Positions 1-64,000 of a stretch of DNA of 64,000 nt are shown piece after piece (within the stretch, counting starts at the first letter, position 1; each line of letters starts with the position of its first letter). The notes under the pieces were generated by a model. The model was not told the origin of the DNA, searched no databases, and saw nothing but the letters and a program-made list of their open reading frames with translations. Source of the stretch: Jiella endophytica (GTDB taxonomy: Bacteria > Pseudomonadota > Alphaproteobacteria > Rhizobiales > Rhizobiaceae); contig NZ_SOZD01000002.1 of the NCBI RefSeq assembly GCF_004519335.1, positions 496,001-560,000 on the forward strand, written 5' to 3'. The position numbers and the translations under genes were made by a program.

Positions 1-656
1 CCGACATTGACGCCGCAATGGAAGGTCACGCCCTCCTGGCGCATCTGGTCGATCCGCTTGTCGATCCAGTGCTTCTCCATCTTGAAGTCGGGAATGCCGT
101 AGCGCATCAGGCCACCGAGCCGCGTCTCGCGCTCATAGACATGGACGTCGTGTCCGGCGCGGCCGAGCTGCTGGGCGGCGGCGAGACCCGCCGGCCCCGA
201 GCCGATCACCGCGACGCGCTTGCCGCTCTTCGTGGCGGCCGGCTGCGGCCGGATCAGGCCGAGCTTGTACGCCTTGTCGGCGATCGCCTGCTCGACCGTC
301 TTGATGGCAACCGGCGTGTCCTCGAGATTGAGCGTGCAGGCTTCCTCGCAGGGCGCCGGGCAGATGCGGCCGGTGAATTCCGGGAAGTTGTTGGTCGAGT
401 GGAGATTGCGGATCGCCGTCTCCCAGTCGCCCTGATAGACGAGGTCGTTCCAGTCCGGGATCTGGTTGTGGATCGGGCAGCCCGTCGGACCGTGGCAATA
501 GGGGATGCCGCAATCCATGCAGCGGGCCGCCTGCTTGCCGACCTCCTCGTCTGACATCGGCAGGGTGAACTCGCGGAAGTGGCGAATCCGGTCGGAGGCC
601 GGCTGATACTTGTGCGTCTGCCGATCGATCTCGAGAAAACCGGTCACCTTGCCCAT
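1..656 (-). CDS. gltD: Glutamate synthase (NADPH) small subunit, 5' part only
   Basis: GltD moves electrons from NADPH through FAD and Fe-S centres to the large subunit GltB, which makes glutamate from glutamine and 2-oxoglutarate. The first 218 codons are visible; the gene runs off the left edge. The N-terminal cysteine-rich region shows [17 protein letters not shown] (about residues 48-64) and [15 protein letters not shown] (about 95-109), the 4Fe-4S ligand blocks of this family. The FAD-binding motif [12 protein letters not shown] follows near residue 150. The ATG at 656 gives the usual start [12 protein letters not shown]. No gltB is visible; in this order it may lie beyond the left edge. 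The identification is secure. Confidence 0.95.
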
Positions 657-952
657 TCACACCCCCACCCTCGCCGCATCGACGGCGCGGCTCTTTCTGC
701 CGTGGCTCATGGTCCGCACGCATTGGCATGCTGCGGCGCGGAACATACTAGCCGGCTTGTGTTCGTTAGGACAGGCGTACTGCCCCATTTGCCGTTTCTC
801 GGCAAGCCCTCCCCCCACGGAAGGCCGCAGGCGCGAGACGCTCGTTGCAAGCCGCCGGTCCCGGCCGTGATGCGCAGAGCCGGCGTCAAGGGACCGTCAA
901 GGCAGGGTCGAGGCGTCGCAGATGTAGATGGCCGTCCCCGCCTGAATGCCAG
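657..952. other. Intergenic region upstream of gltD
   Basis: About 300 bp without a convincing gene. It must hold the gltD promoter, read leftwards, and the 3' flank of the small secreted-protein gene at 1013-1219. Short frames on both strands here have no ribosome-binding site and no recognisable protein. I could not pick out a convincing -35/-10 pair. Confidence 0.5.
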
Positions 953-985
953 AAACCTCCGATCTGGGTTACAGACCGGAGGTTC
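953..985 (-). terminator. Hairpin terminator downstream of the first small secreted-protein gene
   Basis: AACCTCCG at 954-961 pairs with CGGAGGTT at 977-984, and an inner TCTG/CAGA pair extends the stem after one mismatch. It lies 28 bp past the stop codon of the minus-strand gene at 1013. On that strand the T-tract is short (TTT), so termination strength is uncertain. Confidence 0.5.
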
Positions 986-1012
986 CGATTGCAATGCGGC
1001 GAGGTGCGGCGG

Positions 1013-1219
1013 TCAGGAGCAGACCTTGACGCGCTTCCAGCGATAGACCGGCTTGCCGTGATTGTCGTAGCCGACCACGACCTGCTGCCGTACCCAGTAA
1101 CAGTTGGTGGAGCTGGTGAAACTGTAGTTCGGCCAGAAATACTGGGCCTTGGCGCCGGAGGCCGAAGTGGTAGCGGCGACGGCGATGGTGGCAAAGGCGA
1201 TGGCGGTGTTGCGGATCAT
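1013..1219 (-). CDS. Small secreted protein, paralogue A
   Basis: This 68-residue protein of unknown function has a clear signal peptide (MIRNTAIAFATIAVAATTSA) with probable cleavage after AKA near residue 25, so it should be periplasmic or secreted. The mature part is about 43 residues. It shares with the protein at 1469-1705 the C-terminal pattern V-G-Y-x-[NH]-x-G-K-P-[VI]-Y-[RK]-[WF]-K-R-V-[KR]-[VI]-C plus one upstream cysteine, so the two Cys could form a disulfide. The ATG at 1219 has AAGGAC upstream. The gene is monocistronic, with a hairpin after it and a Crp-type box before it. I know no characterised family for it. Confidence 0.75.
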   Translation of the reverse strand: MIRNTAIAFATIAVAATTSASGAKAQYFWPNYSFTSSTNCYWVRQQVVVGYDNHGKPVYRWKRVKVCS

Positions 1220-1303
1220 GGTCGGGTCCTTGTCCAGGGTGCGGAAGTGGCTGGCATTTTCGGATCGGGGCGCCGGCGGCTCGTCTCGTCCGCCGATGAG
1301 TTG

Positions 1304-1346
1304 ACCCTAGGGATGGTCCCGGTCCGGCTCAGTGATCCGCGTCACA
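1304..1346 (-). promoter_or_regulatory. Crp-type palindrome and -10 element upstream of small gene A
   Basis: GTGA at 1332-1335 and TCAC at 1342-1345 flank six bases, the GTGA-N6-TCAC core of Crp sites. On the minus strand a TAGGGT hexamer follows at 1309-1304. A start point about seven bases past it (near 1297) would put the palindrome centre (1338.5) at -41.5, the class II activator position. The same arrangement occurs upstream of the paralogue at 1793-1835. Confidence 0.6.
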
Positions 1347-1408
1347 GGCACTCACCGAGGCAGTCCGAATGACGACGAGCGCCCTTCCCGGCCGACGCGC
1401 CATCACAC

Positions 1409-1440
1409 AAAAACCCCCGGGCCACGATCGGGCCCGGGGG
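1409..1440 (-). terminator. Rho-independent terminator of small secreted-protein gene B
   Basis: A perfect 10-bp stem (CCCCCGGGCC at 1414-1423 with GGCCCGGGGG at 1431-1440) and a 7-base loop are followed on the minus strand by TTTTT (1413-1409). It lies 28 bp past the stop codon at 1469, the same spacing as the hairpin after paralogue A. Confidence 0.85.
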
Positions 1441-1468
1441 CTGACGATTGTCATCTGCAGGGATCGGA

Positions 1469-1705
1469 TCAGAAGCAGATCCGGACGCGCTTGAACTTGT
1501 AGATCGGCTTGCCGAAGTGGCTGTAGCCGATGAAGACCTTGCGGGTCACGAACTTGCAGTGGCTGTAGCCGAAGCCGTTGTTGACGATGATGACGCGCTT
1601 GTTGAAGCCGTGGTTGTGCTTGAAGCCGTGGGCCTGGGCGGCACCGATGGAGCCGACGGCGACGACGGCGGTGGTGGTCAGTGCGATGAGAGCCTTGCGG
1701 ATCAT
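1469..1705 (-). CDS. Small secreted protein, paralogue B
   Basis: This 78-residue protein has a signal peptide (MIRKALIALTTTAVVAVGSI) and a probable AQA cleavage site near residue 25. The mature part is His/Lys/Phe-rich (HGFKHNHGF) and ends in the motif shared with the protein at 1013-1219: V-x-I-G-Y-S-H-F-G-K-P-I-Y-K-F-K-R-V-R-I-C. Two cysteines, one mid-protein and one penultimate, match the positions in the paralogue. The ATG at 1705 follows a good AAAGGAAC ribosome-binding site. The gene has its own terminator and a Crp-type box upstream. Function is unknown; the basic, aromatic mature sequence suggests an envelope or extracellular role, which is inference only. Confidence 0.8.
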   Translation of the reverse strand: MIRKALIALTTTAVVAVGSIGAAQAHGFKHNHGFNKRVIIVNNGFGYSHCKFVTRKVFIGYSHFGKPIYKFKRVRICF

Positions 1706-1792
1706 GGTATCGTTCCTTTCGAGTTCCAGGGCCTTTTCTCGAGCCCTGTGGGTCGGGGTTGACGACGGCCTTTTCTGCCCGCCGATGAGATG

Positions 1793-1835
1793 ACCCTACC
1801 GACGCCGCGGTCCGGCCTCAGTGACCTGCGTCACT
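1793..1835 (-). promoter_or_regulatory. Crp-type palindrome and -10 element upstream of small gene B
   Basis: AGTGA at 1820-1824 and TCACT at 1831-1835 form a perfect 5-bp inverted repeat around six bases. TAGGGT on the minus strand at 1798-1793 is placed as in the copy at 1304-1346, so the palindrome centre (1827.5) falls at -41.5 from a start near 1786. It also lies about 115 bp upstream of the divergent Crp/Fnr gene and could serve both directions. Confidence 0.65.
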
Positions 1836-1942
1836 CAAGTGTCGAGTGGCGAAAAGGAGGTGCGGCGCGGTTCGTCGTGACTCCGTATCGCCGAGGTACT
1901 ATGCTCGCCTGAGCAAAGGCGGATTTGCCGGAAAGGGACGTC

Positions 1943-2647
1943 ATGACGGTCGAGGTCAGGCCGACGGAGAAGGTGGCAGCGCTGGAGCGCTGCATGGTGT
2001 TCGAAGCCCTGAGCGCCGAGATGCGCGAGGAGCTTGCCGCCCACGCCTATCCGAAGAGCTTTGCCGCCGGGGATCTGATCTTCGCGGCCGGTGATCCCGG
2101 CCAGACGATGATGGCCGTCCTGAAGGGCACGGTGCGGATCGGCCTCGTCACCGCAACCGCCCGCGACGTGGTTCTGGGAGACTGCCACCAGGGCGATGTC
2201 TTCGGCGAGGTGGCGCTGTTCGACGGCGGGCCGCGCTCTGCCGATGCCCGGGCGCAGACCAATGTCGAGCTTCTTGTCCTCGAACGCCGCGACGTCTTTT
2301 CGGTGCTGCAGCGCCATCCGGACGGCGCGCTGCGGCTGCTGGAGCTTCTCTGTGGCCGTCTGCGCCGCTCCGACGAGCGGATGCAGGAACTCGCCTTCCT
2401 GGACATTTCGACGCGTCTTGCGCGGGCGATCCTGCGCATCCTCGAGAGCCCAGCCCATTCCGGCGCCAAGCGGCCGGTGCGTCTGGCATTTTCCCAGACC
2501 GAACTCGGCAACATGATCGGCAGCGCCCGCGAGAACGTCAATCGCTGCCTGAAGGGCTGGCAGCGGCGGGGCCTCGTCGACCTGAAGGACGGCTGGCTGA
2601 TCATCCGCGACGAAAAGGGCCTCGGCATCCTCGCGGACACCGAATAG
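1943..2647 (+). CDS. Crp/Fnr-family transcriptional regulator
   Basis: A 234-residue regulator. The N-terminal cyclic-nucleotide-type beta-barrel runs from about residue 10 to 120 (GDLIFAAGDPGQTM..., GDVFGEVALFDGGPRSA), then a dimerisation helix, then a Crp-type winged helix at about 150-225. The recognition helix reads SARENVNR, which keeps the R-E-x-V-x-R pattern by which Crp contacts GTGA half-sites. The N-terminal cysteine cluster of oxygen-sensing FNR is absent, so a 4Fe-4S sensor is unlikely; the ligand is unknown. The ATG at 1943 was preferred to a TTG at 1925 because GAAAGGGA lies just upstream. It is divergent from two small secreted-protein genes that carry matching GTGA-N6-TCAC boxes. 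Confidence 0.9.
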   Translation: MTVEVRPTEKVAALERCMVFEALSAEMREELAAHAYPKSFAAGDLIFAAGDPGQTMMAVLKGTVRIGLVTATARDVVLGDCHQGDVFGEVALFDGGPRSADARAQTNVELLVLERRDVFSVLQRHPDGALRLLELLCGRLRRSDERMQELAFLDISTRLARAILRILESPAHSGAKRPVRLAFSQTELGNMIGSARENVNRCLKGWQRRGLVDLKDGWLIIRDEKGLGILADTE

Positions 2648-2808
2648 CGACCCTATCTGCGGCAGGAGCCACTCGCCATCGGTCGCAGGAACGACGCCGC
2701 GGCGGGCCAGCGAGCCGCCGGCAGGCGATTTTGCCCGAGGCGGTTTTCGTGTCACGATAACGTCACGGTCGGCGGAGCGGCCGGCAATCGGTTTGGACAG
2801 GGGCAATC

Positions 2809-3183
2809 TTGACGCAGACTGTTTTCAACGGCGGGACTTCGGCGGATCTCGTCGCGTTCCCGGCCGCCAATCCTCGCGACACCGTGGTTTCCTTCGATCG
2901 GCGCGAGCTCTCGGCAATACTGAGGGTCTACGGACAAATGGTCGCGAGCGGCGAGTGGCGCGATTATGCCATCGACATGCTGAAGGACCGCGCCGTCTTC
3001 TCGGTGTTCCGGCGCACCAGCGAGATGCCGCTCTACCGGATCGTCAAGGACCCCAAGCTCGCCCGGCGCCAGGGCGCCTACCAGGTGGTCGCCGCCGGCG
3101 GTCTAGTGATGAAGCGCGGTCACGATCTTGGTGCCGTCCTCAAGGTCTTCGACCGCAATCTGCGGCTCGCCGACAACGGCTGA
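2809..3183 (+). CDS. DUF2794 family protein
   Basis: A 124-residue protein matching the alphaproteobacterial DUF2794 family, whose core F-D-R-R-E-L-x-x-I-L-x-x-Y-G-x-M-V-A-x-G-E-W-R-D-Y-A-I-D is visible at about residues 28-56. There is no signal peptide or membrane segment, so it should be cytoplasmic. The start is a TTG at 2809 with ACAGGGGC upstream; no ATG lies near the conserved region. It stands alone between the Crp/Fnr gene and the YihY-like gene, both in the same orientation. No biochemical function is known to me. Confidence 0.85.
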   Translation: MTQTVFNGGTSADLVAFPAANPRDTVVSFDRRELSAILRVYGQMVASGEWRDYAIDMLKDRAVFSVFRRTSEMPLYRIVKDPKLARRQGAYQVVAAGGLVMKRGHDLGAVLKVFDRNLRLADNG

Positions 3184-3289
3184 ACGGCAAGGCCCTCGCC
3201 CGGCTAACGAAATCGCGTCATCCGGCGCATCTATGGTCTTCGCCCTTTTGCAATAGATCTCGCCCGGTACGACCAACCGGGACGAGACG

Positions 3290-4459
3290 ATGCCGACGAC
3301 AGCCAGCGACGCCCGCGCCGACGAACTCGGCGTCCGGGCAAAATCCCCGTCGCAGATCCCAGCGCCCGGCTGGAAGAACATCCTGATGCGGGTGTTTGCC
3401 GAGATCTCGAACGACCGGGTGCTGCTCGTCGCCGCCGGCGTGACCTATTACCTGCTGCTCGCCATGGTACCGGCGATGGCCTCGCTCGTCTCGATCTATG
3501 GTCTCGTCGCCGACCCGGCGACGGTCGGCCAGCACATCGGGGCGCTGTCGACGCTGTTGCCGGGCGGCGCGATGCAGATCGTCGACGATCAGCTGACGCG
3601 TCTTGCGGGCGCCGCCAACGGCACCCTCGGCCTGTCCCTGATCATCTCCCTCGCCATCTCGCTGTGGAGCGCCAATGCCGGGGTGAAGGCGCTGTTCGAG
3701 GCGATGAACGTCGCCTATGACGAGAAGGAGGAGCGCTCCTTCATCCGGCTGACGCTCGTCTCGCTCGTCTTCACCCTCTGCCTCCTCGCCGCGGCGCTGA
3801 CGCTGATCGCGCTGACGGTGGTGCTGCCCATCGTGCTCGGCTATGTCGGCCTCGGCCAGGGTACCGAATGGCTGATCACCGCCGGCTCGATCGCCGCGAC
3901 GCTGATCTTCGTCTCTCTCGTCATCTCGGCGCTCTACCGCTGGGGGCCGTGCCGCCGCCAGGCCAAGTGGCGCTGGATCACGCCGGGTTCGGTCCTCGCC
4001 GTCCTCGTCATCGCGATCGTCTCGCTCCTGTTCTCCTGGTACACGGCGAATTTCGGCTCCTACGACGCCACCTACGGCTCGCTCGGCGCGCTGATCGGCA
4101 TGATGACCTGGATGTGGCTGACGATGATCATCCTCATCGTCGGCGGCGAGCTGAACTCCGAGATGGAGCATCAGACCGCCCGCGACACGACGACCGGACG
4201 CGAGAAGCCGATGGGCACCCGCGGCGCCACCATGGCGGATCAGGTGGCCGATGCCACCGTCGCCGGCGGGCGGCTGTTCATGGAGACGGACCCGTCGCTG
4301 AAGCGCGAGATCGACGCGCTCTACAGCGGTGCCGGAGAGCGGCAGAAAGGCCGCGAGGAGCGCGACCAGTGGATCGCCGCGGCAGTACCCGCCGCGATCG
4401 CCCTGATCGCCGTCGCCGGCATGTCCAGCTTCGGCCGCAGCCGCCGGCCGGCCCGCTGA
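3290..4459 (+). CDS. YihY/BrkB (UPF0761) family inner-membrane protein
   Basis: A 389-residue multi-pass membrane protein of the family once misnamed ribonuclease BN. Hydrophobic segments lie at about residues 50-72, 115-135, 160-190, 195-215, 235-260 and 270-295, and another near the C-terminus (about 365-380). The hallmarks are TYYLLLAMVPAMASLVSIYG and the glycine-rich stretch YGSLGALIGMMTWMW before a conserved G-G-E-L-N. The tail from 300 is soluble and charged. The function of the family is not settled; a transport or envelope role is usually assumed. The ATG at 3290 was kept because no better start lies downstream. Repeat copy 1 begins two bases after the stop codon. Confidence 0.88.
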   Translation: MPTTASDARADELGVRAKSPSQIPAPGWKNILMRVFAEISNDRVLLVAAGVTYYLLLAMVPAMASLVSIYGLVADPATVGQHIGALSTLLPGGAMQIVDDQLTRLAGAANGTLGLSLIISLAISLWSANAGVKALFEAMNVAYDEKEERSFIRLTLVSLVFTLCLLAAALTLIALTVVLPIVLGYVGLGQGTEWLITAGSIAATLIFVSLVISALYRWGPCRRQAKWRWITPGSVLAVLVIAIVSLLFSWYTANFGSYDATYGSLGALIGMMTWMWLTMIILIVGGELNSEMEHQTARDTTTGREKPMGTRGATMADQVADATVAGGRLFMETDPSLKREIDALYSGAGERQKGREERDQWIAAAVPAAIALIAVAGMSSFGRSRRPAR

Positions 4460-4460
4460 A

Positions 4461-4562
4461 GCATCGGCCCGAAAATCGGAATCGATTTTCGGAAAGCATG
4501 ATGCGTAGAATCAAAGAAATAGCGCGGCCTTCGTGCGCCCTATCGGACGCACGGCGCGCTGA
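4461..4562 (+). repeat. Two-hairpin interspersed repeat, copy 1
   Basis: Hairpin 1 is CCGAAAATCG-GAAT-CGATTTTCGG, flanked by GCATC/GATGC (4461-4504). Hairpin 2 has outer AGCGCG/CGCGCT (4521-4526, 4555-4560) and inner CGTGCG/CGCACG. It fills the gap between two convergent genes. Copies 2 and 3 are at 21185-21285 and 57107-57205. Confidence 0.8.
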
Positions 4563-4582
4563 GGGCTTGGCAAGCGCCTACG

Positions 4583-5161
4583 TCAGATCTCCGGCGGCGG
4601 GGCGCTGAAATCGCCTGGATAGGCGCTGGTGTCGGGGATCGTCCCGGTGCCTTCCCCGAGCGGGCGCTGCATCAGCACCGTGTCGATCCAGCGGCCGAAC
4701 TTCAGCCCCGTCGCCGGCATCGTCCCGATCATCTTGAAGCCGAGCTTGCGATGCACCCCGATCGAGCCGTGATTGCCGGCGTCGCCGATGACGGCGAGCA
4801 TCTGGCGAAAGCCGAGCCGCTCGCACTCCTCGATCAGCCGGGTGAGCAGCGCCGTGCCGACGCCGCGCCCGCGTGCCTCCGGCGCCAGATAGATCGAATC
4901 CTCGACCAGCCAGTTATAGGCGGGCCGCGGCCGGTAGCCCCCGGCATAGGCATAGCCGAGCAGCCGGCCGCCCTTCTCCTCGGCGACGAGATAGGGAAAG
5001 TGCTTCGCCTTGAGGTCGCCGAAGCGCTGCGCCATCGCCGCCTCGTCCGGCGGGACGAGTTCGTAGGTGGCGGTGCCGGTCCTGACCTCTTCGGCGTAGA
5101 TCGCCGTGATCACCGGAAGATCGGCCTGTTCGGCCGGACGAAGCAGATAGGCGCCGGACAC
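4583..5161 (-). CDS. GNAT acetyltransferase, phosphinothricin acetyltransferase-like
   Basis: An acyl-CoA-dependent N-acetyltransferase of about 192 residues. It matches the PAT/YncA group: LRPAEQADLPVITAIYAEEV at the N-terminus, then the acetyl-CoA motif A-P-E-A-R-G-R-G-V-G-T-A-L (about 97-109), then H-x-x-x-G-F near 140. The family acetylates small amines such as phosphinothricin or methionine sulfoximine; the substrate here is unknown. The GTG at 5161 lies six bases from AAAAGGG. A TTG at 5167 touches that sequence and is less likely. The C-terminal tail of about 25 residues is Pro-rich. The gene is convergent with the YihY-like gene, with a repeat between them. Confidence 0.85.
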   Translation of the reverse strand: MSGAYLLRPAEQADLPVITAIYAEEVRTGTATYELVPPDEAAMAQRFGDLKAKHFPYLVAEEKGGRLLGYAYAGGYRPRPAYNWLVEDSIYLAPEARGRGVGTALLTRLIEECERLGFRQMLAVIGDAGNHGSIGVHRKLGFKMIGTMPATGLKFGRWIDTVLMQRPLGEGTGTIPDTSAYPGDFSAPPPEI

Positions 5162-5392
5162 CTTCAACCCTTTTCGTAACGCGCGGCTGCCGCCGCATTC
5201 GCCCTGAATTTACCCGTGGCAGCCGGTCTGGGGTAGCATTCCTGCAACGATCCACCGCCGAATTAGCGGTTCGATGAGCGCATTTGACCGCTTCTCCCAT
5301 TGCGGCATCGGCATGGTTGGGCATAAGCCCTCGCATCCAGCGCGCGTTGCGAAGGCGCCAGAAGACCCGATCATCGGCGAGCGGACGAAAGC

Positions 5393-7216
5393 GTGAGCAA
5401 GGCAAAGAAGAAGAAATTGTCCCTCGTCGCGCCCGAACGGCGCGGGCTCGTACTCGGGCTGATCGGCCGGATCCTGCGCGAGAACGGCCACCTCTTCGTG
5501 CGGCAATATGCGATCGCCATCGGCTGCCTGGTCGCTGCGGCGGGCTGTACCGCCTTCCTCGCTTGGATCATGCGCGACGTCATCGACAAGATCTTCGTCC
5601 AGCAGAACCGCGCCGCGATCTATTCCCTGCCGGCCATCGTCTTCGTCACCTTCGCCATACGAGGCCTCGCCAATTACGGCCAGGCGGTGGTGCTCGCCCG
5701 TATCGGCAACAACATCGTCGCGAGATACCAGCGCCGGCTGTTTGCCCACATCACCGAACTTTCGGTGGATTTCTTCGCCGAGAACCGCTCGGCCCATCTC
5801 GCCGCGCGGATCAACCAGAACGTCTCCGGCATCCGCGATACGCTGAACCTCACCATCACCTCGCTCGCCCGCGACGCGCTGAGCCTGATCTTCCTCGTCT
5901 TCGTGATGATCTGGCAGGATCCGGTGCTTTCCGGCATCGCCCTTCTCGCCGGCCCGCCGATCGCGCTGATGATCGGCAGCCTCGCCCGCAAGCTGAGGGT
6001 GGCAACCCGCCAGGCGATCGACATCAACGCGAGGGTGCTAGCCTCGATGCAGGAGGCGGCGCAGGGCATCACCGTGGTCAAGGCCTTCACCATGGAGGTG
6101 CCGCTGCGCGAGCGCATCGAGGGCCTGATCCTCAAGGCCGAGCAGCGCTCCAACAAGATCGCTGGCATCACCGAGCGGACCAGCCCGGTGACCGAGATGG
6201 TCGCCGGCTTCGCGATCGCTGGCGTCATCGGCTATTCCGGCTATCGGGCCGTCGTGTACGGCTATTCGCCGGGCTCGATGTTCGCCTTCATCACGGCGCT
6301 GCTGCTCGCCTACGATCCGGCGCGGCGCCTCGCCAAGCTGCAGGTCCAGCTCGAGCGCGCCCTCGTCAACGCCTCGATGATCTACGAGATCCTCGACCTC
6401 GAGCCGCGCCAGGCCGACGCTCCGGACGCCAGGACGCTGACGGTGGAGCGCGGCGAGATCGCCTTCAGGAACGTCACCTTCGGCTATTATGACGGCGAGC
6501 CGGTGCTGCGCGACCTTTCCTTCGTCGCCCCTGCCGGCAAGACGACGGCGCTGATCGGCGCCTCGGGCGGTGGCAAGTCGACGATCATCGCTCTCCTCCA
6601 GCGCTTCTACGACGTCGAGGAAGGCGCGATCACCGTCGATGGCGAGGATATCCGGACGGTCACCAAGCGTTCGCTGCGCTCGAAGATCGCCTATGTCCCG
6701 CAGGCGCCGTATCTCTTCGAGGGCACGATCCGCGAGAACATCCGCCTCGGCCGGCCGGACGCCACCGACGCCGAGATCGAGGAGGCCGCCCGCCAGGCCC
6801 AGGCCGAGGAGTTCATCCTAGCCGCGCCGCAGGGTTACGACACGCCCGTCGGCGAAAACGGCATGACGCTTTCGGGCGGCCAGCGCCAGCGCCTGTCGAT
6901 CGCGAGAGCGCTGGTGAGGAATGCCCCGATCCTGCTCCTCGACGAGGCGACCTCGGCCCTCGACACCCGCTCCGAGACGCTGGTTCAGGCGGCGCTCGAC
7001 GCGGCTATGAAGGACCGCACCGTGCTTGTCGTCGCGCACCGGCTGTCGACCATCACCAATGCCGACCAGATCCTCGTCGTCGACAGCGGCAAGATCGCCG
7101 AGCGGGGCACCCATCACGATCTCGTCGATCGTGAGGACGGGCTCTATGCCCGCTTCTACGGGCTGCAGGCCGGCGGCAATCGGCGGCCGGCGGATTTGGC
7201 GGCCGCGCGGCGGTGA
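5393..7216 (+). CDS. ABC exporter, fused permease and ATPase (MsbA-like)
   Basis: A 607-residue half-transporter. The six-helix exporter domain is about residues 35-320 and the nucleotide-binding domain about 345-585. Visible motifs are Walker A GASGGGKST (near 386), signature LSGGQRQR (near 492), Walker B ILLLDEATSALD (near 512) and the switch AHRLS (near 547), so the ATPase looks intact. It resembles lipid or drug exporters of the MsbA/ABCB class; the substrate cannot be read from sequence. The start is GTG at 5393, followed by a Lys-rich SKAKKKKLS stretch. Neighbours do not reveal a pathway, and about 225 bp separate it from the divergent GNAT gene. Confidence 0.88.
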   Translation: MSKAKKKKLSLVAPERRGLVLGLIGRILRENGHLFVRQYAIAIGCLVAAAGCTAFLAWIMRDVIDKIFVQQNRAAIYSLPAIVFVTFAIRGLANYGQAVVLARIGNNIVARYQRRLFAHITELSVDFFAENRSAHLAARINQNVSGIRDTLNLTITSLARDALSLIFLVFVMIWQDPVLSGIALLAGPPIALMIGSLARKLRVATRQAIDINARVLASMQEAAQGITVVKAFTMEVPLRERIEGLILKAEQRSNKIAGITERTSPVTEMVAGFAIAGVIGYSGYRAVVYGYSPGSMFAFITALLLAYDPARRLAKLQVQLERALVNASMIYEILDLEPRQADAPDARTLTVERGEIAFRNVTFGYYDGEPVLRDLSFVAPAGKTTALIGASGGGKSTIIALLQRFYDVEEGAITVDGEDIRTVTKRSLRSKIAYVPQAPYLFEGTIRENIRLGRPDATDAEIEEAARQAQAEEFILAAPQGYDTPVGENGMTLSGGQRQRLSIARALVRNAPILLLDEATSALDTRSETLVQAALDAAMKDRTVLVVAHRLSTITNADQILVVDSGKIAERGTHHDLVDREDGLYARFYGLQAGGNRRPADLAAARR

Positions 7217-7312
7217 GACACGGTCGCGGGGTCGGCGTAGCCGGCGCTTTGACGGCGTTTGCGAATGAAGTATTCAGCGGCCGAACAGACGAGCGCCGGA
7301 AATCCGTCAGGT

Positions 7313-7434
7313 CGTCATCTTCGGGCTTCTGCCAAAGATCTGCAGCCCCGCATCCGAGTTTGGCCGGTCGGCAAGTCTGCAAGGATTCTATCGCCGACAT
7401 TGCAGTAGATCCTCGGGACAAGCCCGAGGATGAC
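7313..7434. repeat. Inverted pair of a short palindromic repeat
   Basis: CGTCATCTTCGGGCTTCT at 7313-7330 reappears inverted near 7417-7434 with two mismatches. The right copy also folds on itself as CCTCGGG-ACAAG-CCCGAGG (7411-7429). This motif type is common between genes in alphaproteobacteria. It lies between the ABC exporter and dapB. Confidence 0.6.
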
Positions 7435-7499
7435 GGTGGTGGTAGGGTCGTGGCCGATCGCCATGAACCGCCGCCTCGCCATTTGAAAGGAAGCCGCCC

Positions 7500-8309
7500 A
7501 TGAAGCTCGTCGTTCTCGGAGCCGCCGGCCGGATGGGCCGCACACTGGTGAAAATCATCACCGAAACCGGGGGCGCGTCGCTCCACGCCGCCCTTGAGCG
7601 TGAAGGCTCGCCGGCGATCGGCTCCGACGCCGGGCTGCTCGCCGGGATCGGCGACATCGGCCTTTCCGTCGAAGCCGACATCGACGCAGCGCTCGACGGC
7701 GCCGACGGCATCGTCGACTTCACCGCTCCGGCCGTCTCGGTGTCGCTGGCGGCAAAGGCTGCCGAGAAGCGCCTTGTCCACGTCATTGGCACGACCGGCT
7801 TCGAGGCGGATGCCGACGCCGCGATCGGCAAGGCGGCCCGGAATGGCGCGGTCGTCGTCAAGTCCGGCAATATGAGCCTCGGCGTCAATCTCCTGGCCGT
7901 CCTCGTCGAGCAGGCGGCGCGGGCCCTCGGCCCAGACGCCTTCGACATCGAGGTGCTGGAGATGCATCACAGACACAAGGTCGACGCCCCGTCGGGCACT
8001 GCCCTCCTCCTCGGCGCAGCGGCGGCGAAGGGCCGCGGCATTTCCCTCCCCGAACATTCCGTCAGGGTTCGCGACGGCATCACCGGCGCGCGCGAAAAGG
8101 GCAGCATCGGCTTCGCCACCCTCCGGGGCGGCTCCGTCGTCGGCGAGCATTCGGTGATTCTCGCCGGCGAGGGCGAGCGGATCGAGCTCTCCCATGCGGC
8201 GACGGACCGGGCGATCTTCGCCAGGGGCGCGGTCAAGGCCGCTCTCTGGGCGAAGGACCAGCCGGCCGGCCTCTATTCGATGCGCGACGTGCTCGGCCTC
8301 GCCGCCTGA
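7500..8309 (+). CDS. dapB: 4-hydroxy-tetrahydrodipicolinate reductase
   Basis: DapB reduces hydroxy-tetrahydrodipicolinate with NAD(P)H in the diaminopimelate/lysine pathway, in the cytoplasm. The 269-residue protein has the dinucleotide motif GAAGRMGR at residues 7-14, DFTAPAVSV near 77, GTTGF near 99 and the family signature [15 protein letters not shown] near 155-169, with the catalytic His pair and Lys. Length is normal. The ATG at 7500 has GAAAGGA upstream. gpmA follows after 83 bp in the same direction and may be co-transcribed. Confidence 0.97.
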
Positions 8310-8392
8310 TCGGGCAGCGCGTTGCATCGCACGACATTTCTCGAGGGGCGCGCTAGATCACGCCCGGATACACCCACCGAAAGGCACCGCCG

Positions 8393-9013
8393 ATGTCCCG
8401 CATCCTCGTCCTAGTCCGCCACGGCCAAAGCGAGTGGAACCTGAAGAACCTCTTCACCGGCTGGAAGGACCCGGACCTGACGGAAAAGGGCGTCGAGGAG
8501 GCGAAATCCGCCGGCCGCAAGCTGAAGGCAGAAGGGTTCGTCTTCGACACTGCCTTTACCTCCGTCCTGTCGCGGGCCCAGCGCACCCTCGACCTGATGC
8601 TTCAGGAGCTCGGCCAGACCGATCTTCCGGTCACCCGCGATGTGGCGCTGAACGAGCGCGACTATGGCGATCTCTCCGGCCTCAACAAGGACGACGCACG
8701 CGAGAAGTGGGGCGAGGAGCAGGTGCATGTCTGGCGCCGCTCCTACGACACCCCGCCTCCCGGCGGCGAGAGCCTGAAGGATACCGGCGCGCGGGTCTGG
8801 CCCTATTACATCCACGACATCCTGCCGAAGGTGATGGCCGGCGGCACGGTCATCGTCGCCGCCCACGGCAATTCGCTGCGCTCGCTGGTCATGGCGCTGG
8901 ACGGGCTGACGCCGGACCAGATCGTCGCCGAGGAGATCGCGACCGGCGTTCCAATCGTCTACCGGCTCAACGAGGATACGACTGTCCGGGAGAAGCGGGT
9001 TCTCGAAGGCTGA
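8393..9013 (+). CDS. gpmA: 2,3-bisphosphoglycerate-dependent phosphoglycerate mutase
   Basis: This enzyme interconverts 3- and 2-phosphoglycerate in glycolysis and gluconeogenesis. The 206-residue protein is of the short form found in rhizobia (E. coli GpmA is about 250). The phosphohistidine motif VRHGQSEWN is at about 8-16, followed by [13 protein letters not shown], the second arginine in SVLSRAQRT, the general acid in [11 protein letters not shown] and the second His in [11 protein letters not shown] near 161. All catalytic residues are present. It lies downstream of dapB. Confidence 0.96.
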
Positions 9014-9094
9014 GGCCAATCCGGCCGGATGCGAATTGAGCGCCGCAACCGCCTCTGCTACCCCACGCTCCGGTGGGATAAGGAGTGAAGTTTC

Positions 9095-9643
9095 ATGAGC
9101 GAGAAGATCATCATGCGCACCGGCGAGGCCCTCGTCGCGGGCGGCCCTCCGGGGACCGCGGCCGAGCCGGAGGTCGTCATCGGCGCGCTGGACGGCCCGG
9201 TCGGCACCGCGCTGGCGACGCTCACCGGCGATCAGGTGAAGGGTCACAGCCGCGTCTTCGCGCTGCTCAACACCGACGTGATGGTCCGGCCGGTGACGCT
9301 CTGCGTCTCCAAGGTGACCGTGGACGATCCGAAATACACCAACATCCTGATGGGCACGGTGCAGTTCGCCATCGCCAACGGCGTGCTCGACGCGGTCCGC
9401 GAGGGGCTGTTGCCGAAGGACCAGGTGAACGACCTTGGCATCATCTGCTCGGTCTGGCTCGCCCCGACCATCGTCGACGTGACGGATCTCGATCACAAGG
9501 TGCTCTTCGACATACACCGCGAGGGCATGAAGAAGGCGATCGCCAAGGCGATGCGGAACGAGCCGTCGATCGACTGGCTGCTCGAGAACCAGGACAAGAT
9601 CGTCCACAAATACTACCAGATGGGCCTCGACGGAAAAATCTGA
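9095..9643 (+). CDS. Formaldehyde-activating enzyme (Fae) family protein, divergent
   Basis: Fae couples formaldehyde to tetrahydromethanopterin in methylotrophs. This 182-residue homologue keeps the fold landmarks: GEALV near residue 10, a V-I-G strand, P-V-T-L-x-x-x-K-V-T-V-D-D near 67-79 and a helical C-terminal half. In the alignment I made by eye, the His that acts in canonical Fae (in A-H-I-D-L-I-I-G) is Glu in A-E-P-E-V-V-I-G. No methanopterin-pathway gene is in the window. It may therefore be a Fae-like protein with another role. The ATG at 9095 follows AAGGAG. An HNH gene starts 17 bp downstream, which suggests one transcript. Confidence 0.8.
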   Translation: MSEKIIMRTGEALVAGGPPGTAAEPEVVIGALDGPVGTALATLTGDQVKGHSRVFALLNTDVMVRPVTLCVSKVTVDDPKYTNILMGTVQFAIANGVLDAVREGLLPKDQVNDLGIICSVWLAPTIVDVTDLDHKVLFDIHREGMKKAIAKAMRNEPSIDWLLENQDKIVHKYYQMGLDGKI

Positions 9644-9660
9644 GGGCCTCGGGAAAAGCC

Positions 9661-9945
9661 ATGGCGGCCGCGCAGGAAGGTCGGGCGTGCTGGCTTTGCG
9701 GCCGGCCGCTCGGCAGCCGCGTCGAGTGGCATCATCCGCTGCCGAAGAGCCGCGGCGGCCGGGTGACCGAGCCGGTCCACCCGATCTGCCACCGCACCCT
9801 CCACGCCACCTTCTCGAACGTCGAACTCGCCCGCCTCGCGGCGAGCGGCGAAGATATCAGGCAACAGCCGGAACTGCGGCCGTTCCTGCGCTGGATCGCC
9901 GGCAAGCCGGCAGATTTCCACGCCCCGACCAGACAGCGGAAGTGA
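9661..9945 (+). CDS. Small HNH-type zinc protein
   Basis: A 94-residue protein with C-W-L-C near residue 10, then E-W-H-H-P-L-P-K-S-R-G-G and P-I-C-H-R-T-L-H (about 37-44). This is the Cys/His pattern of a compact HNH nuclease fold with a structural zinc. No other domain is present. The family includes nicking and restriction-type nucleases, but small free-standing members are mostly uncharacterised, so nuclease activity is inferred. The ATG at 9661 lies 17 bp past the Fae-like stop codon, so the two are probably co-transcribed. It converges on pssA. Confidence 0.75.
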   Translation: MAAAQEGRACWLCGRPLGSRVEWHHPLPKSRGGRVTEPVHPICHRTLHATFSNVELARLAASGEDIRQQPELRPFLRWIAGKPADFHAPTRQRK

Positions 9946-9985
9946 CGCCGTAGCGTGGCTGCGGCCAGACGGAAGACGGGTCTGC

Positions 9986-10813
9986 TCAGGGAGCGGCGGA
10001 GATCCGCGCCTCGCGGCGCGAGCGCTTGGAAAATTCCCGCCAGGAAAACGGGATCGAGACGTAATAGGCGATGATCGTCACCGTCGCGGTCGCCCAGAAA
10101 TAGCTGACCAGCATCGCCACGTAGAACACCATCAGCATCATGATCGGGATCGCGGTGGAGCGCGGCACGCGGATGCCGGCGCCCTTGCCGGACCAGGTCG
10201 GGATGCGGCTCGCCATCAACAGGCCGACGAAGACCAGATAGATCGCCGTGAACCCCGCGGTGACATGCGGCAGGTGGACGTCGATGCCGATGAAGCTGAC
10301 ATACATCGGGAGCAGCGCCAGCCCGGCACCGGCCGGGGCCGGCACGCCGACGAAGAAGGCCGAGTGCCATTTCGGCCGGTGCGGGTCGTCGAGCATGGTG
10401 TTGAAGCGGGCAAGCCGCAGCGCGCAGCCCGTCGTGTAGAGCAGCGCCGCCGTCCAGCCGAAGGCGCCGGCCTCGTTGAGCACGAAGGCGTAGAGCAGCA
10501 GCGCCGGGGCGAGGCCGAAATTGACGATGTCGGCGAGCGAATCCATCTCCGCGCCGAACCGGCTCTGGCCCTTCAGCATCCGTGCGACACGCCCGTCGAT
10601 GCCGTCGAGAACCGCCGCACCGAGCACCATCAGCACGGCAAGCTCGAAGCGCGCCTCGAAGGCCAGCCGAACGCCCGTCATCCCGGCGCAGATGGCGAGG
10701 ATGGTGATGAGGTTCGGCACGATCCGGCGGAACGGGATCCGCCGCCGGCTGCGCCCCTCCGGCTCGTCTGGGTGGCCCGGATCGAAGGGCGGAAAGAGCT
10801 TGTCGAGGGACAT
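9986..10813 (-). CDS. pssA: CDP-diacylglycerol-serine O-phosphatidyltransferase
   Basis: PssA makes phosphatidylserine from CDP-diacylglycerol and serine in the inner membrane. The 275-residue protein is the multi-pass type. The CDP-alcohol phosphatidyltransferase signature D-G-x2-A-R-x8-G-x3-D-x3-D is complete in DGRVARMLKGQSRFGAEMDS and the following L-A-D, near residues 72-94. Hydrophobic helices follow to the C-terminus. The ATG at 10813 overlaps the psd stop codon by one base, so the pair is translationally coupled and works in sequence to make phosphatidylethanolamine. Confidence 0.95.
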   Translation of the reverse strand: MSLDKLFPPFDPGHPDEPEGRSRRRIPFRRIVPNLITILAICAGMTGVRLAFEARFELAVLMVLGAAVLDGIDGRVARMLKGQSRFGAEMDSLADIVNFGLAPALLLYAFVLNEAGAFGWTAALLYTTGCALRLARFNTMLDDPHRPKWHSAFFVGVPAPAGAGLALLPMYVSFIGIDVHLPHVTAGFTAIYLVFVGLLMASRIPTWSGKGAGIRVPRSTAIPIMMLMVFYVAMLVSYFWATATVTIIAYYVSIPFSWREFSKRSRREARISAAP

Positions 10814-11511
10814 CAGTCGCGCCTCGCCGGCCAGGTTGCGAGCCTGTCGCCATATTCGGCGATGACGGTCTCGCCGGCGATCGCCGTCTGGCCTTCGCTG
10901 ACCCGCGGCTGGACGCTGCCGGGCAGATAGACGTCGAGCCTGGAGCCGAAGCGGATCAGGCCGAAGCGCTCGCCCGCCTCGATGCGATCCTCCACGACCG
11001 ACCAGCAGATGATCCGCCGTGCGACGAGGCCGGCGATCTGGACGACGCCGATTTCGCCCTGCGGCCCGTCGATCACCAGGCAGTTGCGTTCGTTCAGCTC
11101 GCTCGCCTTGTCGAGCTCGGCATTCTTGAACTCGCCCTCGCGATAGAGGATGCGGGCGATGCGGCCGCGCATCGGCGCGCGATTCACGTGGCAATTGAAG
11201 ACGTTCATGAAAATCGAGACGCGCAGCATCGGCTCGGCGCCGAGGCCGAGCTCGACCGGCGGCACCACATGACCGACGAGCGAGACCCGGCCGTCCGCCG
11301 GGCTGACGACGAGATGGTCGGCGACGGGCGTGATGCGTTCGGGATCGCGGAAGAAATAGGCGCACCAGGCCGTCAGGATCAGGCCGATCCAGAACAGCGG
11401 CTGCCAGAGCAGCCCCAGCACGACGGAAGCGCCGAAGAAGACGGCGATGAACGGATAGCCGGCCCGGTGGATGGGCACGAAGGCATTGCGGATCGAGGTC
11501 AGGATATGCAC
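10813..11511 (-). CDS. psd: Phosphatidylserine decarboxylase proenzyme
   Basis: Psd decarboxylates phosphatidylserine to phosphatidylethanolamine at the inner membrane. The 232-residue protein is the short form. It has an N-terminal hydrophobic pair (about 18-52), [16 protein letters not shown] and [13 protein letters not shown]. The self-cleavage site is [10 protein letters not shown] near 203-212, where the Ser becomes the pyruvoyl group. The start is a GTG at 11511. It is the first gene of the psd-pssA pair and overlaps pssA by one base. Confidence 0.95.
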
Positions 11512-11720
11512 GTCTGTCGTTCTTCTTCCCGTTGTTTCGCCGGCGGGTCGAGCCGTTCCCGCATGTAGCCGATGCGACCGGCCCGCGATACCGCTTCGAC
11601 GGCCGATCGGGCGGCACGCGGCCCGAAGAGCGGGTCGAAGCCTGCCCTGCGGCGCTCGGACTCAACGTGGCGTGAGGTCAGCCGTTCCAACCTGCCGATT
11701 CCCGCAAACCGCGCCACTGC

Positions 11721-13625
11721 TCAGACCGGCTCGGTGCGACGCCTCTCGATGACGCCGAATTCGTCGCTCTCGCGGGCCTTGCGCAACGCCTCCTCGGCTT
11801 CCGTCGCCTCGCGCTGCATCGCCCACATCTCGGCATAGAGGCCGTTCATCGCAAGAAGGTCGCGATGGGAGCCGCGCTCGACGATCTCGCCGGCCCTCAG
11901 GACCAGGATCTCGTCGCAATTGATGATCGTCGACAGGCGATGGGCGATGGTGAGCGTCGTGCGGTTCTTCGAGACGAGGTCGAGCGCCGACTGGATCTCC
12001 TGCTCGGTGTGGGTGTCGAGCGCCGAGGTCGCCTCGTCGAGGACGAGGATCGGCGGCGCCTTGAGGATCGTCCGGGCGATCGCCACGCGCTGCTTCTCGC
12101 CGCCGGAGAGCTTCAGGCCCCGCTCGCCGACCATCGCGTCGAAACCATCGGGAAGCTGCTCGATGAAGCCGGCGATCTGGGCGAGCTCGGCGGCACGCAC
12201 GACTTCCTCGTCGCTGGCGTCGGTGCGGCCGTAGCGGATGTTGTAGGCGATGGTGTCGTTGAACAGCACGGTGTCCTGCGGCACGATGCCGATCGCCGCG
12301 CGCACGCTCTCCTGGGTGACGCCAGCGATGTCCTGGCCGTCGATAGTGATCCTGCCGCCCTTGACGTCGTAGAAGCGGAAGAGCAGCCGCGAGATGGTCG
12401 ACTTGCCGGCACCCGACGGGCCGACAATCGCCACCGACTTGCCCGGCGGAACCTCGAAGGAGACGCCCTTGAGGATCTCGCGGGCGGGATCGTAGCCGAA
12501 ACGCACGTCCTCGAAGCGGATGGCGCCCTCGCTGACGACGAGAGGCTTGGCGTCCGCGCGGTCGACCACTTCGGCCTCGATGCCGAGAAGCGCGAACATT
12601 TCCTCGATGTCGGTGAGGCCCTGGCGGATCTCGCGATAGACGAAGCCGATGAAGTTCAGCGGGATCGACAGCTGCATGAGCATGGCATTGACGAAGACGA
12701 AGTCGCCCAGCGTCTGGGTGCCGTTGCGCACCGCCATCGCCGACATCACCATGACGGCGGCCATGCCGACGCCGAAGATGACGCCCTGGCCGAAGTTCAG
12801 CCAGCCGAGGGAAGTCCAGATGCGGGTGGCGGCGACCTCGTACCGGGCCATCGAGCGGTCGAAGCGCTCGGCCTCCATCGCCTCGTTACCGAAATATTTC
12901 ACCGTCTCGAAGTTGAGCAGTGAATCGATCGCCTTGGTGTTGGCGTCGGTGTCCGACTGGTTCATGTCGCGGCGAATGTTGATCCGCCAGTCGCTCGCCT
13001 TGATGGTGAACCAGCCATAGAGCCAGATCGTGGCTGCGATGACCGCGACATAGGCGAATCCGTAGGCGAAGGCGAAGATGATCGCGACCAGGGCGAATTC
13101 GAGGATCGTCGGGATGGTGTTGAGGATGGTGAAGCGGACGATCGCCTCGATCCCCTTGGTGCCGCGCTCGATGATCCGCGACAGGCCGCCTGTGCGCCGC
13201 TCGAGATGAAACCGCAGCGACAGCCGGTGCATGTGGACGAAGGTGCGGTAGGCGAGCTGGCGCACGGCATGCTGGCCGACCCTGGCGAACAGCGCGTCGC
13301 GCAGCTGGTTCAGCCCGACCGAGATGACGCGGGCGACATTGTAGGAGACGACGAGGGTGATCGCCCCGGCGAGCAGGATCGGCAGCCAGCCGGTCGCAGC
13401 GCCCGGCTGGCTGCTGGTGCCGTCGAGGGCGTCGGTCGCCCATTTGAAGAAATAGGGCACGCCGACGGTCAGAAGCTTGGCAAGGACCAGGAAGACGGAG
13501 GCGTAGACCACCCGCATCTTCAGGTCCGGCCGCTCGCCCGGCCACATGTAAGGCCAGAGATTTTTGAGCGTCGAGAAGGTCTCGCCCCGGTCGCCGGAGA
13601 CGCGGGGGTTGCTGGTATCGGCCAA
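11721..13625 (-). CDS. Atm1/HMT1-type ABC exporter
   Basis: A 634-residue fused half-transporter. The exporter domain covers about residues 30-340 and the ATPase about 365-600. Motifs are Walker A GPSGAGKST (near 402), LSGGEKQR (near 504), ILVLDEATSALD (near 525) and AHRLS (near 559). Membrane-domain landmarks such as F-N-x-E-T-V-K-Y-F-G-N-E and RTGGLSRIIERGTKGIE are those of the Atm1 family, which exports glutathione-linked sulfur or metal species and supports Fe-S and heavy-metal homeostasis. I chose the TTG at 13625 because GGAAGGA lies five bases upstream; a longer frame to 13721 lacks such a site. Confidence 0.88.
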   Translation of the reverse strand: MADTSNPRVSGDRGETFSTLKNLWPYMWPGERPDLKMRVVYASVFLVLAKLLTVGVPYFFKWATDALDGTSSQPGAATGWLPILLAGAITLVVSYNVARVISVGLNQLRDALFARVGQHAVRQLAYRTFVHMHRLSLRFHLERRTGGLSRIIERGTKGIEAIVRFTILNTIPTILEFALVAIIFAFAYGFAYVAVIAATIWLYGWFTIKASDWRINIRRDMNQSDTDANTKAIDSLLNFETVKYFGNEAMEAERFDRSMARYEVAATRIWTSLGWLNFGQGVIFGVGMAAVMVMSAMAVRNGTQTLGDFVFVNAMLMQLSIPLNFIGFVYREIRQGLTDIEEMFALLGIEAEVVDRADAKPLVVSEGAIRFEDVRFGYDPAREILKGVSFEVPPGKSVAIVGPSGAGKSTISRLLFRFYDVKGGRITIDGQDIAGVTQESVRAAIGIVPQDTVLFNDTIAYNIRYGRTDASDEEVVRAAELAQIAGFIEQLPDGFDAMVGERGLKLSGGEKQRVAIARTILKAPPILVLDEATSALDTHTEQEIQSALDLVSKNRTTLTIAHRLSTIINCDEILVLRAGEIVERGSHRDLLAMNGLYAEMWAMQREATEAEEALRKARESDEFGVIERRRTEPV

Positions 13626-13983
13626 GATCGTCCTTCCGGGGCCGGCTTGCGGGCCGCCAATGTCCCGCCGACGCGCAATGACGGAAGGACGGCTGCCTAC
13701 CGGGATCACGCGTCGACGCAAAGAAAGAGCGGGATGATGATCGCAGACATCCCGGGGTCACTCTGGAAGCGATCTAAGACTTTCGGGCGAAAAGATCGAC
13801 CGGTCATTTCCGCCGGCGACTTCGCGACCGCGTGATTTTGCGAATTTGCGCGCCGGCCGGCCGTGGTCCCGGGGCCGCAGCGAGGCCTGCGGGAAAGACA
13901 CGCGGGAGCATCGGCACCACATCGGCGGGGGCGCGTCGCCGCCCGCCAATGTCGGCAGTGCGCGATCTACCTCAGAGGCGGGA
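13626..13983. other. Intergenic region upstream of the Atm1-type gene
   Basis: About 360 bp between two minus-strand genes. It should hold the promoter of the Atm1-type exporter and the 3' end of the LysM-gene transcript. G+C-rich inverted stretches near 13920-13945 can fold but are imperfect and lack a T-tract. No convincing gene was found. Confidence 0.45.
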
Positions 13984-16977
13984 TCAGTCGACGGCCGTCG
14001 CGGCGTTCGAGCGGTTTTCCTCCGGCATGCGGAAGACCTGGCCGGGATAGATCAGGTTCGGATCGCGGATCTGGTCGCCATTGGCGAGATAGATCACCGT
14101 ATAGCGGCTGCCGGCGCCGTAGGTGTCCCGCGAGATCCGCCACAGCGTGTCGCCCTTGCGGATGATCACCCGCGACGCCTTGGAGGCGGCCAGCGCCGGC
14201 TGGCGGCGCGTGGGGACGCGGCCGGACTTGTCGGCGGTGACGACACCGCCCTGCTGCGCCGCCGCGTCGAAGGCCTCGCCCCCCGGGCTGTTTGCATCGA
14301 CGGAAGCGGGGGGCTCGGCGGAGGTTTCGGCCGTGCGGGTATCTGCCTGTTGCGTCACGTCGGAGGGCGAGGTTCCGCTCGGCCCGCCCGCCGCCTTCTC
14401 ACCGCCGCCCTGGCTCGGCGGGGTCACGTCTGAGCTCGCGATACCGGTCTGGCTCGAAGCCGAAGCGGCCTGGTCATCGCCACCTGCCGGCGCGCGGGTC
14501 CCTTCGCTGGAGGCGATGTCCCGAGACGAAGCATCGCCGACCGACCCGGACGAGGGCTGCCGGTCGTCACCCAGCCGCGCCGCCAGATTGGCGTCCGTCT
14601 CGTCGGTGGATGGCGACGTCGCGGCGACCTTCGCGTCACCGTCCGATGGCGTGGCTTCCTGCACTGCCGGCGTTTCGGCCGGCGCGGTCGCGACGCCCGG
14701 GCGCTCCTCGCGACCGCCACTTTCGGCTTGCCGTGTCGCGGGAGAGGCCTGCGGCTTAGAAGAGAGAGCGGCCGTCGTCTCGCGGTCTTCCGCCTCGCCG
14801 TCGCTCGACGCGGTGTCGTCGGACTGCGCGACCTTCGAGCTGGCCGACGCTGCGGCGGTATCGGTACCCCTCTCGGTCTCAGTCTGGGGCTCGGCTGGCG
14901 ACGTCGTACCGGACGGTGCCGCGGCCGCGGTGCTGGTTCCAGTCTCGGCCTTCGGCGTCTCGCTAGCCAACTTCTGCGTCTCGTCCGCAGCGCCGGCTTC
15001 GCCCTCCTTGGGCGATGCCTCGGCCGGCTGCTTCGCCGCCGCTTCGGGTTGAGACGTCGGCTCGTTCTCGGCGACGGCGGCGAGCGACGAACCCTGCGGC
15101 CGGAAGAACGGCACCTCGACGCGGGCGGCGACGGTGTCCTCGCCGGGGAGCTGGTCGACGCGGATCATGTGGTCGCCGACGGCTAGCTGCTGATCGGTCG
15201 AGACCACGAAGCGGCCGTTGCGATCGGCGACGCCGACGGCGAAAGGCTGGTTGTCGACATAGACGCGGAACCGCGTGCCCGGCTCGGCAGAGCCCGCGAC
15301 GAACATCCGGCCGTCGTCGATCTCGACCGCCTCGACGCGGAGTTCGGCCGTCCTGGCGCCAGCCTCCGGCTCGGCGCTCGCGGTTTTCGTCGCGGCGGGC
15401 GTCGAACCGCCTTCTGGCGTCGCTCCGGCATCCGGCTCGGCGCTCGCAGTTCTTGTCTCGGACGGCATCGCGCCGTCTTCCGCCGGCTGATCATTCTCCC
15501 TCGCTTCGCTTGCCGGCTGCTGCGCCGCAGGCGCTTCACCGCTCTCGCTGGTCGGCTGAGCCTCGGACTGTGCAGCCCCGGCATCGCTCGCGGCTAGGTC
15601 ATCGGCGGCTGAGGGTTCGGCCTCGCCTGCCTCGCCGGCCTGCGGGGTCCCGGCGGCACCATTCGCGGCTTCGGGTCCAGCTTCCTTCGCGGCTTCCGGC
15701 GTTTCGGGGGTCGGAGCGGGCGTCTGCCCGCCTGTTTGCGATGCCTCCGGTGCGGCCGGCGCCGGCTCGGCGCTGGGCGTCGTCGACATGTCTGGGGCTG
15801 CGCTCGGCGCAGCCGTCGGTCCGGTCGGCGTCTCGATCAGCCGGGTCGCCTCGCCGGGCTTTTCGATCATCGCCAGGAGTTCGTCCGACTGGCCGTTCTC
15901 CGGCACCGATACGACGGCGGTCTCGCTGGAGAGCTTGTCCTTGCCGCTCTCGTCCTTCGACTGGATCTGGATCGAGTGGTCGCCCGGCTTCAGCGGCTGG
16001 TCGAGGACGATGACAAAATCGCCGTCCCGCGTCGCCTTGTCGCTGCCGAGCGTGGTCTCGCCGTCGCGCAGCGTCACGGTGCTGTTCGGTGCAGAGCGGC
16101 CGGCAACGAGGGTCGAACCGTCCGGCTCGACGCGCAGGACGTCGAAACGCGGCTCGTCGCCGGTCTCGCCGGCGGCAGTCGTCGTCGCGGGTTCGGAGGC
16201 CGGCGCTTCAGCGACGTCGCTCGCGGCGGACGGCTCGCCCGGCTTCGCATCTTCCGGCATTGCAGCGGTCTCTGCGCCCTTCTGCGTGTCGGCCGCCGCT
16301 TCTTTTGTGGCAGGCGCCCCGGCTCCATCCTCCTGTTCGCCCGCCGCCATCTGAGTCGCTGAGGCATTCCCGTCGGCAGATCTACCTGTGCGATTCGCCT
16401 CGCTCGGCTTCTCCGTTTCGCCGGCTTCACCACCCGACATCGTGGTGGTCCCACCATCAGCCGAGGTGCCCGGCTCCGAAGTGTCCGGCTGGCGGCCGGT
16501 CTTGCCGGGGGCGATCTGGTCGACCGAGGTCCCCGACCCGGCGACGTCCGGCGAGATTCCGGTGGCATCGGGAGAGGTCGGCTGCTGCGACGGCGATGCC
16601 ATCGTGCCGTCGGCCTTTGCTTCCGCCGGGCTCTCCGCGGGGGCGAGCGGTGTCGGCTCGCTCGCCTTCGTCACGTCGCTGCCGCTCTCGGCTGGTTCGC
16701 CGGCCCGGGCCGTTTCAGCGCCAGCCGCCCCAGGCTTCGGCGCATGGGCGCCCTTGGCGGCGACGCGGTTGCCGGTCTCCCGCCCCGCCGTACTGGTGGG
16801 CGTCGTCGCCGCATCGCCGGACATGCCGGTCGTCTCGACCTTGGCTTCGCCCGAGGGGGCCTCGCCACGATCGGCGATCCGCAACCGCTCGGAATTCAGC
16901 ATGTCCCAGTAGCCGGCGACGATCGCCGCCAGAAGCACGAGACAGAAGAGGACGATACCGAGGGCTCTGCGCTGCAT
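13984..16977 (-). CDS. Very long LysM protein with two Ig-like modules
   Basis: A 997-residue envelope protein. A signal anchor spans about residues 5-25 (LGIVLFCLVLLAAIVAGYW). Long Ala/Glu/Ser/Thr/Pro-rich, probably disordered stretches separate two related beta-sandwich-like modules, at about 276-360 (V-L-R-V-E-P-D-G-S-T-L-V-A-G) and 544-626 (V-E-I-D-D-G-R-M-F-V-A-G). A single C-terminal LysM follows at about 935-985 (IRKGDTLWRISRDTYG...NLIYPGQVFRMP). LysM binds peptidoglycan, so the protein probably spans the periplasm from inner membrane to cell wall. The ATG at 16977 has GAGCGG upstream; a TTG four codons earlier is less likely. Related LysM proteins occur in rhizobia without a known function. 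Confidence 0.82.
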   Translation of the reverse strand: MQRRALGIVLFCLVLLAAIVAGYWDMLNSERLRIADRGEAPSGEAKVETTGMSGDAATTPTSTAGRETGNRVAAKGAHAPKPGAAGAETARAGEPAESGSDVTKASEPTPLAPAESPAEAKADGTMASPSQQPTSPDATGISPDVAGSGTSVDQIAPGKTGRQPDTSEPGTSADGGTTTMSGGEAGETEKPSEANRTGRSADGNASATQMAAGEQEDGAGAPATKEAAADTQKGAETAAMPEDAKPGEPSAASDVAEAPASEPATTTAAGETGDEPRFDVLRVEPDGSTLVAGRSAPNSTVTLRDGETTLGSDKATRDGDFVIVLDQPLKPGDHSIQIQSKDESGKDKLSSETAVVSVPENGQSDELLAMIEKPGEATRLIETPTGPTAAPSAAPDMSTTPSAEPAPAAPEASQTGGQTPAPTPETPEAAKEAGPEAANGAAGTPQAGEAGEAEPSAADDLAASDAGAAQSEAQPTSESGEAPAAQQPASEARENDQPAEDGAMPSETRTASAEPDAGATPEGGSTPAATKTASAEPEAGARTAELRVEAVEIDDGRMFVAGSAEPGTRFRVYVDNQPFAVGVADRNGRFVVSTDQQLAVGDHMIRVDQLPGEDTVAARVEVPFFRPQGSSLAAVAENEPTSQPEAAAKQPAEASPKEGEAGAADETQKLASETPKAETGTSTAAAAPSGTTSPAEPQTETERGTDTAAASASSKVAQSDDTASSDGEAEDRETTAALSSKPQASPATRQAESGGREERPGVATAPAETPAVQEATPSDGDAKVAATSPSTDETDANLAARLGDDRQPSSGSVGDASSRDIASSEGTRAPAGGDDQAASASSQTGIASSDVTPPSQGGGEKAAGGPSGTSPSDVTQQADTRTAETSAEPPASVDANSPGGEAFDAAAQQGGVVTADKSGRVPTRRQPALAASKASRVIIRKGDTLWRISRDTYGAGSRYTVIYLANGDQIRDPNLIYPGQVFRMPEENRSNAATAVD

Positions 16978-17285
16978 GTCACCGCTCAATCAGGGCGGCA
17001 TGGAACGCGCCGCGAAAAAATGTCGTCTGACAGAGCTTGACATTTAACCAACCAAGGCTTGCGCCACAAGCATTCGCTCGGCCTGGGGGCCAGCCGGCCA
17101 GGGGCTTGTCCACCGCCGTGGATGGAAGGGGCCCGGCAATCCTCAGGAAGCCGATGGCGTCCCTCCATCAAAGGCCGGCGGCGACCCCCGATCGAGAAGG
17201 CGGCGAACAAGGCCGGCCCGAATCATTTCCCCCTGCCGCCCGGTGCTGCGCCCGCTTTCTGCAGCATCGCAGGAAAAGACGGGAA
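16978..17285. other. Intergenic region between the LysM gene and the rpmH promoter
   Basis: About 300 bp between divergent transcription units. The left end must contain the LysM-gene promoter, read leftwards. The right end leads to the strong rpmH promoter. Short frames on both strands show no ribosome-binding site and no protein I recognise. No DnaA-box cluster was seen, although rpmH lies near an origin in some bacteria. Confidence 0.45.
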
Positions 17286-17315
17286 TTGACTTTTGCGCCA
17301 TCGCCTTCCTATAAG
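17286..17315 (+). promoter_or_regulatory. Sigma-70-type promoter of rpmH-rnpA-yidC
   Basis: TTGACT at 17286-17291 and TATAAG at 17310-17315 are separated by 18 bp, a near-consensus housekeeping promoter. A leader of about 110 bases would precede rpmH. A strong promoter is expected for a ribosomal-protein gene. Confidence 0.75.
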
Positions 17316-17433
17316 CGCCCAGCGAGCGGGCGGTGCTCCGCGCGATGATGAATTGCGCTCGGATGCCCGCGCCGGATTTCCGGACCACACATGACTGAAG
17401 GGCCCGCGTCCTGAAAACGCGCGGGATTAGACG

Positions 17434-17568
17434 ATGAAGCGTACCTACCAGCCTTCGCGGCTCGTCCGCAAACGCCGCCATGGCTTCCGCGCCCGCATGG
17501 CGACGAAGGGTGGCCGCAAGGTCATCGCCGCGCGCCGGTCGCGTGGACGCAAGCGCCTGTCGGCCTGA
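17434..17568 (+). CDS. rpmH: 50S ribosomal protein L34
   Basis: A 44-residue, very basic protein of the large ribosomal subunit. It begins [20 protein letters not shown] and ends [10 protein letters not shown], the invariant pattern of bacterial L34. rnpA begins 8 bp after the stop codon, the near-universal arrangement. Expression is driven by the promoter at 17286-17315. Confidence 0.98.
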
Positions 17569-17576
17569 CGGAGCGT

Positions 17577-17990
17577 GTGGCGATCGCACGATCGCCGCTT
17601 ATGGCCGCTGAAAAGCTCAGGAAGCGCGCGGAATTTCTGGCCGCGCGAAGGGGCCGTCGGCTGAACGGCCCATTTTTCTTCGTCGAGGCGCTGCGGCGCG
17701 CCGACGAGGGGCCGGCCCGCTTCGGCCTGACGGTGACCCGCAAGATCGGCAATGCCGTCGAACGCAACCGCATCCGCCGCCGGCTGCGCGAGGCGATCCG
17801 CATTTACGCCGAGGCTGACATGGTGCCGGGCATCGATTATGTGATCGTTGCGCGCCGCGAGGTGCTTTCGGCGCCGTTCGCCACCCTGTCAGAGGAATTG
17901 CGGAAACGCTTCTCCCGGATGGCCGGGCCAAACCAGAAGACGGACAGAAACGGCGAAGGCCGATCCGAGCGCCGATCGAGGTCTGATTGA
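17577..17990 (+). CDS. rnpA: Ribonuclease P protein component
   Basis: RnpA helps the RNase P RNA cut the 5' leader from tRNA precursors. The protein has L-R-K-R-A-E-F-L-A near the start, R-F-G-L-T-V-T-R-K-I-G-N-A-V-E-R-N-R-I-R-R-R-L-R-E (about 49-73), the RNR signature helix, and a basic C-terminal tail. From the GTG at 17577 it has 137 residues. The ATG at 17601 would give 129, which is nearer the usual 115-125; neither has a clear ribosome-binding site, so coupling to rpmH is likely. Its stop codon overlaps the yidC start by one base. Confidence 0.94.
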   Translation: MAIARSPLMAAEKLRKRAEFLAARRGRRLNGPFFFVEALRRADEGPARFGLTVTRKIGNAVERNRIRRRLREAIRIYAEADMVPGIDYVIVARREVLSAPFATLSEELRKRFSRMAGPNQKTDRNGEGRSERRSRSD

Positions 17991-19798
17991 TGGAAAACAA
18001 CCGCAACTTCATGGTCGCCATGGCGCTCTCCATTGCGGTTCTGATCGGCTGGCAATATTTCGTCGTCAGTCCGCGCATGGATTCGCAGCGCCAGGCCGCC
18101 GAGACCAGCCAGGCCGACCAGGGCTCGCTGCAGACGCCGCAGACGCCTGCCGGCACGAAGCAGGACGAGACGGTCGCCCCTGCGGGTCGCGAAAGCGTCA
18201 TTTCCAGCCCGCAGCTGCCGGTGTCCGAGGATCGCCAGGCCGTCATCGCCGGCGGCAACCGCATCGCCATCGACACGCCGCAACTGTCCGGCTCGATCAA
18301 TCTCAAGGGCGCCCGGATCGACGATCTGCGGCTGAAGAAGTATCACGAGACCGTCGAGGATTCCTCGCCCACCATCGTGCTTCTCTCGCCGGAGCAGCTT
18401 CCCAACGGCTATTTTACCGAGACCGGCATCATCGTCCCCGGCAAGGGCCCGGTGGTCGGCGCCTCGACCGAGTGGCAGGCGCCGGACGGCGCCAAGCTCA
18501 CCCCCTCGACGCCGGTGACGCTGACGGCCAAGGCCGACGGCCTGACGGTGAACCGGACGATCTCGGTCGACGACAATTTCATGTTCACCGTCGAGGACGC
18601 CATCGTCAACGATGGCGGCGCACCGGTGAAGGTGTCGCCCTATGGCCGCGTCGTGCGGTACTCCAAGCCTGAGGTCGCCTCGGCCTACGTCCTCTTCGAG
18701 GGGCTTCTCGGCGTCTTCGGCGACGAGGGCCTGAAGGAAGTCAAATACTCCTCGATCGAGGAGGACCAGAAGGACCCGCAGCCGAAATCGACCGGCGGCT
18801 GGCTCGGTATCACCGACAAGTACTGGGCGACGACGCTGATCCCGGAGGGCTCCCGCCCCTTCAGCGGCCAGTTCCTCTACATGACCGGCCAGCGGCCGCA
18901 CTATCAGAGCGAGTTCGTCGCCGATCCGATCGACGTCGCGCCGGGGCAGACGGCGACCTCGACCACCCGGACCTTCGCCGGGGCCAAGGTCGTCGACATC
19001 ATCGACGGCTACGAGGACACGCTGAACGTCCGGCAGTTCGGCCAGCTGATCGACTGGGGCTGGTTCTACTTCATCACTCGGCCGATGTTCCATGTGATCG
19101 ACTACATCTACAAGCTGCTCGGCAATTTCGGCCTGGCGATCATGGCCGTCACCGTTCTGCTCAAGCTCGTCTTCTTCCCGTTGGCCAACAAGTCCTACAA
19201 GTCGATGGCCCGGATGAAGACCGTCCAGCCGAGGATCATGGAGCTGCGCGAGCGCTTCAAGGACGACAAGCAGAAGCAGCAACAGGAGATGATGCGGATC
19301 TACAAGGAGGAGAAGATCAATCCGGCCGCCGGCTGCTGGCCGATGCTCATCCAGATCCCCGTCTTCTTCGCCCTCTACAAGGTGATCTACGTCACCATCG
19401 AGATGCGCCACGCGCCGTTCTTCGGCTGGATCCAGGATCTCGCAGCGCCGGATCCGACCTCGATCTTCAATCTCTTCGGGCTGATCCCGATCACCCTGCC
19501 GCATCTCCTGATGGTCGGCGTCTGGCCGCTCCTGATGGGCATGACGATGTTCGTCCAGATGCGGCTCAACCCGACGCCGCCGGACCCGGCGCAGCAGATG
19601 ATCTTCACCTGGATGCCGGTGATCTTCACCTTCATGCTGGCCTCCTTCCCGGCCGGCCTGGTGATCTACTGGACCTGGAACAACACCCTGTCGATCATCC
19701 AGCAGAGCGTGATCATGAAGCGCAACGGCGCCAAGATCGAGCTGTGGGACAATCTGAAGGGTACCTTCCGAAGACGGGAGAAACCCTCGGAGGGCTGA
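17990..19798 (+). CDS. yidC: Membrane protein insertase YidC
   Basis: YidC inserts and folds inner-membrane proteins, alone or with SecYEG. The 602-residue protein has an N-terminal membrane segment (about 5-25), a large periplasmic beta domain (about 60-350) and a C-terminal insertase domain with five helices. Landmarks are NFGLAIMAVTVLLKLVFFPL, the cytoplasmic hairpin R-M-K-T-V-Q-P-R-I-M-E-L-R-E-R-F-K-D-D and GCWPMLIQIPVFFALYKVI, and the C-terminus is W-x-W-N-N-T-L-S-I-I-Q-Q. The ATG at 17990 overlaps the rnpA stop as TGATG; a TTG lies one codon earlier. Length is normal for Gram-negatives. Confidence 0.97.
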   Translation: MENNRNFMVAMALSIAVLIGWQYFVVSPRMDSQRQAAETSQADQGSLQTPQTPAGTKQDETVAPAGRESVISSPQLPVSEDRQAVIAGGNRIAIDTPQLSGSINLKGARIDDLRLKKYHETVEDSSPTIVLLSPEQLPNGYFTETGIIVPGKGPVVGASTEWQAPDGAKLTPSTPVTLTAKADGLTVNRTISVDDNFMFTVEDAIVNDGGAPVKVSPYGRVVRYSKPEVASAYVLFEGLLGVFGDEGLKEVKYSSIEEDQKDPQPKSTGGWLGITDKYWATTLIPEGSRPFSGQFLYMTGQRPHYQSEFVADPIDVAPGQTATSTTRTFAGAKVVDIIDGYEDTLNVRQFGQLIDWGWFYFITRPMFHVIDYIYKLLGNFGLAIMAVTVLLKLVFFPLANKSYKSMARMKTVQPRIMELRERFKDDKQKQQQEMMRIYKEEKINPAAGCWPMLIQIPVFFALYKVIYVTIEMRHAPFFGWIQDLAAPDPTSIFNLFGLIPITLPHLLMVGVWPLLMGMTMFVQMRLNPTPPDPAQQMIFTWMPVIFTFMLASFPAGLVIYWTWNNTLSIIQQSVIMKRNGAKIELWDNLKGTFRRREKPSEG

Positions 19799-19874
19799 CC
19801 GGACCCCGGCGGGTTCGCCGCAAATGCATCCGGGTCGGCACGTTGCCGGCCCGTCTCCGCGGAAGGAGCCTGTC

Positions 19875-20513
19875 ATGCACGGGCCATCGCCTGATACGCT
19901 CTATCCCCTGCCGGGCTATCCTCGCGCGGTCTTCCTGAAGAACGTCGTCACGCGTCCGAACATCATCGTCGGCGACTACAGCTACTACGACGATCCGGAC
20001 GGTGCCGAACGCTTCGAAGAACGCAACGTGCTGCATCATTTCGACTTCTACGGCGACCGGCTGATCATCGGGCGCTTCGTCGCGATCGCTGCCGGCACGC
20101 GCTTCGTGATGAACGGCGCCAACCATGCCATGGGCGGGTTCTCGACCTATCCGTTCAACATTTTCGAGAGCGGCTGGGAGGCAGGTTTCGACATTTCCAG
20201 CTGGACCGGCCAGAGCCGCGGCGACACGCGGGTCGGCAACGACGTGTGGCTCGGCATGGAGAGCCTCGTCATGCCGGGCGTGACCATCGGTGACGGCGCC
20301 ATCGTCGCTGCGCGTTCGACGGTGGTTTCGAACGTCGCCCCCTATTCGGTCGTCGGCGGCAATCCGGCGCGGGAGATCCGAACCCGCTTCGACCGCGCGA
20401 CCGTCGCGCGGCTGCTCGCCGTCGCCTGGTGGGACTGGCCGGCCGACAAGATCACCCGCAACCTCGCCGCCATTCGCGGCGCCGACATCGAGCTTCTGGA
20501 GGCTGCCACATGA
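19875..20513 (+). CDS. Xenobiotic acetyltransferase (Vat/CatB-like)
   Basis: A 212-residue left-handed beta-helix acetyltransferase. Family marks are [12 protein letters not shown] near 32-43, [19 protein letters not shown] and the catalytic His in M-N-G-A-N-H-A-M, followed by [20 protein letters not shown] and the C-terminal [10 protein letters not shown]. Homologues O-acetylate streptogramin A (Vat) or chloramphenicol (CatB); chromosomal members often have unknown acceptors, so resistance should not be assumed. The ATG at 19875 follows GGAAGGAG. Its stop overlaps the engB start by 4 bp (ATGA). It separates yidC from engB, which are usually direct neighbours in this order. Confidence 0.87.
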
Positions 20514-21178
20514 GCGCGGCAGAGCCTGGACAAACGCCCGCAAGCGAAGCCGACAGGCGCTTCTTCGCAAAGCCCTGGGTCTTCGTGCGCGGCGTGCCGG
20601 CGCTGAAGTTCCTGCCGCCCGAAGGCCCGCCGGAGATCGCCTTTGCCGGCCGGTCGAATGTCGGCAAGTCGTCGCTGATCAACGCGCTGCTTGGCCAGAA
20701 GGGCCTTGCCCGCACCTCCAACACGCCGGGCCGGACCCAGGAGCTGAACTTCTTCGTGCCCGACGGCTTCGGCTCGCCGGAGGCGGGGCTGCCGCCGATC
20801 GCCCTCGTCGACATGCCGGGCTATGGCTATGCCAAGGCGCCGAAGGAGCGGGTCGACGCCTGGACCGAACTGGTCTTCGACTATCTGCGCGGGCGCGCCA
20901 GCCTGAAGCGGGTCTTTTTGCTGATCGACGCCCGCCACGGCATCAAGGCCAAGGACGAGGAGGTGATGAAGCTCCTCGACAAGGCGGCGATGTCCTATCA
21001 GATCGTCCTCACCAAGACCGACAAGATCAAGCCGCCGGCGGTGGAAAAGCTCGTCGCCGAGACGATCGGGCAGATCAGGAAGCGGCCGGCAGCCTTTCCC
21101 GAGCTGATCGCGACGTCGTCGGAAAAGGGCGGCGGCATCGACGACCTGCGCGCCACGATCCTCGACCTGGCAGAGTAG
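20510..21178 (+). CDS. engB: Ribosome-biogenesis GTPase YihA/EngB
   Basis: EngB is an essential small GTPase for large-subunit assembly. The 222-residue protein has G1 [10 protein letters not shown] (near 50), G2 [10 protein letters not shown]3 DMPGYGYA (near 102), G4 TKTDK (near 165) and G5 SSEKGGG (near 203). All GTPase motifs are present. The ATG at 20510 overlaps the previous stop codon, so translation is coupled to the acetyltransferase gene. Repeat copy 2 begins seven bases after the stop codon. Confidence 0.96.
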
Positions 21179-21184
21179 CTTGCA

Positions 21185-21285
21185 GCATCGGCCCGAAAAT
21201 CGGGATCGATTTTCGGAACGCACGATGCGGCAATTCAATAATACAGAGCGTCCTTTGTACGTCCATTCGGACGCACGGCGCTCTG
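21185..21285 (+). repeat. Two-hairpin interspersed repeat, copy 2
   Basis: Same structure as copy 1: GCATCGG, CCGAAAATCG-GGAT-CGATTTTCGG and GATGC, then a second hairpin bounded by CAGAGCG (21244-21250) and CGCTCTG (21279-21285). The paired bases vary between copies while pairing is kept. It lies just downstream of engB. Confidence 0.8.
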
Positions 21286-21364
21286 AAGGCTGCGGCGGCT
21301 CGCCGCGGCCATCCGAAATCGACAGTGGTGACTAGAACAAATAAGGAACACACCGGAGGTGCCG

Positions 21365-21595
21365 GTGTTCCCGACCATTGCCGATCTGCGCCACAGGCGC
21401 CTGTGGCTCGAGGTGCGCTGCATCACCTGCCAGCACACGACCTTCCTGCCAGTCGGCCTGATTCCGCCGGGGCTGAAGCAGGACCTGCCGGTGCATCTGG
21501 CCGCGGCCTTCTTCCGCTGTCGCTGCGGCTCGAAGCAGCTTTCGACGCTGATGGTGGACCTCGACGCGGCGAAGCCGAAGCCGCCGGGCACGTGA
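21365..21595 (+). CDS. Small Cys-rich protein, possible zinc ribbon
   Basis: A 76-residue protein of unknown function. It carries C-I-T-C near residue 21 and C-R-C near residue 51, spaced as in a zinc ribbon, within R-C-I-T-C-Q-H-T and F-R-C-R-C-G-S-K. There is no signal peptide or membrane segment. The GTG at 21365 is preferred because GGAGG (21355-21359) lies five bases upstream; a GTG at 21359 overlaps that site. The gene starts about 80 bp after repeat copy 2. A role in nucleic-acid binding is possible but is inference only. Confidence 0.7.
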   Translation: MFPTIADLRHRRLWLEVRCITCQHTTFLPVGLIPPGLKQDLPVHLAAAFFRCRCGSKQLSTLMVDLDAAKPKPPGT

Positions 21596-21714
21596 AATTC
21601 AAATCGGGTGAGTCGCGCCGATGCGTTCGCAGGAAGCGCTTTCGCCGATGACGTCGGGCGCTGCTCGTTCTTCCTGGCGAGCACAGCGTCCCATTCGCGA
21701 CAAATTTTGGGGCC

Positions 21715-21749
21715 CAAAAGCAAACGGGCCGGCGCGGTAGCCGACCCGT
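21715..21749 (-). terminator. Terminator of the cytochrome gene
   Basis: On the minus strand ACGGGTCGGC pairs with GCCGGCCCGT (21749-21740 with 21733-21724; one G-U pair) around a 6-base loop and is followed by TTTGCTTTT. It lies 26 bp past the stop codon at 21775. Confidence 0.75.
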
Positions 21750-21774
21750 CGAGCGTTGTTCCGGTCTTCCGGGC

Positions 21775-22236
21775 TCAGTTCTTGTCGAGCCGGAAATCCT
21801 CGTGGCAGCCCTTGCAGTTCTGGGTGACCTTGCCGAACTGCTGCTTGAAGGCGTCGACGTCCTGCGGCGCGGCGTCGAGCGCCGCCTGGGTGTCTTCCTG
21901 ATACTTCACCAGGGCCGCCTTGAACTCGTCCGGCTTTTCCCAGATCGCCGGAGCGGCCTCGGTCTTGCCGCCGGTCTTGGAATCCTCCGGGAAATAGTCG
22001 CCGAACTTCATCGCGACCTCGTGCATCTTGGTGAAGATCTCCGTCGCCTTGTCGGCGGAGAACTCCGCTTGCCCCTTCAGGATCTGGGCGCCGGCCTTGG
22101 TCGCCTTGCCGTTTTCCTCCATCAGGTCCTGGCGGGCCTTGATCGCGTCGAGGTTCTGGGCGATCGCCGGAACGGCGAAGGCCGCCGCGCCGCAGACGGC
22201 GAGAACGGCGAGGCTGAAGGGGCGGCTGTCGGTCAT
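21775..22236 (-). CDS. Class II c-type cytochrome (c'/c-556 type)
   Basis: A 153-residue periplasmic haem protein. The signal peptide is about residues 1-27 (LAVLAVCGAAAFAVPAIA, with AIA-Q as cleavage site). The mature part is a helical bundle with the haem-binding C-K-G-C-H near the C-terminus (about 142-146), the position typical of class II cytochromes c. An N-terminal Met in Q-D-L-M-E could be the sixth ligand as in c-556, while c' proteins lack one; this is not decided here. The ATG at 22236 follows GAGGAG. It is monocistronic with its own terminator. Confidence 0.88.
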   Translation of the reverse strand: MTDSRPFSLAVLAVCGAAAFAVPAIAQNLDAIKARQDLMEENGKATKAGAQILKGQAEFSADKATEIFTKMHEVAMKFGDYFPEDSKTGGKTEAAPAIWEKPDEFKAALVKYQEDTQAALDAAPQDVDAFKQQFGKVTQNCKGCHEDFRLDKN

Positions 22237-22372
22237 CTGGAAGCTCCTCGAAGGATCGCGGCAGGTTGGTTCCGGAACGAGTTGGAACATTTCCAGCCTG
22301 GGGCAACGGCAGGATGACGGTCGATGCGGTCACAAACAGTTTTTTGACGGCGTCGTGAGTGTTCGAAACGAC

Positions 22373-22400
22373 GACGCCCCGGCATCGCTGCCGGGGCGTC
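22373..22400 (-). terminator. Hairpin terminator downstream of the superoxide dismutase gene
   Basis: A perfect 12-bp stem (GACGCCCCGGCA at 22373-22384 with TGCCGGGGCGTC at 22389-22400) has a 4-base loop. It lies 64 bp past the minus-strand stop at 22465. The following bases (GTCGTTT) are a weak T-tract. Confidence 0.7.
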
Positions 22401-22464
22401 AAGGATCTGTCGTCTTTCGGCGATCACGCCGGACCGCCCGAAATTCCGGCGGCGCGCGTCCGCG

Positions 22465-23067
22465 TCAGGCGGTCGCCTTTTCGTAGCATTCGAGGACGTA
22501 GTCCCAGTTCACCAGGCTGTCGACGAAGGCGGAAAGATATTTCGGCCGGGCGTTGCGATAGTCGATGTAGTAGGAGTGCTCCCACACGTCGACGCCGAGG
22601 ATCGGCACGCCGCCATGGACGAGCGGGTTCTCGCCGTTCGGCGTCTTCATGATCTCGAGCTTGCCGTCCTTAACGGCCACCCAGGCCCAGCCGGAGCCGA
22701 ACTGGCCGGCGCCGGCCGCCTCGAAGTCGGCCTTGAACTTGTCATAGCCGCCGAGATCGGAATCGAAGGCCGAGGCCAGCTTGCCGGGCAGGCTGGTGCC
22801 GCCGCCATTCGGCTTCATCCACTTCCAGAAGTGGATGTGGTTGTAGTGCTGGCCGGCATTGTTGAACAGCGCCTGGTCGGTGCCGTAGGACTTCTTGACG
22901 ATCTCCTCGAGCGGCAGATCGGACATGCCGGCCTTCTCGGCCAGTTCGTTGCCCTTGGTCACATAGGCCTGGTGGTGCTTGTCGTGGTGAAACTCGAGAG
23001 TCTCCTTGGACATGTAGGGGCCCAGCGCGTCATAGGCGTAGGGAAGCTCGGGCAGTTCGAAGGCCAT
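22465..23067 (-). CDS. sodB: Superoxide dismutase, iron type by sequence
   Basis: Dismutates superoxide to peroxide and oxygen. The 200-residue protein has the metal ligands in LEFHHDKHH (His near 27), N-H-I-H-F-W (near 79) and D-V-W-E-H-S-Y-Y (near 161-168). The metal-tuning Gln is in the N-terminal domain (F-N-N-A-G-Q-H) and the C-terminal position that is Gln in Mn enzymes is Gly (T-P-N-G-E-N-P-L), which is the Fe-type pattern. There is no signal peptide, so it is cytoplasmic. Rhizobial homologues can accept Mn, so the metal should not be taken as proven. Confidence 0.93.
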   Translation of the reverse strand: MAFELPELPYAYDALGPYMSKETLEFHHDKHHQAYVTKGNELAEKAGMSDLPLEEIVKKSYGTDQALFNNAGQHYNHIHFWKWMKPNGGGTSLPGKLASAFDSDLGGYDKFKADFEAAGAGQFGSGWAWVAVKDGKLEIMKTPNGENPLVHGGVPILGVDVWEHSYYIDYRNARPKYLSAFVDSLVNWDYVLECYEKATA

Positions 23068-23201
23068 GGTCCGTCTCCTTCTGATGGGATTGGTCGAAGC
23101 GGGACGCCGCGCTGACGGCGCCCCGGCTTTGCCACGAACATAGGTGGCGATGATGGTCCGTCCACCGTCGGAAGCCGACGGCGGAGCGATGCCTGCGGGC
23201 C

Positions 23202-24086
23202 TCAGCCGGCCTTTTTCGCAAAGGCCATGTAGGCTTCGCGGGCCTCGCGATAGACCGGCCCGGGCTGCATCTCGCGGCCCTCGATCCGCTGCACGGGGAC
23301 CACCTTGGAATGATTGCCCGTCGAGAAGATCTCGTCGGCATCCATGAAGTCGGCCACCGACAGGCTCTTTTCCACCACCTCCCGGCCGGCCTCGCGCAGA
23401 AGTCCGATCACCCGCTGGCGGGTGATGCCATTGAGGAAGCAGCCATTCGGGACCGGCGTGTAGACGACGCCGTCCTTGACGAAGAAGATGTTCGACGTGC
23501 CGGTTTCGGCGACGTTGCCGATCATGTCAAGGACGAGGGCGTTGTCGAAGCCGCGTTTCTTGGCCTCCATGATCGCCCGGCCGTTGTTGGGATAGAGGCA
23601 GCCCGCCTTGGCGAGCGTCGGCATCGTCTCCGGCGTCGGCCGGCGGAACGGCGAAACGGTGATCGAAAAGCCGGCCGGCTCGATCATCGGCGTCTCGTAG
23701 AGGCAGAGGCAGAACCGCGTCGTCTCGGGGTCGGCGGGAACGCCCATATAGCCGCCGCCCTCGGCCCAGTACATCGGCCGGATGTAGACTGCCGTTTCGC
23801 CGGAAAAGCCGTTCAGCCCTTCGCGGGCGAGCGCCTCGATCTCCTCGGCAGCGACGGTCGGCTTGAGGCCGAGCGCCTCGGCCGAGCGGTTGACGCGCTG
23901 GCTGTGGCGGTCGAGATCCGGCGCGACGCCGTCGAACCAGCGGGCGCCGTCGAAAACGGTCGAGCCGAGCCACATGGCGTGGCTCTTCGGGCCGATCAGC
24001 GCCGGGCTCCCCTCGTGCCAAGTGCCGTCGACGAAGGTGCGGGTGCGAAGCTCCGGCGAAGCGCCGTGCGACGAATGCGATGACAT
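23202..24086 (-). CDS. Class IV aminotransferase, branched-chain amino acid type
   Basis: A 294-residue PLP enzyme of the branched-chain/D-amino acid transaminase fold. It shows W-L-G-S-T-V-F-D-G-A-R-W-F near 39-51, the PLP Lys in T-L-A-K-A-G-C-L-Y-P-N-N (near 162), E-T-G-T-S-N-I-F-F-V near 198-207 and G-I-T-R-Q-R-V-I near 225. It probably transfers amino groups between branched-chain amino acids and 2-oxoglutarate, but this subgroup is distinct from typical IlvE and could prefer other amines. The ATG at 24086 follows AAAGGAG. It lies upstream of sodB on the same strand, with about 130 bp between. Confidence 0.85.
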   Translation of the reverse strand: MSSHSSHGASPELRTRTFVDGTWHEGSPALIGPKSHAMWLGSTVFDGARWFDGVAPDLDRHSQRVNRSAEALGLKPTVAAEEIEALAREGLNGFSGETAVYIRPMYWAEGGGYMGVPADPETTRFCLCLYETPMIEPAGFSITVSPFRRPTPETMPTLAKAGCLYPNNGRAIMEAKKRGFDNALVLDMIGNVAETGTSNIFFVKDGVVYTPVPNGCFLNGITRQRVIGLLREAGREVVEKSLSVADFMDADEIFSTGNHSKVVPVQRIEGREMQPGPVYREAREAYMAFAKKAG

Positions 24087-24301
24087 GCCGATATTCTCCT
24101 TTCGGGCCTCGCGCGAAAGCGGCCCTGCGGCGTCCTCCCGGCTGGCCGGGACGGCGTCCGGCCTCGGCGCGGCTGCCCATCGATCCGACCGGGGTAGCGC
24201 CCGCGACCCGACATTTCAATCGCCGGCGATATGGCGAGCGGTGCCCCCTGCCCCATTTTGCCAAAAGGACGCCCGCCGCCCACCCGGAAAAGGACATCGC
24301 C

Positions 24302-24964
24302 TTGCATTCAGTCTACGTCTTCGACGCCTATGGAACGCTTTTCGACACCGGCGCCGCCGTTGCCCGGCATGCCGAGACGCTCGGTGCGTCCGGCCGAGAG
24401 CTCGCCGAGGTCTGGCGTCGCAAGCAGCTCGAATATTCCTGGGTGCGCGGACTGATGGGCGACGCCAGCCGGAATTTCTGGGATCTCACCGAGGATGCGC
24501 TGGACTATGCCTTCCAGAAGGTCGGCGGCGTCGATCCGGCGCTGCGCGAGCCGCTGCTCGACGCCTATCGCGACCTCGACTGCTATCCGGAAGTGCCTTC
24601 GACTCTCCGGGCCCTGAAGGACAAGGAAGCGCGTGTCGCGATTCTCTCGAACGGCTCACGCGACATGCTCTCCCGCGCGGTCCGCTCGGCCGGTCTCGAG
24701 GATCTCGTCGACGAGCTCTTCTCGGCCGAGGACTGCGGCCAATACAAGACCGCGCCGGCGGTCTACGAGATGGTGACGACGCAGTACCGGATCTATCCCG
24801 ACGCGGTCTCGTTCCAGTCCTCCAACCGCTGGGACATCGCCGGAGCGAATCGCTTCGGCTTCCACACCGTCTGGATCAACCGCAAGGGCGAGCCTGACGA
24901 ATATCTCGACCTGCGACCGGACGCGATACTGCCCGATCTGAAGAACCTCGCCGGCAGGCTGTGA
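24302..24964 (+). CDS. Haloacid dehalogenase, type II
   Basis: A 220-residue HAD-superfamily hydrolase. The nucleophile Asp is in V-F-D-A-Y-G-T-L-F-D near residue 7. Motif II S-N-G-S follows near 118, the Lys in Y-K-T-A-P-A-V-Y near 150, and the motif III region F-Q-S-S-N-R-W-D-I-A-G-A near 174. The S-S-N-x-W-D-x-x-G-A block is typical of (S)-2-haloacid dehalogenases, which cut carbon-halogen bonds; whether a haloacid is the natural substrate is not known. The start is the TTG at 24302 with AAAGGA upstream. No ATG lies near the conserved start. Confidence 0.88.
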   Translation: MHSVYVFDAYGTLFDTGAAVARHAETLGASGRELAEVWRRKQLEYSWVRGLMGDASRNFWDLTEDALDYAFQKVGGVDPALREPLLDAYRDLDCYPEVPSTLRALKDKEARVAILSNGSRDMLSRAVRSAGLEDLVDELFSAEDCGQYKTAPAVYEMVTTQYRIYPDAVSFQSSNRWDIAGANRFGFHTVWINRKGEPDEYLDLRPDAILPDLKNLAGRL

Positions 24965-25201
24965 ACGCCGCCCACCGCCCTCGGACGATATCGGCTGCCT
25001 GACCGGGTGATGATACGCGAAAGAGCCGCCGCCTCGTCCGGATCCGCAGCCGAGATGCCACACCGAACGCGAAAACACGGCGATTTCAAGCGTCTGTGAT
25101 GCGGGAACCGAAGACGCGCACCATCGTTCGTGTAGAACAAATGGCAAGGATCGGCCCATAGAATGGCCGTATCCCACAAAAAAACGATAAGGCTGGAACT
25201 C

Positions 25202-25909
25202 ATGGATCCCACCAAAGATCGGCTCGTGTCGCGGCGCGGCTTTCTGACGGTCGCCGGCCTCGGCGCCGTTGCTGCCGTGTCGGGCTGTTCGAGCGCCTCG
25301 CGGGCGCGCATCTCCTCGCTGACGGCGTTTTCCGGCGGCGGCAGCTACGGCAATCCCCGCTACAAGGCGATGTACGGCCGGATGGTCGACCACGGCGAGG
25401 TGATCCCGGCCGTCAACCTGTCGCGCGTCCCCGAGCGCTATCTGCGCCGCGAAGTCGCCGATCCGACGGGTGAAAAGCCGGGCACGGTGGTCATCGATAC
25501 CAGCGCCAAATACGCCTATTACGTCATGCCCGGCGGCCGCGCGATGCGCTACGGCGTCGGCGTCGGCCGCGAGGGTTTCGGCTGGAGCGGCCGGGCCGAG
25601 GTGCGGGCGAAGAAAGTCTGGCCGACCTGGACCCCGCCGAAGGAGATGATCCAGCGCAAGCCGGACCTCGCAGAATATGCCAGCGGCATGCCCGGCGGCA
25701 TCATGAACCCGCTCGGCGCCCGCGCGATGTATCTCTTCCAGGGCAATCGCGACACGCTCTACCGTCTGCACGGCTCGCCGGAATACTGGACGATCGGCAC
25801 CAACGATTCGTCCGGCTGCATCCGTTTCATGAACCAGGACATCATCGACCTCTACGACCGCGTGAAGGTCGGCGCGCCCGTGCTCGTCCAGGCCGGCGCT
25901 TACGTCTGA
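25202..25909 (+). CDS. L,D-transpeptidase (YkuD/ErfK family), probable lipoprotein
   Basis: Cross-links peptidoglycan through meso-DAP-DAP bonds or attaches proteins to it. The 235-residue protein begins with a signal sequence containing twin arginines (SRRGFLTVAGLGAVAAVSGC). The Cys near residue 29 fits a lipobox, so it may be a lipoprotein. The YkuD domain is about 90-230, with catalytic H-G-S-P-E-Y near 191 and S-S-G-C-I-R-F near 204. The ATG at 25202 is preferred since GGA lies at the right distance; an ATG at 25163 would add 13 residues. A strong terminator follows, so it is a single-gene unit. Confidence 0.92.
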   Translation: MDPTKDRLVSRRGFLTVAGLGAVAAVSGCSSASRARISSLTAFSGGGSYGNPRYKAMYGRMVDHGEVIPAVNLSRVPERYLRREVADPTGEKPGTVVIDTSAKYAYYVMPGGRAMRYGVGVGREGFGWSGRAEVRAKKVWPTWTPPKEMIQRKPDLAEYASGMPGGIMNPLGARAMYLFQGNRDTLYRLHGSPEYWTIGTNDSSGCIRFMNQDIIDLYDRVKVGAPVLVQAGAYV

Positions 25910-25938
25910 TCGATCCCGACAGTCGGATTTCAGAACAC

Positions 25939-25968
25939 AGCGGGCGTCTTCGGGCGCCCGCTTTTTTT
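25939..25968 (+). terminator. Rho-independent terminator of the L,D-transpeptidase gene
   Basis: AGCGGGCG (25939-25946) pairs with CGCCCGCT (25955-25962) and is followed by seven T residues (25962-25968). The stop codon is 30 bp upstream. Confidence 0.92.
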
Positions 25969-26017
25969 CATGCACGGTCGCCGGACGGGCAAGGCCTGCA
26001 GCCGGAGCAATGGCGTC

Positions 26018-26638
26018 CTACCGGTCCAACGCGCCCTTCCCCGCGAGAATGAGCGGGCGAAACTTGTCGATCCGGGCGATGCGGGTCTCGGATTTCTTCG
26101 CTGCGTTGAGATTGATGGCGTAGCTTCGCTGCCGCCCGGGTGTCAGGTTGTGAAATGCCTCGGCGAGTTCGAGATCGCAGTCGAGAGCATCGAGCAGTTC
26201 GCCAGGCAGGTCGATCTCCGGCTTCTCTTCCGCAGGCCTCAGTCCCGCCTTGGCATAGCCGATCGCCTCGTCGAGATAGGAGCGGATCACCGCTTCGCGC
26301 GCTGCCACGCCGTCATCGTCCAAAAAGCGGATCAGATTGGGATGCCGGCTGTTCGGTCCCGGGCGTTCGAGGACGCCTTCCGGATCCTTCATCAGGGCCG
26401 GATGGAAGAAGGTAATGCGGAAATCGTCGCGGAACGACCCGAGAAGGGCGATATTCCGCCCGTCATGCATATAGCAGGGATGGCCCCATTTGACCGTCTC
26501 GTCGAGCCCAGCTTCCCGGCAGATCCGGCGGAGTTCGCCGAGACCTCTAGCCCATCTGCGTGCCGAGCAGGCCGGCGTGGCGAAACGCTCGCAGCGCCCG
26601 CAGCCATCGGTGAAGAACGCTTCGATATCGGTGATCAC
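26018..26638 (-). CDS. YdeI-like protein (DUF1801 plus OmdA-type tail)
   Basis: A 206-residue cytoplasmic protein. The first part (about 20-120) matches the DUF1801/YdhG fold (L-R-R-I-C-R-E-A-G-L-D-E-T-V-K-W-G-H-P-C-Y, then F-F-H-P-A-L-M-K-D-P). The C-terminal part has the conserved F-H-N-L-T-P-G-R-Q-R-S-Y-A-I-N-L-N-A-A-K-K-S-E-T-R-I-A-R-I block of the YdeI/OmdA family. Some homologues affect resistance to antimicrobial peptides or porin-related traits; the biochemical function is unknown. It is divergent from the Rieske/FAD gene across about 240 bp. Confidence 0.85.
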   Translation of the reverse strand: MITDIEAFFTDGCGRCERFATPACSARRWARGLGELRRICREAGLDETVKWGHPCYMHDGRNIALLGSFRDDFRITFFHPALMKDPEGVLERPGPNSRHPNLIRFLDDDGVAAREAVIRSYLDEAIGYAKAGLRPAEEKPEIDLPGELLDALDCDLELAEAFHNLTPGRQRSYAINLNAAKKSETRIARIDKFRPLILAGKGALDR

Positions 26639-26881
26639 GACACTCTCCTCGCGCCGCTGCCGCAGACCCCGGCCGCTCGCACCGGCGGCTTTGCCCGGAC
26701 GCCAGAAAGATCAGGCGCCCTTCAGAATGCCCGGCTCAAAGCTCAGATGGCAAGTCGAGATCCGGCCACTTCGGGTGATTCGGATTGTCCTCGCCGGCAG
26801 GTGAGCGGTGCCAAGGAACCGGTTCTTCGCTGATCCCGTTGGCCTTCCATCGAACGATTCCAGCATTTGAGAGAAGTTTCG

Positions 26882-28459
26882 ATGGAATACGACGTTGCCG
26901 CCTTTTCCGAGCTCTCCGACACCGGCCTCCACGAAGTCGAGGCCGGGGAGCTGAAGATCCTCCTCGCCCGCGATGACGAGACGGTCTTTGCCACAGGCGC
27001 CCATTGCAGCCACAAGGGCGCGCCACTGAAGAACGGCACGCGGATCGGCAACCAGGTGATCTGTCCCTGGCATCACGCCTGTTTCGGTCTCGAGGACGGC
27101 GCTCATGTCGAACCGCCGGGCCAGGGCTGCCTCGCCCGCTTCGAGACGAGGGTGGCAGACGGCCGGGTGCTCGTCGAGGTGCCCGACGGCGCCGGCGAGC
27201 ACAGGCCGGAGGTCGAGCCTTCCGCCCGCCGGGCCGGCGGCGCGCGGATCTTTGCCATCGTCGGCGGCGGTGCTGCGGGTCTCGCCTGTGCGCAGGAGCT
27301 GGTGCGGCGGGGTTTCGACGGCCGCATCGTGATGTTCTCCGACGACGGCGAGACGCCCTACGACCGCACGGCGCTGTCGAAGACCTATCTGCAGGGCAAG
27401 ACCGGCGACGACGGACTTCCCCTCGTCGGCGAGGGCGGGCTCGATGCGATCGGCGTCGAGCGCATTACCGAGCGCGTCGAGCGGATCGATGCGGCGAACC
27501 GTACGATCCACTTCGTCGGCAAGGACGGGGTGAACGAAGGGCTTGTCTACGACCGCTGCTTCGCCGCGCCGGGCAGCGATTCCGTCACCCTCCCGGTCGA
27601 AGGCGCCGATCTTCCGGGCGTCTTCACCCTGCGCAGTCATGACGACGCCAGGCGCATCAAGGCTGCCGCGGACAGCGCTCAAAACATCGTCATCGTCGGC
27701 TCCGGCTTCATCGGCATGGAGGCGGCCGCAGCCCTTGTCTCTATCGGCAAGTTGGTGACGGTCGTCTCCCAGGAGACGCTGCCCTTCGAGAGCAAATGGG
27801 GCGAAGCCGTCGCCGGCCAGATCGTCGGCCAGCACCGGGACAAGGGCGTCGACATCCGCACCAATACCGGCGTCACCGCGATCGCGGAAAAGCGCGGCGC
27901 CATCAGTGCCGTGCATCTGTCCAGTGGCGACGAGGTGCCGGCGGACATGGTGCTGATGGCGGTCGGCGCGAAACCGCGGCTTTCGATCTTCGGTGAGGCG
28001 GCCGAGGCCGCTGGCGGCGTCGAGGTCGGGCCTGACCTCTCCGTCGATGCGAGCCTCTTTGCCGGCGGTGACGTCGCGAAGTTCCCGCTGAACGGGCGGG
28101 GATATTCCGCCCGCATCGAGCACTGGCGCGTGGCAGAGCAACATGGCCGGCATGCCGCGCGGGCGATGCTCGGCGACAGCCTGCCCTTTGCCGGCGTGCC
28201 GTTCTTTTGGTCGGCGCAATACGGCCCCATCCACTATGTCGGCCATGCGAAGGACTATGAAGAGTGCCATATCGAGGGCGATCTCGCGGCCGCCAGCTTT
28301 ACCGCCTTTTACGTCAAGGACGGCAAGGTGATCGCCGCTCTCGGCCGCGGCAAGGCGGACGTCACCGCCGATCTGCATGGCCTGATGATCATGTCCGATC
28401 CGACGCCGTCGAAGACCAGCCTCGAAGCGGCCGGCTGGCAGCCGAAGACGCTGCTCTGA
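26882..28459 (+). CDS. Rieske-FAD NAD(P)H oxidoreductase, AIF-like
   Basis: A 525-residue fusion. Residues about 5-100 form a Rieske domain, with C-S-H near 43 and C-P-W-H-H near 66 as the 2Fe-2S ligands. From about 125 on comes a two-dinucleotide flavoprotein: FAD motif I-V-G-G-G-A-A-G-L-A near 126, NAD motif I-V-G-S-G-F-I-G-M-E-A near 272 and the FAD-closing F-A-G-G-D-V-A near 394. This is the layout of AIF-like (AIFM3/Nfrl type) reductases, which move electrons from NAD(P)H through flavin to a 2Fe-2S centre; the partner is unknown. The ATG at 26882 follows GAGAGAAG; a TTG at 26867 is less likely. Confidence 0.88.
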   Translation: MEYDVAAFSELSDTGLHEVEAGELKILLARDDETVFATGAHCSHKGAPLKNGTRIGNQVICPWHHACFGLEDGAHVEPPGQGCLARFETRVADGRVLVEVPDGAGEHRPEVEPSARRAGGARIFAIVGGGAAGLACAQELVRRGFDGRIVMFSDDGETPYDRTALSKTYLQGKTGDDGLPLVGEGGLDAIGVERITERVERIDAANRTIHFVGKDGVNEGLVYDRCFAAPGSDSVTLPVEGADLPGVFTLRSHDDARRIKAAADSAQNIVIVGSGFIGMEAAAALVSIGKLVTVVSQETLPFESKWGEAVAGQIVGQHRDKGVDIRTNTGVTAIAEKRGAISAVHLSSGDEVPADMVLMAVGAKPRLSIFGEAAEAAGGVEVGPDLSVDASLFAGGDVAKFPLNGRGYSARIEHWRVAEQHGRHAARAMLGDSLPFAGVPFFWSAQYGPIHYVGHAKDYEECHIEGDLAAASFTAFYVKDGKVIAALGRGKADVTADLHGLMIMSDPTPSKTSLEAAGWQPKTLL

Positions 28460-28621
28460 GAGCGACTGCCCCATGGTGGCCGTCGGTCACGAGGTCGGCG
28501 GCGCCAGATGGCCTCACGGGGTCATGTCGTTCTCACGTGCAAGTGACTTCGAAGGGGTGCGGCGGCGACAAAAAAGCGGCATGGTCGAAACAAATCTCCG
28601 CCCTGCCCCGAAAGGCATGTC

Positions 28622-29176
28622 ATGTCGCCTGCCTCATCGTCCAAGTTCCAGGCGCTCGACGACCTACTGCTTCGTGCCGTGGCAGGCGATGAAAAGGCCT
28701 ATCGAGCGTTCCTGACAGATGCCGCCGTGATCGTCCGCCGTTTTGCGGCGAGTCGAATGCCACGCCATTCGGCCGGCTTCGACGTGGAAGACCTCGTCCA
28801 GGAAATCCTCCTGGCTGTGCATGCCAAGCGCCACACCTGGCGGCCCGGCGAGCCGGTTGCGCCATGGCTGTTCGCGATCGCCCGCTACAAGGCGATCGAT
28901 GCCTATCGCCGCCGCGGCAAGCGGATCGAGATCGACATCGCCGAAATGGGCGACGTCTTCGAGGATCCGGCCGGGGCGCCGACGGCGGTTGCCCACGACG
29001 TCGGACGGGCGGTCGCTTCGCTCGCCGGCCGGCAGCAGGCGGTGGTCTCCGCGCTGTCGGTGGAGGGCAAGTCGATCAGCCAGACCGCGCGCGACCTCGA
29101 CATGAGCGAGGGCGCGGTGCGGGTGGCGTTTCACCGGGGGCTCTCGACGATCGCCAGGAAGTTCGGAAGAGATTGA
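28622..29176 (+). CDS. ECF-type RNA polymerase sigma factor
   Basis: A 184-residue sigma factor with only regions 2 and 4. Region 2 is about 20-95 (F-D-V-E-D-L-V-Q-E-I-L-L-A-V-H, then the promoter-melting W-L-F-A-I-A-R-Y-K-A-I-D-A-Y-R-R). Region 4 is about 125-182 (S-I-S-Q-T-A-R-D-L-D-M-S-E-G-A-V-R-V-A-F-H-R-G). The next gene overlaps by one base and is an NrsF/DUF1109 membrane protein, the usual partner anti-sigma factor. Such pairs respond to oxidants, metals or envelope stress. ECF pairs often control their own promoter, but I could not identify a clear -35/-10 pair. Confidence 0.93.
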   Translation: MSPASSSKFQALDDLLLRAVAGDEKAYRAFLTDAAVIVRRFAASRMPRHSAGFDVEDLVQEILLAVHAKRHTWRPGEPVAPWLFAIARYKAIDAYRRRGKRIEIDIAEMGDVFEDPAGAPTAVAHDVGRAVASLAGRQQAVVSALSVEGKSISQTARDLDMSEGAVRVAFHRGLSTIARKFGRD

Positions 29177-29814
29177 TGCAGACCGACGAACTGATCGCCG
29201 AACTGGCGGGAAATGCGGGGAGGCAGGAGAGCGGCTTCGTGCTGCCGCTTTGGGCCGCGGTGGTGATCTCGCCGCTTCTGGCCTTTGCCGTCTTCATGCC
29301 GCTGCTGGGGCCCCGGGCGAATTTCCTCACCTCCTTCGGCGCCCTGCGCTTCGACATGAAGTTCGTCACCACCGGGCTCCTCGCCATCACCGCGCTCGGC
29401 GTGCTCGTGGCGCTGGCGAGGCCGGCGCGGCCGTGGCGACGGCTTGCGACAATGCTGGTGGTGCCGGTGGCGGTGCTCGTCGCTGCGGTGGCTGTGGAAC
29501 TTGTCGTCGTTCCGCAGCAGCTGTGGGAGACGCGGGCGCTCGGCGAAAATGCGAGGAACTGCCTGATCGCCATCCCGACCATGGGCGCGCCGGTGCTGGC
29601 GCTGTTCCTGTTTGCCCTGTCGCGGCAGGCGCCGACGCGTCCGGCGCTCTCCGGCGGCATCGCAGGCCTTGCCGCAGCGGGCATTTCGGCGATCTTCTAC
29701 GCTGCCCACTGCCCGGACGATTCGCCGCTCTTCGTGGCGATCTGGTATCCGCTGGCGACCCTGGTGCTGGTCACGGTGGGGGCCCTGGCGGGGTCGCGAC
29801 TGCTGCGCTGGTAG
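29176..29814 (+). CDS. NrsF-type (DUF1109) membrane anti-sigma factor
   Basis: A 212-residue inner-membrane protein with six hydrophobic segments at about 20-42, 58-80, 85-108, 130-148, 153-175 and 185-208. It shows the DUF1109 layout: M-Q-T-D-E-L-I-A-E-L-A at the start, R-x-D-M-K-F-V-T-T in the first half, and one cysteine in N-C-L-I-A-I-P plus another in A-A-H-C-P-D-D-S-P. In Caulobacter and relatives NrsF holds its sigma factor at the membrane until a signal, possibly acting on the paired cysteines, releases it. The ATG at 29176 overlaps the sigma-factor stop codon by one base. Confidence 0.88.
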   Translation: MQTDELIAELAGNAGRQESGFVLPLWAAVVISPLLAFAVFMPLLGPRANFLTSFGALRFDMKFVTTGLLAITALGVLVALARPARPWRRLATMLVVPVAVLVAAVAVELVVVPQQLWETRALGENARNCLIAIPTMGAPVLALFLFALSRQAPTRPALSGGIAGLAAAGISAIFYAAHCPDDSPLFVAIWYPLATLVLVTVGALAGSRLLRW

Positions 29815-29826
29815 CGCCACGCAGCC

Positions 29827-30240
29827 TCAGGCGCGGCCTTCCGGCTCCATCTGGCCGAAGGAGGGCATGCCGTCCCGGATGCGCGAAAGCACGCCGACAA
29901 AGGCCCGGGCGAAGCCGTGAAACCGGTCGCCGATCTCCTCGCGGTCGGCCACCCGGATCGCATCGCCTTCGGCGTTGAGCACGGCGAAGAACACCCGGCC
30001 ATGACCTTCGCCGGCCTCGCCCATGTGGATGGCGGCGATCTCGCTCGCATCCTCAAAGGAGCCGTCCGCCGGCATGGCGAAGAGGAATTCGCCGCCGATC
30101 ATGTCGGCAGCCCGCCGCACGCAATCCTCGAAGCTGGTCTCGCCGATGTCGCTGGCGCCGAGCGCCAGCTCGAATTCCACAGCCTCGACGCCCTCGCCCG
30201 CCTCGAACGGACCCATCTCCACCGCGTGATCCATCTGCAT
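29827..30240 (-). CDS. Conserved acidic hypothetical protein
   Basis: A 137-residue, strongly acidic cytoplasmic protein that I do not recognise. It has no membrane segment or signal peptide. Its sequence (F-E-L-A-L-G-A-S-D-I-G-E-T-S-F-E-D-C, then G-R-V-F-F-A-V-L-N-A-E-G-D-A-I-R-V-A-D) suggests a mixed alpha/beta fold. The ATG at 30240 follows AGGGAG, so translation is credible, and a longer upstream frame to 30540 lacks such a site. It converges on the NrsF-type gene (12 bp between stop codons) and is divergent from the acyl-CoA synthetase gene. Confidence 0.6.
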   Translation of the reverse strand: MQMDHAVEMGPFEAGEGVEAVEFELALGASDIGETSFEDCVRRAADMIGGEFLFAMPADGSFEDASEIAAIHMGEAGEGHGRVFFAVLNAEGDAIRVADREEIGDRFHGFARAFVGVLSRIRDGMPSFGQMEPEGRA

Positions 30241-30418
30241 GACGAACTCCCTGTCATTTCGTCCCTTGCAGCGGTTGTGACGGCGGGAAATGTCCAAACT
30301 TTGTCCGAGGCTGTGGCACTGGACAATGGCTCGCCGTTCACGACACACTATGTGCAACGAAGGGACGTGGCCGGGGAGGAACGGCGTCGCGTCCGCAAGG
30401 ACCTGGGAGGAGTTGCTG

Positions 30419-32047
30419 ATGCGCGGATTGATGCAGGACTGGCCCCTGCTCTGTTCGAAGGTGATCGACCACGCGGCTGAGGAGCATCCGCTGCGCGAGG
30501 TGGTCAGCCAGTCGGTCGAGGGACCGATGCACCGCACCAACTATCGCGAAGTGCGCGAGCGGGCCCGCAAGATCGCCCAGCTACTGGAGCGCGAAGGCTA
30601 CCAGCTCGGCGATCGCATCGCCACCATGGCCTGGAACACCTGGCGCCATCTCGAATGCTGGTACGGCATCACCGGCATGGGGGCGGTCTACCACACGCTC
30701 AATCCGCGGCTGTTTCCCGAACAGCTCGTCTGGATCATGAACGACGCCGAGGACAGGCTGCTCTTCGTCGACCTCACCTTCCTGCCGTTGGTCGAAGCGC
30801 TCGCCGCCAAGGTGCCGAGCCTCAAGAAGGTGGTCGTGCTGACCGACGCCGAGCACATGCCCGAGACCGAGCTTCCCAATGCGGTTGCCTATGAAACCTG
30901 GCTCGAGGGCGCCGACGGCGACTTTGCCTGGCGGGAGCTCGACGAGAACACCGCTGCCGGCATGTGCTACACCTCGGGCACGACGGGCAATCCGAAGGGC
31001 GTTCTTTATTCCCATCGCTCCAACGTTCTGCATTCGATGATGGCGCAGTCACCGGACGCGATGAACATCTCGTCCTCCTCCCGCATGCTGCCGATCGTGC
31101 CGTTCTTCCACGCCAATGGCTGGGGCATCGCGCTGACGACACCGATGGCCGGCTCGGCGCTGGTCATGCCCGGGCCGAAGATGGACGGGGCGTCCATCTA
31201 CCGGATCCTCACCGAGGAACGCGTCACCTGCACGGCGGCCGTGCCGACCATCTGGCTGATGCTTCTGCAGCATCTGGAGGCCCATGGCGGCGAATTGCCG
31301 GATCTGGAGCGGGTGATCATCGGCGGTTCGGCCTGCCCGCGGCGGGTAACCGAGGCGTTCCAGAACCGCTATGGCGCCCAGGTCGTGCACGCCTGGGGGA
31401 TGACCGAGATGAGCCCGCTCGGAACCCTCTGTGCCATCAAGCCGGAATATGCCGGGCTGACCGGCGACGACCTCCTCGCCATCGAGGACAAGCAGGGTTT
31501 TCCGCCATTCGGCGTCGAGATGAAGGTGACCGACGACGCCAATGTCACCCTGCCGCGCGACGGCAAGACCTTCGGCCGCCTGAAGGTGCGCGGACCGTCG
31601 GTCGCCAAGGCCTATTACAAGAACCAGGGAGCCGAGCTCTTCGACGAGGAGGCCTGGTTCGACACCGGCGACGTCGCCCATATCGACCAGCACGGCTACA
31701 TGCAGATCACCGACCGGGCGAAGGACGTCATCAAGTCCGGCGGCGAATGGATCTCCTCCATCGAGATCGAGAACATCGCCGTCGGCCATCCGGACGTCGC
31801 CGAAGCCGCCGTCATCGGCCTTGCCCATCCGAAATGGGACGAGCGGCCGCTGCTCATCTGCGTCAAGCGCGAAGGGCACAACCCCAGCAAGGCGGACGTC
31901 CTCGGCTTTCTGGAGGGCAAGATCGCCAAATGGTGGATGCCGGACGACGTTGTCTTCGTCGAGGAGATCCCCCACACGGCGGCGGGCAAGATCCGCAAGA
32001 CGGCGCTGCGCGAGGAGTTCAAGAGCTACGTGCTGCCGACGGCGTGA
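30419..32047 (+). CDS. Fatty-acyl-CoA synthetase (AMP-forming)
   Basis: Activates a medium- or long-chain fatty acid to its CoA thioester through an acyl-adenylate, in the cytoplasm or at the membrane. The 542-residue ANL enzyme has the P-loop [12 protein letters not shown] near 183-194, H-A-W-G-M-T-E near 324-330, the hinge [15 protein letters not shown] near 430-444 and the C-terminal catalytic Lys in A-G-K-I-R-K near 525. The motifs are complete. The ATG at 30419 follows GGGAGGAG; the frame extends upstream without support. Chain-length preference cannot be read. Confidence 0.92.
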
Positions 32048-32221
32048 CCTTCGAACCCGGGCCGACGACCGTCACGCGCGGTGGCGGGTCACCATGCCGT
32101 CGACTGCGGGCGGGCGTTCGCAGCGCTCGGTCCGCCATGGCTCGGATGTCGCGGAAAAGCGTTTCCCCGGTCCTCGATGATGGGCTAACATCCGGCCGAT
32201 GATCGCCTTCGGACCCTTTTG

Positions 32222-33142
32222 ATGAGCATGGCCTTCGCCAATCTGCCCGTGAGCGGACACTATGTCCGCAAGCGCCTGCGGCTTGCGGGCTTTGCCCGCT
32301 GGCTGGCGCTCCTGGCGATCGTTCTCGTCGTCGTCGGTTTTGCGATCTTCCGGCTCGGCGGCGTCGACCCGCAGGCGCTGGCGGGTCTCCTCCTGCTCGC
32401 TGCGGCGCTCGCGGCAATCGCCTTCGCCATCTCGGTCTGGGGGCTGATGCGGGTCTGGGTCTCCGGCCTGATCGGTGGCGGCAAGGCGATCGGCGCCTTC
32501 ACCATGTCGCTCCTCGCCCTCGCCCCCTTCGGTTTCGCCGCCTGGCTGGCGGTCGAAAATCCCCGCGCCAACGTCGCCTATACCGAGGGGATGGAGCCGG
32601 ACGCCGTCGCCGAGGTGATCGATGCGCCAGGCCACGCCCTGCCGCGCTGGCAGCGGGCGATCAGCGCCGAGGATCCGCCGAGCATCGTCACCGGCCGGCG
32701 CTATCTCTCGGCCGCTCCGGAGATCTACAAGGCCGCCAGGCTGGTTCTTTCCGACAAGGGCTGGAAGGTCGATGCGGTGACGGTCGGCGATCCCAACGAG
32801 GCCGCCGACGAGGATGCGAGCGGCGATCTCGGTGTCAGCGGCACGATCGGCATTCCGATCCCGACATCGCGGGCCGAAGCCGAGCAGCTGAGCGCCGCCG
32901 ATCTTGCCGGCACCAGGGACAGCGACCAGTACCGCATCGACGCGACGGCCCGCGATTTTCTGCTCGGCCTGCCGAGCGCGGTGGTGATCCGCATCGTCGA
33001 GGATGGTGCCGAGACCTTTGTCGACGCGCGCTCGACTTCCCGCGAGATGGAGATCGATTTCGGTCAGAACCGGCGCTTTCTCGAAGGCTTCTTCACCGAT
33101 CTCGACGCCGCCCTGGCCGGCCAGGTCTCGACCGGCTCCTGA
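32222..33142 (+). CDS. DUF1499 family membrane protein
   Basis: A 306-residue protein. Three hydrophobic segments lie in the first third (about 22-45, 52-75, 92-112). A soluble DUF1499 domain follows, with R-R-Y-L-S-A-A-P-E-I-Y near 160, Y-R-I-D-A-T-A-R-D-F-L-L-G near 235 and D-A-R-S-T-S-R near 268. DUF1499 domains are found alone or fused to membrane helices in proteobacteria and in plastids; no activity has been assigned. The ATG at 32222 was used; a TTG lies one codon earlier. It follows the acyl-CoA synthetase gene by about 170 bp on the same strand. Confidence 0.85.
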   Translation: MSMAFANLPVSGHYVRKRLRLAGFARWLALLAIVLVVVGFAIFRLGGVDPQALAGLLLLAAALAAIAFAISVWGLMRVWVSGLIGGGKAIGAFTMSLLALAPFGFAAWLAVENPRANVAYTEGMEPDAVAEVIDAPGHALPRWQRAISAEDPPSIVTGRRYLSAAPEIYKAARLVLSDKGWKVDAVTVGDPNEAADEDASGDLGVSGTIGIPIPTSRAEAEQLSAADLAGTRDSDQYRIDATARDFLLGLPSAVVIRIVEDGAETFVDARSTSREMEIDFGQNRRFLEGFFTDLDAALAGQVSTGS

Positions 33143-33162
33143 CATCCCCCGAGAGAACCTTT

Positions 33163-34083
33163 CTACCCCGCCGGACGATAGGTGCTGTCGCCGTCGCCAA
33201 TGGCCTCTTCGACGACACGGCCGCGTTCGACGAGATCGGTCAGATGCGACAGCACCGAGAGCCCCGCGGCGCCGACGAGACGCGGATCGAGCCCCGGATA
33301 GGTGGCGGCGACGATCGCCGCGATCGTCCGGTCGCCGGCCTCGAGTCGCTTCAGGATGGCCGCCTCGCGCATCCGCCGGTGGTGGATCAGCCCGCGCAGG
33401 AACGGCACCGGCCGCTCCACCGGCCCGCCATGGCCGGGAAGACAGCGGGTCTCGCCGCGCGTCAAAAGCTTCTCCAGCGAAGCCATGTAGTCGCCCATCA
33501 CCCCGTCCGGCGGCGCGACGACCGTCGTCGACCAGGCCATGACGTGGTCGCCCGACAACAGGATCCCGTCAGCGAGGAGCGAGAGCGCCACATGGTCCGA
33601 GGCATGGCCGGGGGTCGCCACGACCTCGATCTCGCGCCCGGCAAGGCGAAGCGTCTCGCCATCGGCGAGATGGCGGGCATAGACGAGGCCGCCGGCGGGC
33701 GGCGCGTCGAGCGCGTTACCCTTGCTGTCGGCTCTCCCCGCCGCACCGAGAAGCGGCGCCGAGACCTCCTCGGCAAAGCGCATCGCCAGCGCCGAATGGT
33801 CCGAATGGCGGTGGGTGAGAAGCACCGCCTCGACGTCACGGCCGCCGACCGCGCCGAGCAATGCGCTGAGATGCGCATCGTCGGACGGACCGGGATCGAC
33901 GACGAAGCAGCGCCCGCCGTCGCCGACGACGTAACTGTTGGTGCCCGTGAAGGTCATCGGCGAGGGATTGTTCGCCGTGACCCGCAGGATGCCCGGCGCG
34001 ACCTCGACAGCGCTGCCGTGAGCGGGGTCGAAGGCGGTCGAGAATTCCGGCTCGGCGCCGGTGGCGGATGAATCGTCTGTCAT
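33163..34083 (-). CDS. Metallo-beta-lactamase-fold hydrolase (LACTB2-like)
   Basis: A 306-residue metal-dependent hydrolase. The metal ligands are in L-T-H-R-H-S-D-H-S near 90-98, A-T-P-G-H-A-S-D-H near 155, S-G-D-H-V-M near 175 and C-L-P-G-H-G near 209. A C-terminal winged-helix-like region (about 225-300) is found in the LACTB2/Blact_WH subgroup, members of which cut RNA or thioesters. The substrate is unknown. The ATG at 34083 gives M-T-D-D-S-S; a TTG at 34104 is possible, and neither has a clear ribosome-binding site. It is convergent with the DUF1499 gene, 20 bp away. Confidence 0.85.
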   Translation of the reverse strand: MTDDSSATGAEPEFSTAFDPAHGSAVEVAPGILRVTANNPSPMTFTGTNSYVVGDGGRCFVVDPGPSDDAHLSALLGAVGGRDVEAVLLTHRHSDHSALAMRFAEEVSAPLLGAAGRADSKGNALDAPPAGGLVYARHLADGETLRLAGREIEVVATPGHASDHVALSLLADGILLSGDHVMAWSTTVVAPPDGVMGDYMASLEKLLTRGETRCLPGHGGPVERPVPFLRGLIHHRRMREAAILKRLEAGDRTIAAIVAATYPGLDPRLVGAAGLSVLSHLTDLVERGRVVEEAIGDGDSTYRPAG

Positions 34084-34204
34084 GGGGAGATGTCTAGCAG
34101 GCAAAGCGCCGCGCTGCCCATATAGGGAACGAGCGGATGACCAGGTCGACGCGCGTCATCGGCAAGACTCGTTTTCCGCGCGAAGGCCGGCGAAGCACGG
34201 ACAT

Positions 34205-34242
34205 CTCGCCGGCTCGGGCTATTTCTCTCCCGAGCCGGCGAG
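34205..34242. repeat. Perfect 14-bp hairpin enclosing the DUF3616 stop codon
   Basis: CTCGCCGGCTCGGG at 34205-34218 pairs perfectly with CCCGAGCCGGCGAG at 34229-34242 around a 10-base loop. The loop contains the stop codon (34219-34221) of the minus-strand gene. No T-tract follows on either strand, so it may act as an RNA-stability or translation-end structure, or a weak terminator. Confidence 0.7.
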
Positions 34243-35382
34243 TTCGAACACATCGACGGCAATCCGCTGCTTCTCGGCATCCACCCTGTCGTCATGCGGG
34301 GAGTCATAGGCGACGAGAAGCCTCGGACCCCTGTCCTCCGTCGCCTCCAGGACGGCGATGCCCTCCGCATGGTCCGAGCCGCGGATGGCGGGAAGGTCGA
34401 GGATCCGCCGCAGCGCACCGGAATGGTAGACCTGCCGGTCGGCGGAAAAATTCTCGATCGCGAAGACCGACTGCATGGCTTCGAGATCGGTGGTCGCGCC
34501 GGAGAGGATCAGGAGCCGGTCCTCCTGCCAGTTCATGTCGCGGATGCCCTGGCCGTTGAGATCGATGGCGTGTAGGGCATAGCGCTTGCCGTCCTTCAGC
34601 TTCACCGGCTTTAGAAATCCTTTGTCGGTGAGCTTCATCTCCATCCGCACGATCATCGCAAAACCGCCGACCACCGGACCGCGCAGGCCGAGAAGCACGG
34701 TGTCGCCCTTCACCGCGAGACCCTCGATGTCGAGACCGTTCTCCTTGCAGGGCAGATCGACGAAGGGGCCGATCAGCCGATCCTTCTTCAGCATCTTGCG
34801 GATCGGCGTCTTCTTCGAAGCGGTCATCTCGACCATCGCGACAGTCCGACCCGGCGTGCCGTCGAGCGGCTCGATCGCATCGACGAGATCGACCACCCCG
34901 TCACCCCGGTCGAGCAGCGGCACGCGGCCGAGGAATCCGCGATTGGAATCCCAGTCGACGTCCTCGAAATCGTCGATGTCGTCGTCGTCCGGGTCGTCGC
35001 GCTTCAGGGAATGTGACCCGCAGATCCAGAGATAGCCGTCCGAGATCGCGAGGCCCTCGATATCCATCTCGCCGGAGGGGCCGTCGGGCAGCTGGAAGCT
35101 CTGCCCGAGCACGAAATTCCTGTGCTCGCCGGCCGCCTTGCCATGCTCGTCGATCAGCACCCGCTCGACCGTCGACGTCTCGTCGCAGGTGCAGAAGATC
35201 GAGCGCCCGACGGCGGCGAGCGAGGAGACGTCCTGCCAGATCGGATCGCCGACGTTGGTCAGCTCGTCGTGATGGGCAAAGAAGAGGTCGAGCTTGTCGA
35301 CGGGCTTGCGGTCCAGGGCGAAGCCGGCCTTCTCCTCGGCGCTGGCATGATCGGCAAGACGTGTCGGCCGGTTCTTCGCCAT
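34219..35382 (-). CDS. DUF3616 domain protein
   Basis: A 387-residue protein without signal peptide or membrane helix. DUF3616 members are predicted beta-propeller-like proteins; here repeated strand-turn units appear, such as D-I-E-G-L-A-I-S-D-G-Y-L-W-I-C-G-S-H-S near 103, D-I-E-G-L-A-V-K-G-D-T-V-L-L-G-L-R-G near 216 and H-A-E-G-I-A-V-L near 340. An acidic run D-D-P-D-D-D-D-I-D-D-F-E-D-V-D follows the first repeat and may bind a divalent ion. The function is unknown. The ATG at 35382 has a purine-rich leader. The stop codon lies in the loop of a perfect hairpin. The gene is divergent from the Rrf2 regulator. Confidence 0.82.
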   Translation of the reverse strand: MAKNRPTRLADHASAEEKAGFALDRKPVDKLDLFFAHHDELTNVGDPIWQDVSSLAAVGRSIFCTCDETSTVERVLIDEHGKAAGEHRNFVLGQSFQLPDGPSGEMDIEGLAISDGYLWICGSHSLKRDDPDDDDIDDFEDVDWDSNRGFLGRVPLLDRGDGVVDLVDAIEPLDGTPGRTVAMVEMTASKKTPIRKMLKKDRLIGPFVDLPCKENGLDIEGLAVKGDTVLLGLRGPVVGGFAMIVRMEMKLTDKGFLKPVKLKDGKRYALHAIDLNGQGIRDMNWQEDRLLILSGATTDLEAMQSVFAIENFSADRQVYHSGALRRILDLPAIRGSDHAEGIAVLEATEDRGPRLLVAYDSPHDDRVDAEKQRIAVDVFELAGSGEK

Positions 35383-35582
35383 CGCTGCTCTTCCTCCTTC
35401 ACCGTCCCGTCGAACACCGCCCTCGCGCTTTGGCTGTCTGTTAAAACTGCGCTTCCCCGGAAAAACGGCAAGGTGGACGGGACGGATCGCGACGCTGCAA
35501 CTTGAGCCGGCTCCGGCGGTGGCAATATTTCCAGCGATCGCTTATCTCGATCGACAATATGGGATAAAAGCACAAGCGAGCG

Positions 35583-36038
35583 ATGATCAGTCAGAAAGCG
35601 AAATATGCGCTGCGGGCCCTTCTGGCGCTGGCGCGGGCCGGCGACCGGGGACTGGTCACTGCCGAAATCGCCGAGACGCAGACGATCCCGCGCAAATTCC
35701 TCGAACAGATCCTGCTCGATCTTAAACGCGTCGGGATCGTCCACAGCCGACGGGGCAAGTTCGGCGGCTACTATCTGCTGAAGCCCGCGGACAACATCAC
35801 CTTCGGCGAAGTGCTGCGGCTGATCGACGGCCCAATCGCGCCGTTGCCCTGCCTCAGCCGGATCGCCTATCGCCGCTGCGACGACTGCCGCAGCGAGCAG
35901 AATTGCGAGATCCGGCGGGTATTTGCCCACGTCGCCCAGTCTGCCCGCGACGTGCTCGACCGCACCACCATTGCCGACGCGCTGACCAGTCCCGGCAAGG
36001 CCGAGGCGCTGGCCGACTATTCCACCCAGCCAGCCTGA
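35583..36038 (+). CDS. Rrf2-family transcriptional regulator
   Basis: A 151-residue winged-helix regulator. The N-terminal DNA-binding part has M-I-S-Q-K-A-K-Y-A-L-R-A-L-L-A-L-A near 1-17 and I-P-R-K-F-L-E-Q-I-L-L-D-L-K-R-V-G-I-V-H-S-R-R-G near 35-58, the classic Rrf2 block. Cysteines at about 90, 100, 103 and 109 (P-C-L, R-C-D-D-C, N-C-E) could bind an Fe-S cluster as in IscR, RirA or NsrR, or act as a thiol sensor. It lies upstream of the sulfate-transport operon and is a good candidate to control it. A TTATC-N16-GATAA pair at 35542-35567 could be its own operator. Confidence 0.9.
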   Translation: MISQKAKYALRALLALARAGDRGLVTAEIAETQTIPRKFLEQILLDLKRVGIVHSRRGKFGGYYLLKPADNITFGEVLRLIDGPIAPLPCLSRIAYRRCDDCRSEQNCEIRRVFAHVAQSARDVLDRTTIADALTSPGKAEALADYSTQPA

Positions 36039-36341
36039 GGCCCGCCTCTGCGGATCCCACCGTCCCGGCGATGCGTCGATCCAACGACCCGAAGCATCCT
36101 ATTGGACGCACGGCGCGCCAAATATCCGACCCTCCGCATCACGCTGGGCAAGTTCGATCACCGCCATTGGGTGACAAAGACGCGTTTCCTCGCGTGCTTT
36201 TGCTCGATGTGTAATCGCGCCGGCGACTGAATACACGTCTTCGACACCGTCCGACCGGCCTTTGCGGAGGGCTTCCGGCCCGTGCGGCATTGGCGTAACG
36301 ACAGCCCGCGAGGGGTGTCACTAGGCTATCTCGGCGCCCTC
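36039..36341. other. Intergenic region between the Rrf2 gene and the sulfate-transport promoter
   Basis: About 300 bp without a convincing gene. It contains a 25-bp fragment (36095-36119) resembling the right arm of the two-hairpin repeat. A TTGACA at 36342 marks the likely start of the sbp promoter region. Short frames at 36099-36348 on the minus strand have no ribosome-binding site or recognisable product. Confidence 0.5.
36095..36119 (+). repeat. Possible fragment of the two-hairpin repeat
   Basis: CATCCTATTGGACGCACGGCGCG resembles the right end of copy 1 (4537-4559) with few differences. Hairpin 1 is not present. It looks like a decayed or partial copy. Confidence 0.5.
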
Positions 36342-36398
36342 TTGACAAACCCTACCGGATTAATGGAGATTTAATTTCGACTACTCCGGTCGAATTAA
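36342..36398 (+). promoter_or_regulatory. Candidate promoter and operator of the sulfate-transport operon
   Basis: TTGACA at 36342-36347 is a consensus -35 hexamer; no clean -10 lies at 17 bp. TTAATTTCGAC (36371-36381) and GTCGAATTAA (36389-36398) form a near-perfect inverted repeat that ends 12 bp before the sbp start. The stretch is markedly AT-rich for this genome. It fits a repressor site, with the upstream Rrf2 protein or a CysB-like activator as candidates. Confidence 0.55.
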
Positions 36399-36410
36399 AA
36401 GGGTTTTGAC

Positions 36411-37421
36411 ATGAGCCATCGCATCAAGCCCATGATCGTCGCGGCCGCGGCCGCGCTCTGCATCGCCAAGGCCGCTCCTGCGGCGGACGTTCTGATGAAC
36501 GTCTCCTACGATCCCACCCGCGAGTTCTACCGCGAATACAACGCCGCCTTCGCCGAAGAATGGCGGCGGACGGAGCATGGCGCAGTATCGGTGCGCATGT
36601 CCCACGGCGGCTCCGGCGCACAGGCGCGCGCCGTCATCGACGGGCTCGATGCCGACGTCGTCACCCTGGCGCTCGCGGCTGACATCGACGCCATTGCCAA
36701 GAAGACCGGCAAGATCCCGGTAAACTGGCAGGGCCAGCTTCCCGACAACAACTGCCCCTACTCCTCGACGATCGTCCTCCTCGTGCGCAAGGGCAATCCG
36801 AAGGGCATCAAGGATTGGGACGACCTGACGCGCGACGGCGTCGCGGTGATCACGCCGAACCCCAAGACTTCGGGTGGCGCGCGCTGGAACTTTCTCGCCG
36901 CCTGGGCCTATGCCGAGAAGAAGTTCGGCAGCGACGAAGCGAAGGTGAAGGACTTCGTCGGTGAGATCTACCGGCACGCACCGGTGCTCGATACCGGCGC
37001 CAGGGGTGCGACGACGACGTTCGTTCAGCGCGGCATCGGCGACGTGCTGATCGCCTGGGAGAACGAGGCCTATCTCGCCCTCGAACAGTTCGGCCCCGAG
37101 GAATTCGAGATCGTCACCCCGTCGATCTCGATCAAGGCCGAGCCGCCGGTCGCCCTCGTGGAGGGCAACGCCCGGAGCAAGGGCACCGAAGCGGTCGCGA
37201 AGGCCTATCTCGACTACCTCTATTCCCCGGCGGCGCAGGCGCTGGCGGCCAAGCACTTCTTCCGGCCGTCGCATCCCGAAAGCGCCGCACCGGAGGACAT
37301 TAAGCGCTTCGGCAGCCTCGATCTCGTGACCATCGCCGATTTCGGCGGCTGGGCGAAGGCGCAGCCCCGCTTCTTCGGCGATGGCGGCGTCTTCGACCAG
37401 ATCTACGAGCCGGCTCAGTGA
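36411..37421 (+). CDS. sbp: Sulfate ABC transporter, periplasmic binding protein
   Basis: Captures sulfate in the periplasm and hands it to CysTW. The 336-residue protein has a signal peptide ending near residue 24 (KAAPAAD). The family blocks are [11 protein letters not shown] near 31-41, S-H-G-G-S-G near 64-69, A-D-V-V-T-L-A-L near 83-90, [12 protein letters not shown] near 147-158 and [11 protein letters not shown] near 195. These favour Sbp over the thiosulfate-binding CysP. AAAAGGG precedes the ATG at 36411. It is the first gene of sbp-cysT-cysW-cysA. Confidence 0.95.
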
Positions 37422-37431
37422 GGCACCCGCG

Positions 37432-38283
37432 ATGGTCAGCGCCGTCCTCCCGAAACTGAAGGAGCCGAGCGTCATCCCCGGCTTCGGAACGACCCTCGGC
37501 TTCACGCTCTTCTACCTCTCGGCGATCGTGCTTATTCCTCTCGGCGCGCTCGTCCTTCGGGCCGCGGGGCTCGGCCTGTCGGAGTTTCTTACCCTCGCCG
37601 GCGATCCGCGAACGCTGGCGGCCCTGAAGCTGTCCTTCCTCGCCTCACTTGCTGCGGCCAGCATCAACGCCGTTTTCGGCCTGCTGGTCGCCTGGGTGCT
37701 GGTGCGCTACGACTTCTTCGGCCGCCGACTGATCGACGCGATCATCGATCTTCCCTTCGCCCTGCCGACAGCGGTGGCAGGCATCGCGCTCACCTCTCTC
37801 TATGCCCCGAACGGGTGGATCGGCGGCGTCCTGGAGCCGCTTGGTCTGAAGGTCGCCTATACGCCGATCGGCGTCGTGGTGGCGCTGACCTTCGTCGGAC
37901 TGCCCTTCGTCGTCCGCACCGTCGAGCCGGTGCTGCGCGATCTCGACAGGGAGGTCGAGGAAGCTTCGGCGACGCTCGGTGCCGGCCGGCTCGCGACGGT
38001 GACAAGGGTGGTGCTGCCCGCTCTCCTCCCGGCGCTCCTCACCGGCTATGCGCTGGCCCTTGCCCGGGCCATCGGCGAATACGGCTCGGTGATCTTCATC
38101 GCCGGCAATATTCCCTACGTCTCGGAGATCGCACCGCTGCTCATCGTCATCCGCCTCGAGGAATACAACTATGCCGCGGCGACGGCGGTGGCCGCCGAGA
38201 TGCTGGCGATCGCCTTCCTGATGCTGCTCGCCATCAACCTCATCCAGGCCTACAGCCGCAGGAGGTTCGGTCATGCTGCGTGA
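37432..38283 (+). CDS. cysT: Sulfate ABC transporter permease CysT
   Basis: One of two inner-membrane permease subunits for sulfate import. The 283-residue protein has six hydrophobic helices and the permease-ATPase coupling block [21 protein letters not shown] near 177-197. The phrases [12 protein letters not shown] and [16 protein letters not shown] are typical of CysT. The ATG at 37432 starts 10 bp after the sbp stop codon; an upstream extension of the frame overlaps sbp and lacks support. The 3' end overlaps cysW by 11 bp. Confidence 0.94.
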
Positions 38284-39214
38284 GGTCTCCGCGCGCCCCG
38301 TGGCACCGGTCCCCCGGCCTCGCTTTGCACGATTGGCGCGTCGGCGATCGGCCGACGCCGCGTCGGCCCGCCGCTGGCAGCCGCCGACCACCGAGCGTCC
38401 GCTCGCCCGCTGGCTGCTGATTGCGCTCGCCCTCGGCTTCCTCGGCTTCGTGCTCGTCATTCCTCTCGTCCTCGTCTTCGTCGAGGCGCTGAAGAGTGGC
38501 ATCGGCGTCTATGTCGCCGCCCTCGCCGATCCGGACGCGCTGGCGGCCATCCGGCTGACGCTTTTGATCTCGGCGATCGCCGTTCCGGCCAACCTCGTCT
38601 TCGGCCTCGCGGCGGCCTGGGCGATCGCGAAGTTCCAGTTCGTCGGCAAGAGCTTCCTGATCACCCTCATCGATCTACCGTTCTCGGTCTCGCCGGTGAT
38701 CGCGGGCCTGGTCTTCGTGCTGCTCTTCGGCAGCCAGGGCTATTTCGGCCCATGGCTCTCCGACCTCGGCATCGAGATCGTCTTCGCCGTCCCCGGCATC
38801 GCGCTGGCGACGATCTTCGTCACCTTTCCCTTCGTCGCGCGCGAGTTGATCCCGCTGATGCAGGAGCAGGGGTCGGGCGACGAGGAAGCCGCGATCTCGC
38901 TCGGCGCCAGCGGATGGAAGACCTTCTGGCTGGTGACGCTGCCGAATGTCCGCTGGGCGCTGCTCTACGGCGTTCTTCTCTGCAACGCCCGGGCGATGGG
39001 CGAATTCGGCGCGGTCTCGGTGATCTCCGGCCACATCCGCGGCGTCACCGACACGATGCCGCTGCATGTCGAGATCCTCTACAACGAATACGCCTTCCCC
39101 GCCGCCTTCGCCGTCGCCTCGCTGCTCGCCCTTCTGGCGCTGGTGACTCTGTCGATCAAGAGCTTCCTCGAGTGGCGCCATGGCGCCAGCCTGAAGGCCC
39201 AGCGCAGCCTCTGA
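38273..39214 (+). CDS. cysW: Sulfate ABC transporter permease CysW
   Basis: The second permease subunit. The 313-residue protein has an N-terminal extension of about 45 residues rich in Arg, Ala and Pro before the first helix. Six membrane segments follow, with [12 protein letters not shown] near 138-149, [16 protein letters not shown] near 204-219 and [14 protein letters not shown] near 241-254. Its start overlaps the end of cysT by 11 bp, which indicates coupled translation. A later start would shorten the unusual N-terminus, but no better ribosome-binding site is visible. Confidence 0.93.
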
Positions 39215-39258
39215 CCTCCCCGAGCCACGGCGAGACCAATCTTTTCGGAGCCATCACG

Positions 39259-40299
39259 ATGGACATCAGCGTTCGCAGACTGTGCAAGGAATTCGACCGC
39301 TACCCGGCGCTCAACGGCGTCTCGCTGGAGGTCGGATCGGGCGAGCTGATCGCCCTGCTCGGGCCATCCGGCTCCGGCAAGACGACGCTCCTGCGGCTCA
39401 TTGCGGGGCTCGAATTCCCCACCTCCGGCTCGATCTATTTCGGCAAGGAAGACGCCTCGCAAAAGAGCGTCCAGGAGCGGAACGTCGGTTTCGTATTCCA
39501 GCACTATGCCCTGTTCAGGCACATGACCGTCATCGACAACATCTCGTTCGGCCTGAGGGTGCGCGGCCGCAGGAACCGGCCGTCGGATGCGGCGATCCGC
39601 AAGCGGGCCAGTGATCTCCTCGACCTCATCCAGCTGCCGAATGTCGCCAACCGTTTCCCGCATCAGCTTTCCGGCGGCCAGCGCCAGCGTGTGGCATTGG
39701 CGCGAGCGCTGGCCATCGAGCCGCGGGTGCTTCTCCTCGACGAGCCCTTCGGCGCCCTCGACGCCAAGGTGCGCAAGGAGCTGCGGCGCTGGCTGCGCGA
39801 ACTCCACGAACGAACCGGACACACCACGATCTTCGTCACCCACGACCAGGAGGAGGCGATGGAGATGTCCGACCGGGTGGTGGTGATGAGCCAGGGCCGG
39901 ATCGAGCAGGTCGGCACGCCGGACGAGATCTACGACAGGCCGGCCTCGCCCTTCGTGTTCTCCTTCATCGGCGATTCCGGCGAGCTTGCGGTCACCATCG
40001 ACCGCGGCGAGGTCTTCCTCGATGGCCGCAGCCTCGGGCCACTCGCAGAAGGTCTGCCCGACGGTCGGGCGCGCATGTTCCTGCGGCCCCACGACCTCGA
40101 GATCACCGACGACCCGGCAGGCGCCATTTCCGGCGAGGTCGCGACGGTGAGGCGTCATGCCGCCACGCGGCGGATCGAGATTGCCGTCGGCGAGAAGCGC
40201 CAGCGCATCGAGGTGGCCGTGCCGGCGACGCGGGGCTTCGTGCCGGAAGGCACCCAGACGTTTCGCCCGGTGCGCTGCCGGCTGTTTCCGGCGAACTGA
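39259..40299 (+). CDS. cysA: Sulfate/thiosulfate ABC transporter ATPase CysA
   Basis: Powers sulfate uptake by CysTW. The 346-residue protein has Walker [10 protein letters not shown] near 35-43, Q-loop F-Q-H-Y-A-L-F near 80, signature L-S-G-G-Q-R-Q-R near 137, Walker [13 protein letters not shown] near 157 and the switch V-T-H-D-Q-E-E-A near 192. A C-terminal domain (about 245-346) matches the regulatory TOBE-like tail of CysA proteins. The ATG at 39259 was chosen because the catalytic domain starts there, although the frame is open upstream. It is the last gene of the operon. Confidence 0.95.
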
Positions 40300-40362
40300 G
40301 GCGCCGCGCACCGCCAACCCGCAGTCGGAGGACTGGCGGCGAGGACCGCCGCGAGATCCTCG

Positions 40363-41865
40363 TCAGCTGATGATGCGGATCCGCTTTACCTGCTCGGCGA
40401 TCGCCTGGAACACCGCCTGCAGTTGGCTGGAGTCGGTGACGGAGAAATAGTGGTCGTTGTCCGTCGCACAGCTCTTCAGGAGGCTCTCGTTCCCGTCGAT
40501 CACTCTGATCGTGTAGATCTCAAGCTTGGTGCCGTCGGGATTGGTCATCGCCTTGGCGTTGGTGCAGGCGAGCTTGGTGCGAGCGTCGATGGAGCTGCTG
40601 TCGGACGAGGTGTACCAGCGGTCCTCGGTGTTGTCGCCGTCGGTGAGGACGATCATGATCGCCTTGGTCTTGGCGTCGGTGCTCTTGCCCTGAAGCGGAT
40701 AGGCCGAGGTCAGTGCCTCCATGCCCCACTGCACGCCGACCGTGATGTTGGTATTGCCCGATGGGGTCAGCGAATCCACTTTGGTCGCCAGGCCGTCAAG
40801 ATCCTTGGTCAGGCCGACGACGGGCTGCAGGGACGCGCTTTCGCTGCAGTTTGCGGCGCGCATGTAGAGCGTGTCGGTGTTGCTCGCGGTGGCAGCGGCG
40901 GCCGTCGTGTCGTAGGGCTGCTTGCGATCGTTGACGCACCCGGACCAGGTGCCCGATGCCGTCGAAAGCGAATAGCTCCGATTGTAGATCGTCGAAGTCG
41001 AGACCGAGCAGTTGTTGTAATTGCTCCCGCTGCAGCTATAGGTAGCCCTGTCGACCTTCAACGATCCGGTTAGCGTATCGAGCGCCGTGTAGACATACTT
41101 TATGTATCTCGAGCCACTCTTTCCTGCATAATAGTAACCGCTGGTGGTGCCCATGGCGAAGCCGGGCGTGGTGGTCCCGCAATAGTCCTTGTCCGGCGAT
41201 GACATGTAGCTGCAGTTGACCACCGGCGCGTTGAGCATGGCCATGTTGAGGCTCGAAACACGGACGTTGGTATCGAACGGAATCATCGCCACCTGGACGT
41301 TGTTGACGCCGGCCGACGAACCGAAATTTGACAGGAACAGCTTCACCGACGCCTTGAGCTGGGCCATCTTGCCGGAGCTCGCCATCGAGCCGGTGGAATC
41401 GAGCACGAGGGCGATGTCGAGCGGCACGTCCGCCTGCTTCGCCGTCGCCTTCACCTCCATGTCGAGTTCCTCGATATGCATCAGGCCGAGAAAGGCCGTC
41501 GGCATCGAGAAATCCGCCTGATAGAGCCAGGCATTGTCGACCTTCTTCAGCGCCGTCGTCTGGATCTTGGCTTCCGGGTCGGCATTGGCATTGAAGAAGC
41601 GATTGGCGCGCGCGGTCCGCTCGTTCTCGTCGCTGCCGGAATATTTCGCGGCGGCAAGTGCCGCAGCATCGGCGGCCGACTGGAGGCTCGTCCTGACTCG
41701 CAAGGCGTTGGAATAGTCGACGACACCGCCGATGGCGAGAACGAGGGGGATGGCTGCCAGCCCCACCATGATGCCGAAATTGCCGGCCGAAGACCTCGCA
41801 AAACGCCGGATCGCCCGTTTCACCGAACGATACGAAAACTGACGCGCAACCTCACCCAAGGTCAT
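40363..41865 (-). CDS. TadG-like protein with a von Willebrand factor A domain
   Basis: A 500-residue protein anchored by an N-terminal helix (about 28-50: AGNFGIMVGLAAIPLVLAIG). This helix, followed by A-L-R-V-R-T-S-L-Q-S-A-A-D-A-A-A-L-A-A, is the TadE/TadG pilin-like start. A vWA domain begins near 150 with the metal-binding D-S-T-G-S and ends near 490; T-D-G-D near 425 completes the site. A Ser/Tyr/Asn-rich insert with five Cys (about 215-310) interrupts the domain and has lower G+C than its surroundings. Such proteins accompany Flp/Tad pili, but no other tad gene is present here. It converges on cysA. Confidence 0.85.
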   Translation of the reverse strand: MTLGEVARQFSYRSVKRAIRRFARSSAGNFGIMVGLAAIPLVLAIGGVVDYSNALRVRTSLQSAADAAALAAAKYSGSDENERTARANRFFNANADPEAKIQTTALKKVDNAWLYQADFSMPTAFLGLMHIEELDMEVKATAKQADVPLDIALVLDSTGSMASSGKMAQLKASVKLFLSNFGSSAGVNNVQVAMIPFDTNVRVSSLNMAMLNAPVVNCSYMSSPDKDYCGTTTPGFAMGTTSGYYYAGKSGSRYIKYVYTALDTLTGSLKVDRATYSCSGSNYNNCSVSTSTIYNRSYSLSTASGTWSGCVNDRKQPYDTTAAAATASNTDTLYMRAANCSESASLQPVVGLTKDLDGLATKVDSLTPSGNTNITVGVQWGMEALTSAYPLQGKSTDAKTKAIMIVLTDGDNTEDRWYTSSDSSSIDARTKLACTNAKAMTNPDGTKLEIYTIRVIDGNESLLKSCATDNDHYFSVTDSSQLQAVFQAIAEQVKRIRIIS

Positions 41866-42030
41866 ATCTTTCGAACGGTTTGAATTGATACTCGTGGGTG
41901 AAGATCACAGAAAATCCCTAAGGATCCTTGCGCCAGACAGCTAAATTGCTGCGGATCGCCGGCCGGATGCGCGGCAACCCGCCGTTCGCGATACATGTCA
42001 GCCGGCAGGTACCGCGCCGGCCAGCGGCGA

Positions 42031-43356
42031 TCAGGATGCCGTCAGGCGCTGCTCGAAGCCGGCGTCCTTGCCGCCAGCCTCCGGCGCCGCCCGCCAGACG
42101 ACCAGCGGATCGGCCTCGGCAAGCCGGAAGATCGCTCGGCCGCTGAGGTCGTTGAGGATGACGGCGCTGCGCCAGGCAGCCATCGACAGCTGCGGATCGA
42201 TGACGCCATAGGCCCGGCGGCCCTGGTTAAGGCCGTAGATCGGGCTGTCGTCGGGGCCGTCCCAGACGACGCGGTAGTTCGGCCCGAGCGCCAGCGCGCC
42301 GTCGGTCTCCTGGGCGAGGCGCTTGGCAAGGCCGCCCATGCAGGCCGGCGTCGAGGCCCTGTAGCCGGTGGCGAGCACGACGAGATCGGCCTCGATTACC
42401 TCCGCCTCGCCTTCGGCACTTTGCGAAACCACCATCTGGCCGCGCCCGCTCGGACGGACATGCAGGAGGTCGCGCCCCGGATAGAGGGCGACGTCGCCGC
42501 GTCCCTCCAGATGCCGGCGGCGATAGAGATGGCGGTAGATCTCGTCGGCAGTCGAGGGCGTCAGTCCGTCGGAGGCGAATTTCTGCGAGGCGAGCGCCCG
42601 CGCCTGCACCTCCAGCGGCATTTCGCGATAGGCGGCGAGATAGCCGGGGGTGAAGAACTGGTCGACCAGCCCGCCCTCCTGCAGCGTCCAGAAGCCGTCG
42701 CGCCGGCTGATCCAGCTGATCGAGGCTGGCGCCGCCGCGCCCTCCTGCTGCAGGAGGTTGAGGATCACCTCGGCGCCGGACTGGCCGCCGCCGATGACCG
42801 CGACGCGGCGCCCGGCGGTCTTCGGACGCAGCTCCAGATAGCGGCTGGCATGGAAGCAGTCCGGCCCGGTCACGACGCCTGCCGGGATCAGCGGTACGCG
42901 GCCGGTGCCGATCGCCAGCGACCGGGCGATGCAATCCGGCCGTCCGGTAAATTGCAGCCTGAAATGCCCGTCCTCGTAGCGCACGTCCTCGACTGGTGCG
43001 GAAAAATGCGTCGAGGCGAGACCGTCCGCCGCCCAGCCGAGATAGGCGCTGAACTCCTGCCGCGAGACCGTCTCGAAACGCGCCGACATGAAGTCGAAGA
43101 ACCGGCCGCTCTCGACCAGATGGTTGAGGAAGCTCCACGGGCTGGTCGGGCAGACCGGCGTGACGAGATCCTTCAGCGGCGAGGTCTGCAGCATCGCATC
43201 GGGAAAGCAGAGGCCCGGATGCCAGGCAAAATTCGCCCGCCGCTCGAAGAAGGCGGTGGCGAGCCCCGGCACGCCGTCGGCCAGCGCCGCGAGGCTGAGA
43301 TTGAAGGGCCCGATCCCGATGCCTGCGAGATCGACGGTGGTGTCCTGATGACTCAT
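42031..43356 (-). CDS. iucD: L-lysine N6-monooxygenase / ornithine N5-oxygenase family
   Basis: Hydroxylates the side-chain amine of lysine or ornithine, the first step to a hydroxamate siderophore. The 441-residue FAD/NADPH enzyme has I-G-I-G-P-F-N-L-S-L-A-A-L near 13-25, Q-T-S-P-L-K-D-L-V near 57-65, the NADPH motif V-I-G-G-G-Q-S-G-A-E-V near 190-200 and L-A-T-G-Y near 345. Length fits IucD (about 425-445). With the synthetases and acetyltransferase nearby, lysine is the likelier substrate, but ornithine cannot be excluded. Its start overlaps the MFS gene's stop codon by 4 bp, so exporter and enzyme are co-translated. Confidence 0.9.
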   Translation of the reverse strand: MSHQDTTVDLAGIGIGPFNLSLAALADGVPGLATAFFERRANFAWHPGLCFPDAMLQTSPLKDLVTPVCPTSPWSFLNHLVESGRFFDFMSARFETVSRQEFSAYLGWAADGLASTHFSAPVEDVRYEDGHFRLQFTGRPDCIARSLAIGTGRVPLIPAGVVTGPDCFHASRYLELRPKTAGRRVAVIGGGQSGAEVILNLLQQEGAAAPASISWISRRDGFWTLQEGGLVDQFFTPGYLAAYREMPLEVQARALASQKFASDGLTPSTADEIYRHLYRRRHLEGRGDVALYPGRDLLHVRPSGRGQMVVSQSAEGEAEVIEADLVVLATGYRASTPACMGGLAKRLAQETDGALALGPNYRVVWDGPDDSPIYGLNQGRRAYGVIDPQLSMAAWRSAVILNDLSGRAIFRLAEADPLVVWRAAPEAGGKDAGFEQRLTAS

Positions 43357-44453
43357 GACGCGGGTTTCCTCGTTCGAGACATTGCCAGCACGGCCGACGC
43401 CATCAGGACGCCGGCAAGGGCGACGGCCTGGTTCGCGCCGAGGTGAAGGGCGGCCGATCCGACCAGGGCTCCGGCGGCGAGTCCGCCGGTCGAGACAGTC
43501 GCGTTCCAGGCCGCCTGGCTGGTGCCCCGCGCTGCCGAGCGCTCCAGTGCCGTGTGAAGATTGTGGGTGAGGAGCATCGCGCTCGCCCCGCCGACGACGC
43601 CCGACGAGATGACGACGAAGGCCGGCTGCGGCCAGAGCGCGATCGCCACGAGCGCTCCGCCGCCGACGAAGGCGGCCAGCCGCAGGCCGGTGCCCTCGAC
43701 CTTCGACGTCAGAAAGCGGTGTGAAACCAGGAGGCCGAGATTGGCGGCCGCGAGGGCAAAGCCGGCATGGGTCGCCGCGGCAACCGAATTGCCGCCGAGC
43801 CGCACCGCCAGCAGCGGCGCCAGCGAGACATGGGTGATCCCGAGGCTGGTCTGGACGAGGAAGGGCAGCACCAGGCTCGGCATCCGCGGCGGCTTCAGGC
43901 CACTCGCCTCGCCGGCAGGTGCCGGCTCGCTGCGGCGAAGCGTGGCAAGGCTCCAGACCCCTCCGGCGATCGCCGGCAGCATCGGCAGGACGACGCCGAT
44001 CGCAACCAGAGGCCCGACCAGGACGGCACTCGCCGCCCGGCCGAGCCCGGCGAATGACTGTGTTGCGGCAAGCCGCTCTCGCGAGCGGGTGGCGTCGGCA
44101 AGGCTTGATGTCTGGGCATGCACCAGCACCGTTGCCGCCGACATGCCTTGCGCCAGCCGTAGCAGCAGCAGCGCGCCAAGGGCCGGCGCTGCGGCGAGCG
44201 GCACCACGAGCAGCAAGGCGAGCCCCACCGAGCAGACGATCATCGTCACGAGAGCCGGGCCGACGAGACGGCGGCTGCCGGTGAGGCCCATCAGCGGGAT
44301 CGTCAGCGTCGCCGCCACCATGCCGAGCCCGACCGCCGTCGCGACCGCCGGATCGGACAGACCGAGGCGCCCGGCGATGAGGGGCAGCATGGCCATCAGC
44401 GCGGTCTGCTGGAAGGCATGGCCCATCAGGGCCGGGGCGAGCGAGGCGTTCAT
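43353..44453 (-). CDS. MFS transporter, probable siderophore exporter
   Basis: A 366-residue major-facilitator protein with about 11-12 hydrophobic segments throughout and a basic loop after segment 6. It is slightly short for the family. Its place in the siderophore cluster and its translational coupling to the monooxygenase gene suggest export of the finished siderophore; this is inferred from context. The ATG at 44453 was chosen; a GTG at 44471 would add six residues, and no strong ribosome-binding site marks either. It is the first gene of the leftward arm and reads away from the candidate iron box. Confidence 0.8.
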   Translation of the reverse strand: MNASLAPALMGHAFQQTALMAMLPLIAGRLGLSDPAVATAVGLGMVAATLTIPLMGLTGSRRLVGPALVTMIVCSVGLALLLVVPLAAAPALGALLLLRLAQGMSAATVLVHAQTSSLADATRSRERLAATQSFAGLGRAASAVLVGPLVAIGVVLPMLPAIAGGVWSLATLRRSEPAPAGEASGLKPPRMPSLVLPFLVQTSLGITHVSLAPLLAVRLGGNSVAAATHAGFALAAANLGLLVSHRFLTSKVEGTGLRLAAFVGGGALVAIALWPQPAFVVISSGVVGGASAMLLTHNLHTALERSAARGTSQAAWNATVSTGGLAAGALVGSAALHLGANQAVALAGVLMASAVLAMSRTRKPAS

Positions 44454-44486
44454 GGGCCGGTGAAAATTCACAAGGGATGGCGGGCG

Positions 44487-44514
44487 TCAAGAATAATCTT
44501 GACTGTTGGAGTCA
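44487..44514. promoter_or_regulatory. Candidate RirA iron-responsive operator between divergent siderophore arms
   Basis: TGACT (44500-44504), five bases and AGTCA (44510-44514) form a perfect inverted repeat that meets the TGA-N9-TCA pattern of the rhizobial iron-responsive operator. A second palindrome, TCAAGA-ATAA-TCTTGA (44487-44502), overlaps it. The 109-bp gap is AT-rich and lies between the MFS and iucA-like starts. TTGACT and a TTTATA stretch may be promoter elements of the rightward arm. Confidence 0.65.
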
Positions 44515-44562
44515 TATTTATAGGTTGCGGTTCGATCGCTGCCAGAGGAAGCCGTTCCCGCG

Positions 44563-46203
44563 ATGACCGACACCGCCGACATCCCCTCGCTCAACGCCTT
44601 CCTGAACGCCGCCCTCAGGGAAGATCGGCTGGAAGGGGCGCATTATGCCGGGAGCGAATTGCGCTTCGCCGCGCCGGACGGCGCTGCCGTGGCGGTGCCG
44701 ATCGCTGCGCGCAGCAGGTTTCGCTGCCGCTTCGGCCTGCCGGTGACGATCGACGACGCAGCGGCGAGCGTCGAGGCGCTGCTCCGGCGGCTGACCGCAG
44801 CGGCCGATCCGGTGTTCGCCGGCCGCGTCCTCGACAGCCTCCGTTCGATCCGCGAGACCAGTGATGCCAGCGGCGATCCGGAGACATGGACCTTCACCGA
44901 GGCGGAGACGGCGCTGCGCTTCGGCCACGTCCTTCATCCCAATCCGCGCAGCCGCGACGGCATCTCGCCCGAGGAGACGGCGGCCTATGCACCGGAATCA
45001 GGCGGCCGCTTCGCGCTCGAATGGTTCGCGGCGGAACCGGGGGTGATGACGTCGGGCGGCATCGCGGCGGAAGGCTTTGCCCGGCTGGGCCACGCCGACG
45101 GGATCGAGCCGCCCACGGATCGGGCCCTGCTGCCGGTCCATCCGTTCCAGCTGTCGCGGCTGAAGAGCAATCGACGCTTTGCCGGGCTTTGCGAGAGCGG
45201 CGCGCTCGTGCCGCTTGGCAGAGGGCGCGAGGGCTGGAGTGCCACCGCCTCGATGCGGGCGGTCCACGCCTTCCATGCGCCGTTCATGCTGAAATTCTCG
45301 CTGAGCCTCCGCCTCACCAATTCGCTGCGACTGCTCTCGCCGCGCGAGGTGCTGCGCGGGCTCAACGTCAGCGATCTTCTGGCAAGCGAGGTTGGCGCCG
45401 AGATCGCTGCCGCCTTCCCCGCTCTGACGATCCTCTCAGAGCCGGGCTTTGCGGCCCTCCTCGACGAGGACGGCGGCCCCTTCGCCGAGACCATCGCCGT
45501 TCTCCGCGACAACCCGTTTCAGGACCCAGAACGCCCCGGCCCCGTCATCCTCGCTGCGCTATGCGAAACGCCGCGGGAGGGGATCTCGCCGCTCGGCCGG
45601 ATCGTCACGCGGCTGGCGGACGGCGACGACCCGGCACCCGTCGCGATGCAATGGTTCGCGGCCTTCCTCGAACACGCGATCCGGCCGGTGCTCGAGATGC
45701 GAGCGCGTTGGGGGCTGCTCTTCGGCTCGCACCAGCAGAACATGATGCTGACGCTGGAAAACGGCTGGCCGGCCGGCGTGGTGATCCGCGACTGCCAGGG
45801 GACGGGGCATCTGACGACCTTCCACGACAGGCTCGCGGCCTCGTGCCCATGGATTGGCGAGGGCGCGGAGAACATCGTCACTCCCGAAGCGGGCGACGGG
45901 CTCCTCACCTACTACGTCGTCGTCAATACGGTGATGAACACCCTCGCCACCCTCGTCCTCGACGGGCTCGCCGGCGAGCCAGCGCTGTTTGCCGTCTGGC
46001 GCCGCTTCCTCGAAGGCGCGGCCCGCGAGACACCGGGCGATCCGAGCTTCTACCGCCGGCTGATCGAGCGCCCCGGCCTGACCGCCAAGGCGAATTTCGC
46101 GACGTCGCTTTCCGGCATCAACGAGGCCGATGGCGGCTCGGACGGCCAGCTCGCGAGCTTCATCGAACTCGACAATCCTCTCGCCATGACGGAGGCCGCA
46201 TGA
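44563..46203 (+). CDS. iucA: NIS siderophore synthetase, IucA/IucC family (first)
   Basis: ATP-dependent NRPS-independent synthetase that joins citrate to an acyl-hydroxylysine-type amine. The 546-residue protein carries the family marks L-L-P-V-H-P-F-Q near 189, S-A-T-A-S-M-R-A-V near 227, F-S-L-S-L-R-L-T-N-S-L-R near 243-254, G-S-H-Q-Q-N-M near 390 and R-D-C-Q-G-T-G near 407. Its position, before an acetyltransferase and a second synthetase, is that of iucA in the aerobactin operon. The ATG at 44563 follows GAGGAAG. Its stop overlaps the next start by 4 bp. Confidence 0.88.
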   Translation: MTDTADIPSLNAFLNAALREDRLEGAHYAGSELRFAAPDGAAVAVPIAARSRFRCRFGLPVTIDDAAASVEALLRRLTAAADPVFAGRVLDSLRSIRETSDASGDPETWTFTEAETALRFGHVLHPNPRSRDGISPEETAAYAPESGGRFALEWFAAEPGVMTSGGIAAEGFARLGHADGIEPPTDRALLPVHPFQLSRLKSNRRFAGLCESGALVPLGRGREGWSATASMRAVHAFHAPFMLKFSLSLRLTNSLRLLSPREVLRGLNVSDLLASEVGAEIAAAFPALTILSEPGFAALLDEDGGPFAETIAVLRDNPFQDPERPGPVILAALCETPREGISPLGRIVTRLADGDDPAPVAMQWFAAFLEHAIRPVLEMRARWGLLFGSHQQNMMLTLENGWPAGVVIRDCQGTGHLTTFHDRLAASCPWIGEGAENIVTPEAGDGLLTYYVVVNTVMNTLATLVLDGLAGEPALFAVWRRFLEGAARETPGDPSFYRRLIERPGLTAKANFATSLSGINEADGGSDGQLASFIELDNPLAMTEAA

Positions 46204-47078
46204 CCCTCACCCATCCTCTTCCCGTCGCTGCCGGCGCGCCCGTCCACACGCTCTGGCAGGAGCTCGACCGGCGATTTGCCGAAACCGGCGAGGCGCGGCT
46301 GACAATCGCCCCGGCAAGGCTTGCGGAGAGCGGCATCGCCCTGCGGGATCTGCGCTGCGGCTATGGCGCCGGCGACAGCATCGTCATCGAGCGGTCGGGC
46401 TTCTACCAGTCTGCCGGGCTCTGGACGAACCATCCGCCGGCGGCGCGCCTCGCCACCGGCCTTCTGCCCGGTCCCGACGGGCGCGACCATCCGCGCCGTC
46501 CGCCGAAGCCGGCCGGCACCTTCTATGAGCGCTATGACCGGAAGGCCGAGGCCACCGTCAGCTTCGAGCTTCTCGATCTCAGGCGGCATCTCTCGCTCTT
46601 CCATCGCTGGCAGAACGACCCGCGCGTCGCCTTCTTCTGGGAGGAGGACAAGTCGGAAGAGGAGCTTGCCCACTACCTCTCGACCCGGTTGGAAAATCCG
46701 AGCGTCATGCCGGTGATCTCCTCCTTCGACGGCGAGCCGGCGGGCTATCTGGAATTCTACTGGGGACGCGAGGACCGGCTAGGCGCCTATTACGAATCCG
46801 ACCCGTGGGATCGCGGCTGGCACGGGCTGATCGGCGAGCGCAGGCATCTCGGCCGGAAGAAGACCGCCGCCTGGATCCGCTCGCTCAGCCACTACCTATT
46901 CCTAGACTGCCCGCTGACCGAGAAGCTCGTCGGCGAGCCCCGCGCCGACAACGTCAAGCTCCTGCGCTACAGCGAGGCGCATGCCTGGCGGAAGGTGCGG
47001 GAGTTCGATTTCCCCCACAAGCGCGCCGCGCTGATGCACTGCGACCGCGAAGAATTCTTCGCATCGGCAAGGTTCTGA
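46200..47078 (+). CDS. iucB: Hydroxylysine N-acetyltransferase (IucB-like GNAT)
   Basis: A 292-residue acetyltransferase. The GNAT domain is about 115-285, with F-H-R-W-Q-N-D-P-R-V near 139-148, P-A-G-Y-L-E-F-Y-W-G near 181-190, R-G-W-H-G-L-I-G near 204 and E-P-R-A-D-N-V-K-L near 244-252; these are the marks of IucB/RhbD-type enzymes that acetylate an N-hydroxylated amine. The N-terminal 110 residues, as in IucB (about 315 residues), set it apart from the shorter RhbD (about 196). The ATG at 46200 overlaps the previous stop (ATGA), so translation is coupled. The reaction probably yields N6-acetyl-N6-hydroxylysine. Confidence 0.85.
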   Translation: MTLTHPLPVAAGAPVHTLWQELDRRFAETGEARLTIAPARLAESGIALRDLRCGYGAGDSIVIERSGFYQSAGLWTNHPPAARLATGLLPGPDGRDHPRRPPKPAGTFYERYDRKAEATVSFELLDLRRHLSLFHRWQNDPRVAFFWEEDKSEEELAHYLSTRLENPSVMPVISSFDGEPAGYLEFYWGREDRLGAYYESDPWDRGWHGLIGERRHLGRKKTAAWIRSLSHYLFLDCPLTEKLVGEPRADNVKLLRYSEAHAWRKVREFDFPHKRAALMHCDREEFFASARF

Positions 47079-47080
47079 CC

Positions 47081-48820
47081 ATGGAAGAGCTCGTCACCGG
47101 CAAGCGCTTCGAGAGGGCGGGCCGCCGCTGGCTCGCCAAGGCGATCAGCGAACTCTCCTGGGAAGAGGTGCTGGCGCCTGAGGCAGGCCGGCTGCAGCTA
47201 GCGTCGGGCGTGACTTATGATTTCGAGGCGGTGGCGCGGATCTGGGGCAATCTCGACATCGAGCCGGAGAGCATCCGGCGAAACGGCAACGCCCCCTCGC
47301 CGCTGCAGTTCGTCATCGACGCGCGGGCCGAGCTCGGCATGTCTCCGGCGACCGAGGCGATGTTTCTCAAGGAGCTGAAGAACACGCTCCGCCAGGACTG
47401 CATCATCGACGCCCGCTTCGGCGAACTTGCGAGCGACGAGCTCTGGCAGTTTCCGACAGACGCGCTGCATGCCGCGCTGGAAGGCCATCCGAAGGCCGTC
47501 GCCAACAAGGGCCGGCTCGGCTGGGGTCTCGGCGATCATGCCCGCTACGCGCCGGAGAGCAGCGAGCCGATCCGTCTCGAATGGCTGGCCCTCGATCCGG
47601 CCCATGTCCGGCGGGGACGAGGCGAAGGCATCGATGAGACGGCGCTCCTCGATGCCGCGATCGGCACGGACGAGGCTCGCCGCCTGCGGCAGGCGGCAGG
47701 CCCGTCCGGCAACGTGCTGATGCCGGTGCATCCCTGGCAGTGGGACAATGTGCTGGCCCAGAGCCTCGTCGCCGATATCGCCGAGGGCCGGGCGCGCCAT
47801 CTCGGCAGCTTTGGCCGGCCCTTCGTCGCGAGCCCCAGCCTGCGGACGCTGACGCCGCAAGGCGGCGGCCCCTACGAGGTGAAGCTGGCGCTCGCCATCC
47901 TCAACACCTCGGCCTGGCGCGGCATGCCCGGCAAATACATCGAACAGGGAGCGGCGATCTCCAACTGGGTGGCGGCGGTGCTGTCGGCCGACCCGGTGAC
48001 GGCCGGAACGGTGATGGTGCAGCGCGAGGTGCTGGGCCTCTGGTGGCAGGATCCGATCCTCGCCCAGGCGCCAGAGGCCCCCTATCGCTGGCACGAAACG
48101 CTGGGGGCGATCTGGCGCGAGCAGGGCGAGGCAGTCTGCCCCGGCCGGCGCGTCGTCATGGCGGCGGCGCTGTTCCACGAGGGTGCCGACGGTCTGCCGC
48201 TGGCGGCGGCCATCGCCAGGCGCTCCGGGCTCCAAATCGACGCCTGGCTGAAGCGGCTCTTCGAGGTCAGCGTCGTGCCGCTCTGGCACATCCTTTGCCG
48301 CTACGGTCTCGGCTTCATCGCCCACGGCCAGAATATCAGCATCGTCTTCGAGGGCGACGTCCCGGTCGGGATCACGGTGAAGGATTTCCAGGGCGACCTC
48401 GACCTCGTCGACCGCGACTTTCCGGAAGCCGAAACCCTGCCAGAGGCAGCCCGCGCGATCCTGCCCCGCAAGCCGCCGGCCTATATCGTCCACAACATCC
48501 AAACGGCACATTTCGTCACCGTACTGCGGTTTCTCTCGGCTTCCCTCGCGAGGCGGGAGATCATCGAGGAGAACGCGTTCTATCGCATCCTCCGCGGCGC
48601 GCTCGTCGCCCATAAGCAAGCCCATCCGCAGCTTGCCGAGCGCTTCGCGCTGTTCGACCTCTTCCAGCCGAAGATGCCGCGCGTCGCCATCAACCGGGTG
48701 CGGTTCCAGATCGGCTACGAGGATTCGGCGACGCGACCCCTGCCGGCACGGGGAACCGACCTCGACAATCCGCTGGCGCCCGAACCGGAACGTCCAAGCC
48801 AAAGCGTCGCCGCCGAATAA
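47081..48820 (+). CDS. iucC: NIS siderophore synthetase, IucC-like (second)
   Basis: Adds the second hydroxamate arm to the citryl intermediate. The 579-residue length matches IucC (about 577). Motifs are K-G-R-L-G-W-G near 145, L-M-P-V-H-P-W-Q near 213, R-T-L-T-P near 255, V-K-L-A-L-A-I-L-N-T-S-A-W-R-G near 266-280, I-A-H-G-Q-N-I near 412 and K-D-F-Q-G-D-L-D-L near 430. The complete H-G-Q-N and K-D pair suggests an active enzyme. The ATG at 47081 lies two bases after the iucB-like stop codon. It is the last gene of the rightward arm and converges on lpxB with 36 bp between. Confidence 0.9.
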   Translation: MEELVTGKRFERAGRRWLAKAISELSWEEVLAPEAGRLQLASGVTYDFEAVARIWGNLDIEPESIRRNGNAPSPLQFVIDARAELGMSPATEAMFLKELKNTLRQDCIIDARFGELASDELWQFPTDALHAALEGHPKAVANKGRLGWGLGDHARYAPESSEPIRLEWLALDPAHVRRGRGEGIDETALLDAAIGTDEARRLRQAAGPSGNVLMPVHPWQWDNVLAQSLVADIAEGRARHLGSFGRPFVASPSLRTLTPQGGGPYEVKLALAILNTSAWRGMPGKYIEQGAAISNWVAAVLSADPVTAGTVMVQREVLGLWWQDPILAQAPEAPYRWHETLGAIWREQGEAVCPGRRVVMAAALFHEGADGLPLAAAIARRSGLQIDAWLKRLFEVSVVPLWHILCRYGLGFIAHGQNISIVFEGDVPVGITVKDFQGDLDLVDRDFPEAETLPEAARAILPRKPPAYIVHNIQTAHFVTVLRFLSASLARREIIEENAFYRILRGALVAHKQAHPQLAERFALFDLFQPKMPRVAINRVRFQIGYEDSATRPLPARGTDLDNPLAPEPERPSQSVAAE

Positions 48821-48856
48821 GGCGGTGACCGCCGTCCCGCCTCGAAGGTCCGTCAG

Positions 48857-50011
48857 CTATGCCCGTCTTTGGATCAGATCGAGCACGATCGAAGCCGCCG
48901 CCTCGCCAGGCGCCCTATCGATCGCCATCATCCTGCGGATCTCGTCGAATCCGGCGAGTTGCGCGTGGCGCTCCGGCGTGTCGGTGAGGAGCCTCGCCAT
49001 CCTGCGGGCGAGATGCTCCGGCCGGACGAATTCGTGGAAATGTTCAGGTACCAGCGGATGGCCGACGATGAAGTTCGGCATCGCCGCGGTCCAGGCCGTC
49101 ACGAGATGGCGGAAATAGTAGGCGACGGGGTCGAGCTTGTAGCCGAGCGCCATCGGAATGCCGGAGAGCGCAAGCTCCAGCGAAACCGTACCGGACGCGG
49201 CAAGCGCGGCATCCGCCTCGGCAAAGGCACGCCATTTCGCCTCGCCGCCGGTAACGATCTCCGCCTTCACCGGCCAGCTGGCCATCGCCGCCTCGATGCG
49301 CCCCTGGTGGCGCGCCAGCGTCGGCAGCACCGCCGTCACCCCCTGCAGGATCTCGCACAGCCGCGCCAGCGTCCGGCCGAAATCGCCGGCCAGACGGTCG
49401 ATCTCGCCGCGGCGAGAACCAGGCAGGATGACGAGCCGCGGCGGCGAGCCGGGTTTGCGCCCGGCCAGTGGGCGCGGATCGGCCATGATCGCCGCAAGCC
49501 CCGGCTCCTTCATCAGCGGATGGCCGACATAGGTCGCGGGCGGGCCGCCAAGACGCTGCATGACAGCCGGTTCGAAGGGCAGCGCGCAGATCGCGTGGTC
49601 GACATAGGCGCGCATCTTCGCCGCCCTGCCCTCGCGCCAGGCCCAGACCGTCGGCGGGATATAGTTGACGATCGGAATCTCGGGCAGCCGCGCCCGCACC
49701 ATCTTGGCGACGCGGTGCGAGAAGGTCGGGCTGTCGATGACGACCAGGGCGTCCGGCCTCGCGGCGACGATCGCATCGGCGGTCTGGCCGACACGGCGCA
49801 GGAGCTGCGGCAGGCGCATGAGGATCGCCGAGATCCCCATGATCGAGAGCTCATCGATATCGAAGAGCGAGGTCATGCCTTCCGCCTGCATCGCCTCGCC
49901 GGCGAGGCCGACGAGTTCGAGGTCGCCCGGATTGCGCCCCTTCAGCGCCCGGATGAGATCGGCGCCGATGGCGTCGCCCGAGGGTTCGCCGACGACGAAG
50001 GCGATCTTCAT
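48857..50011 (-). CDS. lpxB: Lipid-A-disaccharide synthase
   Basis: LpxB joins UDP-diacylglucosamine and lipid X into the lipid A disaccharide at the inner membrane. The 384-residue GT19 protein begins K-I-A-F-V-V-G-E-P-S-G-D-A-I-G-A and has V-N-Y-I-P-P-T-V-W-A-W-R near 117-128, Y-V-G-H-P-L near 161, L-P-G-S-R-R-G-E-I near 193 and S-G-T-V-S-L-E-L-A-L near 272-281. All are standard. Its start overlaps the lpxI stop by 4 bp. It is the last gene of the minus-strand lipid A block. Confidence 0.96.
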   Translation of the reverse strand: MKIAFVVGEPSGDAIGADLIRALKGRNPGDLELVGLAGEAMQAEGMTSLFDIDELSIMGISAILMRLPQLLRRVGQTADAIVAARPDALVVIDSPTFSHRVAKMVRARLPEIPIVNYIPPTVWAWREGRAAKMRAYVDHAICALPFEPAVMQRLGGPPATYVGHPLMKEPGLAAIMADPRPLAGRKPGSPPRLVILPGSRRGEIDRLAGDFGRTLARLCEILQGVTAVLPTLARHQGRIEAAMASWPVKAEIVTGGEAKWRAFAEADAALAASGTVSLELALSGIPMALGYKLDPVAYYFRHLVTAWTAAMPNFIVGHPLVPEHFHEFVRPEHLARRMARLLTDTPERHAQLAGFDEIRRMMAIDRAPGEAAASIVLDLIQRRA

Positions 50012-50910
50012 CGGCCGTCCTCCGCGGGCATGCCACCGGCATCCGCCGGAAGCGTCACGCCACCGGCCGGCAGGCCGACCACGGCGATGCGGGCTTCCCG
50101 CGAGGCTGCGACGAGCGCCTCGTAGTCGATGACGAGGCTCTTGCCGGCGCTGACGCCGATCGTGCCGATCCCGGCGCCTTCGGCTTCGAAGATGGTGGAG
50201 ACACCGATACTGGGTAGATCGAAGCGCTCGTCCTGGTCGGGCTTGACCGCCTTGACCAGCGCCAGCTTCTCGCCTCGCCCGAGCCGCCCGCGGGCGCGAA
50301 GATCGGCCACCCGATGCAGCATTTCGCGGGTGCCCTCGGCGGCTTCAAGCGCGATCACCCGCTCCTGCGAGGCGACCGCCGCCTGGCCGACATCGAGGCC
50401 GCCGAGCGTTCGCGCGGCGGCTAGGCCGAGTTCGAGCGCCCGTCTCTCGGCCGCGTCGGGCTCGCGCCCGGCGATCGGACCCTCAGGCGCCAACAGGCGA
50501 GGCTCGATGTCCTGCACGGCCATCGGCTCCAGCCCCTCCGCCTTCAGGAAATTCGCGACGCTGCGCAGCAACCGGTCATCGCCGCCGCGAACGATGCGGA
50601 AGGCCGTCGGCAACACGAACAGCGTCGCGAAACTCGGCAGGATGGAGCGGAAATCCGGTCGGCGGCTGACAGTGCCGCAGGTGACGACCCGGTCGACGTC
50701 GCTGCGCTTCAGGAAGCGAATGGCGTCGCCGGTGCGTCCCCAGGGGTAGTATCCCCCGGCAAAGCCTTCCCAGTCGTCCTCGATCGCGTCGGCAATCCGC
50801 ACGACGATCGGCGTGAAGCCATGGGCCCTTGCCGCCTCGGCGACGATCCGCGGCAACCGGCCGCCGCCCGCGATGAGGCCGAGCGGCTCGCCAGGAAAGC
50901 GCGGTTCCAT
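50008..50910 (-). CDS. lpxI: UDP-2,3-diacylglucosamine pyrophosphatase LpxI
   Basis: LpxI cleaves UDP-2,3-diacylglucosamine to lipid X and UMP, replacing LpxH in many alphaproteobacteria. The 300-residue protein matches the former DUF1009: L-G-L-I-A-G-G-G-R-L-P near 10-20, V-D-R-V-V-T-C-G-T-V-S-R-R-P-D-F near 74-89, R-G-G-D-D-R-L-L near 110 and the C-terminal F-D-L-P-S-I-G-V-S-T-I near 230. The ATG at 50910 is five bases past the lpxA stop codon. It is the LpxI type in the usual order lpxA-lpxI-lpxB. Confidence 0.94.
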   Translation of the reverse strand: MEPRFPGEPLGLIAGGGRLPRIVAEAARAHGFTPIVVRIADAIEDDWEGFAGGYYPWGRTGDAIRFLKRSDVDRVVTCGTVSRRPDFRSILPSFATLFVLPTAFRIVRGGDDRLLRSVANFLKAEGLEPMAVQDIEPRLLAPEGPIAGREPDAAERRALELGLAAARTLGGLDVGQAAVASQERVIALEAAEGTREMLHRVADLRARGRLGRGEKLALVKAVKPDQDERFDLPSIGVSTIFEAEGAGIGTIGVSAGKSLVIDYEALVAASREARIAVVGLPAGGVTLPADAGGMPAEDGR

Positions 50911-50915
50911 CGCCG

Positions 50916-51722
50916 TCAGGAAAGCTGCGAGTGACGCGGGAAACAGAGCGCGCGGTCGCCGCCGGATCGGATGAAGCCGAGGAGGTCCTGCACCAGCGGA
51001 TCCTCGGGGAACTCGCTCTGCACCTCGTCCATGTTCTCCTTGAAGGTCAGATCGTCGGAGAACAGCATGCGATAGGCCCGGCGGACGTTGCGGACCGCCT
51101 CGCGATTGAAGCCGGCGCGCTTCATGCCGATGATGTTGAGGCCGGAAAGATAGGCCCGGTTGCCGAGCACCATGCCGAAGGGGATGACGTCGCCTTCGAC
51201 TGCCGCGAGCCCGCCAACATAGGCGTGATGGCCGATGCGGGTGAACTGGTGGATGCCGCAACCGCCGGCGACGGTGGCATATTCGCCGACGGTGCAGTGG
51301 CCCGCCAGCATCACGTTGTTGATCAGCGTGACATTGCGCTCGATGACGCAGTCGTGGGCGACATGGGCACCGGTGAAGAAGGCGCAGTTGTCGCCGATCG
51401 TCGTCTCGGATCGCCCCTGCACGGTGCCTGCGTTCATCGTCACCTGCTCGCGGATCAGGCAGTTGTCGCCGATGACGAGGCGGGTGTCCTCACCGCGGTA
51501 TTTCAGGTGCTGCGGCGCATGGCCGAGCGAAGCGAAAGGCCAGATCTGCGCCCCGGCGCCGATGACGGTGTTGCCCCAGATGGCGACATGGGATCTGAGC
51601 CGGCTGCCGGCTCCCAGCCGCACCTGCGGCCCGATGTGGCAGAAGGGGCCGATCTCGCAGCCTTCGCCGATCTCGGCACCGGCCTCGATCACCGCCGACG
51701 GGTGAATTGTCGTCTCTGTCAT
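50916..51722 (-). CDS. lpxA: UDP-N-acetylglucosamine acyltransferase
   Basis: LpxA attaches the first hydroxyacyl chain to UDP-GlcNAc in lipid A synthesis. The 268-residue protein is a left-handed beta-helix of hexapeptide repeats (I-H-P-S-A-V-I-E-A-G-A-E-I-G). The catalytic His lies in T-G-A-H-V-A-H-D-C near 118-126. The C-terminal helical domain shows I-G-M-K-R-A-G-F near 195-202. The ATG at 51722 is two bases past the fabZ stop codon; an upstream GTG at 51728 would overlap it. Confidence 0.96.
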   Translation of the reverse strand: MTETTIHPSAVIEAGAEIGEGCEIGPFCHIGPQVRLGAGSRLRSHVAIWGNTVIGAGAQIWPFASLGHAPQHLKYRGEDTRLVIGDNCLIREQVTMNAGTVQGRSETTIGDNCAFFTGAHVAHDCVIERNVTLINNVMLAGHCTVGEYATVAGGCGIHQFTRIGHHAYVGGLAAVEGDVIPFGMVLGNRAYLSGLNIIGMKRAGFNREAVRNVRRAYRMLFSDDLTFKENMDEVQSEFPEDPLVQDLLGFIRSGGDRALCFPRHSQLS

Positions 51723-51724
51723 CG

Positions 51725-52192
51725 TCACTCGGCATCGTGCGAGACGAGCATGGCGCTCACCGTCGCTTCGGCGACCTTCAGGTCATCCACCTTGGCGAGG
51801 CATTCGAACTTCCAGATGTTCGCCCGCCGCTTGGTCTGCTTGACGTGGTATTCGAGCCGGTCCCCCGGGACCACCGGCTTGCGGAACTTGGCATTGTCGA
51901 TGGTCATGAAATAGACCAGCGAAGGCGCTTCGCCGCCCCGCGATAGCGCGCAGATCGCCCCGGCGGTCTGGGCCATGCCCTCGATGATGAGAACGCCGGG
52001 CATCACCGGCGCCGAGGGAAAGTGGCCGAGAAAATGCGGCTCGTTGACGGTGACGTTCTTGATGCCGATGGCGCTCCTGTCGCCGTCGATGTCGACGATG
52101 CGGTCGATCATCAGGAACGGATAGCGATGGGGCAGAAGCTCCATGATCCGGTTGATGTCAGCGCTCTCGAGCGTCGTCGTCTCGTCAGTCAT
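51725..52192 (-). CDS. fabZ: 3-hydroxyacyl-ACP dehydratase FabZ
   Basis: FabZ dehydrates 3-hydroxyacyl-ACP in fatty-acid elongation and so shares its substrate pool with LpxA and LpxD. The 155-residue hot-dog-fold protein has L-P-H-R-Y-P-F-L near 17-24, the catalytic His in P-H-F-L-G-H-F-P near 52-59 and the Glu in I-I-E-G-M-A-Q near 68-74. The ATG at 52192 is preferred because GAGGA lies nine bases upstream; an ATG three codons earlier abuts that sequence. It overlaps the lpxD 3' end by 8 bp. Confidence 0.96.
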
Positions 52193-53246
52193 CCCGTCCA
52201 TTCCTCGGCGAGCGCCCCTTCTTGGCAAGTTCGATCAAGAACCGCGTTTCCCTGATCCATTCCCGCATCGGCCTGGCCGGGATCCCGCCCCAGCGCGACT
52301 TTGGCGGCATGTCGACGGCCACGGCGGAAGCCGCGGCGATCTGCGCACCGTCGCCGATGGTCACGTGGCCATTGATTCCGACCTGTCCGCCGATCATCAC
52401 GCCGTCGCCGATGGTGGTCGAGCCGGAGATGCCGACCTGGGCAACGATGACGCAATGCCAACCGACGGCGACGTTGTGCCCGATCTGCACCTGATTGTCG
52501 ATCTTGGTGCCCTCGCCGATGACGGTATCGCGGATGGCACCGCGGTCAATGGTGGAATTGGCGCCGATCTCGACGTCGTCCTGGATGATCACGCGGCCGA
52601 CCTGCACGACCTTTTCGAGACCGCCAGGCCCCGGCGCGTAGCCAAAGCCGTCCTGGCCGACCTTGACGCCGGGATGGAGGACGACGCGGTTGCCGAGGAG
52701 CGCGTTCGACAGGGACACGTGCGGGCCGATGCGGCAGTCGCGGCCGACCGTGCAGCCGGGGCCGATCACCGCGCCTGGAGCGACGATGGTGCCGCGGCCG
52801 ATCCTGGCACCGCGCCCGACCACCGCGAAGGCTTCGATGGTGACGCCCGGCTCGATATCCGCCGCCGGGTCAACCTCGGCGCGCGGCGAGACGCCTTCGA
52901 GGCCAGTGATCGAGGCCGGGACGAGAGCTTGCGGAAACAGCGACCGACCGACGGCCGCAAAGGCCGCCTGAACGTTTGCCGCGATGAGATGGGGCCGACC
53001 GGCCGGCAGCAGCGCCAGATGCTTCGGCGCGATCAAGATCAGACCGGCCCGGGTCGTGGACAGCTGGTCCGAATAGCGGGGACTGTCGAAGAAGGAGAGT
53101 TCCGACGGGCCGGCGCGGTCGAGCGGCCCGATGCCCGTCACTGCCGTCGCCGGATCCGTGCCCTCGCCGAGTTCAGCCCCGGTCAGCGAGGATATGCCGC
53201 CCGCATCAAGGCCCGCACCACGAGCGAAGAAGGACGTCTCGGACAT
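52185..53246 (-). CDS. lpxD: UDP-3-O-acylglucosamine N-acyltransferase
   Basis: LpxD adds the second hydroxyacyl chain in lipid A synthesis. The 353-residue trimer-forming protein has an N-terminal uridine-binding domain (about 1-110), then a left-handed beta-helix of hexapeptide repeats. Landmarks are G-Q-D-G-F-G-Y-A near 198, I-D-R-G near 235 and the catalytic His in Q-I-G-H-N-V-A near 253. The C-terminal helix ends [12 protein letters not shown]. The usual upstream skp/ompH gene is absent; a hairpin at 53255-53278 separates lpxD from bamA. Confidence 0.96.
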
Positions 53247-53291
53247 TGCGAACCGGCGGGGAAGCCTTCCTCCCCGCCCCTTTTGCTGGCG

Positions 53292-55739
53292 TCAGAAGCG
53301 CGACGAGAAGCCGAAGGAGAACTCCTGCGTGTCGTCGAAGTCTTCCTTCTTGAGCGGATGGGCGTAGTTCACCCGCAGCGGTCCGAAGGGCGACGCCCAG
53401 ATCAGGCCGACGCCGGCCGAAGCCCGCAGGGAGAAGTCGGTGCCTTCGACGCCGGGCTCCCCATCGAACTCGCTGCCCCACAGCGAACCGGCATCGGCGA
53501 AGACGGCGCCGCGGAAGCCGAGGTCGCGGTTGAGGCCCGGGATCGGGAAGGTCGCCTCCGCTGAAGCGTTGACATAGTTCTGGCCGCCGATGGCGACGTC
53601 GTACTGGCGGGGGCCAATGCCACGCGTGTCGAAGCCGCGGACAATGTCCTGGCCCTTGAAGAAGTTATCGAAGACGCGAAGCTCTTCGTCGCCGAGCGTC
53701 GTGACGTTGCCGGCACCGCCGGAGAGCTGGCTGACGACGTCCCACTCCTCGCTGAGGAGGTTGAAGTAGGAGGCCTTGCCGGTCGACTTTATAAAGCGCG
53801 CGTCGCCGCCGATGCCGGCGAATTCCTGGCCGATCGAGCCAATGAAGCCGTTGCGCGGATCCTGGTTGTTGTCGAGCGTGTTGTAGGTGAACTGGTAGGA
53901 CGCCGAAGAGGTCGTGTAGTCGCCGGCGCAGATCGCGGCATTGATGATCGGCGAGTCCGTGAAGGACGGCGCGGTAATCGGATTGCCGCCTTCGTCGACC
54001 AAATTGCCTTTCGGATCAGGATTTGCGCAGGTGCTGTCGATGTACTCGTCGGGATCGACCGGATAGTCCGGATTGCTGACCGTGATGCCCGTGCCGTCGC
54101 CGTAGCTTTCCTGCTTGAAATTGTACGCGACCGTCGCCGTCAGGTGATCGGTGATCGGTGCCGAGAAGCGAACATCGCCGCCGGTCCGCTCAACGTCGTA
54201 ATCGTCGGTCGAGGTCTTGCTGTAATAGACGTCGAAGCCGGCTGCGAGGCGCTGGCCGAGGAAATACGGCTCGGTGAAGGAGAGCTGGTAGCTGCGGCTG
54301 TTGGTGCCGACGCCGGCGGAGACCTTGATGAACTGGCCGCGCCCGAGGAAGTTGCGCTCCTGGATGCCGACTTCGGCCACCGGGCCGGAGGAATCACCCG
54401 AGGTGGTGTAGCCGCCACCCACCGAGATCTCGCCGGTCGCCTTCTCGTTAACGTCGACGATGACGATGACACGGTCAGGCTCGGAGCCTGGCGCCGTCGA
54501 GATCTTCACCGTGGTGAAGTATTTCAGGTCCTCGAGACGCTGCTTGGCCCGCTGCACCAGCACCTGATTGAACGCATCGCCTTCCGAGATGTCGAACTCG
54601 CGGCGAATGACGTAGTCGCGGGTCTTGGTGTTGCCGCGGATCTCGATGCGCTCGACATAGGCCCGCGGCCCCTGGTCGATCACATAGTCGATCGCGATGG
54701 TGTGGTTGGTGAAGTCTCGGTCGCCGCGCGGCGTCACCTGGGCAAAGGCATAGCCCTTGTTGGCCAGCGCATTGGTCAGGTTAACCAGCGAGTTCTCGAC
54801 TTCCTTGGCGCTGTAGATGTCGCCCGGCGCGGTGTCGAGTTCGCTGTAGAGCGCCTGGGTGTCGACGCCCTCGATGGTCGAGTCGATCTTCACGGCACCA
54901 AAGGCGTAGCGCTCGCCCTCGTCGACGGTGAAGGTGATGAAGTAGGAGTTCTGGTCCGGATCGAGCTCGGCGACGGCCGAAAGGATGCGGAAATCGGCAT
55001 AGCCGTGATTGTAGTAGAAGCGGCGGACCGTCTCCTCGTCGGACTGCAGCTTGTCCGGATCGTAGACGTCGTCGCGCTGGATGAAGCTGAGGATGCCGGT
55101 CTCGCGCAGCGAGATCACCTGCTTCAGCCGGGCGTCGGAAAAGGCATTGTTGCCGACGAAGCTGATCGAGGCGATCTTCGTGCGGTCGCCTTCCTGGATG
55201 TTGTAGATGACGTTGACGCGGCCCTGGCCGATCGGCTGGGTCTGGGCGGTCACCACGGCGTCGCTGCGGCCGATCGAGACATAGGCGCGCTTGATCGACT
55301 CGACGTCGGCGTCGACGGTCGTCTGGGAATAGGCACCGCGCGGCGCCGTCTGGACGGCCGCGGAGAGCTGCGCGTCCTTGATCTTCGAATTGCCCTGGAA
55401 GAGCACCTGGTTGACGATCTGGTTCTCGTCGACGGCGACATTGAGCGTGCCGCCCGACTGGCTGATCCGCACGTTCGAGAACAGCCCCGTGGAGTAGAGA
55501 CGCCTGACGGCGGCATCCTGATCGGCGTCGGTGACGTTCTGGCCAGGCTTGATGTCGATGAAGCCGCGGATCGTATCGGCATCGACGCGGCTGTTGCCAC
55601 TGACCGCGATGCGGCTCACGGTCGCCGCCTCGGCGATGGTCGTCGTCGCGAGCTGGATCGTCAGCGTGGTAGCGGCAAGCAGGGTCGAAGACAGCGCGAT
55701 GGCAGTCGCTGCGCGCAGGGTTTTCGTTCCAGCCGTCAT
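53292..55739 (-). CDS. bamA: Outer membrane protein assembly factor BamA
   Basis: BamA is the essential core of the machine that folds beta-barrel proteins into the outer membrane. The 815-residue precursor has a long signal peptide ending near I-A-E-A-A-T (about residue 40). Five POTRA domains follow (about 40-430), starting with V-S-R-I-A-V-S-G-N-S-R-V, and then a 16-strand barrel (about 450-815) with F-K-G-Q-D-I-V-R-G-F near 665 (the V-R-G-F barrel motif) and the C-terminal F-S-F-G-F-S-S-R-F ending in Phe. The ATG at 55739 was chosen over a GTG four codons upstream. Length is normal. Confidence 0.96.
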   Translation of the reverse strand: MTAGTKTLRAATAIALSSTLLAATTLTIQLATTTIAEAATVSRIAVSGNSRVDADTIRGFIDIKPGQNVTDADQDAAVRRLYSTGLFSNVRISQSGGTLNVAVDENQIVNQVLFQGNSKIKDAQLSAAVQTAPRGAYSQTTVDADVESIKRAYVSIGRSDAVVTAQTQPIGQGRVNVIYNIQEGDRTKIASISFVGNNAFSDARLKQVISLRETGILSFIQRDDVYDPDKLQSDEETVRRFYYNHGYADFRILSAVAELDPDQNSYFITFTVDEGERYAFGAVKIDSTIEGVDTQALYSELDTAPGDIYSAKEVENSLVNLTNALANKGYAFAQVTPRGDRDFTNHTIAIDYVIDQGPRAYVERIEIRGNTKTRDYVIRREFDISEGDAFNQVLVQRAKQRLEDLKYFTTVKISTAPGSEPDRVIVIVDVNEKATGEISVGGGYTTSGDSSGPVAEVGIQERNFLGRGQFIKVSAGVGTNSRSYQLSFTEPYFLGQRLAAGFDVYYSKTSTDDYDVERTGGDVRFSAPITDHLTATVAYNFKQESYGDGTGITVSNPDYPVDPDEYIDSTCANPDPKGNLVDEGGNPITAPSFTDSPIINAAICAGDYTTSSASYQFTYNTLDNNQDPRNGFIGSIGQEFAGIGGDARFIKSTGKASYFNLLSEEWDVVSQLSGGAGNVTTLGDEELRVFDNFFKGQDIVRGFDTRGIGPRQYDVAIGGQNYVNASAEATFPIPGLNRDLGFRGAVFADAGSLWGSEFDGEPGVEGTDFSLRASAGVGLIWASPFGPLRVNYAHPLKKEDFDDTQEFSFGFSSRF

Positions 55740-55935
55740 GTTTCCAACCACCTTGTCGTCTTCTTGCTATTCAGCAGGACGTTATCCAGAACCTGCCTTG
55801 TACCGGCTTTGCCCGCCGGTTCAAGCAAACTCCACGCAGTGGATTGAGGAATCGGAAACGCCGTTGCAAGGCGGTCACGAACCATGGCGACATGGTTACC
55901 CAATTCTTTCCCCCGAACCCCCGGCCCTGCGTCCC

Positions 55936-57075
55936 TCACACCTGGCCTGAAATGTCATTCCAAAAGGCAAATATCATCAGCATCGTGACGAGAGCGAGAC
56001 CGATCCGGAAGCCGACTTCCTGGACCCGCTCGCTCAGCGGCCTGCCTCTCACCGCTTCGAAGGCATAGAACAGGAGATGGCCGCCGTCGAGCATCGGCAC
56101 CGGCAGGAGATTGAGGATGCCGATCGAGATCGACAGAAGCGCCGCGAGATTCAGCAGCGCGGCAAAACCGATGGTCGAGACCTGGCCGGAGACCTGCGCA
56201 ATGCGGATCGGCCCGCCGATCTGGTCGGCGCTCTGGCGGCCGGTCACCACCTCGCCGATGAAGCCGACGGTCTGGCTGGCGACGAACCAGGTCTGCGACA
56301 CGCCGTATTGCAGCGCCTCGAACGGGCCGAGTGACTGGACGCGGAAGCTGCCGTTGGAATTGTCGGCACGCAGACCGACGATCGGCATGGTGAAGCTGTT
56401 GCCGAATTCGTCCTCGCGCGTCTCGAGGCGCGGCGTCACCGTCAGCTTGACGGGCTCGCCGCCACGATCGACCTCGAATTCCACCGGGTTCTCGCCGACT
56501 GCCGCGACGTGGCGCTGCAGGTCGGAAAAGTAGTTGATATCCTCGCCATCCGCCGAGACGACGCGGTCGCCCGGTTGGAAACCGGCCGCGGCCGCCGGCG
56601 AATCCGGCTCAACGGCGGAGACGACGGGATCGCCAACCACCCGGCCGGTGAAGAAGACCACGGCCGCGAAGATGACGATCGACAGGATGAAATTGGCGAT
56701 CGGCCCGGCCGCGACAGTCGCCGCGCGCCGCCCGACGCTGGCGGTCGGGAAGGCGTGTCGGCGCTCCTCGGCGTTCATCCCATCGACCGCATCGCGATCC
56801 GGAACCGAGGCGGCGTTCTCGTCGCCGAGAAACTTGACGTAGCCGCCGAGCGGGATGGCGGCGAGCTTCCAGCGGGTGCCCTGGCGGTCGGTGAAACCGA
56901 CGATCTCCGGCCCGAAGCCGACCGAGAAGGTCAGCGCCTTGATCCCGCAGAGCCGGCCGATCAGGAAGTGGCCGAGTTCGTGGAAGAAGACGATGATCGT
57001 CAGGACGAACAGAAACGGCACGATGTAGATCAGGCCGTGGCTCCAAAGGCCCGAGGTGATCGCTCCGATTTCCAT
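55936..57075 (-). CDS. rseP: Site-2 intramembrane protease RseP
   Basis: A zinc protease that cuts membrane-embedded proteins such as anti-sigma factors. The 379-residue protein has the catalytic H-E-L-G-H near 33-37 in the first helix, the second site N-L-L-P-V-P-M-L-D-G-G near 326-336 and one PDZ domain between (about 130-215, with G-F-Q-P-G-D-R-V). Four membrane helices are visible. The ATG at 57075 follows GGAGA. Repeat copy 3 begins about 30 bp upstream, and dxr, often located between cdsA and rseP in this group, is not there. Confidence 0.95.
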   Translation of the reverse strand: MEIGAITSGLWSHGLIYIVPFLFVLTIIVFFHELGHFLIGRLCGIKALTFSVGFGPEIVGFTDRQGTRWKLAAIPLGGYVKFLGDENAASVPDRDAVDGMNAEERRHAFPTASVGRRAATVAAGPIANFILSIVIFAAVVFFTGRVVGDPVVSAVEPDSPAAAAGFQPGDRVVSADGEDINYFSDLQRHVAAVGENPVEFEVDRGGEPVKLTVTPRLETREDEFGNSFTMPIVGLRADNSNGSFRVQSLGPFEALQYGVSQTWFVASQTVGFIGEVVTGRQSADQIGGPIRIAQVSGQVSTIGFAALLNLAALLSISIGILNLLPVPMLDGGHLLFYAFEAVRGRPLSERVQEVGFRIGLALVTMLMIFAFWNDISGQV

Positions 57076-57106
57076 CTGCGGGTTCTCCGTTGCGGCGGCA
57101 CGCCTT

Positions 57107-57205
57107 AGAGCGCCGTGCATCCGAATGGACCCACGAAGGACGCTCCAACACTTTGACCGTACGCATCGCGATTTCCGAAAATCGATCCCGATTTTCGGCC
57201 GATGC
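57107..57205 (-). repeat. Two-hairpin interspersed repeat, copy 3 (inverted)
   Basis: Reverse complement of copies 1 and 2. Hairpin 1 appears as CCGAAAATCG-ATCC-CGATTTTCGG (57175-57198) and hairpin 2 begins AGAGCGCCGTGC at 57107. It occupies the intergenic space between rseP and cdsA. Confidence 0.8.
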
Positions 57206-57327
57206 CGCAGGCCGCCTGCCTCATTCTATAGCAGCGACCTTGCGCGGTGCAAACAATCTGCAGCGGCGCTTCGACCGCTCCCCCGACGGGCGAGCCAACG
57301 GGGCGGCCTTTTCGCCTAACACGTCGA

Positions 57328-58179
57328 TCAGGCGGGAAACAGCCCGCTCGCCGGATCGCTGAAGCCACTCGCCACAACGCCGACCAGCCAGGCGACGGCG
57401 ATCGCCACGATCAGCGCGTCGATCCGGTCCATCAACCCGCCATGGCCGGGGATCAATCTGCCCGAATCCTTCACGCCAAAGCGTCGCTTGATCCAGGATT
57501 CATAAAGATCGCCCGCCTGACCGGCGATCGACAGCAGCGCCGCCAGGGCGACGATCGACAGGCTGATGCCAGTGCCCGCTGCGTGGGCGAAGAGCGCGCC
57601 GCAGACGATGGCGGCGGCAAGGCCCCCGACGGCTCCCGAGATGGTCTTCTTCGGCGACACCATCGGCATCAGCTTCGGCCCGCCGAAGGAGCGGCCGGCG
57701 AAATAGGCGAAGATGTCGGTCGCCCAGACGACCGTCACCAGAAAGGCGATGGTGAGGAGGCCGGCGGTGTCGTCGCCGCGCAGGAAGGCCGGCGGAAACG
57801 TCGCGGCGCCGGCATAGACGAGCCCGCCGATCAGCCAGTCGGCCTTGCGCTCGGTGCGGTCGATGAAGGCGAGGAAGGCCGTGCCGGCGGCGAAGATCGC
57901 CACTGCGAGAAGGGAAAAACCAAAGGCGAAAGCGATCAGCGAGAGATAGAAGACCCGCCGCCCGAAGGTGAAATGCGGCCGCAGCCGCCTGGCACGGGTG
58001 ATCCTGGTCCATTCGTCGAAGACGATGAAGCCGGTCGCGCAGCACAGGAGCCGGAAGCCCCAGCCGCCGGCAAAGACCAAGAGGCAGACGAGGATGCCGA
58101 GAACGAGAGCGGAGAAAAGCCGCGAGCGAAGGTCGCTCCAGCTTCCCTCGGCGAAGAAGCGTCTGACGCCGAGCCCCAT
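57328..58179 (-). CDS. cdsA: Phosphatidate cytidylyltransferase
   Basis: CdsA makes CDP-diacylglycerol, the precursor for all phospholipids including the product of PssA elsewhere in this window. The 283-residue protein has about seven to eight hydrophobic helices. The family signature near the C-terminus reads S-W-I-K-R-R-F-G-V-K-D-S-G-R-L-I-P-G-H-G-G (about 225-245), followed by D-R-I-D. The ATG at 58179 starts four bases after the uppS stop codon; the frame extends further upstream into uppS without support. Confidence 0.95.
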   Translation of the reverse strand: MGLGVRRFFAEGSWSDLRSRLFSALVLGILVCLLVFAGGWGFRLLCCATGFIVFDEWTRITRARRLRPHFTFGRRVFYLSLIAFAFGFSLLAVAIFAAGTAFLAFIDRTERKADWLIGGLVYAGAATFPPAFLRGDDTAGLLTIAFLVTVVWATDIFAYFAGRSFGGPKLMPMVSPKKTISGAVGGLAAAIVCGALFAHAAGTGISLSIVALAALLSIAGQAGDLYESWIKRRFGVKDSGRLIPGHGGLMDRIDALIVAIAVAWLVGVVASGFSDPASGLFPA

Positions 58180-58183
58180 CTCG

Positions 58184-58924
58184 TCAGGATGCGATTTCCC
58201 GCGACAATCCTCCAAAGCGGCGATCGCGGCTGGCATATTCGGCGATGGCGTCCTCGAACGACTGCCGGTCGAAATCCGGCCACAGGCACGGCATGAAGAC
58301 GAATTCGGAGTAGGCCGCCTGCCAGAGCAGGAAGTTGGACAGCCTCAGTTCGCCGCTGGTGCGGATGATCAGGTCGGGATCGGGAATGCCCGCCGTGTCC
58401 ATGTGTTCGCCGAGATAGTCGGCGGTGAGCGCGTCGAGGGTCACCTCGCCGGCGGCGAATTTCTCGGCGATGCGCTTGACCGCCCGGGCGACCTCGTCGC
58501 GGGCGCCGTAGTTGAAGGCGATGACGAGGGTCTGGCGGGAATTGTCCCGCGTCAGGTTCTCGGCCTCCTCGAGCAGCGAGCGGATGTCGGCGGACAGATC
58601 GTCGCGGCCGCCGATCACCCGGACGCGCACGCCCTCCTTGTGGAGGTCGGCGAGGTCGCGGCGGATGAAGTGCTTGAGCAGGCCGAGAAGTTCCTCGATT
58701 TCGTCCTTCGGTCGCCGCCAGTTTTCCGAGGAGAAGGCGAACAGCGTCAGATATTCGATGCCGAGTTCGCCGGCGGCCCGCACCGCCGCCCGGACCGCCT
58801 CGACCCCGCGCCGGTGGCCCATGCTGCGTGGCAGGCCGCGCGCCCGCGCCCAGCGTCCGTTGCCATCCATGATGATGGCCACATGTCGGGGATGCCGCAC
58901 TGTCCTCGCCCTTCCCTGCCTCAT
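58184..58924 (-). CDS. uppS: Undecaprenyl diphosphate synthase
   Basis: Builds the C55 lipid carrier for peptidoglycan and O-antigen. The 246-residue cis-prenyltransferase has [13 protein letters not shown] near 14-26 with the catalytic Asp, H-R-R-G near 37, S-S-E-N-W-R-R-P near 65, F-N-Y-G-A-R-D-E near 138 and the C-terminal [18 protein letters not shown] near 185-202. All motifs are intact. cdsA follows four bases downstream. Confidence 0.96.
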
Positions 58925-58950
58925 CGCCGCGAGAAAGCGGCAGTCAGACC

Positions 58951-59502
58951 CTAGACCTGCATGATTTCGGCTTCCTTGACGGAAAGCAATTTGTCGATTT
59001 CGGCAATCGTATCGTCGGTCATCTTCTGGACCTTCTCCGACTGCTGCCGGCTTTCGTCCTGGCCGATGTCGCCGGCCTTCTCGCTCTTCTTCAGGCTGTC
59101 CATGCCGTCGCGGCGGACGTGGCGCGCCGCCACCTTGGCGCTTTCGGCATACTGATGCGCCACCTTGACCAGTTCCTTGCGCCGCTCCTCGTTGAGCTCG
59201 GGCAGCGGAATGCGCAGCGTGGTGCCGTCGGTGATCGGGTTGAGGCCGAGGCTGCTCTCGCGGATCGCCCGCTCGACCTTACCGACCATCTGCTTGTCCC
59301 AGACTGTCACGGAAACCATTCGCGGCTCCGGCACCGTGACATTGGCGACCTGGTTGAGCGGCATCTGCGAGCCGTAGGCCTCGACGGTGATCGGGTCGAG
59401 GAGGTTGGCGGAGGCGCGGCCGGTGCGAAGACCGGCAAGATCGCTCTTCAGGCTGTTCACGGCCCCGTCCATGCGGCGCTTCAATTCGTCGAGTTCGGCC
59501 AT
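58951..59502 (-). CDS. frr: Ribosome recycling factor
   Basis: Splits post-termination ribosomes together with EF-G. The 183-residue protein starts with a long helix containing [14 protein letters not shown] near 23-36, then [11 protein letters not shown] near 45-55 and [10 protein letters not shown] near 92-101. The length is usual (185). It lies 45 bp downstream of pyrH and 26 bp upstream of uppS on the same strand. Confidence 0.97.
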
Positions 59503-59547
59503 GTCACGTGTCCTCTCTGGAAATCCTTGTTGGCTTTTCGAAAACCG

Positions 59548-60267
59548 TCAGTCCGACACGACCGTGGCGCGGCCGGCGCCGACGAGGATCCTGGCAAACT
59601 CGCCCTTCTGGTGAATGGAGAAGACGACGATCGGAATATGGTTCTCGCGGGCGAGCGCGACGGCGGCGACGTCCATGACGGCGAGCCCGCGCTCCAGGAC
59701 CTCGGCATGGGTCAGCCGGTCGAAGCGCGTGGCGTCGGGCACCTTCTTCGGATCGGCCGAATAGATGCCGTCGACCTGGGTGCCCTTGAACAGCGCCGCG
59801 GCGCCCATCTCGGCGGCCCTGAGGGCGCCCGCCGAATCGGTGGTGAAGAACGGATTGCCGGTACCGCCGGCGAAGATGACGACCCTGCCGGCCGCCTGAT
59901 GCGCCAGCGCCGCGCGCTGGGTGAAGCTCTCGCAGATCTCCGGCATGGCGATCGCCGATAGAACGATGGCATCGACGCCGAGCTTGATCAGCGAGGTGCG
60001 CAACGCCAGCGCGTTGATCACCGTGCCGAGCATGCCCATGTGGTCGCCGATCACCCGGTCGCCGCCCTTGGACGCGACGGCGACGCCACGGAAGATGTTG
60101 CCGCCGCCGATCACCACGGAGATATCGACCCCGAGCGCCCGGCCTTCGGCAATATCTGCGGCGATCCTGTCGACCACGGCGACGTCGATCCCGAAGCCCT
60201 GCTCTCCCATGAGCGCCTCGCCCGACACCTTCAGCAAGACGCGGCGATAGCGGATGTCCGAGGTCAT
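59548..60267 (-). CDS. pyrH: UMP kinase
   Basis: Phosphorylates UMP to UDP in pyrimidine synthesis. The 239-residue protein of the amino acid kinase fold shows R-V-L-L-K-V-S-G-E-A-L-M-G near 9-21, V-V-I-G-G-G-N-I-F-R-G near 51-61, F-A-G-G-T-G-N-P-F-F-T-T-D near 132-144 and K-G-T-Q-V-D-G-I-Y-S-A-D-P near 161-173. The ATG at 60267 gives the usual start. It is the first gene after the tsf terminator and so probably has its own promoter in the 250-bp gap. Confidence 0.97.
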   Translation of the reverse strand: MTSDIRYRRVLLKVSGEALMGEQGFGIDVAVVDRIAADIAEGRALGVDISVVIGGGNIFRGVAVASKGGDRVIGDHMGMLGTVINALALRTSLIKLGVDAIVLSAIAMPEICESFTQRAALAHQAAGRVVIFAGGTGNPFFTTDSAGALRAAEMGAAALFKGTQVDGIYSADPKKVPDATRFDRLTHAEVLERGLAVMDVAAVALARENHIPIVVFSIHQKGEFARILVGAGRATVVSD

Positions 60268-60413
60268 CGAGTCTCCTGTCCAACTGCGGGGCGCAGCGAC
60301 GCATCATCCGTCCACCGGCCGTCCGTTCCCATCGGCTGGTTCCGGCCGGCGGCGGATCGAGCCGCACCTTCCGGCGCTTTGACGCGAACCCCTTTCGCCT
60401 GCCGATACAATAA

Positions 60414-60440
60414 GGGCGCCCGCTTGTGAAGCGAGCGCCC
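60414..60440 (-). terminator. Terminator of the rpsB-tsf unit
   Basis: A 12-bp stem with one mismatch (GGGCGCCCGCTT at 60414-60425 with AAGCGAGCGCCC at 60429-60440) and a 3-base loop is followed on the minus strand by TTATTGT. It lies 83 bp past the tsf stop codon. Confidence 0.75.
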
Positions 60441-60522
60441 GATCTTGCGTCACCTGCGAAAGCAGTTGATCCGACTGGCAGGCCGCCTCGCCGGGACGTT
60501 TCCGGCAGGCGGTATGCCAGGC

Positions 60523-61449
60523 TTATTTCTTGCCGGCGGCAGCAGCGACCTCGGCAGCGAAGTCGCTCTCCTCGCGCTCGACGCCCTCGCCGAGGGCAAA
60601 GCGCACGAAGGCGGTGATCTTCGCCGGAGCGCCGATCTCCTTCTCGGCCTCGGCCAGCGCCTTCTCGACGGTGAGGTCCGGATTGATGACGAAGTTCTGC
60701 TTGAGGAGGACGACCTCTTCATAGAACTTCCGCATCCGGCCCTCGACCATCTTCTCGATGATGTTCTCCGGCTTGCCCGAAGCGCGGGCCTGCTCGGAGA
60801 AGATCGCCTTCTCGCGCTCGGCGACGGCCGGATCGATCTCTTCGGCGGTCAGCGCCAGCGGGTTGGTCGCCGCGACATGCATCGCCACCTGCCGGCCGAA
60901 GGCATTCAGCTTGTCCTTGTCGCCGGTCGATTCCAGCGCGACGAGAACGCCGAGCTTGCCGAGGCCGTCGGCGACCTGGTTGTGGATGTAGGTCGCAACG
61001 ACGCCGTCGGAGACCGACAGCATGGCCGAACGGCGCAGGCTCATGTTCTCGCCGATGGTGGCGATCGCATCGCGGATGGTGTCGGCAACCGACTTGTCGG
61101 ACGACGGATAGGTCGCGGCGGAGACCGCCTCGACGCTGCCGTCGGTGCCGAGCGCGACCGTGGCGATCTCCCGGACGAGCGTCTGGAAGGCCTCGTTGCG
61201 GGCAACGAAGTCGGTCTCGGAATTCACCTCGACGACGACCGCCTTGGTGCCGGCGCCGGCGATGCCGACGAGGCCCTCGGCCGCGGTGCGGCCGGACTTC
61301 TTGTCGGCCTTGGCGATGCCCTTGGTGCGCAGCCAGTCGATCGCAGCTTCCATGTCGCCATTGGTCTCGGCGAGCGCGGTCTTGCAGTCCATCATGCCCG
61401 CGCCGGTCTTCTCGCGCAGGTCCTTCACCATCGAAGCGGAAATTGCCAT
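60523..61449 (-). CDS. tsf: Elongation factor Ts
   Basis: Exchanges GDP for GTP on EF-Tu. The 308-residue protein has an N-terminal UBA-like domain with [16 protein letters not shown] near 9-24 and the EF-Tu-binding [10 protein letters not shown] near 78-87. The dimerisation core and the C-terminal F-V-R-F-A-L-G-E-G near 280 are intact. The ATG at 61449 follows GAGGAAG. It follows rpsB by about 150 bp, with a hairpin in between. Confidence 0.97.
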
Positions 61450-61546
61450 CTTGGTCTTCCTCGGAAATGAATTGGCGCACCGGCTCAGTATGAACGGGTG
61501 CGCCGAAACTGTGACGCGGTGATTACAGCGTTGGCGGGATCTCGCG

Positions 61547-61568
61547 AAAGGCGCCGGTCGGCGCCTTT
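61547..61568 (-). terminator. Hairpin between rpsB and tsf
   Basis: AAAGGCGCC at 61547-61555 pairs with GGCGCCTTT at 61560-61568 around a 4-base loop. On the minus strand the T-run is the stem end (TTT), so it may attenuate rather than stop read-through from rpsB to tsf. Confidence 0.6.
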
Positions 61569-61602
61569 CATGTCATCCCGCCGCGCGAAATCGTTTCGCG
61601 GC

Positions 61603-62427
61603 TTACTCGGCGGCCGAGGCGTTCTCGGCCAGATTGGCGGCCTCGGTGGCCGTCTCGCCGCCGGTCGCCGCCTCTTCCGGCAGTTCCTCGACCGGCGCTT
61701 CCTCGAGCGCACCGATATCGACGCCCATGTCGCCCTGCTGGCGGGCAAGACCGTCGACGGCGGCGCGGGCGATCAGGTCGCAGTAGAGCGAGATGGCGCG
61801 GGCGGCGTCGTCATTGCCCGGGATCGGGTAGTCGATCGGTGCCGGATCGCAGTTCGAATCGACCACCGCGACGATCGGGATGTGCAGCCGTTTGGCTTCC
61901 TCGATGGCGATCGATTCCTTGTTGGTATCGATCACGAAGATCATGTCCGGCACGCCGCCCATGTCGCGAATGCCGCCGAGCGCCCGGTCGAGCTTGTCGC
62001 GCTCGCGGGTCAGCGTCAGCCGCTCCTTCTTGGTGAAGGCCTGGGCCTCGCCGCCGGCGAGCATCTCGTCGAGCTTGCGCAGGCGCTGGATCGACGCCGA
62101 GATGGTCTTCCAGTTGGTCAGCATGCCGCCGAGCCAGCGGGAGTTGACGTAGTACTGGGCCGAACGCTGCGCCGCATCCGCGATGAGGTCAGACGCCTGG
62201 CGCTTGGTGCCGACGAAGAGCACGCGGCCGCCGCGGGCGACGGTGTCGGAGACGGCGAGCAAAGCGCGATGCAGCAGCGGCACCGTCTGGGCGAGATCGA
62301 GGATGTGGATGTTGTTGCGCGCGCCGAAGATGTAGGGCGACATCTTCGGGTTCCAGCGGTGAGTCTGGTGACCGAAGTGGACACCAGCCTCGAGGAGCTG
62401 GCGCATGGAATAGTCTGGCAGAGCCAT
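61603..62427 (-). CDS. rpsB: 30S ribosomal protein S2
   Basis: Small-subunit protein needed for S1 binding. The 274-residue protein begins [21 protein letters not shown] and has [11 protein letters not shown] near 25-35, [13 protein letters not shown] near 92-104 and [12 protein letters not shown] near 200-211. The C-terminal tail of about 40 residues is acidic, as in alphaproteobacterial S2. The ATG at 62427 follows AAAGGA. Confidence 0.98.
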
Positions 62428-62679
62428 GGTGTGATCGTCCTTTGACCGGTTATGCCTCCACGGAAAGAAGCGGCCGGAGAGCCGCCACCGGTGGGTGAGA
62501 CCTGACCGGAACGAGGTTCCGATCGATCCAACCCGGTTTCCGTGTGTGGAATGGGGCGCGCCTTACAGCAATCCGGCCGACTTGGCAACTCGGACGGGAC
62601 GGAAGAGCGATGGTCGGCGCGCTTCGCGATAGATGCGGGCGACGTTCACAGCTTTCAAGATGGAGCCGTCGTGCGGCCT

Positions 62680-63810
62680 TCAATCGGCCGGACAGCGCGG
62701 CGCTTCCTCGAATTCCAGGCTGGCGAGCCGCGCCTTCAGCGAATAGCCATCGAATTTCAGGATCTGATTGCCGGTCACGCCGTTCTCGAAAAGCGTGTAG
62801 GTCGTCTCGAACACAGGCAGGCCGTTCTCGTCGCTGTCGGAGTTGTAGAAGGCCTCGGTGATCCGCCAGGCCTTCAGGCCGGCAAGACGTTCGGCGATAG
62901 CCGCGGGGTCGCTGGCCCCCGGGTCAGGGCTCGGCGCAGCGGCGGGATCGCCCGGTTCCGGGCCGGCATCGGAGGCGTCCGGCGAAGCCGCGCCGTCCGG
63001 CGATGAGTCAAGCTGACCGTCCATCGCGGCGGCCGGTCCCTCGCGTCCGGTCTCCGCATCGCCGTCGGGCGTCGTCGCCTCGCCGTCCTGCGGGGCTGCG
63101 GATCCGTCCTCCGGCATGGCGTCATCGCCGTTCCCGATCGGCGCATCCGGCGCCGCCTTCTCCTTTGGCTCTTCAGTCGTCCCGTAGCCGGCGATTTCGT
63201 TGGATAGTTCCGCCGCTTCCAGGGGCGTTACGATCACCGTGCTGGTGGTGTTCTTCTCGGGGTCGGAATCACCTTGGAAGACCGGGGATTCGATGATCGG
63301 CACGCCGGCCTTCGCCGCCTCGATGATCTGCTTCGTATGGTGAAGCGGGAAGACCGACTGGGGCAACGTGACGTCGCGCGCCTCCGGCTCCTCATAGGCG
63401 ACGACGGTCTTCTTGCCGTCGGTCGTCGCCTTGCCGCTGGTGGTCGAGTCCGGCAGGGAGTCGACGAAGCTCTCGGCGTTGAAGTCGAGATGCCTGCCGT
63501 CGCGGCTTTCGGTGAGGCGGATCTGCTGGTCGGTGACGACGATGTCCTGCTCCTTCAGGAACCGCGCGACGAAACGATAGTCGATGCCGTAGCTCTGGCA
63601 GCCACCCGGCTGCTCCATCGCGACGGCGATCCGCCCGTCGACGCCCAGCAGGTTGTCGCTCGAATCCACGAGGCCGACATCGTAGGAGGCCCGGTGCGGG
63701 GCCAGCGTCACCGCCTCCGCCGCCGCGGCGGGTCCGATCGGATCGCACAGGCTCAGGGCCGCACCGAGGCTCAGAGCGGAAATTCCGGCTGCGAAGGCTG
63801 ATCGCGTCAT
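62680..63810 (-). CDS. EipB-type periplasmic envelope protein (DUF1849)
   Basis: A 376-residue secreted protein. The signal peptide is about 1-31 (AGISALSLGAALSL, then A-A-A-A-E-A). The DUF1849 core starts with L-A-P-H-R-A-S-Y-D-V-G-L near 35-46 and contains two cysteines, in G-G-C-Q-S-Y near 71 and E-A-P-R-C-P at the C-terminus; in Brucella EipB the matching pair forms a disulfide. EipB there binds a TPR protein and maintains envelope integrity. A Pro/Asp/Glu-rich insert at about 210-305 is absent from typical members of about 270-280 residues. The ATG at 63810 was used; a GTG at 63831 is possible. Confidence 0.85.
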   Translation of the reverse strand: MTRSAFAAGISALSLGAALSLCDPIGPAAAAEAVTLAPHRASYDVGLVDSSDNLLGVDGRIAVAMEQPGGCQSYGIDYRFVARFLKEQDIVVTDQQIRLTESRDGRHLDFNAESFVDSLPDSTTSGKATTDGKKTVVAYEEPEARDVTLPQSVFPLHHTKQIIEAAKAGVPIIESPVFQGDSDPEKNTTSTVIVTPLEAAELSNEIAGYGTTEEPKEKAAPDAPIGNGDDAMPEDGSAAPQDGEATTPDGDAETGREGPAAAMDGQLDSSPDGAASPDASDAGPEPGDPAAAPSPDPGASDPAAIAERLAGLKAWRITEAFYNSDSDENGLPVFETTYTLFENGVTGNQILKFDGYSLKARLASLEFEEAPRCPAD

Positions 63811-63941
63811 CAAGTTCGATCTTTCACTCACACTGAGGATCGGCTACCGAACGCTTCAAGCGCACCGCACCCATCGCCGCGGTCCTCCGCCACCCCGCGG
63901 GACCCTTGGTCCTATTCGCGTCAGAAGAGGAAGACAACATC

Positions 63942-64000
63942 ATGGCCGATACGATCGAAAGCCGTCTCGAGGCAGCCGGCGTGACCCTCCCCGAGGCCGC
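63942..64000 (+). CDS. RidA-family protein, start only
   Basis: The first 19 codons are visible before the right edge. The sequence A-D-T-I-E-S-R-L-E-A-A-G-V-T-L-P-E-A matches the start of the long RidA/YjgF proteins of rhizobia, which hydrolyse reactive enamine or imine intermediates. The ATG at 63942 follows GAGGAAG. The gene is divergent from the EipB-type gene. With so little sequence the call rests on N-terminal resemblance only. Confidence 0.6.
   Translation, partial: MADTIESRLEAAGVTLPEA

Follow-up and report, generated by a model that had tools for sequence, protein, structure and literature searches.

A probable cAMP-CRP circuit controlling small secreted proteins in Jiella endophytica and its relatives

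Class II promoters controlled by CRP in E. coli carry a GTGA-N6-TCAC box at -41.5, and the regulator has an R-E-x-V-x-R recognition helix, which reads GTGA. A second system with which the locus described here can be compared is that of S. meliloti. As far as the excerpted text describes it, the clr-cyaD1-SMc02177-SMc02178 region of this organism combines a CRP-family regulator near a cyclase gene, a FecR protein and a target protein, SMc02178, which is periplasmic and whose biochemical role is unknown (PMC5498481). According to the same excerpts, purified Clr binds the SMc02178 promoter with cAMP, and the regulon of Clr extends to polysaccharide and motility genes (PMC5498481). Extracts of a 2026 paper define CyaD1 as a CHASE2 cyclase and use the SMc02178 promoter as a cAMP reporter (PMC13001267), while the core of the Clr box appears as GTNNCNNNNGNNAC in the available portion of another report (PMC10127613). 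Among the open-access matches listed, no description of the present system was found.

The window analysed here is a stretch of 64,000 nucleotides of Jiella endophytica (G000:C21:496001-560000, where G- and L-numbers label compared genomes and loci, C-numbers label contigs, and G000 is the window's own genome of 5.25 Mb); the main comparison set consisted of 61 relatives. A preliminary description of this DNA had reported two tandem genes, here A and B, for secreted proteins of 68 and 78 residues sharing the C-terminal motif G-K-P-[VI]-Y-x-x-K-R-V-x-[VI]-C, next to a divergent Crp-type gene. Both open reading frames were found at 1013-1219 and 1469-1705 and the motif is present at the C termini of both products, each of which begins with a Sec-type signal peptide as judged by eye. 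The divergent neighbour and its R-E-N-V-N-R helix were confirmed by domain matches and alignment. The features of the locus are as follows.

1013..1219, minus strand: gene A, encoding an A-type secreted protein of 68 aa with 2 Cys and a mature form of about 43 aa; open reading frame and grouping with counterparts in G001, G005 and G007
1273..1296, minus strand: predicted 5'-terminal mRNA hairpin of gene A (TCGGCGG/CCGCCGG, 10-nt loop); stem search and 18-row alignment
1297, minus strand: transcription start predicted for A, 7 nt downstream of its -10 hexamer; inferred from spacing
1304..1309, minus strand: -10 element TAGGGT of A; pattern, spacing and promoter model
1332..1345, minus strand: Crp-type box of A (GTGACGCGGATCAC), centre predicted at -41.5; pattern, spacing and alignment
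1412..1442, minus strand: terminator-like hairpin downstream of B, between B and A; 1 found against 0.7 expected in shuffles
1469..1705, minus strand: gene B, encoding a B-type secreted protein of 78 aa with 2 Cys, a His/Gly-rich tail and a mature form of about 53 aa; open reading frame, with a predicted beta-hairpin
1763..1785, minus strand: predicted 5'-terminal mRNA hairpin of gene B (CGGCGG/CCGTCG); stem search and 18-row alignment
1786, minus strand: predicted transcription start of B; inferred from spacing
1793..1798, minus strand: -10 element TAGGGT of B; pattern, spacing and promoter model
1821..1834, minus strand: Crp-type box of B (GTGACGCAGGTCAC), centre predicted at -41.5; pattern, spacing and alignment
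1943..2647, plus strand: Crp-type regulator of 234 aa with cNMP-binding domain and HTH, divergent from A and B; domain matches and alignment to relatives
about 2528-2545, plus strand: recognition helix R-E-N-V-N-R of the Crp-type regulator; sequence alignment

The two promoters are alike to the extent first claimed, since the blocks 1291-1345 and 1780-1834 are identical at 41 of 55 positions in an ungapped alignment; 20,000 random pairs of 55-mers from the window returned a mean identity of 15.2 (sd 3.7) and a maximum of 31. Each block also holds the reported GTGA-N6-TCAC and TAGGGT elements at equal spacing, with a spacer of 22 bp. GTGA-N6-TCAC occurs four times in the window, against 0.62 expected from single-base shuffles, and the combined pattern GTGWN6WCAC-N16-26-TAGGGT retrieved only the A and B sites from the whole G000 genome. 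Across 10 genus genomes the same pattern gave 15 matches, 13 of which precede small secreted proteins while two do not, and its reversed control gave none. The box is separated from a following -10-like hexamer (TAGGGT or TAGGTT) by exactly 22 bp in all 15 Jiella-group promoters compared, a set that leaves aside a second G006 promoter in L014 with the hexamer TAGGGC; at several Roseibium/Rhizobiaceae sites the spacer measures 23 bp. The L082 match, lying inside coding sequence, was dropped. In G000 a further box-like site precedes FecR; it lacks a -10 element and was left uncounted.

The class II placement of the boxes proposed at the outset is retained as a prediction from spacing: with TAGGGT taken as -12 to -7 and the 22-bp spacer constant, the box centre would fall at -41.5. 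On the same assignment of the hexamer, the predicted start is usually the A of CATCGGCGG. The terminator-like hairpin at 1412-1442 would separate the transcripts of A and B, so that the two promoters probably act separately.

Searching with B returned homologs in 13 of the 61 relatives. Mature proteins of the A/B family comprise about 43-64 residues and are mostly cationic, with two invariant Cys and a third in many of them. A tree of 37 members placed the 17 Crp-box members in one group, with two box-less G020 members inside it, and the other 18 in a second group, mostly of the YDECGNKLWVWKRVxSCH type, which has a different upstream motif. The earlier proposal that promoter and gene were duplicated together can be kept as a possibility if the event was old: the A-type proteins of G000, G001, G005 and G007 group with a support of 89/93 and the B-types less firmly (88/34), and since the A-type members of four genomes group together a recent joint duplication is not favoured. 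As the promoter also precedes non-homologous genes, it is selection that maintains its likeness.

The AlphaFold model of B consists of a disordered tail followed by a beta-hairpin with strands at residues 25-36 and 42-52 and with Cys25 and Cys52 at its ends; confidence is high for residues 31-50 (mean pLDDT 92 for 31-40 and 88 for 41-50) but not for the model overall (mean 68, pTM 0.35). Both A and B probably form disulfide-closed beta-hairpins. Pfam and NCBIfam searches of both proteins gave no match over the cut-off, and the sub-cut-off Pfam matches of B to TMP_2 (0.015) and Cry1Ac_dom-VII (0.038) were taken as chance. A Foldseek comparison of the B model with the PDB returned 44 weak matches, none of them meaningful (best E 2.8). 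Homology of A and B with BA14K was rejected on the absence of PF07886 from both and on differing predicted folds, and weak HMM matches were put down to the signal peptide and Gly-rich parts. BA14K genes are present in 10 of 10 genus genomes.

The window Crp belongs to the CRP family by its domain content, with matches to PF00027 (1.2e-22) and PF13545 (4.4e-15). Its phosphate-binding cassette holds the G-E ... R-S residues, GEVALFDGGPRSADA aligning to GEMALLDGQPRSADA of Clr, and G-E and R-S of the cNMP pocket (GE..L...RS) are invariant in nine of nine aligned relatives. Against the E. coli-type CRP equivalog NF008732 the protein scored 95.7 bits, the cut-off being 266. A Crp HTH scan of G000 yielded 23 matches, six above the curated cut-off, of which three are full length, and R-E-x-V-x-R is carried by the window neighbour only. 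Orthologs were detected in 11 of the 61 relatives (E<=1e-60) and in four of 297 genomes sampled within the order, one of them G000 (E<=1e-58), which describes a patchy system. In G001 both promoters are intact, yet the Crp gene spans two frames. Within the genus, G003 retains only a C-terminal Crp fragment, in a stretch with full flanks, and is without a box-bearing A/B-family gene, yet it has kept two box-less paralogs; G002 lacks the Crp gene, any fragment of it, the box-bearing genes and the box-less paralogs.

The association of promoter and regulator extends across genomes. In nine genomes the Crp gene has a box-bearing member of the A/B family no more than about 1 kb away, and box-bearing genes away from it are found in G005, G006 and G035. 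From public data 80 loci were retrieved with a Crp alignment, 24 of them with a Crp relative of at least 48% identity. The promoter (box, 21-23 bp spacer and -10) stands beside the Crp gene at 11 of these 24 loci, whereas the background of nine in 320,216 strand-bases of the rest of the loci predicts 0.025 per locus; at the remaining 13 no adjacent promoter was detected. Beside the orthologous Crp of Roseibium and one Rhizobiaceae MAG the promoter precedes BA14K (PF07886) genes in five of five cases tested. At two Leisingera loci the promoter is present but the TCATCGGC hairpin start is missing; a 469-aa ORF that is not an evident small secreted protein comes next at the one locus inspected. 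By these comparisons the promoter is tied more closely to the regulator than to any single gene family.

Most promoter copies run on into a conserved 5'-terminal mRNA hairpin, a feature absent from the preliminary description, as are the FecR/CHASE2 cyclase, the further candidate targets and the second paralog group. In a test limited to promoters with a CATCGGC-type start (L005, L007, L014 and L093 excluded), a stem of at least 5 bp was found in 20 of 20 stretches after the promoter, against 33% of shuffles. An alignment of 18 of these stretches, with L009 and L090 left out, showed helix pairing in 93.6% of cells, compared with at most 58% when the partner was shifted by no more than three columns; only a single cell differs on both sides, a level that 48 of 500 shuffles attain. 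Across the aligned copies the hairpin is conserved, with weak covariation support, and its probable role is in mRNA protection or regulation.

Promoter and hairpin were combined in a covariance model (R1) built on 20 of 24 promoters, leaving out L005, L007, L014 and L090; neither L088, which nearly duplicates L081, nor the Leisingera sites were ever in the set. Run over the 61 genomes, R1 returned 33 matches with E<=1e-6 (E-values being rough), 15 of which are training promoters. Ten of the 11 Crp genomes account for 32 of them, G003 with its Crp fragment for one, and the other 49 genomes for none. G059, which has both Crp and cyclase, gave no match at this threshold; this and the 13 of 24 loci without an adjacent promoter mean that the link between promoter and Crp is not universal. 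Sixteen of the 18 non-training strong sites precede proteins with signal peptides, as judged by eye, three of these 16 being known A/B-family members; the other two are L259, where the ORF is stopped after the signal peptide, and L263, a GTG-start ORF of G003 with an N terminus without basic residues. Among the products are two SH3_3-like proteins (one at and one under the cut-off), a family ending in CFxKPI...VGYxxICR, an NRRVEIV-tailed family and others without a Pfam match. Four weaker matches were inspected in genomes without this Crp: those of G053 (6e-5) and G048 (2e-4) lie before secreted proteins with a Cys...Cys C-terminal stretch, and those of G017 (2e-5) and G050 (1e-4) before nothing evident. 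In G000 a third, weakly predicted target (C21:15,979-16,044; E 0.006 for its site) is an NRRVEIVI-tailed protein of 70 aa, and a site at E 0.007, before a 385-aa protein without evident signal peptide, is probably due to chance.

The loci around the Crp gene also point to a possible source of cAMP. FecR (PF04773) was found in four of four tested divergent genes of Roseibium, Rhizobium and Leisingera loci, and CHASE2 in five of five tested genes, from Roseibium, Rhizobium, the Rhizobiaceae MAG, G035 and G059; the three CHASE2 genes long enough contain a cyclase domain. Outside Jiella the CHASE2 cyclase adjoins the Crp gene, as seen in G030, G035, G059 and the tested Roseibium and Rhizobium loci. 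FecR and cyclase genes are both neighbours of Crp in G030, G035 and the Roseibium and Rhizobium loci, and G030 unites cyclase, FecR, Crp, box and small Cys protein in one locus. In G000 the best FecR-CHASE2 match lies at C11, about 749.8-752.3 kb, on another contig than Crp. Orthologs of this G000 cyclase (E<=1e-90) occur in 13 of the 61 genomes, namely all 11 Crp genomes plus G003 and G040. With G003 set aside, Fisher tests gave very small P values, which overstate independence because 8 of the 11 Crp genomes belong to one genus.

The boxes might belong to another Crp/Fnr regulator or to a repressor, their adjacency to the window Crp being coincidental; two more full-length Crp/Fnr HTH proteins are indeed encoded in G000, and weak promoter matches occur in genomes without this Crp. 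However, the helices of those two proteins, T-I-E-T-V-S-R and T-V-V-T-V-N-R, are without R-E-x-V-x-R, and across genera the promoter is found together with this Crp and next to its gene, which leaves such an assignment very improbable. The original statement that the neighbour activates both genes holds in the form of a likely activator with comparative support, namely the sole R-E-x-V-x-R helix, adjacency across genera and co-occurrence. This regulator could still act without cAMP, through another ligand or constitutively, and the cyclase link would then reflect lineage history. Such a mode would suit the S-D found at the C-helix position contacting adenine, where Clr has T-T, the 33% identity to Clr and the separate contigs of cyclase and Crp in G000. 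We consider it unlikely in view of the conserved GE..L...RS pocket, of cyclase orthologs in all 11 Crp genomes against two of 50 others (one being G003 with its Crp fragment) and of the cyclase genes adjoining Crp in G030, G035, G059 and the tested Roseibium and Rhizobium loci.

The conserved GGCGG...CCGCC stretch after the start could likewise be a second DNA operator instead of an mRNA hairpin, as its primary sequence is strongly conserved (TCATCGGCGGA) with little compensatory change. The frequency of stems in the 20 stretches compared with shuffles, the stem letters of L109, L090 and L009, which differ from the other copies, and the other stems formed by the L005, L007 and L014 promoters argue for the hairpin, making an operator the clearly less likely choice, with a minority chance. 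As for the products, their small size, probable export, net charge of about +5 (A) and +11 (B) and the beta-hairpin predicted for B would be compatible with cationic antimicrobial or toxin-like peptides. We regard that function as quite improbable, given that no family match exceeded the cut-off, that the family has a neutral member, L019, and that BA14K- and SH3-type proteins are among the other products of the promoter.

Sequence comparison thus yielded the promoter architecture, its tie to Crp and the co-occurrence with the cyclase, and a cAMP-CRP circuit controlling small secreted proteins is, in our judgement, the best explanation and a likely one. In this circuit a FecR-domain protein and the CHASE2 adenylate cyclase would respond to a signal from the envelope or from outside by raising cAMP. 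The divergent Crp-type protein would bind cAMP as its ligand, directly occupy the GTGA-N6-TCAC boxes centred at -41.5 and activate the class II promoters of A and B, and perhaps those of a few other genes. The transcripts would start at or just before the conserved hairpin, and the products would be exported, A and B as cationic beta-hairpins, probably disulfide-closed, behind a flexible tail. The most probable place of action of A and B is the cell envelope or surface; that they bind surface polysaccharide or LPS is a guess. More tentatively, and with somewhat less than even confidence, promoter and 5' hairpin may form a portable cAMP-CRP-gated cassette for lineage-specific exported proteins (Cys-hairpin, BA14K, SH3, NRRVEIVI-tailed and unnamed). 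If so, CHASE2 sensing would reprogram the envelope peptidome, and the hairpin would be a dedicated post-transcriptional control point.

In the excerpts available, the S. meliloti cascade of CHASE2 cyclase, cAMP and Clr ends in, among others, SMc02178. A related layout in bacteria outside the S. meliloti symbiosis would lead to a small, enumerable set of probably exported proteins behind one recognisable promoter, which offers a way to list the outputs of such cascades genome by genome, and the common terminal hairpin raises the question of why the transcripts share one.

With E. coli CRP class II promoters the window has in common GTGA-N6-TCAC, R-E-x-V-x-R and a box predicted at -41.5; it differs in a regulator scoring far below the equivalog cut-off and in targets that are predicted exported proteins. 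The BA14K-like proteins (PF07886) of Roseibium and the Rhizobiaceae MAG are also small, secreted and placed behind the same promoter beside an orthologous Crp, but their predicted fold is helix-and-loop, in contrast to the beta-hairpin of B, and A and B are without PF07886. The region described for Clr in the excerpted text has a similar layout to that around the window-Crp orthologs of G030 and the Roseibium and Rhizobium loci, unlike G000. The excerpted Clr-system texts describe no 5' hairpin like that of the window-type promoters. When set against the Clr core GTNNCNNNNGNNAC, as given in the available text, the GTGA-N6-TCAC box of B fits whereas that of A does not. The two regulators are identical at 67 of 202 aligned residues (33%) and Clr has the helix R-P-K-V-N-R in place of R-E-N-V-N-R, so that the window Crp does not qualify as a Clr ortholog. 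This identity and the different recognition helix suggest a window circuit that is related to that of Clr rather than orthologous to it.

Downstream of the Crp-type regulator gene, the window carries the following two genes:

2809-3183, + strand, DUF2794 gene
3290-4459, + strand, gene for a YihY/BrkB-type membrane protein

In the relative G035, the region 3' of the Crp gene holds a box followed by 22 bp and TATGGT (locus L184, about 5830-5901, - strand); no protein gene was evident behind this site, which could be a relic or belong to a non-coding RNA. Well-conserved promoters with the hairpin were observed upstream of an ORF that looks decayed (L263, G003:C48:129311-129386) and of one that stops directly past its signal peptide (L259, G006:C12:364974-365050). 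Another site, at G004:C38:49798-49839 (L163), combines the box and the spacer with TAGGGT but lacks the TCATCGGC start; the gene that follows encodes a repetitive, adhesin-like protein of 400 aa.

The source genome contains two further tandem pairs of paralogs, which lack the Crp box:

G000:C21:443458-444418, pair L032
G000:C22:158381-159339, pair L031

Both pairs share the upstream motif GCTCTGGNNNTTTCACT. A pattern search returned 11 matches across 10 genomes of the genus and 0 for the reversed control, and the coordinates placed every match 35-86 bp upstream of a box-less paralog. The motif, which differs from the Crp-box promoter, is kept in G003, a genome that retains just a fragment of the Crp gene and lacks A/B-family genes with the box.
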